This document shows, in pieces, positions 1 through 64,000 of a DNA stretch of 64,000 nt. The notes under the pieces were generated by a model, which saw only the letters and a list, made by a program, of their open reading frames with translations, was not told the origin of the DNA and searched no databases. Source of the DNA: an uncultured Candidatus Actinomarina sp. (lineage in GTDB: Bacteria; Actinomycetota; Acidimicrobiia; Actinomarinales; Actinomarinaceae); assembly GCA_902610815.1 (NCBI GenBank), contig CACLXG010000001.1, positions 405,573 to 469,572 on the forward strand. The letters are read 5' to 3'. Numbering within the stretch: the first letter of the stretch is position 1; the number at the start of each line of letters is the position of its first letter. The translations under genes and the position numbers were made by a program.

Positions 1-336
1 AAACAATCAAGATCATTTACATATATTGATGATGTAACTGAATTATTAATTTTATGTAAAAGTGTAAATACTGACTGCACGCTAAATGTCGGAAATAATC
101 AAACTTCGACTTTAATAGAAGTTATTCAATATATTGAAGAAACAACTAATACAAAAGCAAATATTGATTACCAGGAACGAGCATACAAAGATCCAGATAT
201 CGTTTTGCCATGTTTAGAAAACACAAAAAATATTACAGGCTGGTCTCCTAAAACAGATATCAAGAGTGGAGTAGAAAATACTGTAAAATGGTATTTTGAA
301 AATAGAGATTTGATTAAGAATCTAAAATATTTGTAG
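1..336 (+). CDS. NAD-dependent epimerase/dehydratase, C-terminal fragment
   Basis: This is the last 111 codons of an extended short-chain dehydrogenase; the gene begins outside the window and ends at TAG 334-336. The opening residues SRSFTYIDDV are the hallmark stretch found just after the substrate loop in nucleotide-sugar epimerases and decarboxylases. The visible part is therefore the substrate-binding C-terminal domain, and the Rossmann domain is missing only because of the window edge. It probably modifies a nucleotide sugar for the glycan locus that follows. The next epimerase starts six bases after its stop, so the two are likely cotranscribed. The exact substrate cannot be told. Confidence 0.85.
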   Translation, partial: KQSRSFTYIDDVTELLILCKSVNTDCTLNVGNNQTSTLIEVIQYIEETTNTKANIDYQERAYKDPDIVLPCLENTKNITGWSPKTDIKSGVENTVKWYFENRDLIKNLKYL

Positions 337-341
337 GGTTT

Positions 342-1307
342 ATGAAAAAAATAATAGTAACTGGTGGTGCTGGATTTATAGGAACAAGTTTAGTAAAAGC
401 ATTGCTAAGAAATGATGTCGAAAAAATACTAATAATTGATGATCTTTCAACGGGTTCTAAATCAAATTTAGATAACTTTGTCTCAGATAACAAAATAGAA
501 TTCATTCATTCAAAAATTGAAGATATTGAAAATATAAACAAAGTATTTCAAAATTATGATTTTTGCTATCACCTTGCAGCAGGTGTTGGAGTTCAATATA
601 TTATGGATAATTTAAGTGATTCACTGCTAACGAATATTCTTGCTACCCATAAAGTTTTGGAGGCTTGCCAAGCCAATAATCTCCCAGTTTTATTAACTTC
701 AACATCTGAGGTGTACGGTGTCGCTGAAGATAAAGTTTGGACAGAGGAAACAAAAAGCTTAATTGGGCCTACTACAAAATTAAGATGGTCATACGCTGCA
801 TCAAAAATGATTGATGAGTTTATTGCTCTCTCTCTTTATGAAGAAAAAAAGGTTTCACCAATAATTGTTCGTTTATTTAATATAATTGGGCCTAATCAAC
901 TCTCAAAATTTGGAATGGTTGTTCCAAGATTTATTGAAGCTGCCATTAATGATGAAGATATATTAATTCATGGTGATGGTTCTCAATCCAGATCATTTAC
1001 TTGGGTAGATGATGTAGTTACCTATCTAATAAAACTTGCTGAGTTAAAAGCATATGGAGAAATATTTAATATTGGTCAAACAGAGGAAATTACAATAAAA
1101 GAACTTGCTGAGCTTATTATTGAAAAAAGCAATTCTAATTCAAAAATTATTTTTAAAAGTCATGAAGAAGTCTTTGGGAAGTCTTTTGAAGACCCAAATA
1201 GACGTACTCCTGGAATTAAGAAAATTGTTGAATTTACTGGAATTAAACCAAGTAAAAACATTGAATTTATGATTGAAAACATAATTAATTACAAACAAAA
1301 TAACTAG
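342..1307 (+). CDS. NAD-dependent epimerase/dehydratase (nucleotide-sugar)
   Basis: This 321-residue extended SDR enzyme acts on a nucleotide-activated sugar in the cytoplasm, typically a UDP-sugar 4-epimerase or dehydratase-type reaction. It has an intact NAD-binding GxxGxxG near residues 8-14 (TGGAGFIG), a catalytic YxxxK near residue 151 (YAASK) preceded by a Ser-rich strand, and the SRSFTWVDDV substrate-domain signature. Length is normal for the family. It lies between another epimerase and a glycosyltransferase on the same strand, so it belongs to the glycan operon. The product sugar is not predictable from sequence alone. Confidence 0.9.
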   Translation: MKKIIVTGGAGFIGTSLVKALLRNDVEKILIIDDLSTGSKSNLDNFVSDNKIEFIHSKIEDIENINKVFQNYDFCYHLAAGVGVQYIMDNLSDSLLTNILATHKVLEACQANNLPVLLTSTSEVYGVAEDKVWTEETKSLIGPTTKLRWSYAASKMIDEFIALSLYEEKKVSPIIVRLFNIIGPNQLSKFGMVVPRFIEAAINDEDILIHGDGSQSRSFTWVDDVVTYLIKLAELKAYGEIFNIGQTEEITIKELAELIIEKSNSNSKIIFKSHEEVFGKSFEDPNRRTPGIKKIVEFTGIKPSKNIEFMIENIINYKQNN

Positions 1308-1311
1308 TAAA

Positions 1312-2430
1312 GTGAATATTCTTATAACAACTGGAATATATCCTCCAGATGTTGGTGGTCCTGCAAGGTTTGTTCCATTAATTGCAGAAAAATTGTCTAA
1401 TAAAAATAAAGTAAAAGTTATTACTTTAAGTCAAGACCTGAGTAATTTGGACAAGCATGATTATCAAGTTATCAAGATTTTAAGAAAACAAAATAAATTT
1501 ATTAGATTTTTTAAAACAGTCTTTCTAATAGTCAAATTTGGAAGAAAGTCAGATATTATTTTCATCAATGGTTTGTGGCTTGAAACATATTTTGCGAACT
1601 TATTTATAAGAAAAAATACAATTAGAAAAATAGTAGGTGACCCGGTTTGGGAAAAGTATTATTCAAAATATAAAGTCACTGAAGAATTTGATGAATTTCA
1701 GTCAAAAAAATACAACATTTCAATAGAACTTTATAAGTTTTTTAGAAATGTTTCTATAAAGTCTGTCAATACAATAATTGTACCTTCAGATCATTTATCA
1801 AACTTTATAAAAAATATTGGCTTTTCTGGCGACTTAATGCAAATAAACAATGGAACAAAAAAAAGCAAAGATATTGAAAAAATATATGATGAAAATAATT
1901 TTTTAATTGTGAGTCGCCTAGTTAGGCATAAAAATATTGATCTTATAATCAAGTCATTTAATGATTTAAATAAACAAGATTCTTTAGACTTCAAACTAAA
2001 CATAATTGGTGAGGGGCCTGAATACAAAAATATTAAAAATCTTATAGAAAAATTCAACTTAAGTGACTCTATAAACCTTGTTGGCTCAAAATTTGGTAAT
2101 GAACTTGAAGAATATTATAAAAATTCAAATTACTTTTTACAAATATCAAGTTACGAAGGAATGCCCCATTCAATCCTTGAAGCAATGAATCATAAATTAA
2201 TTGTTATAGCATCTAAATTTGGAGGAAATTACGAACTTATTGGTAATAATGACTTTGGCTATATTGTTGAAAGTCTTGAAGTGGATCATGTTAAAGATTC
2301 TATAAAAAATGCAATTAATGATAGCCAAAATCAAACCATAGCCTCAAAAGGTAAAAATTTAGTAAATCAAGAATATAATATTGAAATAACCACACAAAAA
2401 TATGCTGAAGTAATTTTTAAAAATGAGTAA
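1312..2430 (+). CDS. GT4-family glycosyltransferase
   Basis: The predicted protein has 372 residues and a GT-B fold of the GT4 type. It should transfer a sugar from a nucleotide donor to a growing lipid-linked glycan at the inner face of the membrane. The N-terminus has the glycine-rich TGIYPPDVGGPAR stretch. The C-terminal half has a donor-binding segment (SRLVRHKNIDLII) and the EX7E motif (EGMPHSILE). The start is GTG, four bases after the upstream stop. The last eight bases overlap the next glycosyltransferase, indicating translational coupling. Donor and acceptor are unknown. Confidence 0.9.
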   Translation: MNILITTGIYPPDVGGPARFVPLIAEKLSNKNKVKVITLSQDLSNLDKHDYQVIKILRKQNKFIRFFKTVFLIVKFGRKSDIIFINGLWLETYFANLFIRKNTIRKIVGDPVWEKYYSKYKVTEEFDEFQSKKYNISIELYKFFRNVSIKSVNTIIVPSDHLSNFIKNIGFSGDLMQINNGTKKSKDIEKIYDENNFLIVSRLVRHKNIDLIIKSFNDLNKQDSLDFKLNIIGEGPEYKNIKNLIEKFNLSDSINLVGSKFGNELEEYYKNSNYFLQISSYEGMPHSILEAMNHKLIVIASKFGGNYELIGNNDFGYIVESLEVDHVKDSIKNAINDSQNQTIASKGKNLVNQEYNIEITTQKYAEVIFKNE

Positions 2431-3487
2431 GAAAAAAATACTATATTTAAACCTTTCGACTGACGAAAAAGATATATCTCTAGGATTTTCAAATTCTTGG
2501 CTGTCAAAGTTTGCTGATAAATTTGAAAGTGTGGATTTGATATCACTCAATAAATCTTCAAACAATCGAACCGAATTTAAAAATGTCAATATTTTTGGTA
2601 TTTCAGAATCAGAAAAGTTGTCAAGGATTCATAAATATTTAAAACTAAAAAACTTAGTCAAAGATTTAACCCAAAAGAATGATTACATCATATGTTTTTC
2701 ACACATGTCCCCTCTACTATCAATAATTGCTAATTGGTACAATAAAAACAAAAAGACAATATCAATTCTTTGGTACACTCATCCAATGCCAAAAGAGCTA
2801 ATTAAGAAAATTGTTTTATACATTAGTTTATTTTTCAATAATCAGATTGTTACAGCCTCTGAATCTTCATTTCCATATTTTTCAAAAAAAGTTAATGTAA
2901 TTGGTCATGCAATTGATTACGGCGCATTTTTAAATAAAAAAACAAATATTAGTAACAATGATTTTGTTATTTTAAGTAGAATTTCAAAATCAAAAAATTT
3001 GCAATTGAGTATTGATTGTTTTTTAAAAAGTAAATTCAATCAAGATTCAATCACAGTGATTGGAGATGCTGTAACAGATGCTGATATGGAATATAAAGCT
3101 TTCCTTACTGAAAAATATAGAACAAAAAACAATGTAATTTTTAAGGGCATGATTCCTCACAAAGAACTGCCTGATGTTTTGAGAAGTTATTCATATCATA
3201 TCAACTCAACTCCCCCAGGATTTTATGATAAGTCTGTTTTAGAAACGCTTGCTGCAGGTATATATAATTTTTATTTAAATGCTGACTACGATAAACACTT
3301 TGATCCAAAATCATTAAAGTATACAAAATTTTCATCTAAACAAAATTCATTAACTGATTTGCTGAACTCAGTTTATGAATTGAATGATAATAAGATTTTA
3401 GAAATTATTTCATTCGCACAAAACAGTGTCTCAAAAGAATCTGTAGAAACTATTTCCGATAGAGTTTTGTCTACAGTTGAGAACTAA
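2423..3487 (+). CDS. Glycosyltransferase (GT-B type)
   Basis: The protein has 354 residues. Its C-terminal half resembles GT4 donor domains: an LSRISKSKNLQLSIDCF segment followed by a shortened, divergent EX7E region around GFYDKSVLETLAAG. The N-terminal half is poorly conserved, as expected for the acceptor domain. It overlaps the preceding glycosyltransferase by eight bases. It ends convergently with the decarboxylase-like gene on the other strand, sharing 17 bases. The first acidic residue of the usual EX7E pair is not clearly present, so the catalytic arrangement may differ from its neighbour. Confidence 0.8.
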   Translation: MSKKKILYLNLSTDEKDISLGFSNSWLSKFADKFESVDLISLNKSSNNRTEFKNVNIFGISESEKLSRIHKYLKLKNLVKDLTQKNDYIICFSHMSPLLSIIANWYNKNKKTISILWYTHPMPKELIKKIVLYISLFFNNQIVTASESSFPYFSKKVNVIGHAIDYGAFLNKKTNISNNDFVILSRISKSKNLQLSIDCFLKSKFNQDSITVIGDAVTDADMEYKAFLTEKYRTKNNVIFKGMIPHKELPDVLRSYSYHINSTPPGFYDKSVLETLAAGIYNFYLNADYDKHFDPKSLKYTKFSSKQNSLTDLLNSVYELNDNKILEIISFAQNSVSKESVETISDRVLSTVEN

Positions 3488-4400
3488 CCCAATCTATAGT
3501 TTTAGTTAATCCATCCTCTAGCTTTACTTTAGGCTCCCAGTTAAGCAATGTTTTAGCTTTAGTAATATCTGGTTTTCTTTGTTTGGGATCGTCTTGAGGT
3601 AAGTCTTTATTGATTAATTTTGAATTTGAATTTGTAATTTCTATTATTTTTGATGCAAGTTCATTAATAGTAATTTCAGTTGGATTACCAATGTTGAATA
3701 CATCATTATGCTCAGATTCCATTAAAGAAACAATGCCGTTTACAGTATCTTGGACGTAGGAAAAGCTTCTTGTTTGAGATCCATCACCGTACACTGTCAA
3801 ATCTTCACCTTTTAAGGCTTGAACTATAAAATTTGTTACAACTCTTCCATCATTTAATTGCATTCTTGGTCCATAAGTATTAAAGATTCTAACTACTTTT
3901 GTTTGAAGATTATATGTTCTGCTGTAAGTTGCCGTAGCCGCCTCAGCAAATCTTTTTGCTTCATCGTACATACTTCTCTCTCCATTGGGGTTCACATTAC
4001 CCCAGTATTCTTCACTCTGTGGTGAAACTTCAGGATCACCGTATATTTCCGATGTTGAAGCTAGTAGATAATCAGCATTCTTTACTTTTGCTAGTCCTAA
4101 AGTGTTAATGGTACCAATACTTCCAGCTTTTAGTGTGTTTACTGGATTTTCTTGATATGCAATCGGTGATGCTGCACTTGCAAAATGAAAAATAAAATCA
4201 ATTTCTTCAGAAATATCTATATGATCTTGCACATCATGTTGAATAAATTTTACATTTTTGTATTCCAGCAGATGCTCTATGTTGTTCTTATTTCCTGTAA
4301 GCAAATTATCCAATAGAATCAAATCATGATTCTTTTCAAAAAGGGTATCAGCTAAATGAGAACATACAAATCCCGCCCCTCCTGTAATTAAAATATTCAA
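3471..4400 (-). CDS. UDP-glucuronate decarboxylase-like SDR enzyme
   Basis: This 309-residue extended SDR protein is most like UDP-glucuronate decarboxylase (UDP-xylose synthase). It has YDEAK at residues 145-149, the RIFNTYGPRM strand and the SRSFSYVQD signature. Its placement two bases after UDP-glucose dehydrogenase fits, because that enzyme makes the substrate. The start is TTG at 4400 with GGAG five bases upstream. One oddity is that the N-terminal dinucleotide motif reads TGGAGFVC, with Cys13 where the family has the third glycine of GxxGxxG. The remaining active-site residues look intact, so activity with altered NAD binding is possible. An epimerase or dehydratase role is the alternative. 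Confidence 0.8.
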   Translation of the reverse strand: MNILITGGAGFVCSHLADTLFEKNHDLILLDNLLTGNKNNIEHLLEYKNVKFIQHDVQDHIDISEEIDFIFHFASAASPIAYQENPVNTLKAGSIGTINTLGLAKVKNADYLLASTSEIYGDPEVSPQSEEYWGNVNPNGERSMYDEAKRFAEAATATYSRTYNLQTKVVRIFNTYGPRMQLNDGRVVTNFIVQALKGEDLTVYGDGSQTRSFSYVQDTVNGIVSLMESEHNDVFNIGNPTEITINELASKIIEITNSNSKLINKDLPQDDPKQRKPDITKAKTLLNWEPKVKLEDGLTKTIDWVSSQL

Positions 4401-4401
4401 T

Positions 4402-5601
4402 TTAACTCCATGGATAATAAATTACACAGCTATTTTTGGAACAAAATTTATTAAGTTCACTACTGAATTCATCTTTTTGTGGGTACATAATTGAAACAAG
4501 TGAATTTGGTGCAATATCATTAATACTTGATACATGCGAATATTCTGGTACCTGAATCTGTTGATCTAAAATAATAACTTCAATTTCCATTTTTGAGAGT
4601 ATTTTATAAATATCTATAGTTGGAGAATTTCTTAAATCATCCGTGTCTTCCTTAAATGCAGCACCTACTAAATAAATTTTTTCTAAATTATTGCTTTGTT
4701 TTAATGATATTAATTGATTTACAGTCCACTTAAGATGTTCATCATTTGATTCAATTATATTTGATATTAAAGGTAGATTTAATTCATTTTTATTATAAAA
4801 ATTATTAACTTCGATAAGATCTTTAGGAAAGCATGAACCGCCCCATGAAGGAGATGGTCTAAAGTAATGTAATCCGATTCTGGTATCTAGTCCAACTCCT
4901 TTTAATACATCTTGAAGATTTGCATTTGAATACTCAACTAATCTTGTTGCTTCATTTGCAAATGAAAGCCTCATAGGTAAATAAGTATTAGCAAGATATT
5001 TAATTAACTGAGAACTTATTGGGTCAGTAATAATTATTTCAGCATCATAGCTGCTGTATAATTGCTCCAGCTTCTTAACTTTCTCTTGATTTAATCCACC
5101 TATTACAACTCTATCAGGATTAAAAAAATCATAAACTGCGCTTCCTTCTCTTAAAAATTCCGGATTAAAAGTTAAAAGATTTCTATCGTAACCCACATTT
5201 TTACAAACATTTTCAATTTCATATGGAGGTATAGTAGATTTTACTGTGATTGTAATATCTTTATTTTCAAGTTTTGAAATCTCTGTAATTGCTGATTCTA
5301 AAAATTTTGTATCGACAGAGTTAGTTTCAAGATTATTTGGTGTTTGAACACATATAAATACAATGTCAGTTTCATCCCATTTAAGATCAATATAATTTTC
5401 ATGAAATGACATACGATTAAAATTTTCTTCCTTTGAAAAATACTCATCAAGGCCAGGCTCAAAAAAAGGTAACTCTTTATTCGCTAACTTATTAATTTTT
5501 TTGGAATCTAAATCGATAAAGGAAATATGGTGACCTTGTTCGGCAAAGCCAACACCTGTTACTAATCCAACATAGCCTGTTCCCACTATGACAATGTTCA
5601 T
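4402..5601 (-). CDS. ugd: UDP-glucose 6-dehydrogenase
   Basis: The enzyme oxidises UDP-glucose to UDP-glucuronate using two NAD+. From the ATG at 5601 it has 399 residues, beginning with the Rossmann motif VGTGYVGL. The catalytic cysteine lies in GGSCFPKDL near residue 257, and the central NEATRLVEYSNAN helix and C-terminal UDP-binding domain are present. An in-frame TTG at 5619 would add six residues, but the family normally begins just before the Rossmann strand, so ATG is preferred. The decarboxylase-like gene follows after one base; together they make UDP-glucuronate and possibly UDP-xylose. A GDP-mannose dehydrogenase assignment is less likely. Confidence 0.92.
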   Translation of the reverse strand: MNIVIVGTGYVGLVTGVGFAEQGHHISFIDLDSKKINKLANKELPFFEPGLDEYFSKEENFNRMSFHENYIDLKWDETDIVFICVQTPNNLETNSVDTKFLESAITEISKLENKDITITVKSTIPPYEIENVCKNVGYDRNLLTFNPEFLREGSAVYDFFNPDRVVIGGLNQEKVKKLEQLYSSYDAEIIITDPISSQLIKYLANTYLPMRLSFANEATRLVEYSNANLQDVLKGVGLDTRIGLHYFRPSPSWGGSCFPKDLIEVNNFYNKNELNLPLISNIIESNDEHLKWTVNQLISLKQSNNLEKIYLVGAAFKEDTDDLRNSPTIDIYKILSKMEIEVIILDQQIQVPEYSHVSSINDIAPNSLVSIMYPQKDEFSSELNKFCSKNSCVIYYPWS

Positions 5602-5632
5602 ATTATGCAATGTTAACAATTTATAGTTTTAA

Positions 5633-5638
5633 TATGAT
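5633..5638 (+). promoter_or_regulatory. Putative -10 box of a leaderless gene
   Basis: TATGAT lies five bases before the ATG at 5644, so transcription would start at or next to the start codon. No Shine-Dalgarno sequence is visible. No convincing -35 element was found, so this rests on position and sequence only. Confidence 0.4.
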
Positions 5639-5643
5639 AAGTA

Positions 5644-6714
5644 ATGATAAATTATATAGCTCATTGGGATTGGATATTGACAAAATCGCGTGGATCGATT
5701 GTAGAAAGTATTGAAGATCGTGAATTTAGGTCTATATGCCCTATTGAGAACAAGACTTTGTTATCTAGATATTATAAAGACAGTATTGACTGGGAAATTA
5801 ATAGAAAAAATAGTTTTAGATTAAATGGCATATTTAAGTTAATTAAAATACTAAGGACCTTAGAAGATAATTCAATTGTTCATGTTTTTACTTTAAAATC
5901 TGGCTTTATTTATATCATTTCTAAATTATTTGTTAAAAAAGAATTTAAAGCAATTCTTTCTATTACGGGATTGGGGTATTTATTTAGTCAAAAAGCTTCG
6001 GCTAAAATGTTGAAGACATTTCTAAGACCAGTATTTTACTTATGTATTAATAAAATATATGAAGTAATTATTTTTCAAAATGTAGATGATCAGAATACTT
6101 TTCTTGATTATTCAAGATTTAAAAATAAAACTGAGCTTATAAAAAGTTCGGGTATAGATACTGAAAAGTATGAATTAAAAAATAAATTTAATAACACTCT
6201 AAAAGTTATTTTTGCTTCAAGGTTGTTAAAAGATAAAGGTATCAATAAATTTACAGAATTAGCAAAATCTTTACAAGATAGTAATTTAGAATTTTTCATT
6301 GCTGGTGATGTAGATCTTGGAAATCCTGAATCTCTTAATGAAAGCGAATTAGAAGAATTAAAGAAATTAAATTATATTCACTATCTAGGGTTTATAGATG
6401 TTGAAAAAGAGATACATAAATATGACGTTCTAGTATCTTTATCTACTCATGAAGGTTTTTCTAGAATTTTATTAGAATCATCTTTTGTAGGGCTTTATAT
6501 TGTAAGCTTGGAAAATAATGGCACTAAGTTTATTTCTGAACTTGAAAATTCAGAACTTATTACAACTTTACGTATTGATAGTTTTATAAAAGTACTTGAA
6601 AATTTAAAAGAAAATGAATTAGAGCCAAGTTCTAAAAATCGTGAATTCATCAGAAAAAATTTCTCTACTAATGAAGTTGCTAAACAATTTAAAAATATTT
6701 ATGAGCGAATTTAA
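5644..6714 (+). CDS. GT4-family glycosyltransferase
   Basis: The predicted protein has 356 residues and should add a sugar to a lipid-linked intermediate. It shows the GT4 C-terminal hallmarks: an ASRLLKDKGINKF donor-binding strand, the acidic FIAGDVDLGNP turn, and EX7E within THEGFSRILLES. The architecture resembles polysaccharide-locus enzymes that act right after the initiating transferase. That fits with the WecA/MraY-like gene whose ATG overlaps this stop codon by one base. It is transcribed divergently from ugd, and its own start may be leaderless. Donor sugar unknown. Confidence 0.9.
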   Translation: MINYIAHWDWILTKSRGSIVESIEDREFRSICPIENKTLLSRYYKDSIDWEINRKNSFRLNGIFKLIKILRTLEDNSIVHVFTLKSGFIYIISKLFVKKEFKAILSITGLGYLFSQKASAKMLKTFLRPVFYLCINKIYEVIIFQNVDDQNTFLDYSRFKNKTELIKSSGIDTEKYELKNKFNNTLKVIFASRLLKDKGINKFTELAKSLQDSNLEFFIAGDVDLGNPESLNESELEELKKLNYIHYLGFIDVEKEIHKYDVLVSLSTHEGFSRILLESSFVGLYIVSLENNGTKFISELENSELITTLRIDSFIKVLENLKENELEPSSKNREFIRKNFSTNEVAKQFKNIYERI

Positions 6715-7748
6715 TGAATAATTTTCAAATAAATATATATTATTCAGCATTATCTGCACTTAGCTTATCAATTATCTTAAATTATTTAATTTTTACTCTA
6801 ACTAAAAATATAAATTATCGAAATAATATTGAAGAAGTAAGGCTTTCAAAAAGAAATGTGCCGCCTTTAGGTGGCATTGCAATTGCTCTAGCTTTCTTAA
6901 TTTCTGTAAGACTTCTTGGACAGGCTGATTCAAATTTTTTAACTATAGGTTTGTTTGGAGTTGCAATTGCTTTGTTAGGTGTATTTGATGATTTTTTTAA
7001 TCTTAACTGGAAAGTAAAACTTTTTTTTCAAATTTTGTTTGTTATTGTTCCAATTGCTTTATTAAATGTATTTTTAAACTTTGAATCAATGATTGGCTTA
7101 GATTTAAACAATTCATTAAATATTTTTATTTCAACATTATGGATAGTTCTTTTGATCAATTCGATTAATTTTATTGATAATATGGACGGTTTAGCTGTTG
7201 TTGTTACTGGCGGAATAAGTATTCAAATTGTAATGCTTACCTATATTTTTTCACAAAATAAGTTAACAGACATATCAATTATTTTGCTTTTTACAATGCT
7301 AGGTTTTTTTGTTTTCAATTTTCCTCCCGCAAAGTTATATCTTGGAGATTCTGGAAGCCTCTTTATCGGTTTTCTTCTTGGATTTATAAGTATTTTGTTT
7401 ACTTGGAATAATGCCGACAACCAGATCCTTAGCTATGTCATAAGTCCAATTATATTATTCTTCACAATTCCACTGTTAGATTTCTTTGTAATTATGCATT
7501 ACCGTATATCAAATAAACTTTCTCCGACAACTGGAGGAACTGACCATATTTCTCATAGATTGCTTGCTTTAGGATTTCCTGAAAAAAAAGTACTTTTTCT
7601 ATTTTTCATTTATTCTGTTTTAAACTTTATATTAATTATTTGCTTTGTAATGCTTGAAGGTTGGTTATCAGTGTTTTCGTTTTTTCTTTATTTAGTGCAA
7701 TTAATGGCAATGTTTAATTATTTAAAAAAATTAAAAATATTAAATTAA
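6714..7748 (+). CDS. WecA/MraY-family undecaprenyl-phosphate sugar-1-phosphate transferase
   Basis: This polytopic membrane protein of 344 residues should start glycan synthesis by moving a sugar-1-phosphate, usually GlcNAc-1-P, from a UDP-sugar to the polyprenyl-phosphate carrier. Visible family motifs include the basic RLSKRNVPPLGG loop, FDDFFNLNWKVKL, the Mg-binding NFIDNMDGLA, LGDSGS, and the cytosolic GGTDHISHRLL loop. About ten hydrophobic segments are evident. The HISHRL loop is more like WecA/TagO than MraY, and there is no division-cluster context, so a secondary-polymer role is inferred. It overlaps the convergent pyrophosphorylase by nine bases. Confidence 0.9.
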   Translation: MNNFQINIYYSALSALSLSIILNYLIFTLTKNINYRNNIEEVRLSKRNVPPLGGIAIALAFLISVRLLGQADSNFLTIGLFGVAIALLGVFDDFFNLNWKVKLFFQILFVIVPIALLNVFLNFESMIGLDLNNSLNIFISTLWIVLLINSINFIDNMDGLAVVVTGGISIQIVMLTYIFSQNKLTDISIILLFTMLGFFVFNFPPAKLYLGDSGSLFIGFLLGFISILFTWNNADNQILSYVISPIILFFTIPLLDFFVIMHYRISNKLSPTTGGTDHISHRLLALGFPEKKVLFLFFIYSVLNFILIICFVMLEGWLSVFSFFLYLVQLMAMFNYLKKLKILN

Positions 7749-8465
7749 TTTTTCTTCCAAATCAATAATCCGTTCTGGGGTGCCTGCATCTATCCACCAA
7801 GTATCCAAATTTATACTGGAACATTTTCCTTCATTAATATATAGATTTATTAAATCAGTAATTTCATACTCTCCCCTGTCGGACGGTTTTAATTCATCAA
7901 TCTTTTTCATACATGTTGAATCAAAGATATATAATCCCACTACCGCGTTGTTGCTTTTAGGTTCTTTCGGTTTTTCCTCAATCTGAATTACCTTATTTCT
8001 TGAATCAGTAACAGCTACTCCAAACTCCTCAGGATTTGTTACTTCTTTTGTAAAAATAATTGAATTTTTATCTAAGGTAAAAAGTTCTTCAAAATTGATG
8101 TTTTCTATTGGATTTTTACCAAAGAAATTATCTCCAAGAACAAAAACTACTTGGTCCCCATCATTAACGTAAGATTTTGCCTGTTTTAATGCGTGCGATA
8201 TTCCAAGCTGTTCAGATTGAATTGCATACTCAATATTGTATTTTTCATTGATTTGACTTGTTTCATTTCTTATAAGGGCGTCAAAAGAAGGATTTGTGAT
8301 TACTACAAAATCTTTTAACCCCCAGCTAATTAATTGCTCTAATTGTTGGAGTATCATTGATTTTGAATTTACTTTTAAAAGAATTTTAGTTGATTGATTG
8401 CCTCTAAAACCTTGTAGCCTGGTGCCAAGACCACCTGCTGCGATAATACATTTAATAGCTCCCAC
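7740..8465 (-). CDS. NDP-sugar pyrophosphorylase (sugar-1-phosphate nucleotidyltransferase)
   Basis: This 241-residue cytoplasmic enzyme should activate a sugar-1-phosphate with NTP. The N-terminus carries the nucleotide-binding signature IIAAGGLGTRL. The metal and substrate region FVLGDNFFG and a late WWIDAGTPERI segment resemble RmlA-type glucose-1-phosphate thymidylyltransferases. It lacks the C-terminal left-handed helix of GlmU. The first lysine of the classical signature is displaced, with KILLKV following. The start is GTG at 8465, eight bases after a TATAAT box, so the mRNA is probably leaderless. dTTP and UTP specificity cannot be distinguished. Confidence 0.85.
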   Translation of the reverse strand: MGAIKCIIAAGGLGTRLQGFRGNQSTKILLKVNSKSMILQQLEQLISWGLKDFVVITNPSFDALIRNETSQINEKYNIEYAIQSEQLGISHALKQAKSYVNDGDQVVFVLGDNFFGKNPIENINFEELFTLDKNSIIFTKEVTNPEEFGVAVTDSRNKVIQIEEKPKEPKSNNAVVGLYIFDSTCMKKIDELKPSDRGEYEITDLINLYINEGKCSSINLDTWWIDAGTPERIIDLEEKLI

Positions 8466-8473
8466 AATGTTTA

Positions 8474-8479
8474 ATTATA
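8474..8479 (-). promoter_or_regulatory. Consensus -10 box for the NDP-sugar pyrophosphorylase gene
   Basis: A perfect TATAAT on the minus strand ends eight bases before the GTG start at 8465, placing the expected transcription start at or beside the start codon. This is the best leaderless promoter candidate in the window. Confidence 0.5.
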
Positions 8480-8483
8480 TAGT

Positions 8484-8489
8484 TATACT
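8484..8489 (+). promoter_or_regulatory. Putative -10 box for the LCP-family gene
   Basis: TATACT lies 14 bases upstream of the ATG at 8504, predicting a leader of about seven bases. The region is a divergent promoter shared with the pyrophosphorylase gene. The -35 element is not clear. Confidence 0.4.
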
Positions 8490-8503
8490 AGTTTTTTAAA
8501 AGA

Positions 8504-9613
8504 ATGAAAGAAAATCGATACATAATACTATTTGTCATCCTAATTATGGTTGGTATAAGTGCTTACATGTTGTTTCCTAATTTTCAAACTCAAGAATTTG
8601 ATCAAAGTGTAGTAGAAAACATTATGGATGGTGTAACGACAACGTCCGTTAGTGAAAATTCGGATTCGAATAATACTATCAATCAAGAAGAAAATAATGT
8701 CATCGAAAGCCCCATTGAAAGTGAACCTGAAATTGAAAACTTACTTAATTTAAATCAAACATTAGTTATCAAAGACAATATTACCTCTTATTTATTAATT
8801 GGATCTGACAAGAGGAGTGATAAAAATGAAGATGGCTATATTGAAGGACAACGTGCAGACGTAATAATTTTAGGATTTTTTAATGAGACAATTAATAAAA
8901 ATGCTTTGATTTCTATTCCTAGAGACACATTAGTAACCAATCTATGCACAGGTGAATTAGAGAGAATTAATGCAAGTTTTAAACAAAATAACTGTGGAAA
9001 TGCTGCTGAAAATATAGTTGCTGCTGTTAATAACTTAACTGGTATAAAAATAGAACATATTGCAAGCTTTAATTTTGAAGGTTTTGAGAAAATAATTGAT
9101 TCGTTTAATGGTATAGAAATTTGTGTAGAAGAAACACAAAGAGAAGGATATTCATTCGAACTTCAGAAAGGTTGCCAGAAAGTTAATGGCTCTACCGCGT
9201 TAAATTGGACTCGATCAAGAAACACCGAAGTGTTAATCGGACAAAAAATTGTTGATGAAGATGGTAATGATAAATCTCAGTGGAAAAAAATGGAATATGT
9301 AAGTGACTTATCTAGAGTTGAAAGACAACAATACCTTGTAATTCAACTTTTAAATGAGTTAGAAAATTTTTCAAGTTTCGGCGAACTGTTACAGTTTATT
9401 CAAGCTCTTGAAGAGACATTTGTTGTTGATGAGGGTCTAAGCGTTAACAAAGCTACAAATATTTTGTGGAGCCTAAGGACTCTAGATTTTAATAATATTC
9501 CAAAACTTACAGTGCCAACGACTCCATATCAACTCATTGATGGAAGACAAGTATTAATTCTAAATGGTAACTTTTATGATTTTGCAAAAGAAAATCTACT
9601 AATCGAAGAATAA
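8504..9613 (+). CDS. LytR-CpsA-Psr (LCP) family cell-wall glycopolymer ligase
   Basis: This membrane-anchored enzyme of 369 residues moves undecaprenyl-linked polymers onto peptidoglycan. One N-terminal membrane helix (about residues 7-25) is followed by an acidic, Asn/Ser-rich linker and then the LCP domain. That domain has LLIGSDKR near residue 95, the RADVIILGF strand, ISIPRDTLV and a later WTRSRN basic pair. The conserved Asp and Arg residues that bind the pyrophosphate are present. It lies next to the Wzy-like polymerase, whose 3' end it overlaps by 40 bases on the opposite strand. Presumably it attaches the glycan built by this locus. Confidence 0.9.
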   Translation: MKENRYIILFVILIMVGISAYMLFPNFQTQEFDQSVVENIMDGVTTTSVSENSDSNNTINQEENNVIESPIESEPEIENLLNLNQTLVIKDNITSYLLIGSDKRSDKNEDGYIEGQRADVIILGFFNETINKNALISIPRDTLVTNLCTGELERINASFKQNNCGNAAENIVAAVNNLTGIKIEHIASFNFEGFEKIIDSFNGIEICVEETQREGYSFELQKGCQKVNGSTALNWTRSRNTEVLIGQKIVDEDGNDKSQWKKMEYVSDLSRVERQQYLVIQLLNELENFSSFGELLQFIQALEETFVVDEGLSVNKATNILWSLRTLDFNNIPKLTVPTTPYQLIDGRQVLILNGNFYDFAKENLLIEE

Positions 9614-12063
9614 TATCCCGAGACTAAATAGCTTATACAAACAAATAAAAATAGTGAAGCATCCGGAGAGTAAATCAAATCATTAGTTAAGTTCTGTAAA
9701 AGGAATGCAATTAATACAATTTTTGAAAAATGATTTTTATCTTTATCAGAGAATGTTTTAAGAAGTATAAAAAATATCAAGCTGTAAATAATTACAGACA
9801 GCAATGCTCCATATTCAACAGCAAATGTTAAATAACCGTTATGAGCTGTAGTTAGCTGATTCAAGTGAGAGTTGGAGGTTATTTTTCCTGGAAGGGCTAC
9901 GATTTTATCAACATTTGTTGCTAAAACTCCACTTGATAAACTTAGGTCACCCACTTTATTGCTATATGTACCAGTTTTGTCTGCCCATTCAAAAAATAAT
10001 CTTGAATCATAAATATACCATTTCCAAGAATGCTTTCCGGAATTAAATTGTGAAGAAGAAGAAATCAAAACTTGTTTATTGCTAGGTATGCTTGGTAAGG
10101 AAATTTCAAGGTCAACAATAAAATCTTGGCCTGAAAGATTTAGATTTTGTGGAATTGCAATCCAATACTTGTTCGGTGAATATGAAATCACCCCAAAATC
10201 TGTAAATTTAAGTTCGTTAATATCTTCATAACTTATCAATGTATTAGGTTTGTAAAGAAAAAAAGAATCATTTAATTCATTCTTATTGAAATTTACTTTT
10301 AACAAATCCTGATTAGTTGTTATAGACAATTTAGATATTTCTCCTTCTAACCAGTTGTTTCCAAAAGATTGTCCATCAGCCCACCCACCAACTTCAATAA
10401 ATGAAAGGTTTTCTTCTAAATCAATATAATCACCATATGTTTGAGATTCACCAATTTGATTCCATTCTGTTCCATTTTCTGAAATATAAAATTCAACAAT
10501 TGATCTTGGAGCCAACCCATCTTTGTATTTAAATTTCATTCTTAAAAATGCATGATAATTTTTATATTTACAAGCTGGACATAAATTATTTAAATCATCA
10601 ATTGTGATTGTACCTCTATAAATCGCCAACTCTAGAAATTTAGATAACTCTCCTATCGTCATAATCCTGTCTGGACAAAGACTTTTAAGGTCATAACTAC
10701 AGTTGACCAGAAGAGAGTTTGATTCTAGTGATGAAAAATACTGTAATTCAATTGGTTCAACATCAGTATAAATATTTTTTGATAATTCAACCTGGGTACC
10801 TAAACCGGTTAATTGATTATAAAAAATACAAGCAAATTGAGATCTTGTAATATTTGAATCGTCTTTTATGTTTTTTAAACATAAATCCTTACTTTGGCTT
10901 AATGACTGCTCATTAAAGTTAAAGTACGCAGTTAACACTTTTGATACGTCGATAATCTTTGTCTTTTCAATCTGACAAATTTTACTTTCTTCAACACAAT
11001 TATCACTTAATATATATCTTGTTAAATAGTTAAACCCTTCATCAGAGTATTCATATCTATAATTGTATTTTTCTGAGCTATCGGAAGGAAAAATATCAGA
11101 ATTAATCTTATTTAAATCAAAATTGAAAACATTCTGCAATTGTTGTAAATCAACAATGTAAAAAGATGGTTCAAAAGTTTTGTATACATAATTTCCACCC
11201 CCGGTACCTATGAGTGGGTTTATATTCTCTATTGCAATATCGCTTAAAACGGCCCTATCGGAACCCTTAAGGATAGTTTGAGGATTAAATGAAAATATAA
11301 ATAAGGAAAAGACAAAAATTAATGTAGAAAAAATTACAAAAGTTTTTATATTTAATTTTTCTTTTAAATAGAAAAATAAAATTAAAGCAATTACAAATGC
11401 AATATAACTTCCTCTCGATTTAGAAAAAACTAAGGAGATTAATGAAATTAAAAACATGATTAAAGAAAATGATTTGAATATTCCTTTATTTAAAAACCAT
11501 AAATTTAAAAAATATAATGACGCAACAACACATACAAAGCCAAATACATTTGGACCACTACCTTGAAGTCCAGCTAACCTTCCAGAAAGAAATATATTGT
11601 TTGAATCAATATTTGCCGAAACCCAACCTGCATCTTGTAAATAAATCCTATCTCGAACTAATAAAAACAAACTATTTACAAGAACTACAAAAATTAGAAA
11701 AAAGAAAAAAGTATCTTCAGTATTGTAGAGTTTATTGGCAACAAGATACTTCATGAAAAGATAAGCAAGTAAAGACATGAATACAAATCTAATATTTGTT
11801 CTGTTAAGTAAATCTATCCCGCTTGAATTTAAGAATGAGGAATAAATCCAGAAAAATACTGTTATACCTGCCCAAAAGTAATCAACTTTATTGAAATTCT
11901 TAGTTTTATTAGATAAAAAATTTAAAAACAGAAACACAAAAATTCCAACTAACGGAATATCTTCTAGTCCGATTCCAAAAAAGTTGATACCGAAGTTTGG
12001 AGGGATTAAAAGAGATGAAAAAGCAACTGCTCCTAGAACAAAAAGTTGTTTGTTCTTAGTCAT
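9574..12063 (-). CDS. Wzy-like O-antigen polymerase/ligase with SLH-like and LamG-like insert
   Basis: The 829-residue membrane protein (ATG at 12063; an in-frame TTG at 12078 is less likely) has about nine N-terminal transmembrane helices, the GTGGGNY motif near residue 285, and an AHNGYLTFAVEYG motif near residue 740 followed by more helices. These are hallmarks of the Wzy_C polymerase/ligase superfamily, where the two motifs normally lie close together. Here about 440 residues separate them. Around 345-415 and 430-485 are two SLH-like repeats (ITRSQFACIFYNQL; YTDVEP then CPDRIMT). Around 505-590 is a lectin-like sandwich (VEFYISENGTEW, IEVGGWADG), and around 630-715 a second one. The frame is uninterrupted. 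Polymerase versus ligase is undecided. Confidence 0.85.
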   Translation of the reverse strand: MTKNKQLFVLGAVAFSSLLIPPNFGINFFGIGLEDIPLVGIFVFLFLNFLSNKTKNFNKVDYFWAGITVFFWIYSSFLNSSGIDLLNRTNIRFVFMSLLAYLFMKYLVANKLYNTEDTFFFFLIFVVLVNSLFLLVRDRIYLQDAGWVSANIDSNNIFLSGRLAGLQGSGPNVFGFVCVVASLYFLNLWFLNKGIFKSFSLIMFLISLISLVFSKSRGSYIAFVIALILFFYLKEKLNIKTFVIFSTLIFVFSLFIFSFNPQTILKGSDRAVLSDIAIENINPLIGTGGGNYVYKTFEPSFYIVDLQQLQNVFNFDLNKINSDIFPSDSSEKYNYRYEYSDEGFNYLTRYILSDNCVEESKICQIEKTKIIDVSKVLTAYFNFNEQSLSQSKDLCLKNIKDDSNITRSQFACIFYNQLTGLGTQVELSKNIYTDVEPIELQYFSSLESNSLLVNCSYDLKSLCPDRIMTIGELSKFLELAIYRGTITIDDLNNLCPACKYKNYHAFLRMKFKYKDGLAPRSIVEFYISENGTEWNQIGESQTYGDYIDLEENLSFIEVGGWADGQSFGNNWLEGEISKLSITTNQDLLKVNFNKNELNDSFFLYKPNTLISYEDINELKFTDFGVISYSPNKYWIAIPQNLNLSGQDFIVDLEISLPSIPSNKQVLISSSSQFNSGKHSWKWYIYDSRLFFEWADKTGTYSNKVGDLSLSSGVLATNVDKIVALPGKITSNSHLNQLTTAHNGYLTFAVEYGALLSVIIYSLIFFILLKTFSDKDKNHFSKIVLIAFLLQNLTNDLIYSPDASLFLFVCISYLVSGYYSSISRFSFAKS

Positions 12064-12079
12064 ATTTTTTACTATCAAG

Positions 12080-12153
12080 TGGGCCCGGCAGGACTCGAAC
12101 CTGCGACCGACGGATTATGAGTCCGTTGCTCTAACCAACTGAGCTACAGGCCC
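12080..12153 (-). tRNA. tRNA-Met(CAT) (elongator, or Ile2)
   Basis: A complete cloverleaf on the minus strand: acceptor GGGCCTG/CGGGCCC, a normal D-arm, anticodon stem ACGGA/TCCGT with loop CTCATAA (anticodon CAT), and TTCGAGT in the T-loop. CCA is not encoded. A lysidine-modified tRNA-Ile2 reads the same way, so the amino acid is not certain. It is not an initiator type, since the three G-C pairs of the initiator anticodon stem are missing. Confidence 0.92.
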
Positions 12154-12159
12154 TATTAA

Positions 12160-12447
12160 CTATGAAATTATTGATTGAACTTTAAGAGCAAGGCTCATGT
12201 CACCAGCAACTTTTAATTTACCAGTCATGAAAGCAGCTTGTGGACTTGAAGATCCATCCATAATTGCCTGCATAGTTTCAGTATCAGTTGTAACAGTGCA
12301 TGTAGCTTCATTATCATCTGATGAAATCTCACCACTAACACCATCGATAAATACTATATTATCGTCAGCAACAAATTTAACTGAACCACCTAATACACTG
12401 AGGTCTTTACCTTCAGCTCTTTCTTTAACTATTGCAAGATAATCCAT
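12160..12447 (-). CDS. SCP2 sterol-binding domain protein
   Basis: This small soluble protein (95 residues) has an SCP2-type lipid-binding fold: alternating beta strands and a C-terminal FMTGKLKVAGDMSLALKVQSII segment typical of the family. The ATG at 12447 is preferred over the ATG at 12459 because GGAGG lies between them at proper Shine-Dalgarno distance. It is a single-domain version, with no enzyme fused. Such proteins bind acyl chains or hydrophobic ligands, and the ligand here is unknown. It is flanked by tRNA-Met and tRNA-Asn genes, so its transcript may need processing. Confidence 0.85.
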   Translation of the reverse strand: MDYLAIVKERAEGKDLSVLGGSVKFVADDNIVFIDGVSGEISSDDNEATCTVTTDTETMQAIMDGSSSPQAAFMTGKLKVAGDMSLALKVQSIIS

Positions 12448-12493
12448 TTTTTCCTCCATTCAATTTAATTATAGTGAAAAATTTAATGTATAG

Positions 12494-12566
12494 CTCCGAG
12501 GGTGGGACTTGAACCCACAACCAACGGATTAACAGTCCGCTGCTCTGCCAATTGAGCTACCTCGGA
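12494..12566 (-). tRNA. tRNA-Asn(GTT)
   Basis: Minus-strand cloverleaf: acceptor TCCGAGG/CCTCGGA, D-arm AGCTCAATTGGCAGAGC, anticodon loop CTGTTAA (GTT) and T-loop TTCAAGT. CCA is not encoded. Confidence 0.95.
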
Positions 12567-12589
12567 TAGCAAATTAATAATACTAGAAT

Positions 12590-14215
12590 TCAAATGGTAT
12601 TCTGATAAATTTCTTTTTTCTTTTTTAAGTCTTCAACTTGTTGTAACAGGGAAAAGTCTTTTTTTTCTTGTTGTTCAAATTTATTTATTAAATTTTCAAT
12701 TTTAAAATTCGCAAAATGGATATATAACCTAACAATGGCCTCTTGATATTGATCTGGCAAAAAGGAAATATTTTGAAATTCTTTCCTTTTGTTTTTGTCA
12801 TTTTCAAGAGTGCTAATTAACTCTGCGTAATCACTGTTTAGTGACAGGATTTCTTTTTCATTTTCTGATATTTCAAAACTATTCTTAACAATATTTGAAG
12901 TAACAATATCTTTAAATATTGATACAGAATTTAATGATGTTTCACCTACTTGTTCAAATTCATCCTCTGTTTGGAAATTAAGCTCTCTCTTTAGAATTTC
13001 TTTTTCAGTATTTAACTTTGCAGACAGTAGATCTAAAGCTATATCAACTTCCAAAGGGCTTAATTTAGCAGTAATTTTTTTAAAATAGTTAAAGACACTT
13101 TTCTTATTTGATTCTTTAATTAGAAATTTATTTATTAAATATTCAATTATTTCGTCATTATTCTTTAATATATCATTAAATGTTTCTGGTTTTGATTCAA
13201 AAACATCAGATATGTCTTTATATTCATCTGGAAGATTCAGGCAATGAATTTCAACTTGTTTTGAAATTTGGTTTTTAATTTCTAAGACTCTTTCAGTTGC
13301 TTTTAAACCAGCTTCATCATTGTCAAAACAAATAAGAATTTTACTTGTGTATTTTGATACAGATTCTAATTGTTGATAAGTTAATGCAGTTCCCGATGGT
13401 GATGCTGCATTTGCAAAACCTAATTTATTTAATGAAAGAACATCAAAATAACCCTCTACAATAAATGCATACCCCTTCTTTTTTGTTGCAGTTATAAAAT
13501 CATTAGTAAAATAGAGATTCCTATTTTTTTTATACAGTACTGAATCTGAGGAATTTAAATACTTAGGACCAAAATCATTTATTGCCCTTCCACCAAAAGC
13601 AATAACATTGTTTCTAAAATTTAATATTGGAAACATTATTCTGTTCTTAAACAGCATGTTTCCATTACTGCTAATAAATCCGAGTCTTTGAAGATCTTCT
13701 TTTGTTATTTCATTTGTTTTACAAAATTTATTGAAACTTTTTTCATCTTTACTTATAAAAGAAATTGAATATTTATCAATATCGCCATCATCATATTTTC
13801 TAGTTTGTAAATATTCCTTTGCATCTTTAGATTTATCAGATTTCATTATTTCTAAAAAATAATTGTTAATTAGATCTATCTTTTCTTGATAAATTTTAAA
13901 ATCACTATTGTCACTTGTTTGCGTGTAAGTAAGCTTAAATCCATATTTATCAGCTACAAACTCTATTGCATTCTGGAACTCTAAATTATTGATTTCCTGT
14001 ACATATTTAAAAATATCACCACCCTCCTTGCAACCAAAACAATGGAAGAGATTTTCGACATCTGTAAAACTCATACTTGCAGTTTTTTCACCATGAAAAG
14101 GGCACAGAGCCATTCCTTTTGTGCCCCTTAATTTACCTGATGTTGTAGCAAGAATAAAGTCACTAATTTTTGATCTTTTCTTAAGATCCTCAATAGATTG
14201 TCTAGATATTCCCAT
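12590..14215 (-). CDS. dnaG: DNA primase
   Basis: The enzyme makes RNA primers at the replication fork with DnaB helicase. The CHC2 zinc finger uses C38, H41, C59 and C62. The catalytic TOPRIM domain has IVEGYFDV near residue 247 and the acidic CFDNDEAG near 295. At 541 residues it is somewhat shorter than most DnaG proteins, with the reduction in the C-terminal helicase-binding region, which is lysine- and glutamate-rich and poorly conserved. Its ATG overlaps the glyS stop codon by one base, consistent with a glyS-dnaG operon as in other actinobacteria. Confidence 0.95.
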   Translation of the reverse strand: MGISRQSIEDLKKRSKISDFILATTSGKLRGTKGMALCPFHGEKTASMSFTDVENLFHCFGCKEGGDIFKYVQEINNLEFQNAIEFVADKYGFKLTYTQTSDNSDFKIYQEKIDLINNYFLEIMKSDKSKDAKEYLQTRKYDDGDIDKYSISFISKDEKSFNKFCKTNEITKEDLQRLGFISSNGNMLFKNRIMFPILNFRNNVIAFGGRAINDFGPKYLNSSDSVLYKKNRNLYFTNDFITATKKKGYAFIVEGYFDVLSLNKLGFANAASPSGTALTYQQLESVSKYTSKILICFDNDEAGLKATERVLEIKNQISKQVEIHCLNLPDEYKDISDVFESKPETFNDILKNNDEIIEYLINKFLIKESNKKSVFNYFKKITAKLSPLEVDIALDLLSAKLNTEKEILKRELNFQTEDEFEQVGETSLNSVSIFKDIVTSNIVKNSFEISENEKEILSLNSDYAELISTLENDKNKRKEFQNISFLPDQYQEAIVRLYIHFANFKIENLINKFEQQEKKDFSLLQQVEDLKKKKEIYQNTI

Positions 14216-15510
14216 TAGATATCACTGAAAAAACCAAGGAGATCGGTAATTGCAACTCTTTGCTGATCCATTGAGTCTCTGTTTCTTATTGTCACAGTGT
14301 TGTCCTCAAGGGAATCAAAATCAACTGTAATGCAATACGGAGTACCAATTTCGTCTTGTCGTCTGTATCTTTTTCCTATTGATTGAGTAACATCAATTTC
14401 AGTTCTGAAGCTTTCCTGCAATATATTTTTGATATTATTAGAAATCTCAATTAATTCATCTTTTTTACTCAATGGCAATATTCCAATTTGTATAGGAGCA
14501 ATATTAAAATCAAAACGAAAAAGTGTTCTTGTTGTATCGTTAACTTCATCTTCATCATAACTAGAGCAAAGTAGTGCGAAAAGTGTTCTTGTTAATCCTC
14601 CAGCAGGTTCTATCACAGTTGGTATTATTTTTTCATTGTTCTCAGAGTCAAAGTAAGACAAATCTTTCCCACTTGCTTTTTGGTGAGAAGAAAGATCAAA
14701 GATTCCCCTATTTGCTATACCCTCAAGCTCTCCCCATCCCCATGGATACAAAAACTCAATATCAACAGTTTTTGAAGCATAATGAGCCAATTCATTATCA
14801 CTATGCTCCCTAAGTCGGAGGCTAGTATCTGGGATTCCAATAGATTTATACCACTCCATTCTCTTTTTTACCCAATAATCAAACCATCTATTTTCATCTT
14901 CTTCTTTACAAAAGAACTCAATCTCCATTTGTTCAAACTCTCTAGTCCTAAAAATAAACTGTCCTGGTGTTATTTCATTTCTGAAAGATTTTCCAATGTT
15001 TGCAATTCCAAAAGGAATCTTTGCTCTCATTGTTCTTAAAACATTCTCAAAATTTACAAATATACCTTGTGCTGTTTCTGGCCTTAAATAAACTGTTGAG
15101 TTTTCATTTTGTACCGGACCAATACTTGTTTCAAACATAAGGTTGAATTGGCGGGGCTCAGTGAGATCTGCTTTATCTATATCATCAGGTACTTGATCAG
15201 CTCTATATCTTTCACCAGTTGGTTTATGATCAACCATTGGGTCTGAGAATTCAGCTAAATGACCTGAAGCTTTCCACACTTCAGAACTTTGAATAATAGC
15301 TGTATCAACAGGAAAAATAGATATTTCGTTGTCATTGTTAATGTCTTTCCACCAATAATTAGCTATGTTATTTTTAAGTAGAACTCCAAGGGGTCCATAA
15401 TCATAAGAGCTTCTAAGACCACCATAAATAGAAGAAGCATTAAACACAAATCCTCTTGATTGTGCAACTTTTACAACTTTTTCAAATAATTCTTTATTAG
15501 TTTCTTCCAT
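14215..15510 (-). CDS. glyS: Glycyl-tRNA synthetase (alpha2 class II type)
   Basis: This class II synthetase charges tRNA-Gly. At 431 residues it matches the homodimeric alpha2 form rather than the alpha/beta form. Visible signatures are GLRSSYDYGPLG near residue 30, the motif 2 strand FGIANIGKSFRNEI followed by FRTREFEQMEIEFF, and motif 3 GGLTRTLFALL. The C-terminal anticodon-binding domain begins around FNIAPIQIGILPL. It overlaps the upstream uppS by 14 bases. A tRNA-Gly(TCC) gene is present at 52087-52157. No T-box leader is visible upstream because the gene overlaps its neighbour. Confidence 0.95.
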   Translation of the reverse strand: MEETNKELFEKVVKVAQSRGFVFNASSIYGGLRSSYDYGPLGVLLKNNIANYWWKDINNDNEISIFPVDTAIIQSSEVWKASGHLAEFSDPMVDHKPTGERYRADQVPDDIDKADLTEPRQFNLMFETSIGPVQNENSTVYLRPETAQGIFVNFENVLRTMRAKIPFGIANIGKSFRNEITPGQFIFRTREFEQMEIEFFCKEEDENRWFDYWVKKRMEWYKSIGIPDTSLRLREHSDNELAHYASKTVDIEFLYPWGWGELEGIANRGIFDLSSHQKASGKDLSYFDSENNEKIIPTVIEPAGGLTRTLFALLCSSYDEDEVNDTTRTLFRFDFNIAPIQIGILPLSKKDELIEISNNIKNILQESFRTEIDVTQSIGKRYRRQDEIGTPYCITVDFDSLEDNTVTIRNRDSMDQQRVAITDLLGFFSDI

Positions 15511-16207
15511 AAGTTCTATTCCTTCTGTTAAATTCTAGTAAGACATCGTCTAATATGTCTTCATTTACATCAGGCCACAAAGTATCAATAAAAATAAGTT
15601 CTGAATATGAAAGCTGGTAAAGCAAAAAATTACTAATTCTTTTCTCACCTGCAGTTCTAAGTAAAGCGTCAGGGAAAGGGGCTTCAGGGTACTGAAAATA
15701 ATTATAAAAACTGTTTTCTATATCATGAAGTTCAAGAATTTCATTTATGTTTTCATTGTGTAGGTTTAATACTGCATTGTGAATTTCATTATGAGACCCA
15801 TAATTGAATGCAAATACAAGATTTAGAGTGTTGTTGTTTTTAGTCATTTCTTCAGTTTCTTTCATAAGATTTTTATTTTCTTCTGGTATTTTTGCATCTG
15901 TCAAATCACCTAAAAATTTAAATCTAACCCCCTTTTGATTAAACTCTTCTCTTCGTCGAATTAAAATGTCTCTGTTAAAAAACATTAGAAAATCAACTTC
16001 CTCTTCAGACCTGAGCCAGTTTTCGGTAGAAAAAGCATAGACAGTCAACCATTCTAATTTATTAGCAATGGCCCAATCAATAGTTGTTGAAAGAGAATGC
16101 TCGCCTGCAGCGTGACCAGCTGTACGAGGTAGATCTTGATTTAACGCCCACCTTCCATTGCCATCCATGATTATTGCAAGATGCCTCAAAGATTTATTAT
16201 TATCCAT
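15497..16207 (-). CDS. uppS: Isoprenyl (undecaprenyl/decaprenyl) diphosphate synthase
   Basis: The cis-prenyltransferase makes the long-chain polyprenyl diphosphate that becomes the carrier for peptidoglycan and wall glycans. It has 236 residues with the catalytic IIMDGNGRWAL near the N-terminus, the YAFSTENW strand, and the C-terminal RTAGEKRISNFLLYQLSYSELIF block that binds isopentenyl diphosphate. The chain length of the product is not deducible. It overlaps ybeY by eight bases and glyS by 14, within a tight operon. The product directly feeds the WecA-like and Wzx/Wzy genes elsewhere in the window. Confidence 0.95.
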   Translation of the reverse strand: MDNNKSLRHLAIIMDGNGRWALNQDLPRTAGHAAGEHSLSTTIDWAIANKLEWLTVYAFSTENWLRSEEEVDFLMFFNRDILIRRREEFNQKGVRFKFLGDLTDAKIPEENKNLMKETEEMTKNNNTLNLVFAFNYGSHNEIHNAVLNLHNENINEILELHDIENSFYNYFQYPEAPFPDALLRTAGEKRISNFLLYQLSYSELIFIDTLWPDVNEDILDDVLLEFNRRNRTYGRN

Positions 16208-16643
16208 TTTTCCAGACCTTATTTAAAATTTTGTTTTCAATCTTTTTAAGTTTATCTTCATTTTCATGAGAAAATCCAACTAAATGAAGTAAACCGTGAA
16301 TTAAGATTAATTGGAGCTCTTCTATCATTGTTTTTTCATATTTCAATGCATTATTTTTTATTAACTGCCTATTAATAAATAAGTCTCCCAAAACTTCATC
16401 ATTATTTTCATTAAGATTATTTATATCTTTTATATTTCTGTAAAGAGGAACAGTTAGTACATCAGCAGGTAAATTTTTTTTAAAATAATGAATGTTAAGT
16501 TTTGTAGATTCTTCTTCAGACACAGAGTGTAAAAAGAATTTAAAATTACTCGAAATATTAAAATGCTTTAAATACTCCTCTTTAGCAATCTCTAATGCAG
16601 TTTTTTCTTTGCTATAAAAATATCCTTGGTAAATAATTTTCAA
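16200..16643 (-). CDS. ybeY: Endoribonuclease YbeY
   Basis: This metal-dependent endoribonuclease is involved in 16S rRNA 3' maturation and ribosome quality control. It has 147 residues with the zinc motif HGLLHLVGFSH. The family consensus ends YDH; here Asp is replaced by Ser, but all three metal-binding histidines remain. It lies between the PgpH-type phosphodiesterase and uppS in the usual phoH-pgpH-ybeY order. Only five bases separate it from the upstream gene. No signal or membrane segment is present. Confidence 0.92.
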   Translation of the reverse strand: MKIIYQGYFYSKEKTALEIAKEEYLKHFNISSNFKFFLHSVSEEESTKLNIHYFKKNLPADVLTVPLYRNIKDINNLNENNDEVLGDLFINRQLIKNNALKYEKTMIEELQLILIHGLLHLVGFSHENEDKLKKIENKILNKVWKNG

Positions 16644-16648
16644 ATTAT

Positions 16649-18814
16649 TTATTCTTCTTCAGTTATTTCCGGATAAAGGACTCTTTGGTGATATAAGCCT
16701 TCAAGGCTAATTTGAAATGATTCTCTTATAACTTCTAACTCTTTGAATGTAATAGGGGCATTATTTAACTGACCATCAGAAATTTTTTCATTGAATATTT
16801 CCTCTATTACATTTTTAATTTTTTCTTCATCTGCATCTTCATTCATAAAAATAGCCCTACAAGCAGCTTCTAATGAATCTGCAAGCATCAATATTGCAGC
16901 CTCTTTGGAGGAGGGCTTTTCACCTAAATGTCTGAAATCATCTTTAGAAACATTTGGATTCACTATTTTTTCTTTTTCGTAAAAAAATCTTAAGACTGCA
17001 TCGCCATGATGTTCAAGAATTCCTTGATATACAATTTCAGGAATTTTGAACTTTTTGGCTAATTTAATCCCATCGACTACATGGCTTTTTATTATATTTG
17101 CTGATTCCATTGGCAAGAGGTTGTCATGTGGATTTGTAGAGCCTATTTGATTTTCAACAAACATAGTTGGATTCACAGTTTTACCTAAATCGTGATAATA
17201 GGCCATAGCCCTTGCAAGTTGGCTGTTAGCTCCAATCTTATTTGCAGCTCTGTCTGCAAGTGTTCCTACTACAAGAGAGTGGTTAAATGTTCCTAATGCG
17301 TTATCTTCAAGATATCTTAAAGCTGGGTGGTTTCTATCTGCTAATTCTGATAGTTTGAAACCAGAAGTAAGCCTAAAAATACTCTCAATATATGATATTA
17401 AAGCAAACGCTGCTAAATTTGCTAACAAAGCACTTAAAAATGAAAAAATAAGTATCTGCGTTAAATTGCCATCATCACGTAAAAAGAAATATACACCAAA
17501 AGCTAGCAGAGGTTGTGTTAAGGAAATATAAAATATCCTTTGTCTCAAAAGTGACCTATCAGTATCTTCAGATAGAAATATAGCTGGAATTATTGTTCCA
17601 AGTGCTCCAAGAGCTACTAAACCTATATTTCCACCACCAGCAAGCGCTAACAATGAGCTAGATAATGACAGGATTAAAGTTGCTCTGAGATTTAATAAAG
17701 TAACAGATAATATACCCACAAAAGAAACAGGTAATGTATATTGGATGAATTCTAAATCTGAAACCTGAGAAAAGTATGAAACTCCACGCAAAAATATTGA
17801 AGAAATCAAAATTAATGTCAGCATTAAGAGCAATTCATTGTTATTAATCCAAATACTATCTCTTAAACGCCATAACAATATATATAGAACTAAGAAAACC
17901 GCAAATATAATTGGTATAGCAGCAGTTTGCACAGTCCTGGATTCTCCAGATAAAAAGCCAAACTCATTCAAAGCTTGGAATGTGACTTCATTTATTGGAT
18001 CACCCTCATTTACAATTATTTCATCTTTAAAAAATTGAACTGTAACATTTTCTACTAATTCTGACGCTTTTTCTTTTTGATCATTCCACAATTCCTCTTC
18101 AAGCTTTTGATTAGCAATTAAGTTTTCAGCAATAATTTCTGCGACCGTTGAACTTATTCTGGCTTCAGGAACAATTGCATAAAGTTCACTTGATAAATTT
18201 AAAGTTGGCGGATTAGAAACTATAGTTTGCCTCTGTTGGTTTAAGTTTTCATTACCAATGCCTTTTGACAAGAATTCATTAGCTTTGTTTTTTGCTTCAA
18301 ACTCAATTTGAGTTAAAAAATTTGTATCATTATTTTTATCAGTATTTGAAACTTCTACTAATACTTCAATTGCAGATGTAGAAATTGTAGAGAATAATAC
18401 TGAAGATCTTATTTTTTGAATCTGTTCAGATTTGCTAAGTTCAATTATTACCAAATTTGGATCAGACTCTTCAATTTCTCCATCCTCACTTTGCTCAAGT
18501 ATTTCTTCTGTTCTAGATTTAATGACAGTCAAAAACATCTCAGTAATTCCATCAATAACATCTGTAGTTACTGAAGTATCTATAGAATATACAGGTGCAA
18601 CATTGCTTTTTGCTTTATCTTGAAGAGATTTTGTAGCATTTTCATCTACAACGCTTAAATATCTCGGTGCAGAGAAGCTAGTTGGAGATTCCTCCCCTAC
18701 TTCTAATTTAATAACTTGATTTTCAGGAAAAATAGTAAAAGATATAAACCATACTGCGGAAGAAAATAGCAAAATATAGAGAATCTTTACTAAATGTAAT
18801 ATATATTTATTCAT
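16649..18814 (-). CDS. 7TM-HD family phosphodiesterase, PgpH-like (cyclic di-AMP hydrolase)
   Basis: The 721-residue membrane protein has an N-terminal membrane helix (about 10-30), an external 7TMR-HDED domain (about 35-285), seven transmembrane helices (about 295-480) and a cytoplasmic HD hydrolase domain. The HD motif YYHDLGK is near residue 540, followed by ESANIIKSHV and GILEHHGD. PgpH of Firmicutes hydrolyses cyclic di-AMP to pApA; the same role is inferred here from domain order and its place between phoH and ybeY. No cyclic di-AMP synthase is present in this window. Its ATG overlaps the phoH stop. Confidence 0.9.
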   Translation of the reverse strand: MNKYILHLVKILYILLFSSAVWFISFTIFPENQVIKLEVGEESPTSFSAPRYLSVVDENATKSLQDKAKSNVAPVYSIDTSVTTDVIDGITEMFLTVIKSRTEEILEQSEDGEIEESDPNLVIIELSKSEQIQKIRSSVLFSTISTSAIEVLVEVSNTDKNNDTNFLTQIEFEAKNKANEFLSKGIGNENLNQQRQTIVSNPPTLNLSSELYAIVPEARISSTVAEIIAENLIANQKLEEELWNDQKEKASELVENVTVQFFKDEIIVNEGDPINEVTFQALNEFGFLSGESRTVQTAAIPIIFAVFLVLYILLWRLRDSIWINNNELLLMLTLILISSIFLRGVSYFSQVSDLEFIQYTLPVSFVGILSVTLLNLRATLILSLSSSLLALAGGGNIGLVALGALGTIIPAIFLSEDTDRSLLRQRIFYISLTQPLLAFGVYFFLRDDGNLTQILIFSFLSALLANLAAFALISYIESIFRLTSGFKLSELADRNHPALRYLEDNALGTFNHSLVVGTLADRAANKIGANSQLARAMAYYHDLGKTVNPTMFVENQIGSTNPHDNLLPMESANIIKSHVVDGIKLAKKFKIPEIVYQGILEHHGDAVLRFFYEKEKIVNPNVSKDDFRHLGEKPSSKEAAILMLADSLEAACRAIFMNEDADEEKIKNVIEEIFNEKISDGQLNNAPITFKELEVIRESFQISLEGLYHQRVLYPEITEEE

Positions 18815-19746
18815 TATTTGTCTGGGAAAACTTCCAAAATTTTAGAAACAATTTTATTTCTTACAATATCAGTATTCTCAAATTCTAATACAGATACTTC
18901 TTCTATTTTTGATAAATTTTTTCTTGTTTTTCTTAAACCAGAAATTGCCCTGTTATTAAGATCTATTTGCGTTTCATCACCTGTGATAATCATTTTTGAA
19001 TTTTCACCCAATCTTGTGAGGAACATTTTGATCTGACTTATAGTTGCATTCTGTGCTTCATCCAATATAATACATGCATCATTTAAGGTTCTTCCACGCA
19101 TATATGCAAGAGGTACTATTTCAATATTTCTTTTTTCGATTAAATATTGCAAAGTTTCATTTCCAAAAAAATATTCTAGAGAGTCAAATAGTGGAACTAA
19201 GTAAGGATCTATTTTTTGAGAAAGGTCTCCTGGAAGATACCCTAATCTTTCGCCAGCTTCAACAGCAGGTCGTGTTAAAACAATTTTTTTAATTTTATTT
19301 TCAGAATACATTTTTACCGCACTTGCAACTGCAAGAAATGTTTTCCCAGTACCAGCTGGTCCAATGCCAAAAGTTATAGTTGAATTTTCTATAGTTTCAA
19401 TGTATTTAAATTGATTTAGATTCTTAACTTTTATGAATTTGTTATCAACTACATTAAACTGACTTGCTTTTGAATTTTCAAGTTTTTTAGGGTTTTTAAT
19501 TTTTGCAATTAGCTCTAAATCAGGAATCTCTATTGTCTCATTTCTTGATCCCATCATTATCATTTCATCAAGTATTCTTGTAGCCTCTTCTGTATCATGG
19601 TTGCTACCATTGATGTAAACAACATTACCTCGAACATTAATCTCTAAGTTTGGGAACAAAGATTTTATATAATTAAGGTTTTGATCATTTACACCAAAGA
19701 TATTTACTAATTCTTGATCAAGAGGGATTGTTTTTTCAAGTGTCAT
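18814..19746 (-). CDS. phoH: PhoH family ATPase
   Basis: The cytoplasmic P-loop ATPase of 310 residues has Walker A GPAGTGKT near residue 131, the following RPAVEAGERLGYLPGD block that defines the family, and Walker B IILDEAQNAT. The N-terminal 100 residues contain a small KH-like nucleic-acid-binding region (NIFGVNDQN to EEATRILDEM). PhoH proteins next to ybeY are thought to take part in RNA or ribosome metabolism, but the biochemical role is not settled. It is cotranscribed with the HIT protein upstream and pgpH downstream through one-base overlaps. Confidence 0.93.
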   Translation of the reverse strand: MTLEKTIPLDQELVNIFGVNDQNLNYIKSLFPNLEINVRGNVVYINGSNHDTEEATRILDEMIMMGSRNETIEIPDLELIAKIKNPKKLENSKASQFNVVDNKFIKVKNLNQFKYIETIENSTITFGIGPAGTGKTFLAVASAVKMYSENKIKKIVLTRPAVEAGERLGYLPGDLSQKIDPYLVPLFDSLEYFFGNETLQYLIEKRNIEIVPLAYMRGRTLNDACIILDEAQNATISQIKMFLTRLGENSKMIITGDETQIDLNNRAISGLRKTRKNLSKIEEVSVLEFENTDIVRNKIVSKILEVFPDK

Positions 19747-20087
19747 TATATATTTTTCAATTTTTCCCCACCGATTAGGTGCAAGTGAATATGGAAAACA
19801 GTTTGCATTGCGTCAGAATTAGTATTGAATAACAACCTATATCCTGATTGATCAATATCAAATTCTTTTGCTAAGTTTTTAGCGCACAAAAACATATTGC
19901 CAATAAGATTGGTATCACTTTTCGAAAGATCATTCATAGTAGGAATTTTCTTTTTTGGAATTATAAGAATATGTACTTTTGCAACAGGATTTATATCATG
20001 TATAGCAAAAATTTGATCATCTTCATAGATTATATCCGAATCAATTTCTCCAGATAAAATCATTTCAAAAACTGATTTATTTTCCAT
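19746..20087 (-). CDS. HIT family nucleotide-binding hydrolase
   Basis: This small protein of 113 residues belongs to the HINT branch of the histidine triad family. The C-terminal motif FHIHLHLIGG gives the HxHxH nucleotide-hydrolysing triad, and the N-terminal region has IIYEDDQIFAIHDINPVAKVHILIIPKK. Such enzymes hydrolyse AMP-lysine or similar phosphoramidates; the physiological substrate is uncertain. It sits between rsmE and phoH, sharing one base with the phoH start. Length is normal. Confidence 0.92.
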   Translation of the reverse strand: MENKSVFEMILSGEIDSDIIYEDDQIFAIHDINPVAKVHILIIPKKKIPTMNDLSKSDTNLIGNMFLCAKNLAKEFDIDQSGYRLLFNTNSDAMQTVFHIHLHLIGGEKLKNI

Positions 20088-20094
20088 ATAATTT

Positions 20095-20730
20095 TTACAT
20101 TGTTAATGATAATGCAGATACAGCTGCAGTTTCAGTTCTTAAGCTAAAATCTGATAATTTAAATTTATATTGAAAATTTGATAATTCTTCTTTGGTCCAA
20201 CCACCTTCTGGTCCAATAGCAAAGGCTTTTGTATTTGATTTTTCTTGATCAAAATTATCACCTGAAATGTCAAAACATGAACTAAAAATTGAGTAATCTA
20301 TACTATCTGTAATTTCTATTTCTGGAAAAAATGCTGTACCAGATTGCTCAACGGCTGAAATTGCCCAATTATAAATTTTTTCAATATCAACTTTTGTGTT
20401 TTGGGTATTTTGTGTTTTACCAATAAATAATTTATAAACATTTAGCTCAACCAGCTTTTCAATCATAAATCTAAATCGATTTTTTTCCCTCAAGTAAGGA
20501 ACAAAGATAGAAATTTCATTCTTTCTTGAATACTTTTTTTTAGAATTTATTTCAACGTAATCTTTTACAAAATGGCCTAGGAATAATTCCCCTACACCGT
20601 TTGTGATGTTAACACTCTCAAAATCTTTTATTCTTAATACATTTCTTAAATGATGAACTTTAGAATCATCTAAAGAGACATTATTCTCATTAGGGTTGAT
20701 TTCAGGTAAAAATATAGTTGGCGTAAACAT
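20095..20730 (-). CDS. rsmE: 16S rRNA (uracil-1498-N3)-methyltransferase
   Basis: This SPOUT-class enzyme methylates U1498 in the decoding centre of 16S rRNA using S-adenosylmethionine. It has 211 residues, a little shorter than usual, with the N-terminal HHLRNVLRIKD strand for RNA binding and the knot motifs AIGPEGGWTKEEL and LRTETAAVSAL that form the cofactor pocket. It overlaps the lepA stop by one base, and a seven-base gap leads to the HIT gene. Its place near lepA and phoH is conserved in actinobacteria, where hrcA and dnaJ often intervene; those genes are missing here. Confidence 0.92.
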   Translation of the reverse strand: MFTPTIFLPEINPNENNVSLDDSKVHHLRNVLRIKDFESVNITNGVGELFLGHFVKDYVEINSKKKYSRKNEISIFVPYLREKNRFRFMIEKLVELNVYKLFIGKTQNTQNTKVDIEKIYNWAISAVEQSGTAFFPEIEITDSIDYSIFSSCFDISGDNFDQEKSNTKAFAIGPEGGWTKEELSNFQYKFKLSDFSLRTETAAVSALSLTM

Positions 20731-22508
20731 TATTGTTTAAGGAATTCCTTAAAAGCTTCTTTTGGAACACTGACCTTACCAATCTGTCTCATCTTTTTTT
20801 TACCTTCTTTTTGTTTTTCAAGTAGTTTTCTTTTTCTTGTTACATCACCACCGTAGAGTTTTGCAGTAACATCTTTTCTTAGTGCTTTAATTGTTTCCCT
20901 AGCAATAATCCTTGATCCAATAGCCGCTTGAATGGGGATATCAAATTGCTGCCTTGGTATTAAATCAGATAACTTCTTAACTCTACTTCTTCCAATGTAT
21001 TCAGCATTTTCTTTAGCAAGAATAGAACTAAACGAATCAATTGCTTCCCCGTTAACTAAAATATCAAGTTTAACTAAATTTCCATATTCAAAATCTAAAA
21101 TATTATAGTCCAATGTAGCAAAGCCCTGTGAAATTGACTTTAGTGAGTCATAAAACCCATTCACAAGTTCTAAAAGAGGCAGCTTGTATCTAACTTTTAC
21201 CATAGTTGTACTCAAATAATTTAAATCTTCTTGTGTTCCTCTTCTATCATTCAATAACTGCATAATTGAACCAAGATATTCTTTTGGGAACAGAAGATTT
21301 ATTTCACAGTATTTTTCTTGAATTGATTTGATATCTGTGTATTTTTCAATTTCACTTGGATTACGAATAATTATTTCCTCATTGTTATTTCGTATTATTT
21401 TAAATTCAACAGAAGGCGGTGTAACTATTAAAGAAAGATTAAATTCTCTTTCAAGCCGTTCAACTACAATTTCTAAATGTAACAGGCCTAAAAACCCGCA
21501 TCGAAATCCAAATCCAAAAGCAGATGACGTTTCAGGTTCATAAAAAAAACTTGCGTCATTTAGTACATACTTATCAAGAGAATCTCTTAATTTTGTATAA
21601 TCATCTGAATCAGCTGGAAAGATACTGGAGAAAACAGTTGGCTGAGGTTCTTTGTATCCTGAAACAACAATTGGGTTATCATCATTATCTTGAACCAAAG
21701 TGTCTCCAACTCTTATTTGAGACAGGTCTTTTGCACCGGTAATAATATAACCCACTTCACCTGAAGATAACTTTTTGGATGGATTAAATTTTAAATCAAA
21801 ATAACCCATTTCAGTAGGTTCAAAAGAAAATCCTGAATTTACTAACTTTAGTTTTTGATTTATGTTTACTTCATCGCCAAAAATTCTGACGGAAGCTACC
21901 ACTCCTCTATAGGAATCAAAAAATGAATCAAAAATTAGGGCATTTGTATCTTTTGTCTTTTGAACTGGCGGATTAACTAATTCCGGAATCGCATTTAGTA
22001 GTTCGCTGACTCCACTACCGGTTTTTGCAGAAATTTCGAAAATTTCATCTTCGCTAGATCCTATTAAATTAAAAATTTGTTTTTTTGCAGATTCTTTATC
22101 TGCGTCTATCGAATCAATTTTATTTAATACAGGTATCACTTCTAGTCCAGCTTCTATAGCGGCATAAGAATGAGCAAAGGTTTGAGCTTGTATTCCTTGA
22201 GTAGCATCTACTAATAAAATTGCACCATCACAGGCTATTAAAGCTCTTGAAACTTCATAAGAAAAGTCGACATGGCCAGGAGTGTCAATTAAATTAAGTG
22301 TTACATTTTTAAACTTAAGCCTTATGGGTTGTGATTTAATAGTTATGCCTTTTTCGCGTTCAAGTTCCATATTGTCTAAGATTTGATCTAAATGTTCACC
22401 TGGTTTTATAAGACCAGACATTTCAATCAATCTGTCAGCTAAAGTTGACTTACCATGATCAACATGAGCAATAATTGAAATATTTCTTATATTCTTATTA
22501 TGTAACAT
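20730..22508 (-). CDS. lepA: Elongation factor 4 (LepA)
   Basis: This ribosome-associated GTPase acts on translocation and initiation. It has 592 residues, the usual length. The G domain shows IAHVDHGKST (residues 13-22), the switch region EREKGITIK, DTPGHVDF and NKIDSID. The LepA-specific C-terminal domain ends in the basic YGGDVTRKRKLLEKQKEGKKKM segment that distinguishes it from EF-G. It is divergent from rpsT, with 39 bases between the two starts, so a bidirectional promoter is likely in that gap. Confidence 0.97.
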   Translation of the reverse strand: MLHNKNIRNISIIAHVDHGKSTLADRLIEMSGLIKPGEHLDQILDNMELEREKGITIKSQPIRLKFKNVTLNLIDTPGHVDFSYEVSRALIACDGAILLVDATQGIQAQTFAHSYAAIEAGLEVIPVLNKIDSIDADKESAKKQIFNLIGSSEDEIFEISAKTGSGVSELLNAIPELVNPPVQKTKDTNALIFDSFFDSYRGVVASVRIFGDEVNINQKLKLVNSGFSFEPTEMGYFDLKFNPSKKLSSGEVGYIITGAKDLSQIRVGDTLVQDNDDNPIVVSGYKEPQPTVFSSIFPADSDDYTKLRDSLDKYVLNDASFFYEPETSSAFGFGFRCGFLGLLHLEIVVERLEREFNLSLIVTPPSVEFKIIRNNNEEIIIRNPSEIEKYTDIKSIQEKYCEINLLFPKEYLGSIMQLLNDRRGTQEDLNYLSTTMVKVRYKLPLLELVNGFYDSLKSISQGFATLDYNILDFEYGNLVKLDILVNGEAIDSFSSILAKENAEYIGRSRVKKLSDLIPRQQFDIPIQAAIGSRIIARETIKALRKDVTAKLYGGDVTRKRKLLEKQKEGKKKMRQIGKVSVPKEAFKEFLKQ

Positions 22509-22547
22509 ATTTATTAAGTTAATATCTTATATACCGAAAGGTTTTAC

Positions 22548-22772
22548 ATGGCTAATATTAATTCACAAAAAAAGAGAATAAGACAAGATAAGAAAAGAAA
22601 TTTAAGGAATAAATCTATCAAAACTGAGCTTAAAACAGTTCTAAAATCAGTAAATGAAAGCTCTGTTGAGAATAAGTCAAATGCACTTAAAACTTTAGAT
22701 ATAGCTTACTCAAAAGGCATTATTACTAAAAATTTTAGAGACAGAAACAAATCTAAAATTTCAAAACTCTAA
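22548..22772 (+). CDS. rpsT: 30S ribosomal protein S20
   Basis: A short basic protein of 74 residues that binds 16S rRNA. The N-terminus MANINSQKKRIRQDKKR and the later KGIITKNFRDRNKSKISKL match S20, which is rich in Lys, Arg and Asn. It is somewhat shorter than the usual 85-90 residues, mainly in the middle helices. AAAGG upstream of the ATG at 22548 serves as Shine-Dalgarno. The 3' end overlaps the convergent holA-like gene by 12 bases. S20 next to lepA and holA is a conserved bacterial arrangement. Confidence 0.93.
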   Translation: MANINSQKKRIRQDKKRNLRNKSIKTELKTVLKSVNESSVENKSNALKTLDIAYSKGIITKNFRDRNKSKISKL

Positions 22773-23423
22773 TAATTTTTTTATAGAAATTAAATATCTT
22801 TTGGAATTTTCAATTTCGTATCCAAATTGATTTATACTTTTTTCAATTTTATGTGTATATTGAATAGCTTTATTAATCTTTTTTAGATCTAAACTTTTCA
22901 ATTTTTTTAATGCATCTGTGTATTTATAATCTTTTTTTTCTTTTAATATTTTAGAAACTTCATTTGGATCAAACTCAATTAACATTTTTTGTCTTAAAAG
23001 TTCTTTAATAAAATATGATAAAAAATTTCTAAAATCTCTCTCATTTGAAGTGAAAGAATCCAACAACCTTAAATCTATTGATTTTCTAGAATTATAAATT
23101 GAATTGGTTAAATCCCAGGGGAAATAACTCTCTTTTTTTTGAGAATCAAGATACAAAACATCAACGCTCGACCCCAGTGATGTAAATTTAGATAAATTTG
23201 ATTTTTTAATTTGAAAAATATAATTATCTTCTAAATTGATTTTTAATTTATTGAAAGATGTAATTGTTATAAATTCATCAAAAATAAATTTAAATTTATC
23301 AGTACCAAAAAGAGATTGTGCTTGATTAGGAATATCTTTTATTGAAACTTTTTCAAAACTTATATTAAAACTATTTAATTGATTTAGATCTGATACTAAA
23401 TTATCAGTTACAAGTAATTTCAT
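22761..23423 (-). CDS. holA: Probable DNA polymerase III delta subunit (HolA-like), short
   Basis: The 220-residue protein has no strong motif. Its C-terminal 100 residues (NFLSYFIKELLRQKML, then DYKYTDALKKL and INKAIQYTHKIEKSI) resemble the helical collar domain of HolA, the clamp-loader delta subunit. The position between leuS and rpsT matches holA in actinobacteria. Typical HolA has 310-340 residues; here the N-terminal AAA+-like part is strongly shortened, to roughly 110 residues. The assignment rests mostly on synteny and the C-terminal pattern. The ATG overlaps the leuS stop by one base. It may be a reduced delta subunit or a diverged hypothetical. Confidence 0.5.
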   Translation of the reverse strand: MKLLVTDNLVSDLNQLNSFNISFEKVSIKDIPNQAQSLFGTDKFKFIFDEFITITSFNKLKINLEDNYIFQIKKSNLSKFTSLGSSVDVLYLDSQKKESYFPWDLTNSIYNSRKSIDLRLLDSFTSNERDFRNFLSYFIKELLRQKMLIEFDPNEVSKILKEKKDYKYTDALKKLKSLDLKKINKAIQYTHKIEKSINQFGYEIENSKRYLISIKKLLEF

Positions 23424-25852
23424 TATCCGACGAAATTTATAATTTTATCTTGGATATAAATTACTTTTTTAAAATCACTCGTATTCATATCAAACTCATC
23501 TTTACAAATGCTTTCTACTTCATCTTGATTTAATCCTATTTCGGTTTCTCTAGTGAATCTTTTTTTGCCGTTTATCTGTATCACAAGTTCATATGTAGGG
23601 TCTTTTAAGTTCTCAGTATCAACTTGAGGCCATGTGATGTTTATTAAATCTTCACCAAAATAATTTTCATAAACTTCAGAGGCAATATGAGGTGCCATTG
23701 GGAATAACAAAATACTCATATTTTTAATGATCATGTCTTTTGAGCTTTTTGATATTTCTTTAGAATTTTTTAAAAATTCTGATAAATCATTATTTAATTT
23801 CATTAAATCTGAAACAGCTGTATTAAATTCAAATTTATCAAGGTGTTTTGAAACTGAATTAATACTTTGGTTCACCTTTCTAACTATACTTTTCTCATTA
23901 TCTAAACTATCTACATTATCTAATTTTGATAATCTTTCAATATTTTCCCATAGTTTGTTCAAAAATCTTTTTGTACCCTCAATACCCCCGTCATTCCACT
24001 CTACCCCATCACTTGGAGGGGCCATAAATAAAATATATAATCTTAGAGCATCTGCTCCATGAGTTGCAAAATATGATTCAGGATCAACAGTATTACCTTT
24101 TGATTTCGACATCTTGGAACCGCCAAAATTTATCATGCCTTGAGAAAATAAATTTTGAAATGGTTCATTAAAATTTAAATAATTCATGTCTCTTAATGCC
24201 TTCACAAAAAATCTTGCATAAAGCAAGTGAAGGATTGCATGTTCAACTCCTCCAATATACTGATCAACTGGAAGCCAATTATTTACTTTATTGGCATCAA
24301 ATGGGCTCTCTTCATTTTTTGGATCTACAAATCTTAAGAAATACCAAGATGAATCAACAAAGGTGTCCATTGTATCTGTTTCTCTGAAAGCTTCACTTCC
24401 ACATTCAGGACAGTTCGTATTGACAAATTCTTCACTTTTTGCAAGAGGTGATTCATTTGTGTTTTTATAATCATCTATTTCTGGTAATAAAACTGGTAAG
24501 TTATTTTCGCTTTCAGGTATCATCCCACACTTTTCACAATTAATTAAAGGAATAGGACAACCCCAATATCTTTGTCGGCTAATTAACCAATCTCTTAAAC
24601 GAAATGTTGTTTTACTAGTTCCGATTTTTTTATCTTCCAAAAACTTTATAATTTTCTTTGAAGCTTCAGTATGTGATTCTAAATTATCAAATTCTCCAGA
24701 ATTAATAAGAATTCCTTCACCAATAAAAGCTTCTTCTTTTATTGAAGATTTCTTGTTTTTATCAGATATAACTTGGATTATTTCAATTCCATATTTTTTT
24801 GCAAAATCGTAATCTCTTTGATCATGACCAGGTACAGCCATAATTGCACCTGTACCATAATTAATCAATACGTAATCAGCTATCCACAGCGGAACTTGCT
24901 TTCCATTAACTGGATTTATAACAAAAAGGCCTGTATCTACTCCTGTTTTTTCTTTTGTAAGCGACATTCGCTCAAACTCAGATTTCTTTTTAGCATTATT
25001 AATGTAATTTTCTATCTCATCACGATTTGACGAAATAGAGAGAATTTCGCTCATTAGCTGATGCTCAGGAGAAAGTACAGCAAATGTCATTCCAAATAAT
25101 GTATCTGGTCTTGTTGTAAAAACATCAAAACATAATTCAGTACCATCTATATTCAATGAAAACTCTGCACCCTCAGATTTACCTATCCAATTTTGCTGCA
25201 TTGCCTTTACATTCTCTGGCCAATCACCAATCTCATTAAGTCCCCCAAGGAGCTCTTCTGAATAGTCAGAAATTTTGAGAAACCATTGATTCAAATTTTT
25301 TTGATCAACTACTGAATCACACCTATCACAGTTGCCTTCTATTACTTGTTCATTTGCTAAGACTGTTTTACACGAATCACACCAATTCACTGGCGCATCT
25401 TTCTTGTAGGCTAATTTGTTCTTAAATAGTTTTACAAATATATATTGAGTCCACTTATAGTAATCCTTACTATGTGCGGCGACTTCCCTATCCCACTCAT
25501 AAAGTGAACCTAATCTAATTATTTGATCTTTCATATTATTTATTCGTTCTTCAGTAAAAGTCTTAGGGTGAATTCCAGTTTGAATTGCCGCATTTTCTGC
25601 TGGAAGACCAAATGAATCCCAACCCATAGGTGATAAGACATTAAAACCATTCATAATTTTATACCTAGTTATAACATCACCAATTGTGTAATTCCTTATA
25701 TGACCCATATGCAAGTCTCCGGAGGGATATGGATACATACATAAATTGTAAAAATTTTTGTCTTTTGAATCGATATCACATTCTATTGAGTTGTTCTCTG
25801 ACCAAGACTTCTGCCATTTTGATTCAATTTGTTGAAATTTATATTCACTCAT
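23423..25852 (-). CDS. leuS: Leucyl-tRNA synthetase
   Basis: This class I synthetase charges tRNA-Leu. The 809 residues include HMGH at 48-51 (the HIGH motif), a zinc-binding CDSC/CDRC pair near 155-180, the editing domain with TTRPDTLFG, the second zinc-like CEKCGMIP, and KMSKSKGN near residue 578. The C-terminal domain is complete. Its ATG overlaps the stop of the upstream glycosyltransferase by four bases, so there is no room for its own leader or T-box. A tRNA-Leu(TAG) gene occurs at 52421-52503. Confidence 0.97.
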
Positions 25853-26940
25853 AAGTTATACACCTTTAGTATTTTAGGAAAAACATTTTTAATGTCATAC
25901 CTTTCTAATACTTTTTTGGTATTTTCAATTTTTTTGTTATAAATTGATTCATTGGTTAAATCTTTTGAAGCTTGAATAACAGAATTTTTTAACTCATCAT
26001 TATTATTAAATAAATATCCATTTTCATCATTTATAAATTGATTCATTGGTTCAATATTTCTCGTAATGCAAATCTTTTGATAGCTCATACCTTCTAATAA
26101 AACTAGTCCTAAACCTTCTGAATATGATGGAAATACAAACAGATCGATACCTTCAAAAAACTTTGACTGATCTTCAACATATCCTAAAAATGAAGATTTC
26201 TTAATTAGATTTTTACTCATTTTTTGTTTTAGATAATTTATATAATTATCTGAACCAAAACCACCAATTACTAAATGAAAATCTAAATTTATTTCATTAA
26301 AAGTATCTATTAGATCTTCAATACCTTTATTTTTATTTAATCTACCTAAAAAACCAATATTTAATGTTGGATTGAGCGAAACGGTACTGGGTTCTTTTAG
26401 AGATATCCAGTAGTTTATTACATGTGGATTTAATTTTTGTGTATGGCTTTCCAACCAAGTATTAACCTCTTGAGAAATTACAATAACTTCATCAGCAAAG
26501 GACCAGGAATTAACTAATTTTTTGAAAAAATATAATTTAAAAATTTTTTTGAAATTGTTATCAAGATAAGAATCATACTTTCCATGAATAGAAACTACCC
26601 ATTTAAATAAATTGTCAGAAATAAAAAACCTCTTTAGCAAATAAATCATATAATCACTCCGTGGTTGATGGGAATGAACAATTTTATATGAGTTTTCTTT
26701 AATAATTTTTTGTAATTTTATATAGGAAAAAACATTAAACATACGAGGTCCTTTTAATCTATAAATTTTTCTACATACATTCGACAACTCTTTATTGATC
26801 GACAATATTTCTGGAATATCTTCCCCTATAACTATTACATCTACCACCAATCCTGAATTGACTTGGGCAGTTACCAATTCAAGCAAATGACTTTCTGCAC
26901 CTCCCCTATTTAATGAGTTTATTACATGAGCAATTTTCAT
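25849..26940 (-). CDS. GT4-family glycosyltransferase
   Basis: The protein has 363 residues. It starts with the GT4 N-terminal pattern [19 protein letters not shown] and ends with the donor-binding half: [16 protein letters not shown], the KSSFLGYV strand, and EX7E in [16 protein letters not shown]. Enzymes of this form act in capsule, teichoic-acid or O-antigen synthesis. It overlaps leuS by four bases and follows the DUF1015-like gene with no gap, so it is cotranscribed with serC and housekeeping genes rather than with the main glycan locus. Substrates unknown. Confidence 0.9.
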
Positions 26941-27597
26941 TTAAATCCTTGGGGTGATCCAAGTTGATTTTGGAGGCAACAAATGATTGATATTTATTAA
27001 GTCATCTGGGTTTAAAGAAGTGAATTTAATTATTTTTGAAGAATCCTCTTTATCATCAAGAATTGGTGTAATCATCTCATTTTCTTGCATAGTTTTTTTA
27101 AAATTATATAGTTCATAAATGTCCGATGAATTTTCGTTTATATACATTTCATTATTAAAAGAAATTCCAATACTTCCAGGATTAGAACTACTATATCCTT
27201 CACTATGTAAAAAGTTTAAAAATTTGTCTGTATCAAGATTTAAGCTATAAAGGTAAGATTTAATCTTGATATCTTTAAAATTTACCAATATATATTTTAA
27301 TTTATCAATCAAATTTAGTTGGCTTGCATACTTCCATCTATGGTGTCCATCTAAAAGTATAAGTTTCTCTGTTTCAAATGATTCTGAAACATTACTCAAA
27401 ATTACATCTGGATACAAGGATAAAACAATCGGTTCAAAATTAATAACATCTACACCAGCTTGTATTTCATTCTTAGGAATAGTTTCTTCATGCAACTTTA
27501 TATTGTCAATATCATTATTGAAATATGAAAGATCAGATAGAAATCCAACAATATTTTCAGACTTAAAATGATACTTCTCAATATTTGTAAATTTCAA
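26941..27597 (-). CDS. DUF1015-family protein (ParB/Srx-like fold), short
   Basis: The protein has 218 residues. The central LLDGHHRWKYASQL matches the DGHHR motif of DUF1015 and free-serine-kinase (SerK/SbnI-like) proteins of the ParB/Srx fold. The C-terminal LLPPKSTWITPRI matches the PPKST ending of DUF1015. DUF1015 proteins are usually about 400 residues and often lie beside serine-pathway genes; here the ATG overlaps the serC stop by four bases. A role in serine or phosphoserine metabolism is inferred from family and context, not shown. No membrane segment is seen. Confidence 0.7.
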   Translation of the reverse strand: MKFTNIEKYHFKSENIVGFLSDLSYFNNDIDNIKLHEETIPKNEIQAGVDVINFEPIVLSLYPDVILSNVSESFETEKLILLDGHHRWKYASQLNLIDKLKYILVNFKDIKIKSYLYSLNLDTDKFLNFLHSEGYSSSNPGSIGISFNNEMYINENSSDIYELYNFKKTMQENEMITPILDDKEDSSKIIKFTSLNPDDLININHLLPPKSTWITPRI

Positions 27598-28670
27598 TTA
27601 CTTAACTCACTAATATATTTTTTGAAAAATTTCATAAAGATTTTAAACATATCTTCATCAACACTGTTAAATAAGCTAACTCTAATTCCACCAACACTTC
27701 TATGTCCATTTATTCCAATAATTCCAAAATTTTTAGCTGCATCTACAAATTCTTTATTCTGCTGATCTTTTAAAAAAGTAAAAACTATATTAGATTTACT
27801 TCTATATTTTTTATCTACACTACAGCTCAAAATATCAGAATTTTCATCAATAAAGTCATAAATCTCTTTGGATTGTTTATTCGATTTATTTTGAAAATAA
27901 TCAATTCCCCCCATTTCAATCATCCAATTAGTCACAAGGTTAAGAACATAAATTGAAAAAGTTGGTGGAGTATTCAGAGTAGAATTTGATTTTGCGAGCA
28001 AATTTAAATTTAAATATTTTGGATTATCAGTTTCGATTAAAAAATTGTCTTTCGCAAAACAAATTGTCACTCCTGGTATACCCATATTTTTTTGAGCACC
28101 TGCGTAAACATAGCTCAAATTATCAAAATTAAATTTATAAGAACCTAAATCTGAAGACATATCAATAATTAAATTTTTATGATTCATAGAATTGAAATCC
28201 TGAATTTGAATACCTTCTATTGTTTCATTAGATGTCATATGTAAATAATCTGTATTTTGAAACCCAGTGTATTCTTTATGAAAATATTGACCTATAGCAT
28301 TACTTTTTGTTTCAATAATCTCTAAATTTGTAAAAATCTTTACAAAATCTTCTGAAGTTTTTTTTCCCCATGTCCCTGTAACAAAACAACCAAGTTTACT
28401 ACTTCTATCAATATTCATGGGAATCAAAGAATTTTGAAAAGTTGCACCTCCTTGTAGCAATAAAATATTTACATCTTGAGGCAAATCAAATAGATCTAAA
28501 AAATTGCTATTTATTTCATTTAGAATTTCATCAAATTCGATACTTCTGTGAGATATTTCAAGTATAGATTTGCCCGTAAGTTTGTAACGATTTATAGATT
28601 TTTCAACTTTATCTATAACACTCTGTGGAAGCTTAGATGGTCCCGGTGAGAAATTATATATTTTGTTCAA
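27594..28670 (-). CDS. serC: Phosphoserine aminotransferase
   Basis: This PLP enzyme converts 3-phosphohydroxypyruvate and glutamate to phosphoserine, the second step of serine synthesis. The 358-residue form starts at TTG 28670, where a GGGAG Shine-Dalgarno lies seven bases upstream and the protein begins right before the family N-terminus YNFSPGPSKLP. A more upstream start would add 13 unconserved residues. The PLP lysine is in YAGAQKNMGIPG near residue 192. The C-terminal GGIRVSLFNSVDE is typical. serA and serB are not in this window. The DUF1015 gene overlaps the 3' end. Confidence 0.92.
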   Translation of the reverse strand: MNKIYNFSPGPSKLPQSVIDKVEKSINRYKLTGKSILEISHRSIEFDEILNEINSNFLDLFDLPQDVNILLLQGGATFQNSLIPMNIDRSSKLGCFVTGTWGKKTSEDFVKIFTNLEIIETKSNAIGQYFHKEYTGFQNTDYLHMTSNETIEGIQIQDFNSMNHKNLIIDMSSDLGSYKFNFDNLSYVYAGAQKNMGIPGVTICFAKDNFLIETDNPKYLNLNLLAKSNSTLNTPPTFSIYVLNLVTNWMIEMGGIDYFQNKSNKQSKEIYDFIDENSDILSCSVDKKYRSKSNIVFTFLKDQQNKEFVDAAKNFGIIGINGHRSVGGIRVSLFNSVDEDMFKIFMKFFKKYISELSN

Positions 28671-28744
28671 ATGATTACTCCCTATTTTATATTTTAAACT
28701 TCTAATCAAATGATAACTAAGCTACTTGGAAAAATGTGAGATAT

Positions 28745-29980
28745 TTAATTTTGCTTTGAGTGCTTATTGAATGCATAAAATTCATAAAATTTTTGTGCAA
28801 CCATACTCAAAGACGTCGCAATTGCTATACCAACTGCAGCAAATTGCTCAACAAAAAAGAATGAAGCTAGGACAAATACAACTAGTGAAATAAACCTACT
28901 GAAAGCATGGTATTGAATCAAGTTTGAAAATAAAAGTAGTTGTCGTATCCAAAAGGAGTTTAAATAAATTATATAACCAATTATGAGAATAATCATTGGT
29001 TCATAAGCATCAAGAAAGGAACTTCCTGAAATAAGGTTTATCAAGTTTTCACCAAAATAAACATACGGAATAATAATGATTATTGAAAGTGGTAATAAGA
29101 AATTTTTAACAAGTTCGGAAAAGTTTACTCTTAAACTTTCTTTTGAAAGTTGATTTTGCACCAATGGTGTTAATACTGAAATAATATAAGTTATTGGTTC
29201 AACAATCCGTTTTGCAATTCTAAAAATACCAACTGTAGATAGATCTGTAAAGTAGCCCAGAATTACTAAATCTAAATGCTGTGGAACTATACCTACAAGT
29301 TGATCTAGTCGTTGTTTGAGAAAATCTGCTTTAAATTTTATAAAGTAATCCATCAAATTTTTAATTGACACTTCTGAAATTATTAAATGATTTCTGCATA
29401 TGAAAAAACCAAAAAAACCGTAAACTGTTGAGAAAACTGCTTGTCCTATAAAATAATTATCAATACTTGCGTTTACACTAAATAAAATAACAATAGTAAT
29501 AAACCTCATCAAATTTGAAACTGTATCTACCAAAGCAAATTTTTTGAATTGACCATTAAAAGTTAAAACTGCTTTTGAACTCTCTGAAAGGGTTTGAAAT
29601 ATTCTACAAATTAATAATATATTGAGTGCGAAACTCATACTATAGTTTCCAAATAGTGAGTTAAGTTCAGATTGAAATAATATTAAACAAATCAAATAGC
29701 AAACTATACCAATTAGTAAGTCGTATATGAGAGAGAGTGTAAACATACTTTCTCCATATTTTTTTAACATCAATAAAGTTACATCACTGTTTCTGGCATG
29801 AAGTGTCCTGAAAATAATTGCGATTAATGCTAAAACTAATACGGCTTGACCATAACTGGTGGTGCCTAAACCTCTGGTAACAATACCAACTTGAACAAAA
29901 AGAATAATAACAATTAGTAGTTGAGAAGAAGCTAGTTCTTTTATGTCAACGATTAAAGTTTTTAAATACTTAAAATTCAT
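28745..29980 (-). CDS. Wzx-type polysaccharide flippase (MOP superfamily)
   Basis: This polytopic membrane protein of 411 residues has about 12 hydrophobic segments and short charged loops. The pattern QVGIVTRGLGTTSYGQAVLVLALIAI at the N-terminus is typical of polysaccharide-transport proteins of the MATE/MOP fold. It should flip lipid-linked oligosaccharide units to the outer face of the membrane. It is about 17 kb from the Wzy-like polymerase, so the glycan pathway is split in two places in this window. The downstream neighbour is serC and the upstream neighbour is tRNA-Ala. The substrate is unknown. Confidence 0.88.
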   Translation of the reverse strand: MNFKYLKTLIVDIKELASSQLLIVIILFVQVGIVTRGLGTTSYGQAVLVLALIAIIFRTLHARNSDVTLLMLKKYGESMFTLSLIYDLLIGIVCYLICLILFQSELNSLFGNYSMSFALNILLICRIFQTLSESSKAVLTFNGQFKKFALVDTVSNLMRFITIVILFSVNASIDNYFIGQAVFSTVYGFFGFFICRNHLIISEVSIKNLMDYFIKFKADFLKQRLDQLVGIVPQHLDLVILGYFTDLSTVGIFRIAKRIVEPITYIISVLTPLVQNQLSKESLRVNFSELVKNFLLPLSIIIIIPYVYFGENLINLISGSSFLDAYEPMIILIIGYIIYLNSFWIRQLLLFSNLIQYHAFSRFISLVVFVLASFFFVEQFAAVGIAIATSLSMVAQKFYEFYAFNKHSKQN

Positions 29981-29989
29981 TTAATTAAG

Positions 29990-30062
29990 TGGAGCTGAGG
30001 GGATTTGAACCCCTGACCCCCTGCATGCCATGCAGGTGCTCTGCCAGCTGAGCTACAGCCCC
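29990..30062 (-). tRNA. tRNA-Ala(GGC)
   Basis: Minus-strand cloverleaf: acceptor GGGGCTG/CAGCTCC with one G-U pair, D-arm AGCTCAGCTGGCAGAGC, anticodon stem CCTGC/GCAGG with loop ATGGCAT (GGC), and T-loop TTCAAAT. CCA is not encoded. The acceptor G3-U70 pair, which identifies alanine tRNAs, is present. Confidence 0.95.
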
Positions 30063-30072
30063 TAAAATATTA

Positions 30073-30426
30073 TTATCCGTATTGATAAAGAGTTTCACTA
30101 TCAAAATATATATCTTCAATATTGTAATACTCTCGAGATTCTTCAGTAAATATTTGAATTAATATGCCTTTAACGCTAATTAATAACCAATTTGAATTTT
30201 CACCTTCATATGTAAATTTGTGTATATGTAAATTTTTTCTTATATTTTTTATTATGGCACTCATTTGTACTAAAGAATTTGCGGTGCAGATAATTACATT
30301 GTCATGAAACTGATCAGAGTCCAGTTTTAAAACTTTTATATTTGTTATTTTTTGTGTTAAAAGTAGATCTACCAATGAATCGATAACAAAACTATTTTCT
30401 TCTGATAAATTGCTAACTTGATTCAC
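30073..30426 (-). CDS. rsfS: Ribosomal silencing factor RsfS (Iojap)
   Basis: The protein has 117 residues of the Iojap/RsfS fold and binds ribosomal protein L14, blocking 50S-30S joining under starvation. The order of strands is clear: VLKLD, DNVIICTANSLVQM, the NSNWLLISVKGILIQIFTEESREYYNIEDIY block, and a C-terminal YxYG-like tail. The usual invariant Asp of the WxxxDxGDVxVHxF core is replaced by Val-Lys-Gly, a mild divergence. It lies near nadD as in most bacteria, but separated from it by a divergently transcribed K+ channel gene. Confidence 0.88.
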   Translation of the reverse strand: MNQVSNLSEENSFVIDSLVDLLLTQKITNIKVLKLDSDQFHDNVIICTANSLVQMSAIIKNIRKNLHIHKFTYEGENSNWLLISVKGILIQIFTEESREYYNIEDIYFDSETLYQYG

Positions 30427-30483
30427 TTATAAATATGTTACCATGAAAATATAAACACACTATTCTAAAATACAAGGGTTAAT

Positions 30484-30942
30484 TTGAATAGAATGAAAAA
30501 CTTTATTAATTTAATTGAACGAGTATTCAACAGCCGTAGGCTAAGAACAATACTTGGTGTTTTAATAATTTGTATTGTTTCTTTTGGTTTTGTTTTTTAT
30601 TTGGTAGAACCCCAAATTAAAACTTTTGGAGATGGAATTTGGTGGGCACTGGTTACTATTACAACTGTAGGCTATGGTGACATAACACCATTTACAACAC
30701 TTGGTAAATTTGTAGCAGGTGCTTTAATGTTTGTTGGGCTTGGATTAATTGCTACTGTTACAGCAATTGTTTCTGCCAAATTCATAGCAAATTATGTAGA
30801 TCATCATACCAATGACGATGTTTTAGAAAAACTTGAGGAGCTAGAAGCTGAAATTGAAAAACTTAAGTCATTAGAAGAAGATGAACTTGAAAAACTAGAG
30901 GAATTAGATTCTGAAATTCAAGATATCAAAGACAAGTTTTAA
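30484..30942 (+). CDS. Two-TM potassium channel with C-terminal coiled coil
   Basis: The small channel subunit (152 residues) would form a tetrameric K+ pore in the inner membrane. TM1 is about residues 22-41, the pore helix and selectivity filter T61-V-G-Y-G-D66 follow, and TM2 is about 73-100. Residues 112-151 are almost only Leu, Glu, Lys and Asp in a heptad pattern and should form a coiled coil. There is no RCK or cyclic-nucleotide domain. GGG lies five bases before a TTG at 30484; ATG at 30493 is the alternative start. The gene interrupts the nadD-rsfS pair on the opposite strand. Confidence 0.9.
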   Translation: MNRMKNFINLIERVFNSRRLRTILGVLIICIVSFGFVFYLVEPQIKTFGDGIWWALVTITTVGYGDITPFTTLGKFVAGALMFVGLGLIATVTAIVSAKFIANYVDHHTNDDVLEKLEELEAEIEKLKSLEEDELEKLEELDSEIQDIKDKF

Positions 30943-31505
30943 TAAAGACTGTTTTTCTTAATATATTGTATTATTTTTAATGGAATTTCCTCTTCATTAA
31001 ATAAATTTTCTTTAAGCTTATTTCTTAAAGAAGTAGAGCTTAAATCTAATTTTTCACCATCAATCAATTCATAATCAAAAGGAAAGTTTACTTTTAAATT
31101 ATTTACACTGTCTTCTTTTCTTAAAGCAATTAAAAAATTAGTAAGTTCTGATAATTTTTCATAATTATTCCAAGTTCTAATATTCATAGCTGTGTCAGAC
31201 CCAAGAATGAAATATAAATTATCTTTCTTATGATTTAATTTAGTAAGTGTATCAAAAGTATAAGAAGGAACATCTTCAGATTTTTCAATATCACTTATTT
31301 CGAATATATTGATATCCTCAATAAGAATTTTTGTCATTTCATATCTGTGAATAAACGATGTAGCATATTTTTTTTGCCATGGATTTCCAGAAGGTATAAA
31401 GAGAACTTTATCTAGATGAAATTGTTTAATAGCCCTTTCAGCAATTTTAAGATGTGCTTTATGAGGAGGGTCAAAAGTGCCACCGAGAATTCCTATCTTC
31501 ATCAT
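30939..31505 (-). CDS. nadD: Nicotinate-nucleotide adenylyltransferase
   Basis: This enzyme joins nicotinate mononucleotide and ATP to give deamido-NAD. It has 188 residues with the nucleotidyltransferase motif GGTFDPPHKAHL at the N-terminus and the C-terminal DLSSTSLRNKL, the ISSTxIR motif. The start ATG at 31505 overlaps the stop of the VWA gene; the next codon is also ATG. Its 3' end overlaps the convergent K+ channel gene by four bases. The usual partner rsfS is just beyond that gene. Confidence 0.94.
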   Translation of the reverse strand: MMKIGILGGTFDPPHKAHLKIAERAIKQFHLDKVLFIPSGNPWQKKYATSFIHRYEMTKILIEDINIFEISDIEKSEDVPSYTFDTLTKLNHKKDNLYFILGSDTAMNIRTWNNYEKLSELTNFLIALRKEDSVNNLKVNFPFDYELIDGEKLDLSSTSLRNKLKENLFNEEEIPLKIIQYIKKNSLY

Positions 31506-32851
31506 TTAATTACCTTTTTAAAATTAATACTGTTTATAAAAGTTTTTAATTGTTCAAAATTCCTAACTTCAGAATATTTCTTAGAAATTGACTGATAATG
31601 ATGAAATTGACTATCACCTGTGTTCCAGTATTGACTTCTTTCTGGATTCATCCAGTAGATATTCTGAAACTTTCTTGATAACTTATCAATTGTTTCTGTG
31701 TTAATTGGTCTGTAATTATTTCTGGCATCTCCTATTACAATAAGAGTATTAAAACTGGAATTGTTAATTATTTTTTCATCCAATAAATCTTTAAACGACT
31801 TGTCATAGTCTGAATGTCCATCGACATGAACATAATTATTCCAATTAGTAAGAATTTTATTTATGTTATTAAATTTTAAATTTTTTAATTCTTTTGTAAT
31901 GTCCGTAATTCCATCAATAAATACGTACGAGTGAACAGATTTAAACCTTTGAACTACTCCAAAAAGTAAGGTAAGTCCAAACAAAGAGTAAAGAGCCATT
32001 GACCCACTTATGTCACACAAAAGAATCAACCTAGGTTTCTTTTTTATTTTTGGTTTTAAAACAATATCATAAAGACTTCCTCCATTTTTAAGAGATTTAC
32101 GAATTGTTTTTCTAAATAATAATTTACCCTTAGAAGCTGATTTTATATATTTTACAAACTTGTTAGCTAAGATTAGCCCAAGATTTCTAGTCTCCTTAAG
32201 TAGTTTTCTTCTTTCTTCGGCATCTGTAAATAAAAAATCTTTTTCCTCTAGATTTTCTTTTGGATTTAGTTCTGATGGTATATAAGCTTCTTTAAATTGA
32301 TTTCTCAGTTCTGAAACCCTTTCAAGTATGGATTGGTTTAATTGATTAATAAAATAATTTCTATTTTCTTCATTTATAATTTCATCTAATCCATCATCAA
32401 AATCAATATCAAAAAAACTTACTGAATCAAGAAAAGCAAGAGAGCTCTGTAATTGGTTTAACCAATAATTGTTTGAAACTGGTCTACTAAAATCTATTTC
32501 ACCAAATTCATTAATAATTTCTTCAGCAAGTTTTTGAAACCTTGAAAGTGAATTATCATTAAAAAATTCTTTGATTCTCTCATCTTTATAATCTATTAAA
32601 AAACTGTATTCATCTTTATTGTCAGATATTAAAAAATTAAAGTACTGATGAATAAGTTCCTTCAATTTTTCTTTTTCTTCTCTATTCGAAGGAAGTAATG
32701 AATAAATAAAACTTATATCTCTTTCATATTTATCATGTTGTGCATTTTGCAAAAATTTAATTAAATTAGTTATTCTTTCAGATGAAAATTTTAATGAATT
32801 CTCTTTGCAATAATGAGAAAAATCAATTAACTCATGGGTTTTTATTTGCAT
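31502..32851 (-). CDS. VWA-domain (CoxE-like) protein
   Basis: The protein has 449 residues from ATG 32851 (MQIKTHEL); a longer reading from 32893 runs into the preceding gene and adds an unconserved stretch. The N-terminal 230 residues are helical and acidic. The C-terminal von Willebrand A domain has the MIDAS motif LLCDISGSM near residue 282. This is the CoxE/VWA partner of MoxR-type ATPases, a chaperone pair that inserts metals or remodels protein complexes. No CO-dehydrogenase genes are present nearby, so the client is unknown. It overlaps moxR and nadD and is coupled to both. Confidence 0.88.
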   Translation of the reverse strand: MQIKTHELIDFSHYCKENSLKFSSERITNLIKFLQNAQHDKYERDISFIYSLLPSNREEKEKLKELIHQYFNFLISDNKDEYSFLIDYKDERIKEFFNDNSLSRFQKLAEEIINEFGEIDFSRPVSNNYWLNQLQSSLAFLDSVSFFDIDFDDGLDEIINEENRNYFINQLNQSILERVSELRNQFKEAYIPSELNPKENLEEKDFLFTDAEERRKLLKETRNLGLILANKFVKYIKSASKGKLLFRKTIRKSLKNGGSLYDIVLKPKIKKKPRLILLCDISGSMALYSLFGLTLLFGVVQRFKSVHSYVFIDGITDITKELKNLKFNNINKILTNWNNYVHVDGHSDYDKSFKDLLDEKIINNSSFNTLIVIGDARNNYRPINTETIDKLSRKFQNIYWMNPERSQYWNTGDSQFHHYQSISKKYSEVRNFEQLKTFINSINFKKVIK

Positions 32852-33662
32852 TATCTTCTTTAATTTTATCCAGATAAATTTTTTGGTCTTCAATATCTTT
32901 TATAAGAATTCCGATATTTGAATTTAAAGAATCGTCATCATTTAAATGATTATATTTTACCCATTCAACAGATTCAATTAGAGAAGGTGGCTTATTGAGA
33001 CCAAGTGATCTTACAAAATTGCTAAATATAGAAAACTTTTTTGCTTTTTCTTCATCTATGTTTTCTACATTGTTAAGAATTACTTTTGTTTCTATATCAA
33101 CTGATGGGTAATCTAGGTAAAAATACAAACATCTTCTTCTTAAAGCTTCTGAAAGCTCTCTTGTAGCGTTAGAGGTTAATACAGTAAGATTATCATTCTT
33201 TGAAGTGATAGTTCCTAGCTCAGGAATACTTACTTGGTTTTCAGCCAGAACTTCTAATAACAAAGCCTCAAACTCCTCATCTGATCTATCAATTTCATCT
33301 ACGAGAAAAATAGATTTTTCATCAGACCTTAGAGATTGTAGAATCGGTCTTTCAATCAAAAATTCTTCCGTAAATAAATTTTTGGAATCCTGTTCAGTTT
33401 GTATTGATAAAAGCTGTTTTTTATAATTCCACTCATAAAGAGCCTTATCTTCATCAATACCTTCATGACATTGGAGTCTAATTAATTGAGTTTTAAATAT
33501 CTTAGAGAGAGTTTTTGCAAGGTAAGTTTTTCCTGTACCAGCAGGACCCTCTATCAAAATTGGTTTATTTAAAAATAAGGAAGCATTAACTATATCTACT
33601 AATTCTTGGTCTGCAAAGTAACCGTTATCTTCGAAATTTTTTACTGTTAAGTTATTTTTCAT
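32832..33662 (-). CDS. MoxR-family AAA+ ATPase
   Basis: This 276-residue AAA+ chaperone has Walker A GPAGTGKT (39-46), Walker B FLVDEIDRSDEEF, sensor 1 LTSNATRELSEALRRRC with the arginine finger, and a short C-terminal lid. MoxR ATPases work with VWA proteins, and its gene overlaps the VWA gene by 20 bases. The pair most resembles CoxD/CoxE-type maturation systems. It sits between proA and nadD, genes that are normally direct neighbours in actinobacteria, so the pair looks inserted into a housekeeping operon. Its ATG overlaps the proA stop by four bases. Confidence 0.92.
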   Translation of the reverse strand: MKNNLTVKNFEDNGYFADQELVDIVNASLFLNKPILIEGPAGTGKTYLAKTLSKIFKTQLIRLQCHEGIDEDKALYEWNYKKQLLSIQTEQDSKNLFTEEFLIERPILQSLRSDEKSIFLVDEIDRSDEEFEALLLEVLAENQVSIPELGTITSKNDNLTVLTSNATRELSEALRRRCLYFYLDYPSVDIETKVILNNVENIDEEKAKKFSIFSNFVRSLGLNKPPSLIESVEWVKYNHLNDDDSLNSNIGILIKDIEDQKIYLDKIKEDNANKNP

Positions 33663-34900
33663 CCTCTTATTGTTCCCTGACCTGTAACTACATACCTTTC
33701 GTTTGTTAAGGCCTCTAACCCCATTGGGCCCCTAACATGTAATTTTTGAGTACTAATCCCAATTTCAGACCCAAAACCAAACATTTCGCCATCAGTAAAT
33801 CTTGTAGATGAATTAATAAATATAACTGAAGAATCTATAGATTTAGCAAAAGTTTCTGCAACTTCTTTTGATTCAGTCAAAATTGCTTCAGTATGTCCAG
33901 ATGAGAAAATTTTGATATGCTCAATTGCTTGATCAACATTATCAACAATTTTTACTGCCAGTTTCAAATCTAAAAATTCAGTCTCATAATGGGCTTCGTC
34001 AGCAAGATTTAAATTTGGAAAGTCTTTTTTTATTTTTTCGTCTACAAATAGCTCTACTTCATTTTTTAATAATTCCTGAATGATCAAACTGCCCATATCT
34101 TGGTAAATCTCACTATTAATTATCAAAGTTTCAAGAGCATTACATACTCCAGGTCTTTGCACTTTAGAATTTATAACAATATCAATTATATTTTCTTTTT
34201 TTGCATCCTGATGTATGTACAGATGCACATTTCCATCACCATCTAAAATAAATGGTACTTTGGAGTTATCTACTAATGTTTGAATTAGCCCTTTCCCTCC
34301 TCTTGGAACAATTAGGTCAACATACTCTGTTAAATTCATAAATTCAATAGTGTCTTGACGATCTTTACTTTCTATTATTTGAAAAATATTTTCATTACAA
34401 TTATTTATAATTAGTGAATTTTGAAGAACTTCAAGAATGGCAATATTTGAGTCAAGACAATAGCTAGATCCTCTTAAAATTACAGCATTACCAGACTTTA
34501 GACAAAGTCCTGAGACATCACTCGTTACGTTGGGTCTCGCTTCATATATAACTCCTATAACTCCGAATGGTGAACGAATTTTTCTAATATCCAATCCTTC
34601 TTCAGTTGTCCAACTTTCAGTAATATTACCTACTGGATCTTCTAAGGGAATTATCTTGAGCAAACCATTTGCCATACCATTAATTCGTTCTTCACTTAAA
34701 GTTAGCCTATCTATTAAAGCTGGTGTTAAATCAAAATCTTTAGAATTTTTTAGATCAACTTTGTTAGCATCTAAAATTTTTTTTGAGTTTTTTAGTAATT
34801 CATCAGCCATACTCTGCAAAATTTGATTTTTTTTATCAGTAGTTAAAACTGCAATCTCCCCTGCAGCCTCTTTTGCGTGTATTCCTATTTGCTTAAGCAT
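33659..34900 (-). CDS. proA: Gamma-glutamyl phosphate reductase
   Basis: The enzyme reduces gamma-glutamyl phosphate to glutamate semialdehyde with NADPH, the second step of proline synthesis. The 413-residue sequence has the family N-terminus, the nucleotide-binding GVIGVIYEARPNVT, and the catalytic cysteine in VQRPGVCNALETL. The C-terminal EIGISTQKLHVRGPMGLEALT is diagnostic. It lies 39 bases downstream of proB in the same direction. No leader or riboswitch is visible in that short gap. Confidence 0.95.
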   Translation of the reverse strand: MLKQIGIHAKEAAGEIAVLTTDKKNQILQSMADELLKNSKKILDANKVDLKNSKDFDLTPALIDRLTLSEERINGMANGLLKIIPLEDPVGNITESWTTEEGLDIRKIRSPFGVIGVIYEARPNVTSDVSGLCLKSGNAVILRGSSYCLDSNIAILEVLQNSLIINNCNENIFQIIESKDRQDTIEFMNLTEYVDLIVPRGGKGLIQTLVDNSKVPFILDGDGNVHLYIHQDAKKENIIDIVINSKVQRPGVCNALETLIINSEIYQDMGSLIIQELLKNEVELFVDEKIKKDFPNLNLADEAHYETEFLDLKLAVKIVDNVDQAIEHIKIFSSGHTEAILTESKEVAETFAKSIDSSVIFINSSTRFTDGEMFGFGSEIGISTQKLHVRGPMGLEALTNERYVVTGQGTIRG

Positions 34901-34939
34901 ATTTAAAGATTAATTAAGTATTTCTATTAGTAAAATTAT

Positions 34940-35986
34940 TTATAGAATAATTAAATCGTCTTTATGAACTAATAAACTACTTTCATTAAATGAATCGCTG
35001 TCAATTTTGGCAATACCCTTTGCTACAATTTTTTTATCAGAAACAATTGATAATCCATCGCCAATTTTAAAAGAGTTGTCATGCCTTATAACCCCCTTTG
35101 ATAGAAGCGAAGCATTTTTTCGAAGTGCATTAGCTGCCCCCTCATCAATATGTATATTTGAAACTGAAGCCATTCCATATGCTATCCATAGTTTTCGAAG
35201 TCTAATTTTTTTGTTTGATGCGGTAATAAAAGTACCTACCTTTGCATTTAAAATTGCTTTCGATAAATTAGATTTTGACCAAGAAATTATATGAGTCGGT
35301 ATCCCAGAAAAACCAGAGATTTGAGCAGCCATAATTTTTGTTGAAAATCCTCCCATACCATCTCCAGCTTTTGATATTGGTATCAAATCATTCAATTGAT
35401 TAGAATCATATTCTATATAATCGATTTTTTTTGCATCTTTGTATTTATCAGGATTGAAGTTATATAATCCCTCTTTATTTGTAATAATTATGAGTTTTAC
35501 TGCATTAACAATAATGGATACAATTGCGGATAGTCTGTCATTATCTCCAAACTTAAGTTCCTCTGTAGCTACGACATCATTTTCATTAATTACTGGAATA
35601 ATTCCTTGAGACAACAATTCATTTAATGCTTGTGTAGTGTTAACAAATTGCTCCCTATCATCTATCAAATTTTTTGTAATTAAAACCTGTGCAATATTTA
35701 AATTATTTTCTTTGAATATTTTTTCATATTGGTTAATCAATTCGATTTGACCAACAGCAGATGCTACCTGTAGCCTCTTTAAGGATTTTGGTCTACTTTT
35801 ATAATTTAATTTTGTAGCTCCCAGACCTACTGCACCCGAGGTAACAATTACAAAGTTATACTGTTCTTTATATTCCTTAACTAAATCAACTAAGCTTTTT
35901 AATAAAGTTAAGTCAACTTTATCATCTTTAATAATTGAAGTAGTTCCAATTTTTATTACTATATTTTTTTTAATGTTTGTATTCAA
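34940..35986 (-). CDS. proB: Glutamate 5-kinase with PUA domain
   Basis: This is the first enzyme of proline synthesis: it phosphorylates glutamate and is usually feedback-inhibited by proline. The 348 residues comprise an amino-acid kinase domain (VIKIGTTSII at the start, VTSGAVGLG, and GDGMGGFSTKI near 210) and a C-terminal PUA domain of about 75 residues (IDEGAANALRKNASLLSKGV). The gene overlaps the obgE stop by 17 bases, so translation is coupled to it. Order obgE-proB-proA is the standard actinobacterial one. Confidence 0.95.
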   Translation of the reverse strand: MNTNIKKNIVIKIGTTSIIKDDKVDLTLLKSLVDLVKEYKEQYNFVIVTSGAVGLGATKLNYKSRPKSLKRLQVASAVGQIELINQYEKIFKENNLNIAQVLITKNLIDDREQFVNTTQALNELLSQGIIPVINENDVVATEELKFGDNDRLSAIVSIIVNAVKLIIITNKEGLYNFNPDKYKDAKKIDYIEYDSNQLNDLIPISKAGDGMGGFSTKIMAAQISGFSGIPTHIISWSKSNLSKAILNAKVGTFITASNKKIRLRKLWIAYGMASVSNIHIDEGAANALRKNASLLSKGVIRHDNSFKIGDGLSIVSDKKIVAKGIAKIDSDSFNESSLLVHKDDLIIL

Positions 35987-37169
35987 ATTCTAAATTTCCT
36001 AACACAATTGTATCACCATCAATTGCACCCATTTCATTAATTTTTTTGGAGAGAACCGATTTTTCAAATCTAATCAATATCTCATCTAAGACACTGTCTT
36101 TATTTCCAGAAATATTGATCATATTTGTGACTAATTCACCAGAACAAATGAATTGATTTTCTTTTTTTTCAATAAAATAATCGTCTTGCTCTAGAACAAT
36201 TTTATGAAATTCAGAATAAATAATCTGTAAATCAGCTTTAAATTCTTTCTGAATCCTACTTACTAATTTATCAATTCCATTCTCATTTAAACAAGATATA
36301 TACATATAATCTTCATTTGGTTTGGAGAGTTTATCTGATTTATTTATAACTATTAATTTTTTAATAGATTGATAATTTGCATCAAACTTTAAAAGTTCTT
36401 CATCAAGTATTGAAATTTGCGAATTTATATTAAATTTTTCATTTATTGGGTCAATTAAATAAATTATATATTTAGTATTTCTTAAATGTTTTAGTACTCT
36501 TTTACCCATTCCAACCCCATCGGAAGCACCTTTTATTAAACCAGGTAAATCGCAGATGGTTATTAATGATTCAGAGTTATTTAAAACACCAATATTTGGA
36601 CTAGTAGTTGTAAATTCGTAATCTCCAATTTTTGCTCTAGAGTTTGTTAATTTTTGAATTAATGTACTTTTGCCTGCATTAGGCAATCCGACAATTGAGA
36701 TATCTGAATAAAGACTATATGAAAGTTTGATATCAAGTGATTTTCTTTTAACTCCTTGTTCACAAATTTGTGGATTAGGATTTCGTTTTGAAATTAATTC
36801 ATAATTTCCTCTGCCACCTTTTGAACCGCCAAGCAATTCATAAGTAGAGTTGTTGTCATGAAGGTCAGCATACATTTCATTATCAATAAATACCTGTGTT
36901 CCATTTGGCACTTCTATAATTAAATCCTCGCCTGATGTTCCATTTTGAAAATTTTTGTTACCTGGTCCGCCATTTTCTGCCTTTAAAGAACTGTTGGACA
37001 TTATATGAGATAAGTCAGGCAATTCTTTATTTACATGCAATATTACATTGCCACCATCTCCACCGGAACCACCGGATGGTTTTGTTTTAGAGTTTAAATT
37101 ATTGAAGCTAACAGAGCCTGGTCCTCCAGCTCCAGAAGATACTGAAAGCTTGATTTCATCAACGAACAT
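35970..37169 (-). CDS. obgE: GTPase ObgE
   Basis: This ribosome-assembly and stress GTPase has 399 residues. It has the glycine-rich Obg fold (1-155, with repeated GGxGG patterns), then a G domain with GLPNAGKST, the TTSPNIG switch, DLPGLI and NKSD. An OCT-type C-terminal domain (about 310-395) is present. It follows rpmA with four bases between. The long N-terminal region matches other actinobacterial Obg proteins. No unusual residues were noted in the GTP motifs. Confidence 0.96.
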   Translation of the reverse strand: MFVDEIKLSVSSGAGGPGSVSFNNLNSKTKPSGGSGGDGGNVILHVNKELPDLSHIMSNSSLKAENGGPGNKNFQNGTSGEDLIIEVPNGTQVFIDNEMYADLHDNNSTYELLGGSKGGRGNYELISKRNPNPQICEQGVKRKSLDIKLSYSLYSDISIVGLPNAGKSTLIQKLTNSRAKIGDYEFTTTSPNIGVLNNSESLITICDLPGLIKGASDGVGMGKRVLKHLRNTKYIIYLIDPINEKFNINSQISILDEELLKFDANYQSIKKLIVINKSDKLSKPNEDYMYISCLNENGIDKLVSRIQKEFKADLQIIYSEFHKIVLEQDDYFIEKKENQFICSGELVTNMINISGNKDSVLDEILIRFEKSVLSKKINEMGAIDGDTIVLGNLEFEYKH

Positions 37170-37173
37170 TGGC

Positions 37174-37425
37174 TCATTTTGGAATAACGTTAACTAATTT
37201 CCTACCTTTTCTCGTAGAAAATTTTACAACACCATCTATTTTTGCAAAGAGAGTGTCATCCCCACCTTTGGATACGTTTTCTCCTGGGTGAATTTTTGTA
37301 CCTCTCTGTCTAACCACAATCGAACCAGCAGATATATTTTCACCATCATAAACTTTAGTACCAAGGCGTTTAGACTCTGAATCTCTGCCATTCCTGGTTG
37401 AACCACCAGCTTTTGTTTTAGACAC
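37174..37425 (-). CDS. rpmA: 50S ribosomal protein L27
   Basis: An 83-residue ribosomal protein whose flexible N-terminus reaches the peptidyl-transferase centre. The conserved block [16 protein letters not shown] and the later [24 protein letters not shown] leave no doubt. The start reads MSKTKAGG instead of the common MAHKKGGG, with no Firmicutes-type cleavable extension. It shares one base with the rplU stop. Confidence 0.96.
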
Positions 37426-37751
37426 TATTCCTCCTCAGTACTTTCAAGTCCATGAATACTTTTAACTTTTACAATTTTTAAGTTTTCTCTGTATCCAACT
37501 CTTCTTCTATTTCCAGTTTTATTTTTATATTGAAAAATGTTAATTTTTTTAGACTTTGAAGTAGAAAGATGCTCTAATTCAACTTTGTATTTTTTTAATT
37601 CTTTATCGTCTATAACTATTTGGCCTTTTCTTGGGCTAACTAATACAGGAACAACAGTTTTTTCTGCAAAAGAAGATGCAACAGAAAACTCATCCCCTAC
37701 ACTTACTCTCTCTTGAGATGATCCAACTTTAATAACAGCATATTTACTCAT
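37425..37751 (-). CDS. rplU: 50S ribosomal protein L21
   Basis: A 108-residue ribosomal protein. The start [22 protein letters not shown] and the late [22 protein letters not shown] region match L21. A short acidic tail (ESTEEE) is added at the C-terminus. It follows rne after a seven-base gap, leaving no space for an L21-leader RNA; expression must depend on the rne transcript or an internal promoter. Confidence 0.95.
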
Positions 37752-37758
37752 AACTCAA

Positions 37759-39225
37759 TCACTCTACTACAGCCTCGGACTCAATCAAGCCTTCTTCTAT
37801 ACTTTTGTTAGAAAAAATATCATTAATTATTAAACCTCTGCCATTGCAATTTTCACACTCTTCAGAAAAACTTTCTACAAGGCCGGCTGCTACATTCTTT
37901 CTAGTCATTTCTACTAATCCAAGTCTGGATATTTCAAAAACCTGTGTTCTAGTCTTGTCTTTTGCTAACTCTTGCTTAAACCTATTTAAAAGACTTTGTT
38001 GCTTTTTGGTTGATTCCATATCTATAAAATCTATTACAATTATTCCGCCAATATCTCTAAGTCTCAACTGTCTTGCAATTTCTTCTGCGGCCTCTAAATT
38101 ATTTTCATATACAGTTTCCTCAAGACTATTCTTTCCAACAAATTTTCCAGTATTCACATCAATAACTGTAAGTGCTTCAGTTCTATCAATAATAAGATGT
38201 CCACCAGAAGGCAACCATACTTTCCTGTCCAAGGCCTTTTTTATCTGGTCTTCAATGTGATACCTTTCAAATAACATTAATTCATCCTGGTAAAAGTCAA
38301 CAATATCACTTATTTCGGGAGAAGTAGCAGATACATAATTTTTAATTTCATCAAATTGATCTTTTTTATCAATTAAAAGCTTTTTAAATGTTGAGTTTAG
38401 GTGCTCACGTATTACTTTTATGGAAACATCTGGCTCTTGATGAATTAATTTTGGAGCATCTCCACTTTTATAATTACTAACAATATCCCACTCTTCTACA
38501 AGTTTTTCTATATCTACTTTTAGTGCTTTTTCGCTCACACCTTCGGCAGCAGTTCTAACAATAACTCCAAAATTTTCTGGTTTTAGCTTACGAATAATTC
38601 TATCTAACCTACTTCTCTCATTATCAGATAGTCTTCTAGAGATTCCTTTTGTCCTAGAATTTGGAATTAATACTAAATATCTTCCAGGAAGAGAGATCTG
38701 ACCAGTCAATCTTGCTCCTTTTTCTCCCATAGCATCTTTCACTACTTGAACTAAAATTTCCTGATCGGGTTTTAGTAAATTTTCAATTTTTGAATTTTTA
38801 TGTGAACCCTCAATATCAGCAACGTACAGAACACCATTTTTTTCTTCACCAAAAGAAACAAATGCTGCCTCCATGCCAGGTAAAACATTTTTTACTTTTC
38901 CAAGATAAATGTTTCCGACTTTAGACTTTGCATTATTTTCTGATGTATAGTATTGAACTAGGGTTGGCCCTTCCAGAATAGCTACCTTTGATACACCGTC
39001 TTTTGAGCTAATAAGCATCTGCTTTTTTTCTACTTCAGGAACTGGTAATGGTTTTTCTCTAAACCATGTTGGGCTCTTGTCTTTATAATCTTTATTTTTT
39101 TGAGAACCTGAACGAGTAGTCCCAGATTTTATTTTTACTTTTTGGCCATTAAACCATTTAGTTTTTGTGTTGTCCAAATTGTTGCTTTTGCGAACAATCT
39201 TTGACTTTTTGAATATACCAAACAT
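37759..39225 (-). CDS. rne: Ribonuclease E/G
   Basis: This endoribonuclease processes rRNA and mRNA. The 488 residues include a basic N-terminal extension of about 60 residues, an S1 domain (IYLGKVKNVLPGMEAAFVSFG, about 95-175), the RNase H/DNase I-like catalytic part with DVNTGKFVGKNSLEET and IVIDFIDM, and a zinc-link CENCNGRG near 462. It lacks the long degradosome tail of E. coli RNase E. A perfect GGAGG lies five bases before the ATG. A 62-base gap separates it from rodA, probably with its own promoter. Confidence 0.94.
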   Translation of the reverse strand: MFGIFKKSKIVRKSNNLDNTKTKWFNGQKVKIKSGTTRSGSQKNKDYKDKSPTWFREKPLPVPEVEKKQMLISSKDGVSKVAILEGPTLVQYYTSENNAKSKVGNIYLGKVKNVLPGMEAAFVSFGEEKNGVLYVADIEGSHKNSKIENLLKPDQEILVQVVKDAMGEKGARLTGQISLPGRYLVLIPNSRTKGISRRLSDNERSRLDRIIRKLKPENFGVIVRTAAEGVSEKALKVDIEKLVEEWDIVSNYKSGDAPKLIHQEPDVSIKVIREHLNSTFKKLLIDKKDQFDEIKNYVSATSPEISDIVDFYQDELMLFERYHIEDQIKKALDRKVWLPSGGHLIIDRTEALTVIDVNTGKFVGKNSLEETVYENNLEAAEEIARQLRLRDIGGIIVIDFIDMESTKKQQSLLNRFKQELAKDKTRTQVFEISRLGLVEMTRKNVAAGLVESFSEECENCNGRGLIINDIFSNKSIEEGLIESEAVVE

Positions 39226-39287
39226 TAAAACCTCCGAGATGACGAATATATAAATTTAACATGTAATAAGAATAGTAGATTTTAAAA

Positions 39288-40370
39288 TTAAACAACTATG
39301 TTGTTTTCAATGAAAACTCTATTGATTAATCCAAATATTATTGCGGTTGAAAATATTGATGAGCCTCCAAGACTTAAGAGAGGAAAAGGAATTCCAGTCA
39401 ATGGAATAAAACCAAGAATAGTAAACAAATTTATCAATATTTGTACGCCTAAAAGAATTAATAAACCTGCAAGTAAATATTTTTCGAAATCAATTTTTGT
39501 ACGATTAATTATTCGATTTACCCTGAAGAAAAACAATACCCATAGGGATAGAAGCGCTAATCCTCCAAAAAAACCAAAATTTCTTGTGAAAAGAGAAAAA
39601 ATAAAATCTGTAGTTTGCACAGGAACAAAAACTTCTGTTATTTGTGACTCAGTAAAATAAGTTCCAAACAAACCCCCAGAAGAAATTGAAAGCCTGCTTT
39701 GTCTCTGGGAAAAGTCCTCACCAGAAAAGAAATCTGTAATTCTAGAAATTTGATAATCTCCTAAAAAATTAAATTCTAAGAGCATGAAAAATGAAAGAAA
39801 AAGAACTAACAACCCCAGGACAGCGGTTCTAAATTTAATATCCGAAATAAAAAACATTAAAGAAGTAACAATTAAAAGTAAGATTGTTGTTCCTAAATCA
39901 GGTTGTATGAAAATTAAAAATAGATTTATCAGAACCCCTGATAAAGCAATTAATTTATAAGAATTTTGACTCAGCATTTTAGCAATAAACAACACCAGAA
40001 TTATTTTGCTAAATTCTGATGGCTGTATAAAAATAGGTAATCCAACCGGTTCTAAATCATACCAACGCCTGACACCAAGTATTGGTGTGGTAAATAGCAG
40101 GCCTAATAAAACCGAAACAGAAAGAAAAAATAACGAATTTATTAAATTATATAAGTTATCAATTGAAAGATAGGTAGTTAAAAAAAATACAATTAACCCT
40201 ATTAACGAAAATGCTATTTGCCTAGATAAAATATTGCTTGTTTCAAACTCAATCGATTCGATTGAACTAAATAAAGTAAACCATGATATAACACTAAACA
40301 ACATGAATTGAAGCAATATGTATAAATTCGTTCCTTCTGGTCCTAATATTGTAATTTTTCTATTTATCAT
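39288..40370 (-). CDS. rodA: Peptidoglycan glycosyltransferase RodA
   Basis: This SEDS-family membrane enzyme polymerises glycan strands during cell elongation with its partner PBP2. It has 360 residues and about ten transmembrane helices. The motif PVQTTDFIFSLFTRNFGFFGGLALL is diagnostic for SEDS proteins, and the catalytic Asp lies in TTDFIFS. The C-terminal GIPFPLLSLGGSSIFSTAIIFGLI is also typical. The ATG overlaps the PBP2 stop by four bases. The gene ends the mreBCD-mrdA-rodA operon. Confidence 0.95.
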   Translation of the reverse strand: MINRKITILGPEGTNLYILLQFMLFSVISWFTLFSSIESIEFETSNILSRQIAFSLIGLIVFFLTTYLSIDNLYNLINSLFFLSVSVLLGLLFTTPILGVRRWYDLEPVGLPIFIQPSEFSKIILVLFIAKMLSQNSYKLIALSGVLINLFLIFIQPDLGTTILLLIVTSLMFFISDIKFRTAVLGLLVLFLSFFMLLEFNFLGDYQISRITDFFSGEDFSQRQSRLSISSGGLFGTYFTESQITEVFVPVQTTDFIFSLFTRNFGFFGGLALLSLWVLFFFRVNRIINRTKIDFEKYLLAGLLILLGVQILINLFTILGFIPLTGIPFPLLSLGGSSIFSTAIIFGLINRVFIENNIVV

Positions 40371-42205
40371 TCTGTAATTTCTCCAAACTCTACAGGAGTT
40401 ATTTCGTATTCAAGTAAATGCTGAATGATTCTTCGAGAAACTGGTGCAGCAACAGCGCTTCCTGACCCACCCTCATCGACCACAGTAGCAATTATATATT
40501 TTGGATTACTTATGGAATCAACTCCAACAAACCAAGAAGTGTTATTTTTGTTGCCAGCATTTTGGGCTGTACCTGTTTTTCCACCAATGTCATTTGCTTT
40601 GTTTCCCAATATACTAAAGGAAACATAGGCTGTTCCACCTTTATTAGTAACTGTGTTTAAATCTTTTAAAAGAAAGGAAGTAAATTCGTCACTTATATTA
40701 ATTTTGTTATTTGTTATCTTTTCAGCATTTTTGTTTAAGGTTGGTGATAAGTTTTCTCCTGTTAACAAAGTTCTATATGCATTTGCAACCTGGAGAGGAG
40801 TAGTTGTTATTGCTCCTTGACCAATAATTAAGTTCATTAAATCTCCACCTAGCCACCCCTCTTCTCTAACGAGGCCTGGTCTAGTTATTTTCCATTCTTC
40901 AAAAAGGTCTCTATCAGGGATAATTCCAACTTTTTCAAATGGTAAGTCAACATTTGTTTTTTCACTAAAGCCAAGTTCTTTTGAGTACTCTTGAAGAATA
41001 GATTCTCCTTCTGTGTTACCAAAATTTCGCCATATGTTTAAAGCTATATCCCAGAAATACACGTTGCAAGACTGTTTTATTGCATCTGTAAGATCCACTT
41101 TTCCATGACCCTCAGGTTTCCAATCGTTATAAACTTGCTGAGATCCATCATCAAAACCAAATGAAAGGCTTCCAACACAATCAACTTTTGAATCTTTATT
41201 ATTCAGGCCCTCAGGAAATATATTTTCACTCAATGCAAGCCAGTAAGCAACTACTTTAAATACTGAGCCCGGAGGATAGAGGCCTTGAATTGCAAAATTG
41301 TTAAAAGCCTGATCTCTATCTAACTGTTTGTACTCAAAATCGCTTATACCAGATACAAACTTATTGGGATCAAAGTCTGGTAAGGAAACCATTGAAATAA
41401 TATTTCCAGTTTCAATCTCTAAAACTACAGCTGCACCTCTTTTAATTTCATTTTGTGATTCAAAACTCTTATTTGCTAAATTTATGCCTTCTTGTAATGA
41501 TTCTTTTGTTACTAACTGAGTTAAAGAATTAATAGATAAAAATAGATCATTACCTGGAATTGGTTGTTTTGAGTCTACAATTTCTGAACCTGAAAAAATT
41601 AATTCTCCTGGAATTCCCGATAAATATTCTTCGTAATATCTTTCTATTCCATTTTTACCAACCTGGTTATTACCTAAAGCATTTTGAAATTCAATAAACT
41701 CATCTTTATTTGGTACTCCTAAATATCCGATAGTGTGAGCAAAAAGTTCATTTTTGATATATTTTCTAATTGGTAAATCTATTATTAGAAAACCATCAAA
41801 ATTAGATATTAGATTATTTCTAACTTCATATTCAACAGAAGAGAGATTTATAACAGATTGCAAAATATCCTTACTTTCAAAAATTTCATTAATTTCTTTT
41901 GTTGCTAATTCAGGAAAATTATATTGAATAACCTGTCTATATTCAGAGGAGTTTTGATTATTTATTTTTCTCATATTTAAAAATAGATGCGGTTCTAACG
42001 TGGTTTCAGCTATTTTTACTCCATCAGAATCAAATATTTCTCCCCTTGGTGCTGTAATATAAAATTTATCTAAATTTTGTTGCTCAATAATTTGAGAAGT
42101 GGATTCAAATTCTCTTGTTTGAAGTTGAAAAATATCAATTAAAACGAAAGCTAATAAAATGGAAAATGCTAAAAAAGTATATTTAAGTCGTTTTTGATTA
42201 AACAT
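40367..42205 (-). CDS. mrdA: Penicillin-binding protein 2 (elongation transpeptidase)
   Basis: This class B PBP of 612 residues crosslinks lateral-wall peptidoglycan with RodA. It has one N-terminal membrane helix (about 10-25), a pedestal domain (APRGEIFDSDGVKIAE near 52), and a transpeptidase domain. The active-site serine is in PPGSVFKV near residue 314, the SxN motif is in KQSCNVYF, and KTG is in GGKTGTAQN. The gene overlaps mreD by eight bases and rodA by four. No truncation is seen. Confidence 0.95.
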   Translation of the reverse strand: MFNQKRLKYTFLAFSILLAFVLIDIFQLQTREFESTSQIIEQQNLDKFYITAPRGEIFDSDGVKIAETTLEPHLFLNMRKINNQNSSEYRQVIQYNFPELATKEINEIFESKDILQSVINLSSVEYEVRNNLISNFDGFLIIDLPIRKYIKNELFAHTIGYLGVPNKDEFIEFQNALGNNQVGKNGIERYYEEYLSGIPGELIFSGSEIVDSKQPIPGNDLFLSINSLTQLVTKESLQEGINLANKSFESQNEIKRGAAVVLEIETGNIISMVSLPDFDPNKFVSGISDFEYKQLDRDQAFNNFAIQGLYPPGSVFKVVAYWLALSENIFPEGLNNKDSKVDCVGSLSFGFDDGSQQVYNDWKPEGHGKVDLTDAIKQSCNVYFWDIALNIWRNFGNTEGESILQEYSKELGFSEKTNVDLPFEKVGIIPDRDLFEEWKITRPGLVREEGWLGGDLMNLIIGQGAITTTPLQVANAYRTLLTGENLSPTLNKNAEKITNNKINISDEFTSFLLKDLNTVTNKGGTAYVSFSILGNKANDIGGKTGTAQNAGNKNNTSWFVGVDSISNPKYIIATVVDEGGSGSAVAAPVSRRIIQHLLEYEITPVEFGEITE

Positions 42206-42650
42206 TGATTTTAAGAGCTCTTTTTAAGGAGAAGAAAATAAATGAATTTACAACAATAGAAACACAGTAACTTACAAACCAATAATTTAAACTAAACTCT
42301 ATAAGGATAGGAATTTTATATATCAATAAACAGATAGAAATAGTCGCTATATAAATAGCACTTGATCCTCTGTATCTTGAAACTAAGTAGTTAGAAAAAA
42401 TAACCACAATTAAAAATATTGATGTATAAAGCCCTAAGTAGTAAGTGCTGAAGAAAGAGTCATACAGGATTCCAGATAAGAAAATTGGGAAAACTAAATT
42501 TTGACTAAATATTTCAGTACCCATATATATAAGAGAAATAAAGAATATATAAACTCCAAAATTTAATGTAATAAATGTATTTAGATAATTTTCAACTAAA
42601 CAAATAATAAAAAGAAATAAAGATATTGAGATAAACCTTATTACTTTCAT
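42198..42650 (-). CDS. mreD: Rod shape-determining protein MreD
   Basis: A small membrane protein of 150 residues with about five hydrophobic helices and few conserved residues, as usual for MreD. The assignment comes from size, hydrophobic profile and its position between mreC and mrdA, with four- and eight-base overlaps. MreD helps connect MreC and the PBP2/RodA synthase. Confidence 0.85.
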   Translation of the reverse strand: MKVIRFISISLFLFIICLVENYLNTFITLNFGVYIFFISLIYMGTEIFSQNLVFPIFLSGILYDSFFSTYYLGLYTSIFLIVVIFSNYLVSRYRGSSAIYIATISICLLIYKIPILIEFSLNYWFVSYCVSIVVNSFIFFSLKRALKINV

Positions 42651-43438
42651 TTACTTTTTGGGATAAATAGTTTACTTTGAAAAGTGAGAATTTCTTCTAT
42701 TGGCACAATCACTGTAATTTTATTGTTTAATGTTGTTTGTTCATAGGGTTCTAAATCAACAAGTGGAAACTTGTTTATATGTCCAAATGTTACATCAGAA
42801 AACAATATATTTACTTTTAGATTAAGTGAGGATTCCAGGGAGCTAAATATCAACTCTTTACCATTTGATTTGACTTCAAAAATATTGTTATTTGAATCTA
42901 ATGCTCTGAAGTTAAAATTTGTAGAATTAAATGATTCAAGAATCGAATAATCATTAAAAACTTCACCTAAATAACCAACTATATATCCTTTTTCGTTTAT
43001 CACCAGATCGCCAGGTTTAAAATTATAATCTCTTCCTCCCGAAATTAGATACTCATCTGTTGAGTTTTTTAAAATTAAACTTGTTGCATAGTATGTTAAG
43101 TCGAAGTTGGTTATGTTCTTGATGAGGTCTTCATAAGACTCAATATTATCCTGTAATTCTTGATTCTCTATATACAACACCCTCAAATTAGTAAGCTCTT
43201 CTTTCAATCTTATATTTTCTGCAACTAAATCCGCTTTATTTGAATACAGGTTTGATAATTCATTTTGAAGAAATCTATCAGGTATTTGGATATTAGAAAT
43301 TACATTTACTTGATCCGGAATAAAATTTGATAATGTTTTATTTGAAAAATAATCAACAACACTTAATAAACCTGAAAGAAAAATAAAAAGAAAATATACT
43401 ACATATTTTCTGACACCTACAACTTGAGAATTTCGCAT
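42647..43438 (-). CDS. mreC: Rod shape-determining protein MreC
   Basis: This 263-residue protein is anchored by one N-terminal helix (about 10-27). A coiled-coil segment (about 55-90, LYSNKADLVAENIRLKEELTNLRVL) is followed by the beta-barrel MreC domain, which has PGDLVINEKGYIVGYLGEV. MreC activates PBP2 in the elongation complex. It is one base from the mreB stop and overlaps mreD by four bases. The domain order and length are normal. Confidence 0.92.
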   Translation of the reverse strand: MRNSQVVGVRKYVVYFLFIFLSGLLSVVDYFSNKTLSNFIPDQVNVISNIQIPDRFLQNELSNLYSNKADLVAENIRLKEELTNLRVLYIENQELQDNIESYEDLIKNITNFDLTYYATSLILKNSTDEYLISGGRDYNFKPGDLVINEKGYIVGYLGEVFNDYSILESFNSTNFNFRALDSNNNIFEVKSNGKELIFSSLESSLNLKVNILFSDVTFGHINKFPLVDLEPYEQTTLNNKITVIVPIEEILTFQSKLFIPKSK

Positions 43439-43439
43439 G

Positions 43440-44483
43440 TTAATTAGGTTTTGGTGATGTTTTCAAAATACTTTTGTAGTCTTGAAATCTCTCTAAGCAA
43501 ATACCAGAACCAATCACAACAGAGCTTAATGGATCATCGGTATTATTTATTGGAATACCTAACTCCTCAGCAATTTTTTTATCCATTTGTTTTAATAGAG
43601 ACCCCCCACCTGTAAGCCATGCTCCATCCTTATCAATATCTGAAACTAAAGCTGGCGGTGTTTGAGAAAGAGAGATTCTTATAGCTTCAATAATATCATT
43701 GACAACTGGTTGTAAGGCGTTTCTTACATCACTTGCTTCTAGTAAGACTTGCTTAGGTATGCCCCTTACAATATCTCTTCCTGTTACTGTTACTTGAGGC
43801 TCTTTATCATATTGATATGCTGATCCAACTGCATGTTTAATATTTTCTGCAATACCCGTATCAACAAGTATTTGATGTTCTCTTCTCAACCATTCAATTA
43901 GTATTTCTGTCATGTCTTCACCACCAACTCTTACCGAGTTAGCATTTACAATATCTCCCATTGATATAACTGCTATCTCAGTTGTGCCACCACCTATGTC
44001 CACAATCATATTTCCATAGGGTTCAAATATATTCAAACCACTGCCTATCGCAGCAGCCATAGGTTCTTCTATTGTGAAAACTTCAGATGCACCTGTAGCA
44101 TGAGCTGCTGTTTCAATTGATCTTTGCTCAACACTTGTAACACCATTAGGTACACATATCACAATCCTAGGCCTTGAGTAAGCTCGTCCTATTGCTCTCG
44201 AAAGTAAAGTTTTTACAAGTTCCTCAGCCATTTCAATTTCAGAAATCACACCATCTCTCAATGGCCTTATAAGTTCAATTGTATCTGGAACTCTTCCAAT
44301 TAATTTTTTAGCCTCTCGACCAATAGTGATAATTGAGTTATCGCTTTTATTTACAGCAAGAAGTGTAGGTTCATCAACTACAACTCCAACCCCTTTTACG
44401 TATATAAGAGTATTAGCAGTGCCTAAATCAATTGCAATATCATTGCCACCAAATAGAGTTCTTCGTAAATTTAAGTCAACCAT
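43440..44483 (-). CDS. mreB: Rod shape-determining protein MreB
   Basis: This actin-like cytoskeletal ATPase guides lateral wall synthesis. It has 347 residues with phosphate 1 IDLGTANTLIYV near 18, the VCVPNGVTSVEQRS segment, phosphate 2 DIGGGTTEIAVIS near 165 and the adenosine motif LTGGGSLL. All nucleotide-binding parts are intact, so it is not a degenerate homologue. It follows ndk after 44 bases; that gap and the gene order ndk-mreB are those seen in rod-forming actinobacteria. Confidence 0.97.
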   Translation of the reverse strand: MVDLNLRRTLFGGNDIAIDLGTANTLIYVKGVGVVVDEPTLLAVNKSDNSIITIGREAKKLIGRVPDTIELIRPLRDGVISEIEMAEELVKTLLSRAIGRAYSRPRIVICVPNGVTSVEQRSIETAAHATGASEVFTIEEPMAAAIGSGLNIFEPYGNMIVDIGGGTTEIAVISMGDIVNANSVRVGGEDMTEILIEWLRREHQILVDTGIAENIKHAVGSAYQYDKEPQVTVTGRDIVRGIPKQVLLEASDVRNALQPVVNDIIEAIRISLSQTPPALVSDIDKDGAWLTGGGSLLKQMDKKIAEELGIPINNTDDPLSSVVIGSGICLERFQDYKSILKTSPKPN

Positions 44484-44527
44484 GTACTAATAGAATAATC
44501 TAATAGTTGTTGTTTTTAAATATTTAT

Positions 44528-44926
44528 TTAGTTTCCAAAAAATAACGAAAGTTCTCTCTCAGCGCTCTCGTCTGAATCTGATCCGTGAACAACATTTTTA
44601 TCTAATTCAGTTGCTAAATCACCTCTTATCGAACCTGGAGAAGATTCACTAGGGTTTGTAGCACCCATAAGGTTTCGGATTTGAAGTACAACATTTTCAC
44701 CCTCAACCTGCATTGCAACAACTGGCCCACTTGTTATGAATGAAACTAAATCACTAAAGAATGGTTTATCTTTATGTTCTTCGTAATGTTTCTGTGCTAA
44801 TTCTTTGGAAATAGTCATCATTTTAATTTTTGTAATAGAAAATCCTTTGGCTTCAACTCTTGAAATAATTTCTCCAACCAAATTTCTTTGTACACCATCA
44901 GGCTTTATCATAAAAAACGTTTTCAT
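44528..44926 (-). CDS. ndk: Nucleoside diphosphate kinase
   Basis: The enzyme transfers phosphate between nucleoside di- and triphosphates through a phosphohistidine. It has 132 residues. The catalytic histidine is in [15 protein letters not shown] near the C-terminus, and the nucleotide-binding start [15 protein letters not shown] is present. The ATG overlaps the folC stop by four bases. Position between folC and mreB matches actinobacteria. Confidence 0.97.
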
Positions 44927-46083
44927 GTAATTATCCTTTTTTTATACTCTCCAATTAAATATAAACTACCCAGCAATATAGAAGGATTCTTATTTGATGA
45001 AAATGCCCCGAAATTAACTATTCTGTATTCTATATTTTGATCTTTTAAATAATCTATAAATTTTTCAGGGTTTTGCTGATCAAAAAAAGAATCTTCTTCA
45101 ATAAAATTTAACTTGTATTGTTTTTTTGAATTTATATAACTGATGATGCTTTCTATATTTTTTCCATTTTTAAAACCTAGATATAAATAAGTATCTTCTG
45201 AATTATATTCTTTTTCATAGTCTTCTAAGGTCTTTATAAACCCATCTATATTGTGTGCACCATCTAAAATTTTTAAAGGGTTACGGTTAATAATTTCAAA
45301 CCTACCTTCTACAAAATTATGGTTAAATTCTAAAGAAACTTCCTCATTATTTGAACTAAGTAATGAGTTTACGGTAAGGGAGGCAAGCAAATAATTAATT
45401 TGATTAGCTGTTAAATTTGTTATTTTTTTTGATTTACTATCAACAAAATATTTTAAGAAATATTTTGATCTACAATGTTTGTAATTATTTTCTATTACTT
45501 TAACTAATTCATCACTTAGATCTCCAACAAATAAATTATCGATATTATTTGATACAAATATTTTTTGATCTAATACTTCAAGAGCTGTGTAACCAAGTAA
45601 ATCTTGATGATCTCTTCCAATATTTGTAAGTACAACATTTTTACTTTGAATAACAGAAGTAGTGTCTAACATTCCGCCAATTCCAGCCTCACAAATAAAA
45701 TAATCCATTTCATTATCTAAAAAAGCTTTGCAAGCAATGAGAAAAAGAGTCTCAAAATACCCTAAAGTTATATTATTTTCACTCTCAAAGTCTTGAACGA
45801 TTCTTGCAAGGTAATCAAAATTAATTTCATTATTTGATTGTATTCTCTCTGAAAAATGCACAAGATGAGGTGAAGTAAACATTAAAACTTTTGTCGTTTC
45901 TTTACAAAGTAACTGATAAACAAAATTTGCTGTAGACGTTTTGCCATTTGTTCCAACAATAGAAGTTGTTCCATTCATTAATTTATTAAGCTGAGGTTCT
46001 GTAAAAAAACTACGGAGTTTTTCAAGATTCTTGTTTTTGGTTAAACCAATTTTAGAATTTAAATATTCTTCTAATTCCTTCAA
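44923..46083 (-). CDS. folC: Folylpolyglutamate / dihydrofolate synthase
   Basis: This Mur-ligase-family enzyme adds glutamate to folates and may also make dihydrofolate. It has 386 residues, slightly short. The ATP loop [15 protein letters not shown] is near 45, the [13 protein letters not shown] folate region follows, and GHN is represented by [10 protein letters not shown] near 270. The ATG overlaps the valS stop by four bases. No folP or other folate genes are in the window, so the balance between the two activities is unknown. Confidence 0.94.
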
Positions 46084-48671
46084 TTATCAAGAGATTCTAA
46101 TGTTGAATCTATTGATTCAATCTGGTTATTTAAATTTTGTACATTTTGTTTTTCTTGATCAATTAATTCTTGTTTTGCATTTTGAACAAATTTGTCACTA
46201 CTCAGCCTATTGTTAGAAATCTCTAATGATTTATTCAATTCTTCCTTTTTCTTATTGAGTCTTTTTATTTCACTTTCAACATCAATATATTTATTAGCTA
46301 ATAGACTCAATACAAAATCACTCGACTGAAAGGATAGAACAACTCCATCTTCTGAATTACTCTCAACAACAGATATGTTAACATTTGCAGTTTTCTCTAG
46401 CTGATTGACAAACCAATCCGGATAGGAGTCAAGGGAGTATAAATCAATGGCTAAAGAATTTTTTAATTTATAAGTCGATTTAAAGTTCCTAATTTTTGTG
46501 ATGATCTCTTTCAAATTTTCTATTTCAAAAATATTATCAGATTCTTCATCAAATGTTGAAGGCCATGAATTATCGATTAAATAATTTTCATTGAAAGAAG
46601 ACCATATTTCTTCAGTTATATGGGGCATTGCAGGATTCAATAATTTTAATGATTCTAAAAATATAGACTTTAAAACTGTTTGGGTTTCAATTTTTTCATC
46701 TTTGTCATTAAACAAGTTTTTCGAAAATTCAAAATACCAATCAAACAACTCTGACCACAAGAAATTATACAATAACTTATAGGCGTCCGAAATTTTATAC
46801 TTTTCAAACAGCTCATTAAATTCTTTTAAAGTGTCATTAAACCTTGATATGATCCATTTATTTTCAATTAAAGATGTACTACTAATTTCTGATGGTGTAG
46901 ATTTATCAGTGTATAAATGAACAAATTTTGCTGCATTCCAAATCTTGTTACCGAATTTTTTTGCAGATATTGTCCACTCTTCATCAAAAGGTACATCTTG
47001 TCCTGGATTAGCTTTTTCAATCAGTGAGAATCTCAATGCATCTGCTCCATGTTTTTCAGATAATTCTAAAGGGTCCATTGTGTTGCCAAGGCTTTTTGAC
47101 ATTTTCCTACCTTGTGAATCTCTAACTAAACCATGGATAAGAATATCTTTAAATGGAATATTGTCCATTGTGTATAAACCCATCATGATCATTCTTGCAA
47201 CCCAGAAAAAAATAATATCAAAACCAGTAACAAGTAAAGTTGTAGGGTAATAGCTTTTTAAATCTTCTGTATTTTCTGGCCAGCCTAGAGTGCTGAATGG
47301 CCATAGTGCTGAAGAAAACCAAGTATCTAATACATCTTCATCCTGTGTTAATTGAACACTGTCTTTAAGACCATATTTCTCTCTTACATCAGCCTCACTT
47401 GTACCAACATAGTGATTTTGTTCACCATCGTACCAAGCTGGAATCCTATGGCCCCACCATTGCTGTCTAGATATACACCAGTCCTGAATATTGTACATCC
47501 ATTCAAAATAAGTTTTTTCCCAATTTTTTGGTATAAAACTAATTTCATCATCTTCAACAACTTTTATTGCTTTTTTGGCAACCTCGTTAGTTTTTACAAA
47601 CCATTGTTCAGAAACCATTGGTTCAAGTATTGTTTTTGACCTGTCGCCTTTTGGAATTTGAATTTGATGATCTTTTACTCCTTTAAGTAAATTTTGATTT
47701 TTAAGCATATCTATTATTATTTCTCGAGCCTCAAACCTATCAAGTCCTCTTAATTCACTTGGTATAAATTCATGATCTTCAATTTTTCCATCAAAATCTA
47801 AACACCTAATCATTTCTAGATTGTGCCTTTTTCCGATTTCGTAATCATTGAAGTCATGGGCAGGCGTAATTTTTACACAGCCAGAGCCAAACTCAACATC
47901 AACGTAGTCATCGCCAATAATTTCTACTTCCCTATTTACAATTGGGATAGTTGCTGTTTGGCCAATTAAACCTTTATATCGATCATCTGAAGGATTTACA
48001 GCAACAGCTGTATCACCAAGTAAAGTCTCTGGTCTCGTTGTTGCTATTTCTATAAATGAATCTCCAACCTTATAATTTATAGTCCACAACTTTCCCAATT
48101 CATTTGAAGATGTTACTTCCAAATCAGAAACTGCTGACTTTAATTTTGTATCCCAATTAACCATTCGAGTACCCTTGTAAATTAAATTATTTTCATAAAG
48201 TGAAACAAATACATTTATTACTGCTTCTGAGAGTCCTTCATCCATTGTGAATCTTTCTCTTGACCAATCACAACTCATACCTAATGTTTTCATTTGATTA
48301 GTAATATTGTCACCTGATTTATCTTTCCATTCCCATACTTTTGCTAAAAAATTTTCTCTTCCTAAATCATGCTTAGAAAGCCCGTTTTCATCTAATTCTT
48401 TTTCAACAAGAAGTTGGGTTATAATTCCAGCATGGTCAGTTCCGGGAAGCCATAAAGTTTGAAAGCCTTGTAATCTTTTTATTCTTGTTATAACGTCTAT
48501 AATCGAATGTTCTAAAGCATGGCCCATATGAAGTGAGCCAGTTACATTTGGGGGTGGAATTACTATAGAAAAATTTTCGTCAGAATCTATTGGTTGGAAT
48601 TTATTTCCTTGTTCCCAATTCTTTTGCCATTTCTTTTCAATTGATAATGGATCGTATTTTTCATCTTGCAT
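46080..48671 (-). CDS. valS: Valyl-tRNA synthetase
   Basis: This class I synthetase charges tRNA-Val and edits mischarged threonine. It has 863 residues with HMGH at 48-51, the editing domain with TTRPETLLGDTAVAV, KMSKSLGN near residue 520, and a C-terminal coiled coil of about 60 residues that ends the protein, as in other ValRS. It follows clpX with ten bases between. clpX-valS-folC is a typical actinobacterial arrangement. Confidence 0.97.
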   Translation of the reverse strand: MQDEKYDPLSIEKKWQKNWEQGNKFQPIDSDENFSIVIPPPNVTGSLHMGHALEHSIIDVITRIKRLQGFQTLWLPGTDHAGIITQLLVEKELDENGLSKHDLGRENFLAKVWEWKDKSGDNITNQMKTLGMSCDWSRERFTMDEGLSEAVINVFVSLYENNLIYKGTRMVNWDTKLKSAVSDLEVTSSNELGKLWTINYKVGDSFIEIATTRPETLLGDTAVAVNPSDDRYKGLIGQTATIPIVNREVEIIGDDYVDVEFGSGCVKITPAHDFNDYEIGKRHNLEMIRCLDFDGKIEDHEFIPSELRGLDRFEAREIIIDMLKNQNLLKGVKDHQIQIPKGDRSKTILEPMVSEQWFVKTNEVAKKAIKVVEDDEISFIPKNWEKTYFEWMYNIQDWCISRQQWWGHRIPAWYDGEQNHYVGTSEADVREKYGLKDSVQLTQDEDVLDTWFSSALWPFSTLGWPENTEDLKSYYPTTLLVTGFDIIFFWVARMIMMGLYTMDNIPFKDILIHGLVRDSQGRKMSKSLGNTMDPLELSEKHGADALRFSLIEKANPGQDVPFDEEWTISAKKFGNKIWNAAKFVHLYTDKSTPSEISSTSLIENKWIISRFNDTLKEFNELFEKYKISDAYKLLYNFLWSELFDWYFEFSKNLFNDKDEKIETQTVLKSIFLESLKLLNPAMPHITEEIWSSFNENYLIDNSWPSTFDEESDNIFEIENLKEIITKIRNFKSTYKLKNSLAIDLYSLDSYPDWFVNQLEKTANVNISVVESNSEDGVVLSFQSSDFVLSLLANKYIDVESEIKRLNKKKEELNKSLEISNNRLSSDKFVQNAKQELIDQEKQNVQNLNNQIESIDSTLESLDN

Positions 48672-48681
48672 ATGTTATATT

Positions 48682-49938
48682 TTATGCAGTTTTGTCGTCT
48701 TTTGACTCTTTCAAGACCATTTTTGGTGCAATATCTTCCAAAACATTTTCTTTATCGATAATTATTTTAGAAATATCTTTTCTTGATGGAGATTCATACA
48801 TTTCATCTAGCAATATTTTCTCTAGTATTGAACGTAAGCCTCTTGCACCAGTTTTTCTTTCAAGTGCTAAATCAGTCATTGCCTCAAGTGATGCCTCAGT
48901 AAATACAAGATCTATATCATCAAGTTCAAACATTTTCTTAAATTGTTTTGTAATAGCATTTTTTGGCTTGGTTAAGATATCTATCAACGCATCCTTACTC
49001 AATTCATTAACATTAGTCGTAACTGGTAGTCTTCCAATAAATTCAGGTATTAAGCCAAACTTAATCAAATCTTTTGGTTCAACAAAAGCAAATAGTTCCT
49101 CTTTATTAAATTCTTTCGAATCTGAAATGTTTGTATTAAAGCCAATTGTATTCTCTCCAAGTCTTTTACTGATAATTTGATCCAAGCCATCAAAAGCTCC
49201 TCCAACAATAAATAAGATGTTTGTAGTATCTATTTGCAAGTATTCTTGTTGCGGATGTTTTCTACCACCTTGTGGTGGCACTTGAGCAGTGGTTCCTTCA
49301 AGTATTTTAAGTAACGCCTGTTGAACACCTTCCCCTGACACATCTCTTGTAATTGATGGGTTGTCAGACTTTCTTGTGATTTTATCAATTTCATCAATGT
49401 AGATTATGCCTTTTTCAGCTCTAGGAATTTCATAATCAGCAGACTGGATTAAAGTGAGTAAAATATTTTCTACATCTTCGCCAACATAACCAGCTTCAGT
49501 AAGAGTAGTTGCATCTGCGATAGCGAAAGGAACATTTAGTGTTTTTGCTAATGTTTGTGCCAATAAAGTTTTACCACTTCCAGTTGGGCCTAAGAGTAAA
49601 ACATTTGATTTTTGTATTTCTAATTCATTATCTAGTAAATCACCCTTATAAATTCTTTTGTAGTGATTGTAAACTGCGACAGACAAAGTCTTTTTTGCGT
49701 CTTCTTGGCCAATGATATATTCATTAAGAGATTGGTTAATCTCTTTTGGTAAAGGTAAATACTCTTCTGGACTAGTTTCTAGTTTTTCGACTTTTTCTTC
49801 TTCGATTATTTCAACACAAAGTTCAATACATTCATCACAAATGTACACACCTGGACCAGCGATTAACTTTATTACTTGTTTTTGAGACTTGCCACAAAAA
49901 CTGCACTTGAGTGCTTGAGAAGAGTCTTTACTTGCCAT
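48682..49938 (-). CDS. clpX: ATP-dependent protease ATPase subunit ClpX
   Basis: This unfoldase feeds substrates to ClpP. It has 418 residues. The N-terminal C4 zinc domain ([11 protein letters not shown] and [10 protein letters not shown]) is followed by an AAA+ core with Walker A GPTGSGKT near 116, Walker [11 protein letters not shown] and the arginine-finger region. The IGF-type ClpP-docking loop appears as a Gly-containing [10 protein letters not shown]. It lies 26 bases after clpP. The zinc finger and core are intact. Confidence 0.97.
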
Positions 49939-49964
49939 TTTTAACTACCCTGTTGTTTTTTTAG

Positions 49965-50582
49965 TTATTTTTTTTCGGCTAACTCCCTTTGAATTAGCAC
50001 CTCATCTACTATACCGTATTCTTTTGCTTCTTGCGCGGTCATCCAAAAATCTCTATCTGTGTCTTCTGCAACTTTTTCAACGTTTTGGCCAGTAAAATCA
50101 GCCAATAAACCATTTAATTGAGTTCTCATTGATACAATCAAGTCAAAATTTCTCTCCATATCAGCTACAGTTCCCTCCATGCCGCCTGATGGTTGGTGGA
50201 GCATGATTCTTGCATTTGGCAAGCTATATCTTTTTCCAGGTGTACCACCAGCTAAAATAACAGATGCCGCAGATGCTGCTAGACCCATACACACTGTAGA
50301 GATATCTGGCTTTATATACTTCATTGTGTCATAAATTGTAAATAGCGAAGTGATTGATCCTCCTGGCGAATTGATATACATAAAAATATCTTTATCTGGG
50401 TCTTCTGACTCTAAATGTAATAGTTGAGCCATTATGGAGTTTGCTACACCATCATCAATTGGAGTTCCCAAAAATATAATTCTATCTTTTAAAAGCCTTG
50501 AGTATATATCAAAGGCCCTTTCGCCCCTGTTAGTATTTTCTATAACAGTAGGGATAACATAATTTGAAGGTAATTCTTTCAT
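49965..50582 (-). CDS. clpP: ATP-dependent Clp protease proteolytic subunit
   Basis: This 205-residue serine protease forms the barrel of ClpXP. The catalytic serine is S104 in GLAASAAS, the histidine is H129 in IMLHQPSGG, and the aspartate lies in the DTDRDFWM region near 175. Most actinobacteria carry two adjacent clpP genes here; this locus has only one. The gene lies directly after tig with one base between and 26 bases before clpX. Confidence 0.97.
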
Positions 50583-50583
50583 A

Positions 50584-51903
50584 TTATTCTTCCTCTCTTA
50601 CTTCTTCCTCTTGATTGTAGACGTCTTGTAGGTATACTTTTTCACCATCCTTATCAACAGACACTCCTTGTTGCAAAATATGCAGCATAGCCTTATTTCT
50701 AAGGGATTCTGCTTCTAGATTTAATCTATGACTAGCATCCTCTACTTCAATTCTTTCATCATCATGGGTTGACATGTGATCATCAATATATTTGATTTCT
50801 TTATCATCTAATTTAATTTCTTGATCTTCAACGACTTTATCTAAAATAACTACCATTGATAAATTTCTAGTCGCTTGATTTTTCAAGTCTTCTTGTAGAG
50901 TTTCTTCAGTTAATCCTGTAATTTGCAAGTAATCTTCAATTTTTATATTATTTTGGTTTAATTCAGCCATGAAATTTTGTAATATGCTATCCATTTCAGC
51001 AATTACTAACTGTTCAGGAAGTTCCAACTTTGATTCTTCTATTAATTTACTTGTTAATAAACCTTGGTACTGATTAGCGATTTGTCTTTTTTTAACCATC
51101 TCAATATTTTTAAATAACTCACTGTTCATTTCTGCAATACTTTCAAATTCAGTCATTGAAGAAACCCATTCGTCAGTCAATTCTGGCATAACTTTTTCTT
51201 TAATTTCTTTAACTAAGACTGAAATTTCGACATTACTTTTACCAACAGAAGGTATATCATCATTAAATTTTATAATTGCACCAGTAGACACACCTTCTAA
51301 TTTTGAGTCCATTGAGGGTGTTAGTGAGTTGCTTCCAAGTTCATACAAGTAATCCTGATAAGAGAACTCTTCTAACTCTTTACCATTTTCCATACCACTG
51401 ATATTTACTAATAAATAATCAGATGTTTTCGATGGTCTTTCAACTTTAGTAACATCAGCGAACTGTAGCTTTATTCTATCAATTTGATCTGATATCTCTT
51501 CCTCTGTAGGGGTAATGGATTCTACTTCTACAGTTTGATTAAGTTTTGGAAGATTTGATAATTTTGGCCAAAGGGTTATTAGAACATCTACCTTATAGGA
51601 TTTCTTTCCTTTTTTTAAATCTTTTACAACAGGTCTTACAGCTGGGTTTAATTCTTCTTTCTGCAAAATTTCAAAAATTTGCTCAGGCAAAAATAAATCA
51701 ATTGATTCTTCAAGTATATAATCCTCACCTACTTCTCTTATTACAATATTTTTTGGTATTTTCCCTGGTCTAAACCCTTTAACTTTTAAAGATTTGCTAA
51801 TTTTAGAAATTGCTTCATCTTTTTTAGATTCAAGGTCTTGAAAATCAATATCAATTTCTATATTGTTTTCAAAATCGCTAACTTTTTTTACTTTATATTT
51901 CAT
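50584..51903 (-). CDS. tig: Trigger factor
   Basis: This ribosome-bound chaperone has 439 residues. The ribosome-binding domain with the [14 protein letters not shown] signature is near 40, a reduced FKBP-like domain lies around 160-240 (the usual FKBP aromatic residues are partly lost), and the helical C-terminal arms end in an acidic tail (QEEEVREEE). An AGGAG Shine-Dalgarno precedes the ATG by five bases. It begins a tig-clpP-clpX series, with the tRNA-His gene immediately upstream. Confidence 0.95.
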
Positions 51904-51924
51904 TTATCTCCTAATAAATATAAG

Positions 51925-52000
51925 GGTGACCGACGGGATTCGAACCCGCGACCTCCTGGACCACAACCAGGCGCTCTAACCGAACTGAGCTACGATCACC
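51925..52000 (-). tRNA. tRNA-His(GTG)
   Basis: Minus-strand cloverleaf with anticodon stem CCTGG/CCAGG and loop TTGTGGT (GTG). The acceptor is GTGATCG/CGGTCAC, and an additional G at 52000 faces C73 at 51925, so the G-1 identity base of histidine tRNA is encoded. CCA is not encoded. Confidence 0.95.
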
Positions 52001-52004
52001 ACAG

Positions 52005-52078
52005 CGCTCTCGATAGGACTCGAACCTATAACCTACAGATTAGAAGTCTGTTGCTCTATCCATTTGAGCTACGAGAGC
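52005..52078 (-). tRNA. tRNA-Arg(TCT)
   Basis: Minus-strand cloverleaf: acceptor GCTCTCG/CGAGAGC, anticodon stem ACAGA/TCTGT with loop CTTCTAA (TCT), T-loop TTCGAGT. Only four bases separate it from tRNA-His. AGA is a preferred arginine codon in AT-rich genomes. CCA is not encoded. Confidence 0.95.
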
Positions 52079-52086
52079 TCTTCGTG

Positions 52087-52157
52087 AGCGGGTGAAGGGA
52101 ATCGAACCCTCATAGCCAGCTTGGAAGGCTGGAGCTTTGCCATTAAGCTACACCCGC
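52087..52157 (-). tRNA. tRNA-Gly(TCC)
   Basis: Minus-strand cloverleaf: acceptor GCGGGTG/CACCCGC, D-arm TAGCTTAATGGCAAAGCT, anticodon stem CCAGC/GCTGG with loop CTTCCAA (TCC), T-loop TTCGATT. CCA is not encoded. Confidence 0.95.
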
Positions 52158-52164
52158 AGGTCTG

Positions 52165-52239
52165 TCGGGCTGGTGAGATTCGAACTCACGACCTCCTGCT
52201 CCCAAAGCAGGCGCTCTAGCCAAGCTGAGCCACAGCCCG
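52165..52239 (-). tRNA. tRNA-Pro(TGG)
   Basis: Minus-strand cloverleaf: acceptor CGGGCTG/CAGCCCG, anticodon stem CCTGC/GCAGG with loop TTTGGGA (TGG), T-loop TTCGAAT. First gene of the minus-strand Pro-Gly-Arg-His array. CCA is not encoded. Confidence 0.95.
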
Positions 52240-52334
52240 CAACTTAATTATTTTTCTATCTTAACTGTTTTATAAAAAGAATAAATAGAAAAAATTTATA
52301 CTTAACTATCATAATCTAAGTTAATCTTTAAAAG
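52240..52334. promoter_or_regulatory. Divergent intergenic region between two tRNA arrays
   Basis: This 95-base, extremely AT-rich spacer separates the minus-strand tRNA-Pro array from the plus-strand tRNA-Lys/Leu array and so must hold both promoters. A CATAAT at 52310-52315 (+) is a possible -10 for tRNA-Lys. No convincing -35 was seen on either strand. Confidence 0.4.
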
Positions 52335-52408
52335 GGGTCGCTAGCTCAATTTGGCAGAGCAACGGACTCTTAATCCGCAGGTTCGGGGTTCAAGTCCCCG
52401 GCGACCCA
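52335..52408 (+). tRNA. tRNA-Lys(CTT)
   Basis: Plus-strand cloverleaf: acceptor GGGTCGC/GCGACCC, D-arm TAGCTCAATTTGGCAGAGC, anticodon stem ACGGA/TCCGC (one A-C mismatch at the outer pair) with loop CTCTTAA (CTT), T-loop TTCAAGT. CCA is not encoded. Confidence 0.93.
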
Positions 52409-52420
52409 CGCGACATTTTA

Positions 52421-52503
52421 GCGGATGTGGCGGAACTGGTAGACGCGCTAGATTTAGGATCTAGTGAGCTTTGCTCGTGGAGGTTCGAGTCCTCTCATCC
52501 GCA
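52421..52503 (+). tRNA. tRNA-Leu(TAG)
   Basis: Plus-strand type II tRNA with a long variable arm: acceptor GCGGATG/CATCCGC, anticodon stem CTAGA/TCTAG with loop TTTAGGA (TAG), variable stem GAGC-TTT-GCTC and T-loop TTCGAGT. CCA is not encoded. Confidence 0.95.
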
Positions 52504-52517
52504 CAAATTATAGTTGT

Positions 52518-53012
52518 TTATTTTGGTGGAAATTCTACGATAAGCTCTGTTGAACTTGCCGTAGCATAAACTTTTCCATCCTTATCACTTAAAGTGCCAT
52601 TAACAAAAATTACTCTTTTGCCTATTTTTTCAATCTTAGCCGATGCAGTAACTTCACCTGTAGATACTGTCATAGGTCTAAAGTAGTTAATTCTAATATC
52701 TGTCGTCATAGTCAAATACCCTTTATCAAGCTGACAGTTAGCTGAAATACTATTACAAGAATCTAACATTGTAGCTGCTAAACCCCCGTGGACGGTCCCA
52801 AGGGGATTGTAGTGAAACTCTTGTGGTGTAAGTGTAAAAGTCACCTGACCTTTATCGTCTACTTCAACCTGTGAAGTATCCATTAGGGCACCCATTGGAA
52901 TATTTTCAACTGGTAAGTTTATAAAGAAATCTCTTCTACCATCTTTATCTAAATTTACTAATTCAAGTACTAATCCTGGAACTAAGTCCCATTTAACTAT
53001 TCTTTCATTCAT
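52518..53012 (-). CDS. PaaI-family hotdog thioesterase
   Basis: A predicted acyl-CoA thioesterase of 164 residues. The hotdog core shows FHYNPLGTVHGGLAATMLDSC, with the HGG motif and following Asp typical of PaaI enzymes, then DIRINYFRPM and a terminal strand with YATASSTELIVEF. The ATG at 53012 overlaps the acs stop by eight bases; a longer reading from 53060 runs further into acs and is less likely. It could recycle CoA from a thioester near acetyl-CoA metabolism, but the substrate is unknown. Confidence 0.85.
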   Translation of the reverse strand: MNERIVKWDLVPGLVLELVNLDKDGRRDFFINLPVENIPMGALMDTSQVEVDDKGQVTFTLTPQEFHYNPLGTVHGGLAATMLDSCNSISANCQLDKGYLTMTTDIRINYFRPMTVSTGEVTASAKIEKIGKRVIFVNGTLSDKDGKVYATASSTELIVEFPPK

Positions 53013-54951
53013 CGTCAGATTCAGATGCTCTTGTTTGTAATTCGGATACAATATCTGCATTTGCTAATGTAGTTACATCTCCAAGCTTTCTTTCTTCTGA
53101 AATATCTTTTAAAAGCCTGCGCATGATTTTTCCACTTCTAGTTTTTGGTAAATCAGCAGTTATAACAATACTTTTTGGTTTAGCAATTGGACCAATTTTA
53201 TCACTTACATGCTGTCTAAGATCAGCAATTAAATCTTCATTGCCATCGTCAGTTCCTATTAATGAGACAAATGCAGCAATCGCCTCTCCAGTAATCTCGT
53301 CACTCCTACCAATCACTGCGGCTTCTGCTACTGCCTGGTGGGAAACTAAAGCACTTTCAACTTCAGCTGTTGATATTCTGTGTCCAGATATATTCATTAC
53401 ATCATCTACGCGCCCTAAAAGCCATATGTAACCTTCATCATCATATTTAGCGCCGTCACCTGCAAAATATAAACCATCGTGTTGAGACCAATAAGTATCT
53501 AAATACCTTTGATCATCTCCATAAACGGTTCTAAGCATTGATGGCCATGGAGATTTTACCGCTAAAAAGCCACCTTCACCTTTGCCTACTTCTTTCCCAT
53601 CATTGTCAATAACAATTGATTCGATACCTGGTAATGGTCCACAAGCTGATCCAGGTTTAGTGCTTGTCACACCTGGAAGTGGGGAAATCATTATTGAGCC
53701 AGTTTCCGTTTGCCACCATGTATCAACAATTGCACAATTTTCGCCACCGATATTTTCGTGATACCACATCCATGCTTCGGGGTTTATAGGCTCACCAACT
53801 GTTCCTAAAATTCTTAGTGAACTTAAATCATGAGCTTGGGGATGCTCCACCCCCCATTTCATAAATGCCCTTATTGCAGTTGGGGCTGTATAAAAAATAT
53901 TGACTTTATACTTTTCAATAATACTCCAAAGTCTCTTTTCGTCAGGTGCATTTGGTGCACCCTCATACATAACGCTTGTAGCTTTATTAGCTAATGGACC
54001 ATAAACAATATAGCTATGACCTGTAACCCAGCCACAATCTGCAGCACACCAGTAAATATCTTCTTCTTTTACATCAAAAACTTCATGGTGAGTTGTTGTC
54101 ACACCTGTTAGGTATCCTCCTTGAGTATGCACAATGCCTTTTGGCTTTGCAGTTGTGCCAGATGTGTAAAGGATGTATAACATGTCTTCAGAATTCATTA
54201 TTTCAGGTTCACATTCAGAAGATTCATTATCAGTTATTTCGTGATACCAATGATCTCGACCATCAGCCATATTAATTTCTTGCTCAGTTCGTTTAACAAC
54301 AATTACATTTTTTACATATTCAGTAAGCTCCAGTGAGCCATCAACATTATTTTTTAGAGGAACTATGTCTCCTCTTCTCCATGCACCATCAGCAGTAATA
54401 ACTATTTTTGCTTTTGCGTCATTAATTCTGTCTGCAAGAGCTTCTGATGAAAATCCACCAAATACAACTGAGTGCACTGCCCCAATCCTTGCACATGCCA
54501 ACATGGAAACTACTATTTCTGGAGTCATGCCTAAATAAATTGCTACTCTGTCACCTTTCCCTACACCAAGTTTTTTTAATGCATTTGAAAGCTTGCAAAC
54601 TCGCTCGTATAAATCTTGATATGTAATTTCCTGGGTATCTCCCGGTTCACCTTCCCAGTAAAATGCAACTCTATCCCCATCAGACTCAAGGTGTCTATCT
54701 AAGCAATTATAAGATAAGTTCAGCTCACCATCTTTAAACCATTTGAAAAAAGGAGGGTTAGAATCATCTAGTATCTCTGTTGGTTCTTTGAACCAAGAAA
54801 TTCTTGTTAAGGCTTGTTTTTGCCAAAATTTTAATCTATTCTCATTTGCTTCGTCATACCAAGAAGATGGAGCATTTGCCTTTTTAACTAACTGTTCAGA
54901 AGGTGGAAACTTTCTATCTTCTTTAAGTAGGTTTTCAATTTTTTCATTCAT
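53005..54951 (-). CDS. acs: Acetyl-CoA synthetase
   Basis: This AMP-forming ligase activates acetate with ATP and CoA. It has 648 residues, the normal length. The ATP loop YILYTSGTTAKPKG is near 265, the WWQTETGSIM acetyl pocket is near 412, and the C-terminal PKTRSGKIMRR contains the lysine regulated by acetylation in this family. GGGGAG lies before the ATG. The thioesterase gene overlaps its end. It probably allows growth on acetate released by other microbes. Confidence 0.96.
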   Translation of the reverse strand: MNEKIENLLKEDRKFPPSEQLVKKANAPSSWYDEANENRLKFWQKQALTRISWFKEPTEILDDSNPPFFKWFKDGELNLSYNCLDRHLESDGDRVAFYWEGEPGDTQEITYQDLYERVCKLSNALKKLGVGKGDRVAIYLGMTPEIVVSMLACARIGAVHSVVFGGFSSEALADRINDAKAKIVITADGAWRRGDIVPLKNNVDGSLELTEYVKNVIVVKRTEQEINMADGRDHWYHEITDNESSECEPEIMNSEDMLYILYTSGTTAKPKGIVHTQGGYLTGVTTTHHEVFDVKEEDIYWCAADCGWVTGHSYIVYGPLANKATSVMYEGAPNAPDEKRLWSIIEKYKVNIFYTAPTAIRAFMKWGVEHPQAHDLSSLRILGTVGEPINPEAWMWYHENIGGENCAIVDTWWQTETGSIMISPLPGVTSTKPGSACGPLPGIESIVIDNDGKEVGKGEGGFLAVKSPWPSMLRTVYGDDQRYLDTYWSQHDGLYFAGDGAKYDDEGYIWLLGRVDDVMNISGHRISTAEVESALVSHQAVAEAAVIGRSDEITGEAIAAFVSLIGTDDGNEDLIADLRQHVSDKIGPIAKPKSIVITADLPKTRSGKIMRRLLKDISEERKLGDVTTLANADIVSELQTRASESDDE

Positions 54952-54955
54952 AATT

Positions 54956-54975
54956 CTCCCCTTTAAATTAGTATA
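54956..54975 (-). promoter_or_regulatory. Putative -10 and Shine-Dalgarno region of acs
   Basis: On the minus strand TATACT (54975-54970) is followed by AGGGGAG (54962-54956), four bases before the acs ATG at 54951. This gives a short leader of a conventional kind, in contrast to the leaderless genes nearby. The -35 was not identified. Confidence 0.4.
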
Positions 54976-55000
54976 TATAACTCTGAAAAGAAAAATCTAC

Positions 55001-56557
55001 CTAGGAAGTCATAAAATAATAATTAAATCCATCGCAAAGAGCATTCCAAGAAGCATTGATAATATTTTCATGAACACCAATAGTGCTCCATTGTTTTTTA
55101 GTATCAGTAAATTCAACTAATACTCTTGTTTTTGCTTCTGTACCATCTGAGGAATCAATTATTCTCACCTTATAATCAATAAGTTTCACATTGTTAATAT
55201 CTTGATAGTCGTTTTCAAGAGCTGCTTTCAATGCTTTTGAAAGCGCATCCACTGGACCAACTCCTTCACCTGTTTTTACATACCTATTACCATTAACAGT
55301 TATTTTGCAAACAGCTTCTGAAACAACATTTTCAGAGTTTCTTCTTTCAGAAAAAACTCTGAAGCTTTCAAATTCAAAAAAATCTGGCCTAATTCCTTTT
55401 ATTGAATTCATTAATATAAACAATGAAGCATCTGCTGCTTCAAACTGAAAACCAATGTGTTCAAGATTTTGAACTTGTTGAATGAGCTCTTTAGCTTCAT
55501 CATTATTAATATTTAAACCAAACTCCTCTGCTTTTGTAATAACACTTGCTCTACCAGCTAATTCAGAAACCGTTGTTCTTGTAAAGTTCCCAACTTTTGA
55601 AGAATCTATGTGCTCATATAGTGAGCTATCTTTAGACATGCCAGATGCATGAAGTCCTGCCTTATGGGTAAAAGCTGAGGATCCAACATATGGATGCCTT
55701 GAATCGATAGAAACATTTACAAGTTCTGCAATATGGTTGGCTGTCTGGGTTAGTTTTTTAAGATAATCTATAGGTATTGTCTCGTAATTTTGCTTTAAAG
55801 ATAGATTTGGAATGAGTGTACACAAGTCAGCATTTCCAGTCCTTTCACCATACCCATTGATTGTTCCTTGAACATGATCAACACCAAGGTCTACTGCAAC
55901 CATTGAGTTAACAACTGCACACCCGTTGTCATTTTGAAAATGAACACCAAATTTTGTTTTTGGATATTTTTCTATAACCTCAGAAAGAATTTTTCTTACT
56001 TCCTCGGGTAATGTACCACCATTTGTGTCACAAAATATAAAGCAATCTGCACCAGCTGTAACTACTGATTCAAGAATTTTTAAACTTGTTTCAGAGTCTT
56101 CTTTGTAGCCATCAAAGAAGTGTTCTGCATCAAAAAATACTTTTTTACCTTTTGATTTTAAATATAAAATTGTATCAACTGCCATTTCAATTGCACTATC
56201 AACATCGGTTTGCAACGCCTTTGTAATATGTAGATTTGAAGATTTTCCTACAATACAGACATAATCAGTGCCTGAATCAACTAATGCCTTTACTTGTGGA
56301 TCATCCTTAGCGGATAAATTTAGCTTTCTAGTGGATCCAAAGCTTACAAGTTTTGCATTCTTTAAATTTAACTCTTTTTTTGCAGTTTCAAAAAACTCTT
56401 CTTCTTTCGGAGAAGCTCCAGGCCATCCTCCTTCAATATAACTAACCCCTAATTCGTCAATTAACTTAGCAATTGCAATCTTATCTTTTACAGAAGGCGA
56501 TATACCTTCTTGTTGAAAGCCATCTCTGAGTGTTGTATCAAATATATCTATTTTCAT
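55001..56557 (-). CDS. cimA: (R)-citramalate synthase
   Basis: The enzyme condenses pyruvate with acetyl-CoA to (R)-citramalate, opening the threonine-independent route to isoleucine. The 518-residue protein starts with the HMGL/isopropylmalate-synthase motif DTTLRDGFQQEGIS, has GFHF-type VHFQNDNG near 200 and HKAGLHASG near 300. It ends with a LeuA-type dimer/regulatory domain (about 385-515), where isoleucine could bind. The GGWPGASPKEEEFF stretch is typical of the CimA branch rather than LeuA. The ATG follows the T-run of a terminator-like hairpin by five bases, with no good Shine-Dalgarno sequence. See the leader features upstream. Confidence 0.9.
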   Translation of the reverse strand: MKIDIFDTTLRDGFQQEGISPSVKDKIAIAKLIDELGVSYIEGGWPGASPKEEEFFETAKKELNLKNAKLVSFGSTRKLNLSAKDDPQVKALVDSGTDYVCIVGKSSNLHITKALQTDVDSAIEMAVDTILYLKSKGKKVFFDAEHFFDGYKEDSETSLKILESVVTAGADCFIFCDTNGGTLPEEVRKILSEVIEKYPKTKFGVHFQNDNGCAVVNSMVAVDLGVDHVQGTINGYGERTGNADLCTLIPNLSLKQNYETIPIDYLKKLTQTANHIAELVNVSIDSRHPYVGSSAFTHKAGLHASGMSKDSSLYEHIDSSKVGNFTRTTVSELAGRASVITKAEEFGLNINNDEAKELIQQVQNLEHIGFQFEAADASLFILMNSIKGIRPDFFEFESFRVFSERRNSENVVSEAVCKITVNGNRYVKTGEGVGPVDALSKALKAALENDYQDINNVKLIDYKVRIIDSSDGTEAKTRVLVEFTDTKKQWSTIGVHENIINASWNALCDGFNYYFMTS

Positions 56558-56562
56558 ATTCC

Positions 56563-56588
56563 AAAAAAAAACCCTTGCAAAGCAAGGG
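56563..56588 (-). terminator. Rho-independent terminator / attenuator before cimA
   Basis: On the minus strand CCCTTGC (56588-56582), loop TTT, GCAAGGG (56578-56572) is followed by nine T residues. It is a perfect seven-base-pair hairpin and T-run. It ends five bases before the cimA ATG, so it cannot simply mark the end of the upstream operon without also controlling cimA. Confidence 0.85.
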
Positions 56589-56613
56589 CAACAACGTTTT
56601 TTACGTTGCTCCT
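56585..56613 (-). promoter_or_regulatory. Candidate antiterminator in the cimA leader
   Basis: The minus-strand segment AGG(A)GCAAC (56613-56605) can pair with GTTGCCCT (56592-56585), eight pairs with one bulged A. This takes four bases of the 5' arm of the terminator hairpin, so the two structures exclude each other. A competing local hairpin CAACGT/ACGTTG (56608-56603 with 56597-56592) also exists. This is pairing seen by eye; energies were not computed. Confidence 0.55.
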
Positions 56614-56638
56614 AAATAATAATTATAATTTTTTTCAT
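56612..56638 (-). CDS. Putative isoleucine leader peptide (MKKIIIII)
   Basis: An eight-codon reading frame begins with ATG 11 bases after the stop of the LppM-like gene and reads ATG AAA AAA ATT ATA ATT ATT ATT TAG. Five consecutive isoleucine codons stand directly before the antiterminator strand. This is the arrangement of a ribosome-mediated attenuator for an isoleucine pathway gene such as cimA. No clear Shine-Dalgarno sequence precedes it. An overlapping TTGACT...TATAAT-like stretch offers a competing promoter reading, so translation is not certain. Confidence 0.55.
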   Translation of the reverse strand: MKKIIIII

Positions 56639-56648
56639 TGAGTCAATA

Positions 56649-57335
56649 TTAGTTCTTTTTTCTATATTGTCTAACAAAAATATAGATCGATGAAAGTACC
56701 AAAAATAAAATTATGATATTTGTTGGGCTTAATAGTGAGTACTTATTTGCAACCACTTCAAAAGTTTTTACAGAAGTTCCTTCAATATCAAAAATCACTG
56801 TGTTATTGACAATATTCTCAAGCTTAGGACTAGTGATATTTCCGGGAACAATTACAGACAACTTGCCGTCAAAAACATTGTCATACCCTTCTATACTTTC
56901 CTCATCTGAAACAAAGATTTCTCCAAAAATTCCATTTATATTAAATGATCTGCTTGACTCACTAAAGTTTATTTCTTCAATAGGTAGCAATAATAATGCT
57001 GTATTTTCGTTTTCATTTAGTAATTTAAATTGAGCTTGCAACTCTTCAGTATTTTGAAAATCATTTCTAACTAAAATACCTAAATAATTTCCCTCTTGAT
57101 AAATTGACGATCCATACCCTTCTGGAAGATCTGCAAGTATAGCGTCTAATCCTCCAATTGCTGTTGTTTGACCAGTTTCTAATGCATAAAACTGTGCATC
57201 CTGATCGAGTAAAATTAATATTTTATAACTACCCGAATAATCTTCATTAAATTCAACTTCCATACTCCACTTAACTTCACAAGCAGAAAAAAGAAGAAAT
57301 GATATAAGCAGATAAAACTTAAACTTTGTGTTCAT
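56649..57335 (-). CDS. LppM-like lipoprotein
   Basis: This secreted lipoprotein of 228 residues has a signal peptide ending in the lipobox FSAC (Cys19), a beta-rich external domain (about 22-195) that begins with VKWSMEVEFNEDYSGSYKI, a C-terminal membrane helix (about 205-222) and a basic tail. This two-anchor layout and the N-terminal strand pattern resemble actinobacterial LppM-domain proteins. Function is unknown; LppM of Mycobacterium affects surface lipids and host interaction. It overlaps rdgB by 17 bases. Its stop lies just before the cimA leader peptide. Confidence 0.75.
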   Translation of the reverse strand: MNTKFKFYLLISFLLFSACEVKWSMEVEFNEDYSGSYKILILLDQDAQFYALETGQTTAIGGLDAILADLPEGYGSSIYQEGNYLGILVRNDFQNTEELQAQFKLLNENENTALLLLPIEEINFSESSRSFNINGIFGEIFVSDEESIEGYDNVFDGKLSVIVPGNITSPKLENIVNNTVIFDIEGTSVKTFEVVANKYSLLSPTNIIILFLVLSSIYIFVRQYRKKN

Positions 57336-57894
57336 TTAACATCTCAACTAACTTTACCGCTGCTATTTTTCTATGACTTATATTTGATTTTTCTTCTAAA
57401 GTCATTTCAGCTAAGGTTTTTCCGTTGACATCAAATATTGGGTCATATCCAAAACCATTTTTTCCTCTTGGATCTAATATAATATTTCCTTTAAGAACTC
57501 CTTCTGAAGTTAGATAATTTAAACCATCAAAATAACAAAGAACCGTTTTAAAGAACGCGCTTAGATTGTGAGCTGTTTTAAGTTCACTTATTAATTTTTG
57601 ATTATTTTCAACATCCGTAGAGCTTAAGCCAGCATATCTCTTGGAGTGAACACCAGGCCGACCATCTAATGCATCTACAAACAAACCTGAATCATCAGAA
57701 ATAACTGGAGATTTAAAAAACTCATAACATTCTTCAGCCTTCTTTTTTGCATTTTCTTCGATTGTATTTTTATCTTCTATCACATCTGGAGTATCTTTAT
57801 TAACTATCAAGGTGTGTTTACTTCCAGATTCTTGAAAAATTTTTGATAACTCTTTGTGCTTATTTTTATTATTTGAAGCTAAAAGGATTTCCAT
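57319..57894 (-). CDS. rdgB: dITP/XTP pyrophosphatase RdgB
   Basis: This enzyme removes non-canonical purine nucleoside triphosphates. From ATG 57894 it has 191 residues, starting MEILLASNNKNKHKEL, which is the SxNxxK family motif. SDDSGLFVDALDGRPGVHSKRYAG follows near 70, then FGYDPIF near 147 and SHRKIAA close to the end. An in-frame TTG at 57915 is less likely, because the family begins at the ATG. It lies four bases from the rph stop; rph-rdgB is a common bacterial pair. Confidence 0.95.
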   Translation of the reverse strand: MEILLASNNKNKHKELSKIFQESGSKHTLIVNKDTPDVIEDKNTIEENAKKKAEECYEFFKSPVISDDSGLFVDALDGRPGVHSKRYAGLSSTDVENNQKLISELKTAHNLSAFFKTVLCYFDGLNYLTSEGVLKGNIILDPRGKNGFGYDPIFDVNGKTLAEMTLEEKSNISHRKIAAVKLVEMLNEHKV

Positions 57895-57898
57895 CTGC

Positions 57899-58561
57899 TT
57901 ATTTTTGTATTTCAAATACTTCTTTTATACACTCTTTTCCAAGTTCAAAAAGTTGATCGAGATGTTCTTTTGGAAATGGTTTTCCTTCCGCAGTACCCTG
58001 TATCTCTAATATTTCAAATTTTTCATCTAGTACTAAATTAAGATCAACCTCTGCATTGGAATCTTTTTCATAATCAAGATCTGCTACCAATTCGCCAGCA
58101 ACAATTCCAACTGAAATCGCACCAACTTTGCTTGTAAGTGGGTTTTGATTTAATTTGTTTTCCTGGATCATTTTTTCAAATGTATCATTCAGAGCTATCC
58201 AAGCACCATTAATAGAAGCTGTTCTTGTACCGCCATCAGCTTCCAGCACATCGCAATCTACTGTAAAGGAGTACCCGTTTATAATTCCTAAATTACAAAC
58301 AGCTCTTAAAGATCTTCCAATTAATCTTGAAATTTCTTTAGACCTACCTGACTCATAAGATTTTCTTGATATTCTATTTCCTGATGACCCAGGTAACATA
58401 TTGTACTCAGCAGTTACCCAACCCTTATCAGAATTTAGCAACCAGTCTGGGAGCCTAGTTGAGACAGATACTGTAACCAATACCTTTGTATTGCCTGATT
58501 CGTATAAAACTGAGTTTTCAGCAGAATTAATAAAATTTTTGGTTACTTTTATTGGTCTCAT
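57899..58561 (-). CDS. rph: Ribonuclease PH
   Basis: This phosphorolytic exoribonuclease trims tRNA 3' ends. The 220-residue protein is a little shorter than the usual 240, with the N-terminus starting MRPIKVTKNF rather than with the longer RxDGR stretch. It keeps GWVTAEYNMLPGSSGNR, EISRLIGRSLRAV and DCDVLEADGGTRTASINGA. tRNA genes here lack an encoded CCA, so trimming before CCA addition is needed. The ATG overlaps the pdxH stop by one base. Confidence 0.94.
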   Translation of the reverse strand: MRPIKVTKNFINSAENSVLYESGNTKVLVTVSVSTRLPDWLLNSDKGWVTAEYNMLPGSSGNRISRKSYESGRSKEISRLIGRSLRAVCNLGIINGYSFTVDCDVLEADGGTRTASINGAWIALNDTFEKMIQENKLNQNPLTSKVGAISVGIVAGELVADLDYEKDSNAEVDLNLVLDEKFEILEIQGTAEGKPFPKEHLDQLFELGKECIKEVFEIQK

Positions 58562-59208
58562 TATGGGGACATCCTTTCAATTTTCCATGAATTGTCTTCT
58601 GGCTTATAACAAAACCTATCATGCGTCCTGTTTCTTCTCCCCTGCCAAAACTCCCAATAATTAACTTCAATAGCAAACCCACCCCAAAAGTCAGGTCTTG
58701 GTATTTCTTTTCCTTCATATTCTTTTTCAAGCTCATCAATTTTATTCGTAACATCTTCTCTGGAGTAGATGATATTGCTCTGTGCAGAGGCCAAAGCACT
58801 TAATTGTCCGCCTCTTGGTCTTGTTTTAAAATATTCATCGGATACTTGTGAGTCAGCTTTTCTTGCTATGCCTTGAAATCTGACTTGCCTATGGATTTCA
58901 GCCCAGTAAAAAATACCAGAAACATTAGGGTTAGCAAATATCTCCACTGCTTTTGGACTCTCATAGTGTGTGTGAAAGATTAAATTATTATTTACGATAT
59001 TTTTAAATAGTACATATCTCGATCTCGGAGCATTTTTATCTACAGTAGCTAGAACCATTGCATTAGGTTCGTAAATTTGCGTTTCAATGGCTTCGTCGAG
59101 CCACTTTGTAAATTGTGTTATAGGGTCTTGATTTAAATCTTCTGATGTCAGGTCTAAATCGCTGTATTCATTACGAAGAGATTGAATCTTTTCTGAAAAA
59201 TTTTCCAT
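58561..59208 (-). CDS. pdxH: Pyridoxamine 5'-phosphate oxidase
   Basis: This FMN enzyme oxidises pyridoxamine or pyridoxine phosphate to PLP. It has 215 residues with the FMN-binding PNAMVLATVDKNAPRSRYVLFKN, the FYWAEIHRQVRFQG strand, PRGGQLSALASAQS and the C-terminal FWQGRRNRTHDRFCY, which contains the substrate-binding Arg and His. The ATG overlaps the acn stop. It supplies PLP for enzymes such as SerC in this window. PdxS/PdxT are not visible here. Confidence 0.95.
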   Translation of the reverse strand: MENFSEKIQSLRNEYSDLDLTSEDLNQDPITQFTKWLDEAIETQIYEPNAMVLATVDKNAPRSRYVLFKNIVNNNLIFHTHYESPKAVEIFANPNVSGIFYWAEIHRQVRFQGIARKADSQVSDEYFKTRPRGGQLSALASAQSNIIYSREDVTNKIDELEKEYEGKEIPRPDFWGGFAIEVNYWEFWQGRRNRTHDRFCYKPEDNSWKIERMSP

Positions 59209-61469
59209 TAATTTGATTTAATATAATTTAAAGCTGATCCACTTTCAAACCAACTTATTTGCTCTTCAGATAGAGAATGGCTGGTATCTATATCCACTGT
59301 TGAACCATCTTCTTTCTGTATAGAGACTGTAACTTTACTTCCAGGACTTAAGTTTTCGAGATTTTTAATAGTTAATTTATCATTCTGCTCTATCTTTTCA
59401 TAGTCAGCTTTATCTTCAAAGGTTAGCGGTAGTATCCCTTGCTTTTTCAAATTAGCTTCGTGGATTCTTGCAAAGCTTTTAACCAAAACTACTCTACAAC
59501 CTCTGAACCTTGGCTCCATGGCAGCATGCTCCCTTGATGATCCCTCACCGTAATTTTCATCACCAATTGCAATCCAGTTTATGTTATTTTCATGGTATGT
59601 TTTTGCAAGATCCGGCAATGTCATAATTTCATTGTTAAGGGTATTAACACCTGTCCCTGAGTCTTCTGAAAAAGCATTATTAACACCTATAAATAAATTT
59701 TGAGAAATATTTTCTAAGTGACCTCTAAACCTTAACCATTTACCTGCAGGTGATATATGATCTGTTGTACACTTTCCTACAGCTTTCATAATTACAGTCA
59801 TGTCTATATAATTACTTGCATCAAATGAGTCAAAAGGTGTTAAAGCTTGTAATCTCTCAGAATCTGGACTTATAACAACTTCAACTTCACTATTTTCTTT
59901 TGGCTGGACAAAACCTTCCAAAGTGCTTTCAAACCCTTCTGAAGGTAGCTCTTCTGCAGTTGGAGGTGAGAGCTTTACCTCTTCACCTTCTTCGTTTATT
60001 AAAGTATCATTAAGAAAATCGAATTCTAGAGTTCCACCTAAAGCAAGGCCTATTACAGTTTCCGGTGAACCAATAAAGGATAATGTTTCCTTATTGCCAT
60101 CGTTTCTTGCTGGAAAATTTCTATTGTACGAAGAGACAATTGTATTAGTTTGTCCTTCTTCAATATCATCTCTCTTCCATTGCCCAATACAAGGTCCACA
60201 TGCATTTGCAAGGACAGTAGCGCCTATTGCTTCAAGATCTTTTAAGTATCCATCTCTTTCAATAGTTGCTCTAGTAATTTCGGACCCTGGAGTGACCATA
60301 AGTGGGACTTTAGATTTTAGACCTTTTTTAGCTGCTTCTCTTGCTATAAAAGCCGCTCGACCAATATCTTCATAAGATGAATTAGTGCATGAACCTATAA
60401 GAGCGTTTGAAATTTCTAAAGGATAACTATTTTCTACAGCATCATCTTTCAATTTTGATACTGGGCGAGCTAAGTCTGGTGTATGTGGACCCACAACGTG
60501 TGGCTCAAGACTATCTAGATCAATTTCAATAACTTGATCAAAATAATTTTCAGGGTTTGCAACAACATCATCGTCTGGAGTTAGCAAATGCATATTTTCC
60601 CTAGCAAGAGACGCTATATCTCCTCTTCCAGTGGCCTTAAGGTATTCCTCTCCTTTTACGTCGAATGGAAATATAGAGCATGTTGCGCCAATTTCAGCAC
60701 CCATATTTGTTATAGTTGCTTTTCCTGTAGTAGAAATAGACTCTGTTCCTTCGCCAAAATATTCAACAATTGCATTCGTGCCGCCCTTTACAGTCAAAAT
60801 TTCTGCAACTTTCAAAATTATATCTTTGGGAGCTGTCCAACCACTTAATTTTCCTGTAAGTTTTACCCCAATTAATTTTGGTATTTTTGTATTGAAAGGC
60901 ATACCAGCCATTACATCAACTGCATCAGCTCCACCAACTCCAATTGCAACCATACCTAATCCCCCTGCATTTGGTGTGTGGCTATCAGTTCCAATCATCA
61001 TTCCACCAGGAAATGCATACTGCTCAAGAACAACTTGATGAATAATTCCAGCCCCTGGACCCCAAAAACCAATATTAAATTTTTCAGATGCTGTTCGTAA
61101 AAAATCAAATACTTCTTTATGTGTTTTATTAGCGACTTTTAAATCACTGTTTGCCCCTTCATAAGCTTGAATCAAATGATCACAGTGAACTGTAGTGGGA
61201 ACTGCTGTCTCTGGTAGTTCAGCTTGCATAAATTGGAGCAATGCCATTTGTGCTGTTGCGTCCTGCATCGCTACCCTGTCAGGCAAAAAGTCACCAAAGT
61301 CTTCTCCTCTATTTAGTGAGATATCAGATACGTCTTTAGCATGGCCATATAAAACTTTCTCAGCTAAAGTCAGTGAATTACCTTTTCTGGCTTTGAATTC
61401 AGTAATATTTGATTCAAGAGTTTTATAAACTCTTTCTACCAATTGAAAATGTGTTTTTGAAAGATCCAT
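59208..61469 (-). CDS. acnA: Aconitate hydratase
   Basis: This iron-sulfur enzyme interconverts citrate and isocitrate. From ATG 61469 it has 753 residues, of the shorter, mitochondrial-like type rather than the 890-residue AcnA common in actinobacteria. Cluster cysteines are in IGSCTNSSYED and ANACGPCIGQW, and the swivel domain has GEGSSREHAAMEPRFRG near 645. TATAAT lies seven bases before the ATG, suggesting a leaderless mRNA. It heads a pdxH-rph-rdgB-lppM series joined by one- to 17-base overlaps or a four-base gap. Confidence 0.95.
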   Translation of the reverse strand: MDLSKTHFQLVERVYKTLESNITEFKARKGNSLTLAEKVLYGHAKDVSDISLNRGEDFGDFLPDRVAMQDATAQMALLQFMQAELPETAVPTTVHCDHLIQAYEGANSDLKVANKTHKEVFDFLRTASEKFNIGFWGPGAGIIHQVVLEQYAFPGGMMIGTDSHTPNAGGLGMVAIGVGGADAVDVMAGMPFNTKIPKLIGVKLTGKLSGWTAPKDIILKVAEILTVKGGTNAIVEYFGEGTESISTTGKATITNMGAEIGATCSIFPFDVKGEEYLKATGRGDIASLARENMHLLTPDDDVVANPENYFDQVIEIDLDSLEPHVVGPHTPDLARPVSKLKDDAVENSYPLEISNALIGSCTNSSYEDIGRAAFIAREAAKKGLKSKVPLMVTPGSEITRATIERDGYLKDLEAIGATVLANACGPCIGQWKRDDIEEGQTNTIVSSYNRNFPARNDGNKETLSFIGSPETVIGLALGGTLEFDFLNDTLINEEGEEVKLSPPTAEELPSEGFESTLEGFVQPKENSEVEVVISPDSERLQALTPFDSFDASNYIDMTVIMKAVGKCTTDHISPAGKWLRFRGHLENISQNLFIGVNNAFSEDSGTGVNTLNNEIMTLPDLAKTYHENNINWIAIGDENYGEGSSREHAAMEPRFRGCRVVLVKSFARIHEANLKKQGILPLTFEDKADYEKIEQNDKLTIKNLENLSPGSKVTVSIQKEDGSTVDIDTSHSLSEEQISWFESGSALNYIKSN

Positions 61470-61476
61470 CAAAATA

Positions 61477-61482
61477 ATTATA
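61477..61482 (-). promoter_or_regulatory. Consensus -10 box of a leaderless acn gene
   Basis: TATAAT on the minus strand ends seven bases before the ATG at 61469, so transcription should begin at about the start codon. No Shine-Dalgarno sequence is present in the seven bases. The -35 region is weak. Confidence 0.5.
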
Positions 61483-61507
61483 TATTTACTTGAGTCTAAA
61501 GATGAAC

Positions 61508-62959
61508 TTATCTAAATTCTGTACAAGTATTCTTAAACTCACAATAATCACACCATTCACCAACTTTGTGACTAGGGCTCAACGCATCAAAAGGTATCCA
61601 AGATGCTGGCTTTTTTGCAATATCTTCAAATTTTGCTTTAGCGGACTCGAGTTCACTAATACCAAACTTTCTTTCTTTTACAGATGCATTGTTGTCAGAT
61701 ACGTAAATATGCAATACTATTATTTCTTTTTCAGATTTCATTAGCTGTGAAGCCCCTAAAGCATAAAGCTGCGCTTCTAAAAAGTCTTCGGGAATTTCTG
61801 GACGTGTTTTTAGCTCAATTATTAGAGGTATATCACCAAGTCTTCCAGCTAAGTCAGACTTTCCAGTAAATATTGTTGCTACTTTCTGGTCAACAACTTT
61901 TCCATCTCTCAAGCCTTTTCCTTCGGTGATACAGGTAAAACCTAAAATATATTCTGATTCTTTTATTATTAAGTCCTCATAATTATTTAATTGTGAAACT
62001 AGCTGTTGGTATTTTAAATAAAGCTGTTCTCGAGTAACTTCGTCCTCTTCATTTGTTAATTGGTTGAAACTCTCAATATTTTGCTTTTCAGAAAATTTTT
62101 CGTTATTTACTAAAATTTCCTGTGAAAATTGATGAAACTTAGTAGCCACTGATTCTGATTCATACTCAATAAAGTCTTCTCTTGGTAAACCATATTGAAC
62201 ATTCCATGCCGTTCTTCTTTCGCAATTAGAAAGTTTTACTAAATTCGTTTTAGATATTTTTACTTCTCTAATTCGATTAGTAATTTTGTCAGCATTAATT
62301 AGTGGAAATTGTCCACATCTTGATGCTTGATCGCAGTAATCGCATTGTTTACCAGGAGTACGCTTTTTCCTACCTTCTAGATAATCTTCTAAGATATTGA
62401 AATAATCATCAATAATTTCATCAGGATTTTCTACCATCTCAATTTCTACTAAGTCATCTAATTCAATAGCAGCCGTATAGAATTCTTCATTTTCAGATTT
62501 CAATTTTGTAATAATTGCTCTATCAATTAACTCTGGTTCTGGGTCATGTGCAGTTTTTAATCTTATATATTCATATTGATTATCATCTTCGAACTCATAG
62601 GCAAAGTGAGTGGTTATTCCGTACTCTTCTCCATCTATTTCTTTTATGGCCTCTTTAATTAAATACTCATGATTAAAATTGGAATTTCTTTTAGGATAAA
62701 TTGTTCTAAATCTTGTGAATAAATCAGAAAGTATCCTTTTTTGAATAGTGTCATAAAATTGAAAATTATTATCTTCAGCAACTTTTACAGATGTTTCTTC
62801 AAGAGCATCATTATTAAGCCAATCTACAATTGCTTTATTTAAATCTTTCCACCTATCTAATTTTGGACTTGCAAGTCTGGTCTTTTTTCCATAAGAGCTG
62901 TGGCACTGTGATATCTTCCTTATTTGATTAGTTGAATAAGTATTATCTCTATCAGGCAT
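61508..62959 (-). CDS. Double Cas4/RecB-like PD-(D/E)XK nuclease protein
   Basis: The protein has 483 residues from ATG 62959. Its C-terminal half (about 235-483) is a RecB/Cas4-type nuclease domain: D369, then E382-L-K384 in IPLIIELKT, Q397 in EAQLYALG, and four cysteines C246 and C470, C473, C479 for an Fe-S cluster. The N-terminal half repeats the layout with C19 and C206, C209, C215, the same CxxCx5C spacing, but the catalytic strand reads YIRLK, Arg133 replacing Glu. It is therefore an active-plus-degenerate pair. No cas genes are nearby; a DNA-repair exonuclease role is inferred. Confidence 0.75.
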   Translation of the reverse strand: MPDRDNTYSTNQIRKISQCHSSYGKKTRLASPKLDRWKDLNKAIVDWLNNDALEETSVKVAEDNNFQFYDTIQKRILSDLFTRFRTIYPKRNSNFNHEYLIKEAIKEIDGEEYGITTHFAYEFEDDNQYEYIRLKTAHDPEPELIDRAIITKLKSENEEFYTAAIELDDLVEIEMVENPDEIIDDYFNILEDYLEGRKKRTPGKQCDYCDQASRCGQFPLINADKITNRIREVKISKTNLVKLSNCERRTAWNVQYGLPREDFIEYESESVATKFHQFSQEILVNNEKFSEKQNIESFNQLTNEEDEVTREQLYLKYQQLVSQLNNYEDLIIKESEYILGFTCITEGKGLRDGKVVDQKVATIFTGKSDLAGRLGDIPLIIELKTRPEIPEDFLEAQLYALGASQLMKSEKEIIVLHIYVSDNNASVKERKFGISELESAKAKFEDIAKKPASWIPFDALSPSHKVGEWCDYCEFKNTCTEFR

Positions 62960-62965
62960 AATAAA

Positions 62966-62971
62966 ATTATA
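62966..62971 (-). promoter_or_regulatory. Consensus -10 box of a leaderless nuclease gene
   Basis: TATAAT on the minus strand lies six bases before the ATG at 62959. This also decides the start: the in-frame GTG at 62977 would be upstream of the -10 box itself, so it is unlikely to be used. Confidence 0.5.
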
Positions 62972-63015
62972 ATTCACTAATTATTGCAAATCTGCCGTTT
63001 CAAAAGGCCTTAATG

Positions 63016-63033
63016 ACTGCCAAAACTGCCAAA
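63016..63033. repeat. Tandem 9-base repeat in a divergent promoter region
   Basis: ACTGCCAAA occurs twice head to tail (63016-63024 and 63025-63033) in the 113-base gap between the nuclease and GMC oxidoreductase genes. The position fits an operator for the GMC gene, but no regulator is known. Confidence 0.4.
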
Positions 63034-63060
63034 ATTCAATCTCACTTTACTAACTATCTG

Positions 63061-63066
63061 TAGAAT
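63061..63066 (+). promoter_or_regulatory. Putative -10 box of a leaderless GMC oxidoreductase gene
   Basis: TAGAAT lies six bases before the ATG at 63073 and no Shine-Dalgarno sequence is visible. The -35 position overlaps no consensus hexamer. Confidence 0.4.
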
Positions 63067-63072
63067 ATATAT

Positions 63073-64000
63073 ATGGATAAAAGAGTATCGAAAAGCTTCA
63101 AATCAATTTTTAAAAACTTTTACCCAAATCTTGATGAAAATGAATGCAATAAAGCCTTGGATTACTTTTTATTCACATTAGAGAAATTTCCAGACAAGAG
63201 TAATATTTTACAACTCAAGCTTTTTCTATATATTTTCTCATTTAGGATTAGAGAGCTTTTTATAAAAAACAAGAACATTAAGAACTTTTTCTCTTATCTC
63301 CAGGGATCAAATGTTTTAATTTTACGAAAACTCGGTGTCTATATGTTTGTATTAATGGGACACTGTATCTCGAGATCGCTTGATGGAGAGGGGGTTATTT
63401 ACAACAAACTAAATTATCCAAAACACAATAATGCAACAGTAGATAAGAAATTGCATTCGCTTCCTGAAAAAATTCAAGTAGCAGTCATTGGTAGTGGAGC
63501 TGGTGGAGGTATAGCCGCACATAGTCTATCAAAAAAATATGATGTCGCTGTATTTGATAAAGCAAGCTATCTAAATAAAGAGACAAACAATGAAACTTTT
63601 GGGTATCACAACTTTTTTGAACACTATGGACTTAGTGCTACGAGAGGATTCGGAATTCAACTACTTACAGGAAAAAGTATAGGTGGTGGTACAAGCATCA
63701 ACTGGCAGACATCACTTGAGACGCCAACGGAAGTGTTGAATGAATGGGATGAACTGACTAAACAAAAAGATTATTTTAATTCTGATGCATTTAGAGAGAG
63801 TATCAAGCATGTAGTTGATAATCTTGGAGTAACTACTGACTTTAACCATATTCCATTGAAAGAGGAAAAATTAGCAGAAGGATTTGATAAAAACAATATT
63901 GGCTATAGAGTCATTCCAAAAAATAATCATAGTACTCATGGCATGGAATGTGGTTTTTGTGCCTTTGGATGCGGATACGAAAGTAGAAATTCATCTTATA
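63073..64000 (+). CDS. GMC-family oxidoreductase, N-terminal part (long-chain alcohol oxidase-like)
   Basis: The reading frame runs open for 309 codons and leaves the window. After about 135 mostly helical N-terminal residues comes the FAD-binding motif VAVIGSGAGGG near residue 137. Later come LLTGKSIGGGTSINW (the GMC glycine-rich signature) and ECGFCAFGCGYESRNS near the window edge. The N-terminal extension plus the CxxCxxGC stretch match plant and fungal long-chain fatty-alcohol oxidases and their bacterial relatives more than choline dehydrogenases. The substrate is probably a hydrophobic alcohol or sterol, by family only. The gene is truncated by the window edge, not broken. Confidence 0.85.
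   Translation, partial: MDKRVSKSFKSIFKNFYPNLDENECNKALDYFLFTLEKFPDKSNILQLKLFLYIFSFRIRELFIKNKNIKNFFSYLQGSNVLILRKLGVYMFVLMGHCISRSLDGEGVIYNKLNYPKHNNATVDKKLHSLPEKIQVAVIGSGAGGGIAAHSLSKKYDVAVFDKASYLNKETNNETFGYHNFFEHYGLSATRGFGIQLLTGKSIGGGTSINWQTSLETPTEVLNEWDELTKQKDYFNSDAFRESIKHVVDNLGVTTDFNHIPLKEEKLAEGFDKNNIGYRVIPKNNHSTHGMECGFCAFGCGYESRNSSY

Follow-up and report, generated by a model that had tools for sequence, protein, structure and literature searches.

A predicted Wzy_C/WaaL-type membrane enzyme of Candidatus Actinomarina with a lectin-shaped sandwich and SLH-like repeats in its catalytic loop

A gene in the 64,000-nucleotide stretch of Candidatus Actinomarina DNA analysed here (the window) encodes a predicted membrane enzyme of the Wzy_C/WaaL type, the catalytic loop of which carries a concanavalin-like β sandwich and a helical part related to SLH domains. 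It is read, with a probability of about 0.5, as a Wzy_C-type glycan polymerase with a WaaL fold that acts on a peptidoglycan-linked wall polysaccharide and whose loop has grown into an extracellular head with a glycan-holding sandwich and an SLH-derived adaptor. The presence of lectin-shaped and worn wall-anchoring-type parts in the loop of a wall enzyme suggests that chain or wall is handled by the enzyme as building proceeds.

The enzyme is specified on the minus strand by a single open frame of 829 codons running from the ATG at 12063 to the stop at 9574 (Table 1), as given in the preliminary description. An alternative in-frame start, the TTG at 12078 right at the end of the tRNA-Met gene, would yield a protein of 834 aa; an in-frame start codon is located 0–3 nt beyond the tRNA-Met 3' end in 22 of 23 loci. 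The gene was found in 31 of the 296 genomes of the class, all belonging to one genus; 11 of these 31 carry the long form with the SLH-like insert and the rest a short form. The dN/dS values of 0.07–0.21 across every part of the protein (0.12–0.21 for the insert in four pairs) show that the enzyme is under purifying selection. Together with the occurrence of the gene in 31 genomes, they exclude chance or an assembly artefact, and a sequencing artefact as the source of the long loop is ruled out by the same long loop being present in 11 genomes.

Table 1. Features of the enzyme gene and its surroundings (positions in the window)
Feature	Position	Strand	Basis or remark
NAD-dependent sugar epimerase/dehydratase	342..1307	+	PF01370, E 4.5e-45
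Glycosyltransferase	1312..2430	+	PF00534, E 1.2e-34
Glycosyltransferase (weak)	2423..3487	+	PF00534, E 2e-4
GDP-mannose-dehydratase-like epimerase	3471..4400	-	PF16363, E 4.2e-52
UDP-glucose/GDP-mannose-type dehydrogenase	4402..5619	-	PF03721, E 8e-50
Glycosyltransferase	5644..6714	+	PF00534, E 2.4e-14
WecA/TagO-type glycan initiator (Glycos_transf_4)	6714..7748	+	PF00953, E 9.8e-31
Sugar-nucleotide transferase	7740..8465	-	PF00483, E 2.4e-43
LytR-CpsA-Psr (LCP) glycopolymer transferase	8504..9613	+	PF03816, E 3.1e-26
Wzy_C/WaaL-fold polymerase or ligase gene	9574..12063	-	Single frame; Wzy_C match; WaaL 7tpg match
C-terminal membrane part, TM10–TM12	9601..9807	-	Model helices
GN2-type catalytic motif HNX9G, H741–G752	9808..9843	-	30/30 rows
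Concanavalin-like β sandwich, residues 503–738	9850..10557	-	Foldseek, VIA; long and short forms
SLH-like insert, residues 318–503	10555..11112	-	Long form only; profile-profile match
SLH-like repeat C, ~residues 430–485	10609..10776	-	hhalign columns; C...CPDR, TRAE Arg lost
SLH-like repeat B, ~residues 391–418	10810..10893	-	hhalign columns and alignment A5; ITR Arg407
SLH-like repeat A, ~residues 337–383	10915..11055	-	hhalign columns; Cys pair kept, TRAE Arg lost
GN1-type motif R270-X15-GTG, catalytic-loop start	11200..11256	-	28/28 rows covering it
N-terminal membrane part, TM1–TM9, residues 1–264	11272..12063	-	Model helices, hydropathy and charge pattern
tRNA-Met	12079..12153	-	Directly upstream of enzyme gene

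Structure models with mean pLDDT values of 63.9 and 67.6, a middling confidence, predict 12 helices in the Wzy_C/WaaL fold. Comparison with WaaL (PDB 7tpg) by VIA gave a Z of 21.8 (rmsd 4.9) over 354 aligned residues, by which the earlier assignment to the Wzy_C-type enzymes is borne out as one to the Wzy_C/WaaL type, and Foldseek retrieved the WaaL fold with E 0.21 (prob 0.96). Wzy_C (PF04932) matches the window protein in residues 203–288 only, at 22.8 bits and under the curated cut-off of 31.7; a match to the first half alone is expected if the domain is split. All 30 relatives match Wzy_C at E ≤ 0.1 (best 5.2e-9), and L006 exceeds the curated cut-off. A weak IctB-type match was obtained from NCBIfam (E 0.0027), and searching PDB sequences with alignments A2 and A3 produced no match below E 0.3.

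The loop is bounded by GTGGGNY at residues 285–291, in the GN1-type motif as defined in PMC12502699, and by AHNGYLTFAVEYG at residues 740–752. H741 and N742 are present in all 30 rows covering them and R270 in 28 of 28, as are R162 and R217, both on the predicted outer side. Judged by motif order rather than by residue-level structure alignment, R217, R270 and H741 are the probable equivalents of WaaL R215, R288 and H338. From G288 to H741 the spacing is 453 residues, which confirms the distance of about 440 residues, instead of a few dozen, noted previously; in pneumococcal Wzy23F, mutant coordinates in PMC12502699 place ~13 residues between both motifs. Model helices, hydropathy and charge pattern predict that the catalytic loop, between TM9 and TM10, faces outward. 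The enzyme shares with WaaL and Wzy_C proteins the membrane fold, the outward TM9–TM10 loop, the Arg/Arg/His positions and the GN1-type and HNX9G motifs, but differs from them in its loop of ~450 residues, which houses two additional folded modules, and in belonging to a gram-positive-type cluster with an LCP gene.

The sandwich, modelled in blocks with a pLDDT of mostly 72–93, was matched by Foldseek to ConA (E 5.9e-3, prob 0.99) and by VIA to the circularly permuted GH16 glucanase 1ajo (Z 10.0) and to lectins (Z 7.0–8.2). The jelly-roll is what it shares with concanavalin A-like lectins and this glucanase, sequence identity being below 15 %. It occurs in all 30 aligned relatives and has many invariant aromatic and polar residues; with the long loop in 11 genomes, the architecture recurs in related genomes. 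The preliminary description had distinguished two LamG/concanavalin sandwiches; the lectin-like fold stands but the number does not, as one sandwich spans the region and two separate LamG domains were rejected. A single unrelated fold for the whole loop was likewise rejected. The LamG profile did not match the window protein, and Laminin_G_3 was detected in 1 of 30 relatives, at E 0.095. Pfam SLH (PF00395) had no match in the whole protein or in the insert, nor in the genome at E ≤ 10. Of the SLH and LamG assignments made earlier, Pfam searches return next to nothing, while more sensitive methods recover the SLH relationship and the sandwich fold.

For the SLH-like insert, a profile of 11 rows compared by hhalign (the E-values of which apply to a single comparison) with the SpoIID-SLH triplet of the genus (5 sequences) scored 80.2, the maximum of 100 column-permuted controls being 22.0. 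Against the Pfam-hit SLH triplets of the class the score was 37.9 (best of 100 permuted controls 18.7); when the insert profile was split, 3 rows gave 34.0 (control maximum 19.2) and 8 rows 27.9 (control maximum 20.6, prob 18 %). The class profile comprises 13 of 20 SLH loci. Of 15 loci considered, two showed fewer than three repeats under the pattern applied; the other five were left out, two for a wrong frame and three as apparent second matches within proteins already included. In structure, the loop model of ~residues 337–487 matched five SLH entries with Z 7.0–7.7 over 103–114 residues, local model confidence being low to fair and a Z below 13 between helical structures being compatible with a common arrangement. 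The profile-profile comparison, the conserved Cys pairs and the structural match to the SpaA and Sap trimers support a relationship of the helical loop part to SLH domains, as proposed earlier, with three repeats instead of two, the first being the most worn.

All eight cysteines of the insert and the ITR-motif Arg407 of repeat B are invariant in the 11 long forms, several of which have shortened repeats B and C. The insert has three repeats and one kept TR motif in common with the SLH trimers SpaA (6cwf, 6cwn, 7sv5) and Sap (3pyw, 6bt4), but it differs from them in its conserved Cys pairs and in its ligand pocket. In the hhalign columns, the position of SpaA Gly29 is conserved in none of the three repeats, Arg43 (the TRAE Arg) is kept in one, and the position of Trp13 is aligned in repeat C alone, where the residue is not Trp. 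A search for CsaB (PF04230) at E ≤ 1 found nothing in the genome, which is 93.7 % complete. With the pocket residues mostly lost and no CsaB found, anchoring by the classical pyruvyl-ManNAc ligand is unlikely, and this aspect of the earlier interpretation is not supported. The insert sits inside the loop of a membrane enzyme and not, like those trimers, at a protein end. By profile it is closest to a protein of the genus that combines SpoIID, SLH-like and PG_binding_1 parts (own copy G000:C4, L121) and whose SLH-like triplet shares its cysteine layout and C-(CP)SR-SIGE block; this protein is peptidoglycan-associated and, unlike the enzyme, has no membrane enzyme part.

The LCP gene is convergent with the enzyme gene and overlaps its final 40 bases. 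Cluster order is kept at the loci of 10 relatives, as far as each locus extends, and this conserved set of an initiator, glycosyltransferases, sugar enzymes and an LCP ligase is consistent with the polymerisation of a wall glycan that is linked to peptidoglycan. A scan of the cluster genes revealed neither a flippase nor Wzz; at 28745–29980 of the window there is a flippase-like gene. In the proposed pathway, the cluster enzymes would assemble an undecaprenyl-linked repeat unit, the enzyme would polymerise it outside the membrane and the adjoining LCP protein would join the chain to peptidoglycan. The TM9–TM10 loop would have been enlarged into an extracellular head, in which the genus-wide sandwich probably holds the acceptor or the nascent chain beside the catalytic His741. 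The SLH-derived three-repeat domain of 11 of the 31 genomes, presumably stabilised by its cysteine pairs as disulfides, would most likely serve as an adaptor by which the head is positioned at the wall or at a partner glycan, and not as a classical pyruvyl-ManNAc anchor. An improbable extension makes the head a built-in ruler and holder, in which the sandwich would grip the growing chain next to the active site while the wall is contacted or sensed by the SLH-derived domain. A single protein would thereby govern both chain length and the transfer to the LCP ligase, fulfilling in cis a function that Wzz co-polymerases have in trans.

The enzyme might instead be a WaaL/PglL-like ligase, with a head that recognises an acceptor, either a surface protein or a wall glycan, to which the finished chain is transferred. 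Fold and Wzy_C profile do not separate the two activities, as PF04932 is common to both; it occurs in WaaL and PglL ligases according to PMC3643930. WaaL is the best fold match, and big acceptor-binding domains make sense for a ligase. The polymerase could then be the 466-aa Wzy_C protein of a separate upstream set; this set, however, has its own initiator and flippase in addition to that protein, so that the two pathways look independent. The cluster already contains an LCP transferase for chain attachment, and the enzyme diverges much as the cluster glycosyltransferases do (32–41 % identity outside one close relative), a rate usual for polymerases. A ligase is considered possible but rather unlikely, and polymerase is the preferred activity.

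The role of the insert allows two further readings. That it is a true wall anchor, binding a wall polymer and so keeping the enzyme where the wall grows, would agree with its SLH homology, with its nearest kin residing in a SpoIID/peptidoglycan-binding protein and with the invariance of Arg407, and UDP-GlcNAc 2-epimerases encoded upstream could supply ManNAc; the loss of Gly29 from all repeats and of Arg43 from two of three, as well as the lack of a CsaB match in the genome, make it doubtful. The degenerate pocket, the shortened repeats and the restriction to 11 of 31 genomes would suit a passive spacer that remained after a domain had been inserted; eight cysteines invariant in 11 of 11 long forms and a dN/dS similar to that of the remaining protein speak against this explanation, which is considered unlikely.

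Wzy/WaaL enzymes determine how long bacterial surface sugars become and where they end up, and the present one bears on chain-length control where Wzz is not evident. The long enzyme and its natural shorter versions, which miss one module, offer a ready comparison for module roles. The enzyme is relevant, too, to the cell wall of an uncultured lineage abundant in the ocean, the wall structure and composition of which are called not known in PMC7771536. In the literature covered (titles and abstract openings, with most subscription journals outside), no description of a Wzy or O-antigen ligase with an SLH, LamG, concanavalin A-like or lectin loop was found.

Among the class and phylum genomes, phage records and viral contigs searched, no genus other than this one was seen to have the loop architecture; phage records and viral contigs contained no relative of the enzyme, and the sandwich profile matched the window's own genome alone among 396 phylum genomes, a set that includes no other genome of the genus. 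L001, a duplicate of the window, was dropped, the partial L007 and L016 were omitted from the tree, and no alignment includes the broken G172 copy. A tree of 28 enzyme rows has all long forms to one side of a branch; since it consists in essence of three long branches (the window type, the remaining long forms and the short forms), this alone says little. Trees of DnaG and of a neighbouring gene (10 and 9 genomes) separate long-form from short-form genomes with a support of 100/100, but in the LCP tree (11 rows) the window type groups with short-form genomes, which disfavours one simple history common to the whole cluster. The first membrane part of the window type is nearer to the short forms (34 %) than to the other long forms (26 %), and its sandwich is slightly nearer to the other long forms (41 %) than to the short ones (38 %).

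In the enzyme of this Candidatus Actinomarina genome, Pfam confines the Wzy_C match to the first half, and an AlphaFold model built from 15 relatives (mean pLDDT 63.9) contains 12 long helices, nine ahead of and three behind an outward loop of 490 residues. Its best structural match, the O-antigen ligase WaaL (Z 21.8, 354 residues), bears out on the predicted structure the Wzy_C-type assignment of the preliminary description. The residues R215, R288, and H338, required by WaaL (PMC3643930), have equivalents, assigned by motif order, in R217 and R270 (28 of 28 relatives covering those sites) and in H741 (30 of 30), and the catalytic part is intact. Of the GN1 and GN2 motifs defined for the Wzy class associated with β linkages (PMC12502699), GN1 is matched in full by RX15GXG and GN2, apart from its last glycine, by HNX9G. 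Whereas about a dozen residues lie between the two motifs of Wzy23F as described in PMC12502699, 453 residues (G288 to H741) separate them in the enzyme, a spacing as unusually wide as had been proposed. The equivalent distance is 434–453 residues in the 11 forms with an SLH-like insert and a sandwich in the loop (long forms) and 288–293 in the 17 complete forms with the sandwich only (short forms).

Features of the enzyme, its surroundings, and related loci
Feature	Position	Strand	Remarks
Enzyme gene	window 12063-9574	minus	open frame of 829 residues
SLH-like insert	residues about 318-503		
Concanavalin-like sandwich	residues about 503-738		single sandwich in loop-only model
tRNA-Met/enzyme junction	window 12060-12080		in-frame start codon (TTG, GTG or ATG) 0-3 nt past tRNA-Met 3' end
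SCP2 sterol-transfer-like frame	window 12160-12459	minus	99 aa; between tRNA-Met and tRNA-Asn
LCP gene	window 8504-9613	plus	
Flippase-like protein gene	window 28745-29980	minus	adjoins tRNA-Ala
Second glycan set (L120)	G000:C1:386000-405572		in the window's genome, just before the window
Enzyme gene copy with several stops	G172:C1:211863-213838		in one genus genome

The sandwich region was found in 30 of 30 aligned relatives. When modelled alone (mean pLDDT 67.6), the loop resembled concanavalin A (Foldseek E 5.9e-3, probability 0.99; VIA Z 7.0–7.6) and a circularly permuted GH16 glucanase (Z 10.0). Pfam searches for LamG gave essentially nothing for this region of the enzyme and its relatives; of the two LamG/concanavalin-type stretches proposed earlier, the concanavalin-like fold stands, as one sandwich.

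The insert is carried by 11 of the 31 genomes holding the gene; the other 20 have 17 complete short forms, two copies cut by contig ends and counted as short in their visible part, and one broken by stops. In profile-profile comparisons with 100 column-permuted controls, the insert scored 80.2 (control maximum 22.0) against the SLH-like triplet of a SpoIID/PG_binding_1 protein of the same genus, and 37.9 (control maximum 18.7) against accepted SLH triplets of the class, which the genus triplet itself matched at 118.7. Inserts of the window type and of the other long forms matched each other (92.3) and, separately, the genus triplet (55.7 and 61.4, respectively) and, more weakly, class SLH (34.0 and 27.9; maxima of 60 controls 19.2 and 20.6). 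The insert keeps five of the six cysteine columns seen in the class triplets, and eight of its cysteines are invariant in all 11 long forms. All five listed matches covering only the helical part of the loop-only model were SpaA/Sap SLH trimers (Z 7.0–7.7). The proposed SLH relationship is therefore upheld, with a triplet instead of two repeats.

The anatomy of the enzyme is well supported, the third SLH-like repeat being the part whose fold is least certain. The membrane enzyme itself is of a known type; what is new is that its catalytic loop carries both a concanavalin-like sandwich and an SLH-derived triplet, an arrangement seen here only in this genus. In four close pairs, dN/dS was 0.12–0.21 for the insert, 0.07–0.12 for the sandwich, and 0.11–0.19 for the membrane parts; both modules are therefore maintained. 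Their functions are putative. Trp13, Gly29, and the TRAE Arg43 of SpaA help to hold its ligand (PMC6081394), whereas in the insert the Arg43 equivalent is retained in repeat B alone (11 of 11 long forms) and the Gly29 position is unconserved in every repeat. As CsaB also had no match in the window's genome, binding of classical pyruvyl-ManNAc by the insert is unlikely; it could still bind some other ligand.

Gene order is constant in the loci of ten relatives, as far as each extends: (epimerase), glycosyltransferases, dehydratase, dehydrogenase, glycosyltransferase, WecA/TagO-like initiator, nucleotidyltransferase, LCP, enzyme, small SCP2-like frame, and DnaG. The exception is the first glycosyltransferase slot, which is weakly similar to that of the window in the long-form loci L097, L098, and L103 and has a different protein as its best match in L100. 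The role of LCP proteins is to transfer glycans from their lipid carrier to peptidoglycan (PMC7831098). The second glycan set encodes a Bac_transf initiator, a flippase-like protein, a 466-aa Wzy_C protein, two UDP-GlcNAc 2-epimerases, a heparinase-like protein, and an asparagine-synthase-like protein. Such a set fits the account in PMC7771536 of a variable glycan island in this order. On this gene context, the leading reading is that the enzyme would act as polymerase for a peptidoglycan-linked glycan, its action as a ligase being the main rival. Another flippase-like protein (Polysacc_synt 20.7 bits, under the cut-off) is encoded at a distance from the wall-glycan cluster.

An in-frame start codon of the enzyme lies 0–3 nt behind tRNA-Met in 22 of 23 loci checked; in the exception, L064, an ATG stands about 16 nt downstream. 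A leaderless enzyme mRNA may arise through processing of the tRNA. The SCP2-like frame has a homologue in nine of the ten relatives' loci; the tenth, L102, starts just before the enzyme gene.

Among 296 genomes of the class, the gene (E<=1e-10) is held by 31, all of the window's genus (31 of its 42 genomes; 8 of 8 among those at least 90% complete), and the search for the same architecture in related genomes recovered the long loop in 11, again all of this genus. For most of the remaining Wzy_C proteins of the class, the match to the 149-position profile is one compact stretch. The long/short split agrees with the DnaG and neighbouring-gene trees (100/100 support). Contrary to the DnaG tree, the LCP tree groups the window type with short-form genomes, which suggests that cluster genes were exchanged between the genus halves. 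In the simplest history, the insert would have been gained or lost once between these halves, in either direction, and such exchange would have followed. One genus genome (G172) holds an enzyme gene copy with several stops.

Follow-up and report, generated by a model that had tools for sequence, protein, structure and literature searches.

A predicted isoleucine attenuator with a leader peptide ahead of citramalate synthase in Candidatus Actinomarina and other Acidimicrobiia

In an uncultured Candidatus Actinomarina sp., the gene for citramalate synthase (cimA) is preceded by a very short open reading frame rich in isoleucine codons and by a terminator-like hairpin. Do these elements form an attenuator through which isoleucine controls cimA, and if so, how might the switch work? 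We addressed these questions in a stretch of 64,000 nucleotides (the window; contig CACLXG010000001.1 of assembly GCA_902610815.1, positions 405,573 to 469,572) and in related genomes. The window carries the following elements, given in the order in which they would be transcribed:

56649-57335, minus strand: upstream open reading frame, called LppM-like in the preliminary description, whose 3' end holds the promoter
56673-56646, minus strand: promoter TAGACA-N16-TAATAT, 5' of the leader and conserved in Actinomarina (TAGACA at 56673-56668, a 16 nt spacer, TAATAT at 56651-56646)
56638-56612, minus strand: leader open reading frame MKKIIIII (ATG AAA AAA ATT ATA ATT ATT ATT TAG)
56610-56590, minus strand: hairpin 1, AGCAACGT-AAAAA-ACGTTGTT, from RNA folding and pair changes between clades
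56589-56571, minus strand: intrinsic terminator stem-loop (G)CCCTTGC-TTT-GCAAGGG(T), from folding and conservation, with its core CCCTTGC-TTT-GCAAGGG at 56588-56572
56571-56563, minus strand: U tract of the terminator, nine T (T9), from sequence
55001-56557, minus strand: cimA, citramalate synthase, the predicted regulated gene, a TIGR00977 equivalog

The product of cimA scored 628 bits against the TIGR00977 equivalog in a profile search (cut-off 450), while the upstream open reading frame is without an NCBIfam match. As the preliminary description had it, a seven-pair terminator and nine T are followed five bases on by the cimA start codon (56588-56563, then GGAAT, then the ATG at 56557 on the minus strand). 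The leader begins 10 bases past the end of the upstream frame at 56649, however, not 11. Hairpin 1 starts two bases past the leader stop codon, and in RNA folding hairpin 1 and the terminator together reach -21.3 kcal/mol (z -3.4), a value matched by none of 200 shuffles. The -10 element shares bases with the stop codon that ends the upstream frame. Because the promoter ends only 6–9 nt 5' of the leader ATG in 28 Actinomarina genomes, the first transcribed base should be in or beside this ATG; we predict a start at about 56639-56638 and a leader frame that is leaderless or nearly so. A competing promoter suggested previously, TTGACT...TATAAT, which spans the leader start and continues into the leader, lacks conservation; the one that is conserved lies further upstream.

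Comparison of the 28 Actinomarina genomes that have the cimA start on a contig revealed a stable arrangement: the promoter, the Ile-run frame, hairpin 1, the terminator and T9 are kept in all of them, and none retains the terminator without the Ile run, a combination that the preliminary description had named as refuting leader-peptide attenuation. The promoter reads TAGACA-N16-TAATAT/TATTAT or a near variant in 28/28, its -10 element usually being TAATAT or TATTAT. The encoded peptides are MKKIIIII, MKKIIIIV, MNIIIII, MMNIIIII, MMNIIIIN, MINIIIIN, MINFIIII, MINFMIII and MINFIIIT, and in 27 of the 28 a distance of 15 or 18 nt separates the first Ile codon from the end of the stop codon. Hairpin 1 stems are nearly invariant across the genus, with an inner pair that is T-A in one clade and A-T in another. 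Mean leader identity is 0.83, as compared to 0.41 at four-fold degenerate sites of cimA in the same genome pairs; the leader is therefore under selection. Promoter and leader also persist where the upstream sequence is unrelated, for example in the loci L021 to L024. As a separate observation, none of the 28 leaders departs from a T run of exactly nine, so the length of this run may itself be under selection.

The same layout extends well beyond the genus. We scanned 80 other Acidimicrobiia genomes (the order itself is represented only by this genus) for frames of at most 16 codons that end in III (three or four Ile codons), 0–2 further residues and a stop codon. Such a leader precedes cimA in 44 of the 80, against an expectation of 0.01 from shuffled sequence, and a looser scan without a position rule recovered the same 44 genomes. 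The position rule would have admitted distances from 12 to more than 21 nt between the first Ile codon and the end of the stop codon; all 44 genomes have either 15 nt (28 cases) or 18 nt (16 cases). Since the CimA proteins of these relatives are only ~47–55% identical, and the DNA of those with the leader is mostly well above half G+C and reaches ~70% G+C, what these genomes share is the layout and not the sequence. Within the Ile run the codons vary synonymously (102 ATC, 42 ATT) and the flanking residues are variable. A promoter of the type TTGAC-N17-CATACT stands 6–11 nt 5' of the leader start codon in 42 of the 44. Hairpin 1 begins at the last stop base or the next one (offset -1 or 0), has two to five standard pair types at almost all positions of its stem, with many compensatory pairs, and is followed by a gap of 0–8 nt, mostly 4–6, to the terminator core. 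The original proposal of a short Ile-codon frame and a terminator ahead of cimA is supported by class-wide conservation (28/28 and 44/80) and by a geometry that fits ribosome stalling.

Eight of the 36 remaining Acidimicrobiia have looser leaders, TILIIP, FEIIT, EIIT, TIVIT, SIGIT and SIIAIR among them, and in many of the rest a long open reading frame ends close 5' of cimA in an operon-like manner. Forty genomes of other families served as a sample from outside the class. Among leaders outside Acidimicrobiia, those of L256 (VIIT, then stop) and L257 (VIID, then stop) precede cimA with a hairpin and a terminator. Others from outside the class (L246, L251, L262) have Ile runs whose stop codon falls within or next to a strong stem that no T run follows; together with L096, this group includes leaders ending in IIIRPLP, MIIIRGSR and IIIIATLP, with the stop in or beside a strong G+C stem. 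These four may represent a second, Rho-dependent or translational type of isoleucine attenuator.

Is the amino acid of the leader matched to the pathway? The ilvB operon of the same genome offers a comparison:

L197:1380-1490 (G000 C1), with counterparts at L200-L228: ilvB attenuator of the same design, ahead of ilvB

Here the leader peptide is MKNLIVVISELVLLLN, the hairpin CGCTCA..TGAGCG directly follows its TAG, and the terminator abuts the hairpin. All 30 Actinomarina ilvB loci fetched have LLVLVL-type leaders with this layout, and the ilvB leaders of the genus are without an Rfam match. Leader codons therefore follow the pathway: they are mainly Leu/Val ahead of ilvB, which the branched-chain routes share, and Ile ahead of cimA, which serves isoleucine alone. 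Searching for threonine deaminase (ilvA, TIGR01127) returned nothing in 42 genomes; of the two PALP proteins in this genome, one is TrpB-like and the other is threonine synthase. Because threonine deaminase is absent from this set, isoleucine synthesis probably depends on CimA alone, allowing for genome incompleteness; where isoleucine has such a single entry, the device would amount to a sensor specific for one amino acid. Neither hisG nor trpE had a match in this genome (G000, 93.7% complete), which makes histidine and tryptophan auxotrophy possible.

From the sequence comparisons, the region is very probably a ribosome-mediated transcription attenuator that would sense charged tRNA-Ile and control cimA. 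The elements, their conservation, the fixed spacing from the Ile codons to the hairpin and the match of amino acid to pathway are observed, and from these we infer translation of the leader, ribosome stalling and antagonism of the terminator by hairpin 1. RNA synthesis would begin with the leader ATG or a base or so ahead of it, and the nearly leaderless frame would be taken up by a ribosome. With isoleucine present, the ribosome would reach the stop codon and its front edge would cover the 5' arm of hairpin 1; with hairpin 1 blocked, the adjoining terminator would fold and transcription would end before cimA. With isoleucine scarce, the ribosome would stall at the first Ile codons, at a distance of 15–18 nt from the end of the stop codon, and so just short of hairpin 1, which would then fold and prevent closure of the abutting terminator, so that RNA polymerase would continue into cimA. 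The front edge of a ribosome lies ~12 nt ahead of its A site; with the A site at the first Ile codon, the ribosome would reach the stop codon and leave hairpin 1 uncovered. Hairpin 1 would thus report ribosome position, because only its 5' arm would be covered by a ribosome at the stop codon and the terminator would be free in both states.

How might hairpin 1 oppose the terminator? We folded leaders truncated before terminator strand 4 is made and measured the fraction of strand 3 that is paired upstream. Only E. coli trpL serves as a folding control, since it gave a clean switch (0.71 to 0.03) and hisL did not. In equilibrium folds of the complete leader, computed for each position of the ribosome, hairpin 1 and the terminator can form side by side, so that in most leaders the terminator remains probable wherever the ribosome stands. 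This counts against the switch, but the measure is equally blind to trpL and was rejected as a test. Across all genomes with the device, the conserved feature is a hairpin directly behind the stop codon, not an overlap of this hairpin with the terminator. Since there is little or no overlap in bases between hairpin 1 and the terminator, the switch seems to rely on a hairpin that abuts the terminator, and not on a long alternative helix; the antagonism could be steric or coaxial exclusion, with invasion of a few terminator bases in some Actinomarina. The more general proposal is an attenuator design in which a hairpin directly behind the stop codon would block an abutting terminator without replacing a terminator strand, and would be inactivated by a ribosome at the stop; it would serve Ile at cimA and Leu/Val at ilvB, and would extend across Acidimicrobiia. 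We put it forward tentatively, as slightly easier to doubt than to accept. A point against the mechanism is that a transcript that is not translated would be predicted to read through, unlike in classical attenuators.

A variant compatible with an isoleucine attenuator is that hairpin 1 acts mainly as a pause hairpin that would synchronize RNA polymerase with the ribosome, the decision being made by an unrecognized pairing or by ribosome-polymerase coupling. Trp and his leaders have a pause hairpin placed behind the leader, and the stable hairpin 1 sits at just this place; against this, no other conserved pairing that would take terminator strand 3 was seen in the truncated fold. We regard this variant as a real possibility, though on balance unlikely.

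The preliminary description instead proposed a classical attenuator in which AGG(A)GCAAC at the stop pairs with GTTGCCCT and removes the 5' arm of the terminator. This pairing can be drawn, and most Actinomarina leaders do sequester part of strand 3 in the truncated fold (~0.22–0.57), several of them while the ribosome is at codons 1–4, with strand 3 mostly free near the stop; in L016, L017, L018, L023, L024 and L029 the value drops from 0.57 to 0.00 once the ribosome reaches codon 5. A clean fall towards zero occurs in only part of the genus, however: the window's own leader goes from 0.30 to 0.22, and L014, L015 and L030 show just 0.12–0.14. Most other Acidimicrobiia leaders have no strand 3 switch at all in this fold despite conserving the rest of the device, and only a few terminator bases are involved. 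Given starting values of 0.12–0.57 in Actinomarina and the lack of a switch in most relatives, the proposed pairing would at best contribute in part and in some lineages, and as the principal mechanism we consider it rather unlikely. Exclusion by abutment, or pausing, would be more general. In the ilvB-II motif, the P1 loop is drawn as pairing with the 3' shoulder of P2 to form the antiterminator (PMC10272879). A corresponding pairing in Actinomarina, between the loop of hairpin 1 and the 3' arm of the terminator, was rejected: the loops are variable and A/T-rich.

As in a proposal made for the LEU element of Actinobacteria, the leader RNA might instead be bound by a regulatory protein or sense a signal other than charged tRNA-Ile. 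An abundance of codons for one amino acid is no proof of attenuation, because in Streptomyces the exchange of candidate regulatory ilvB leader codons was without effect, according to PMC1262725, which cites earlier work, and the near invariance of hairpin 1 within Actinomarina could be read as a binding site. Across the class, however, the sequence of hairpin 1 is free to change as long as pairing is kept, unlike a protein site, and conservation falls on the Ile run and on how far it stands from the hairpin; we therefore judge this reading improbable. That the hairpins merely terminate the upstream gene, which ends just before the leader, and that the Ile run is only AT-rich sequence in AT-rich Actinomarina DNA is scarcely credible, given Ile runs at the same place in G+C-rich relatives where almost none are expected, a promoter conserved between gene and leader, leaders retained behind unrelated upstream sequence, and an ilvB counterpart with Leu/Val codons.

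The attenuator favored here, sensing tRNA-Ile ahead of cimA, would span lineages as different as the marine, streamlined Actinomarina and Acidimicrobiia rich in G+C. Should the reading with an abutting hairpin be true, it would be a new attenuator construction, one missed by searches for alternative pairings. The open-access literature that we searched describes no cimA attenuator, in agreement with the preliminary description, and we found no papers there linking Acidimicrobiia to leader peptides and attenuation; since no cimA attenuator was found in that search, this appears to be the first case of leader-peptide control of the citramalate route to isoleucine. Nor did the cimA leader match Rfam families at gathering scores (ilvB-II and ilvB-OMG where held, T-box and others), the best leader family being Phe_leader at 17.6 bits with 55 needed.

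How does this device compare with known systems? T-box riboswitches, which sense uncharged tRNA ahead of amino-acid genes, are described in Bacillota upstream of genes of the leuA/citramalate type (COG0119; PMC12452182), but the cimA leader is far too short for one and has no T-box match. In Actinobacteria, ilvB, trp and leuS are known to have leader peptides with terminators and leuA to have leader peptides, several of them leaderless (PMC1262725, PMC10272879, PMC8079986). The cimA leader resembles the actinobacterial ilvB leaders (the Corynebacterium ilvB-II motif, PMC10272879; Streptomyces ilvL, reported leaderless, PMC8079986; PMC1262725) in combining a branched-chain leader peptide, stem-loops and a terminator, but it precedes another gene and has other stems. 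With S. meliloti trpL it shares a leader frame at the RNA 5' end (PMC7298713), although that system is alphaproteobacterial, uses Trp and serves another operon. Closest in outline are the trp, his, ilv and leu attenuators typified by E. coli trpL and hisL, likewise built from a short frame rich in codons for the end product, an intrinsic terminator and a promoter just 5', and, as far as geometry goes, likewise placed so that a stalled ribosome would expose, and a ribosome at the stop would cover, a downstream stem; unlike them, the cimA leader is without a long antiterminator overlapping the terminator, uses Ile only in a peptide of 7–14 residues, and has cimA as its target.
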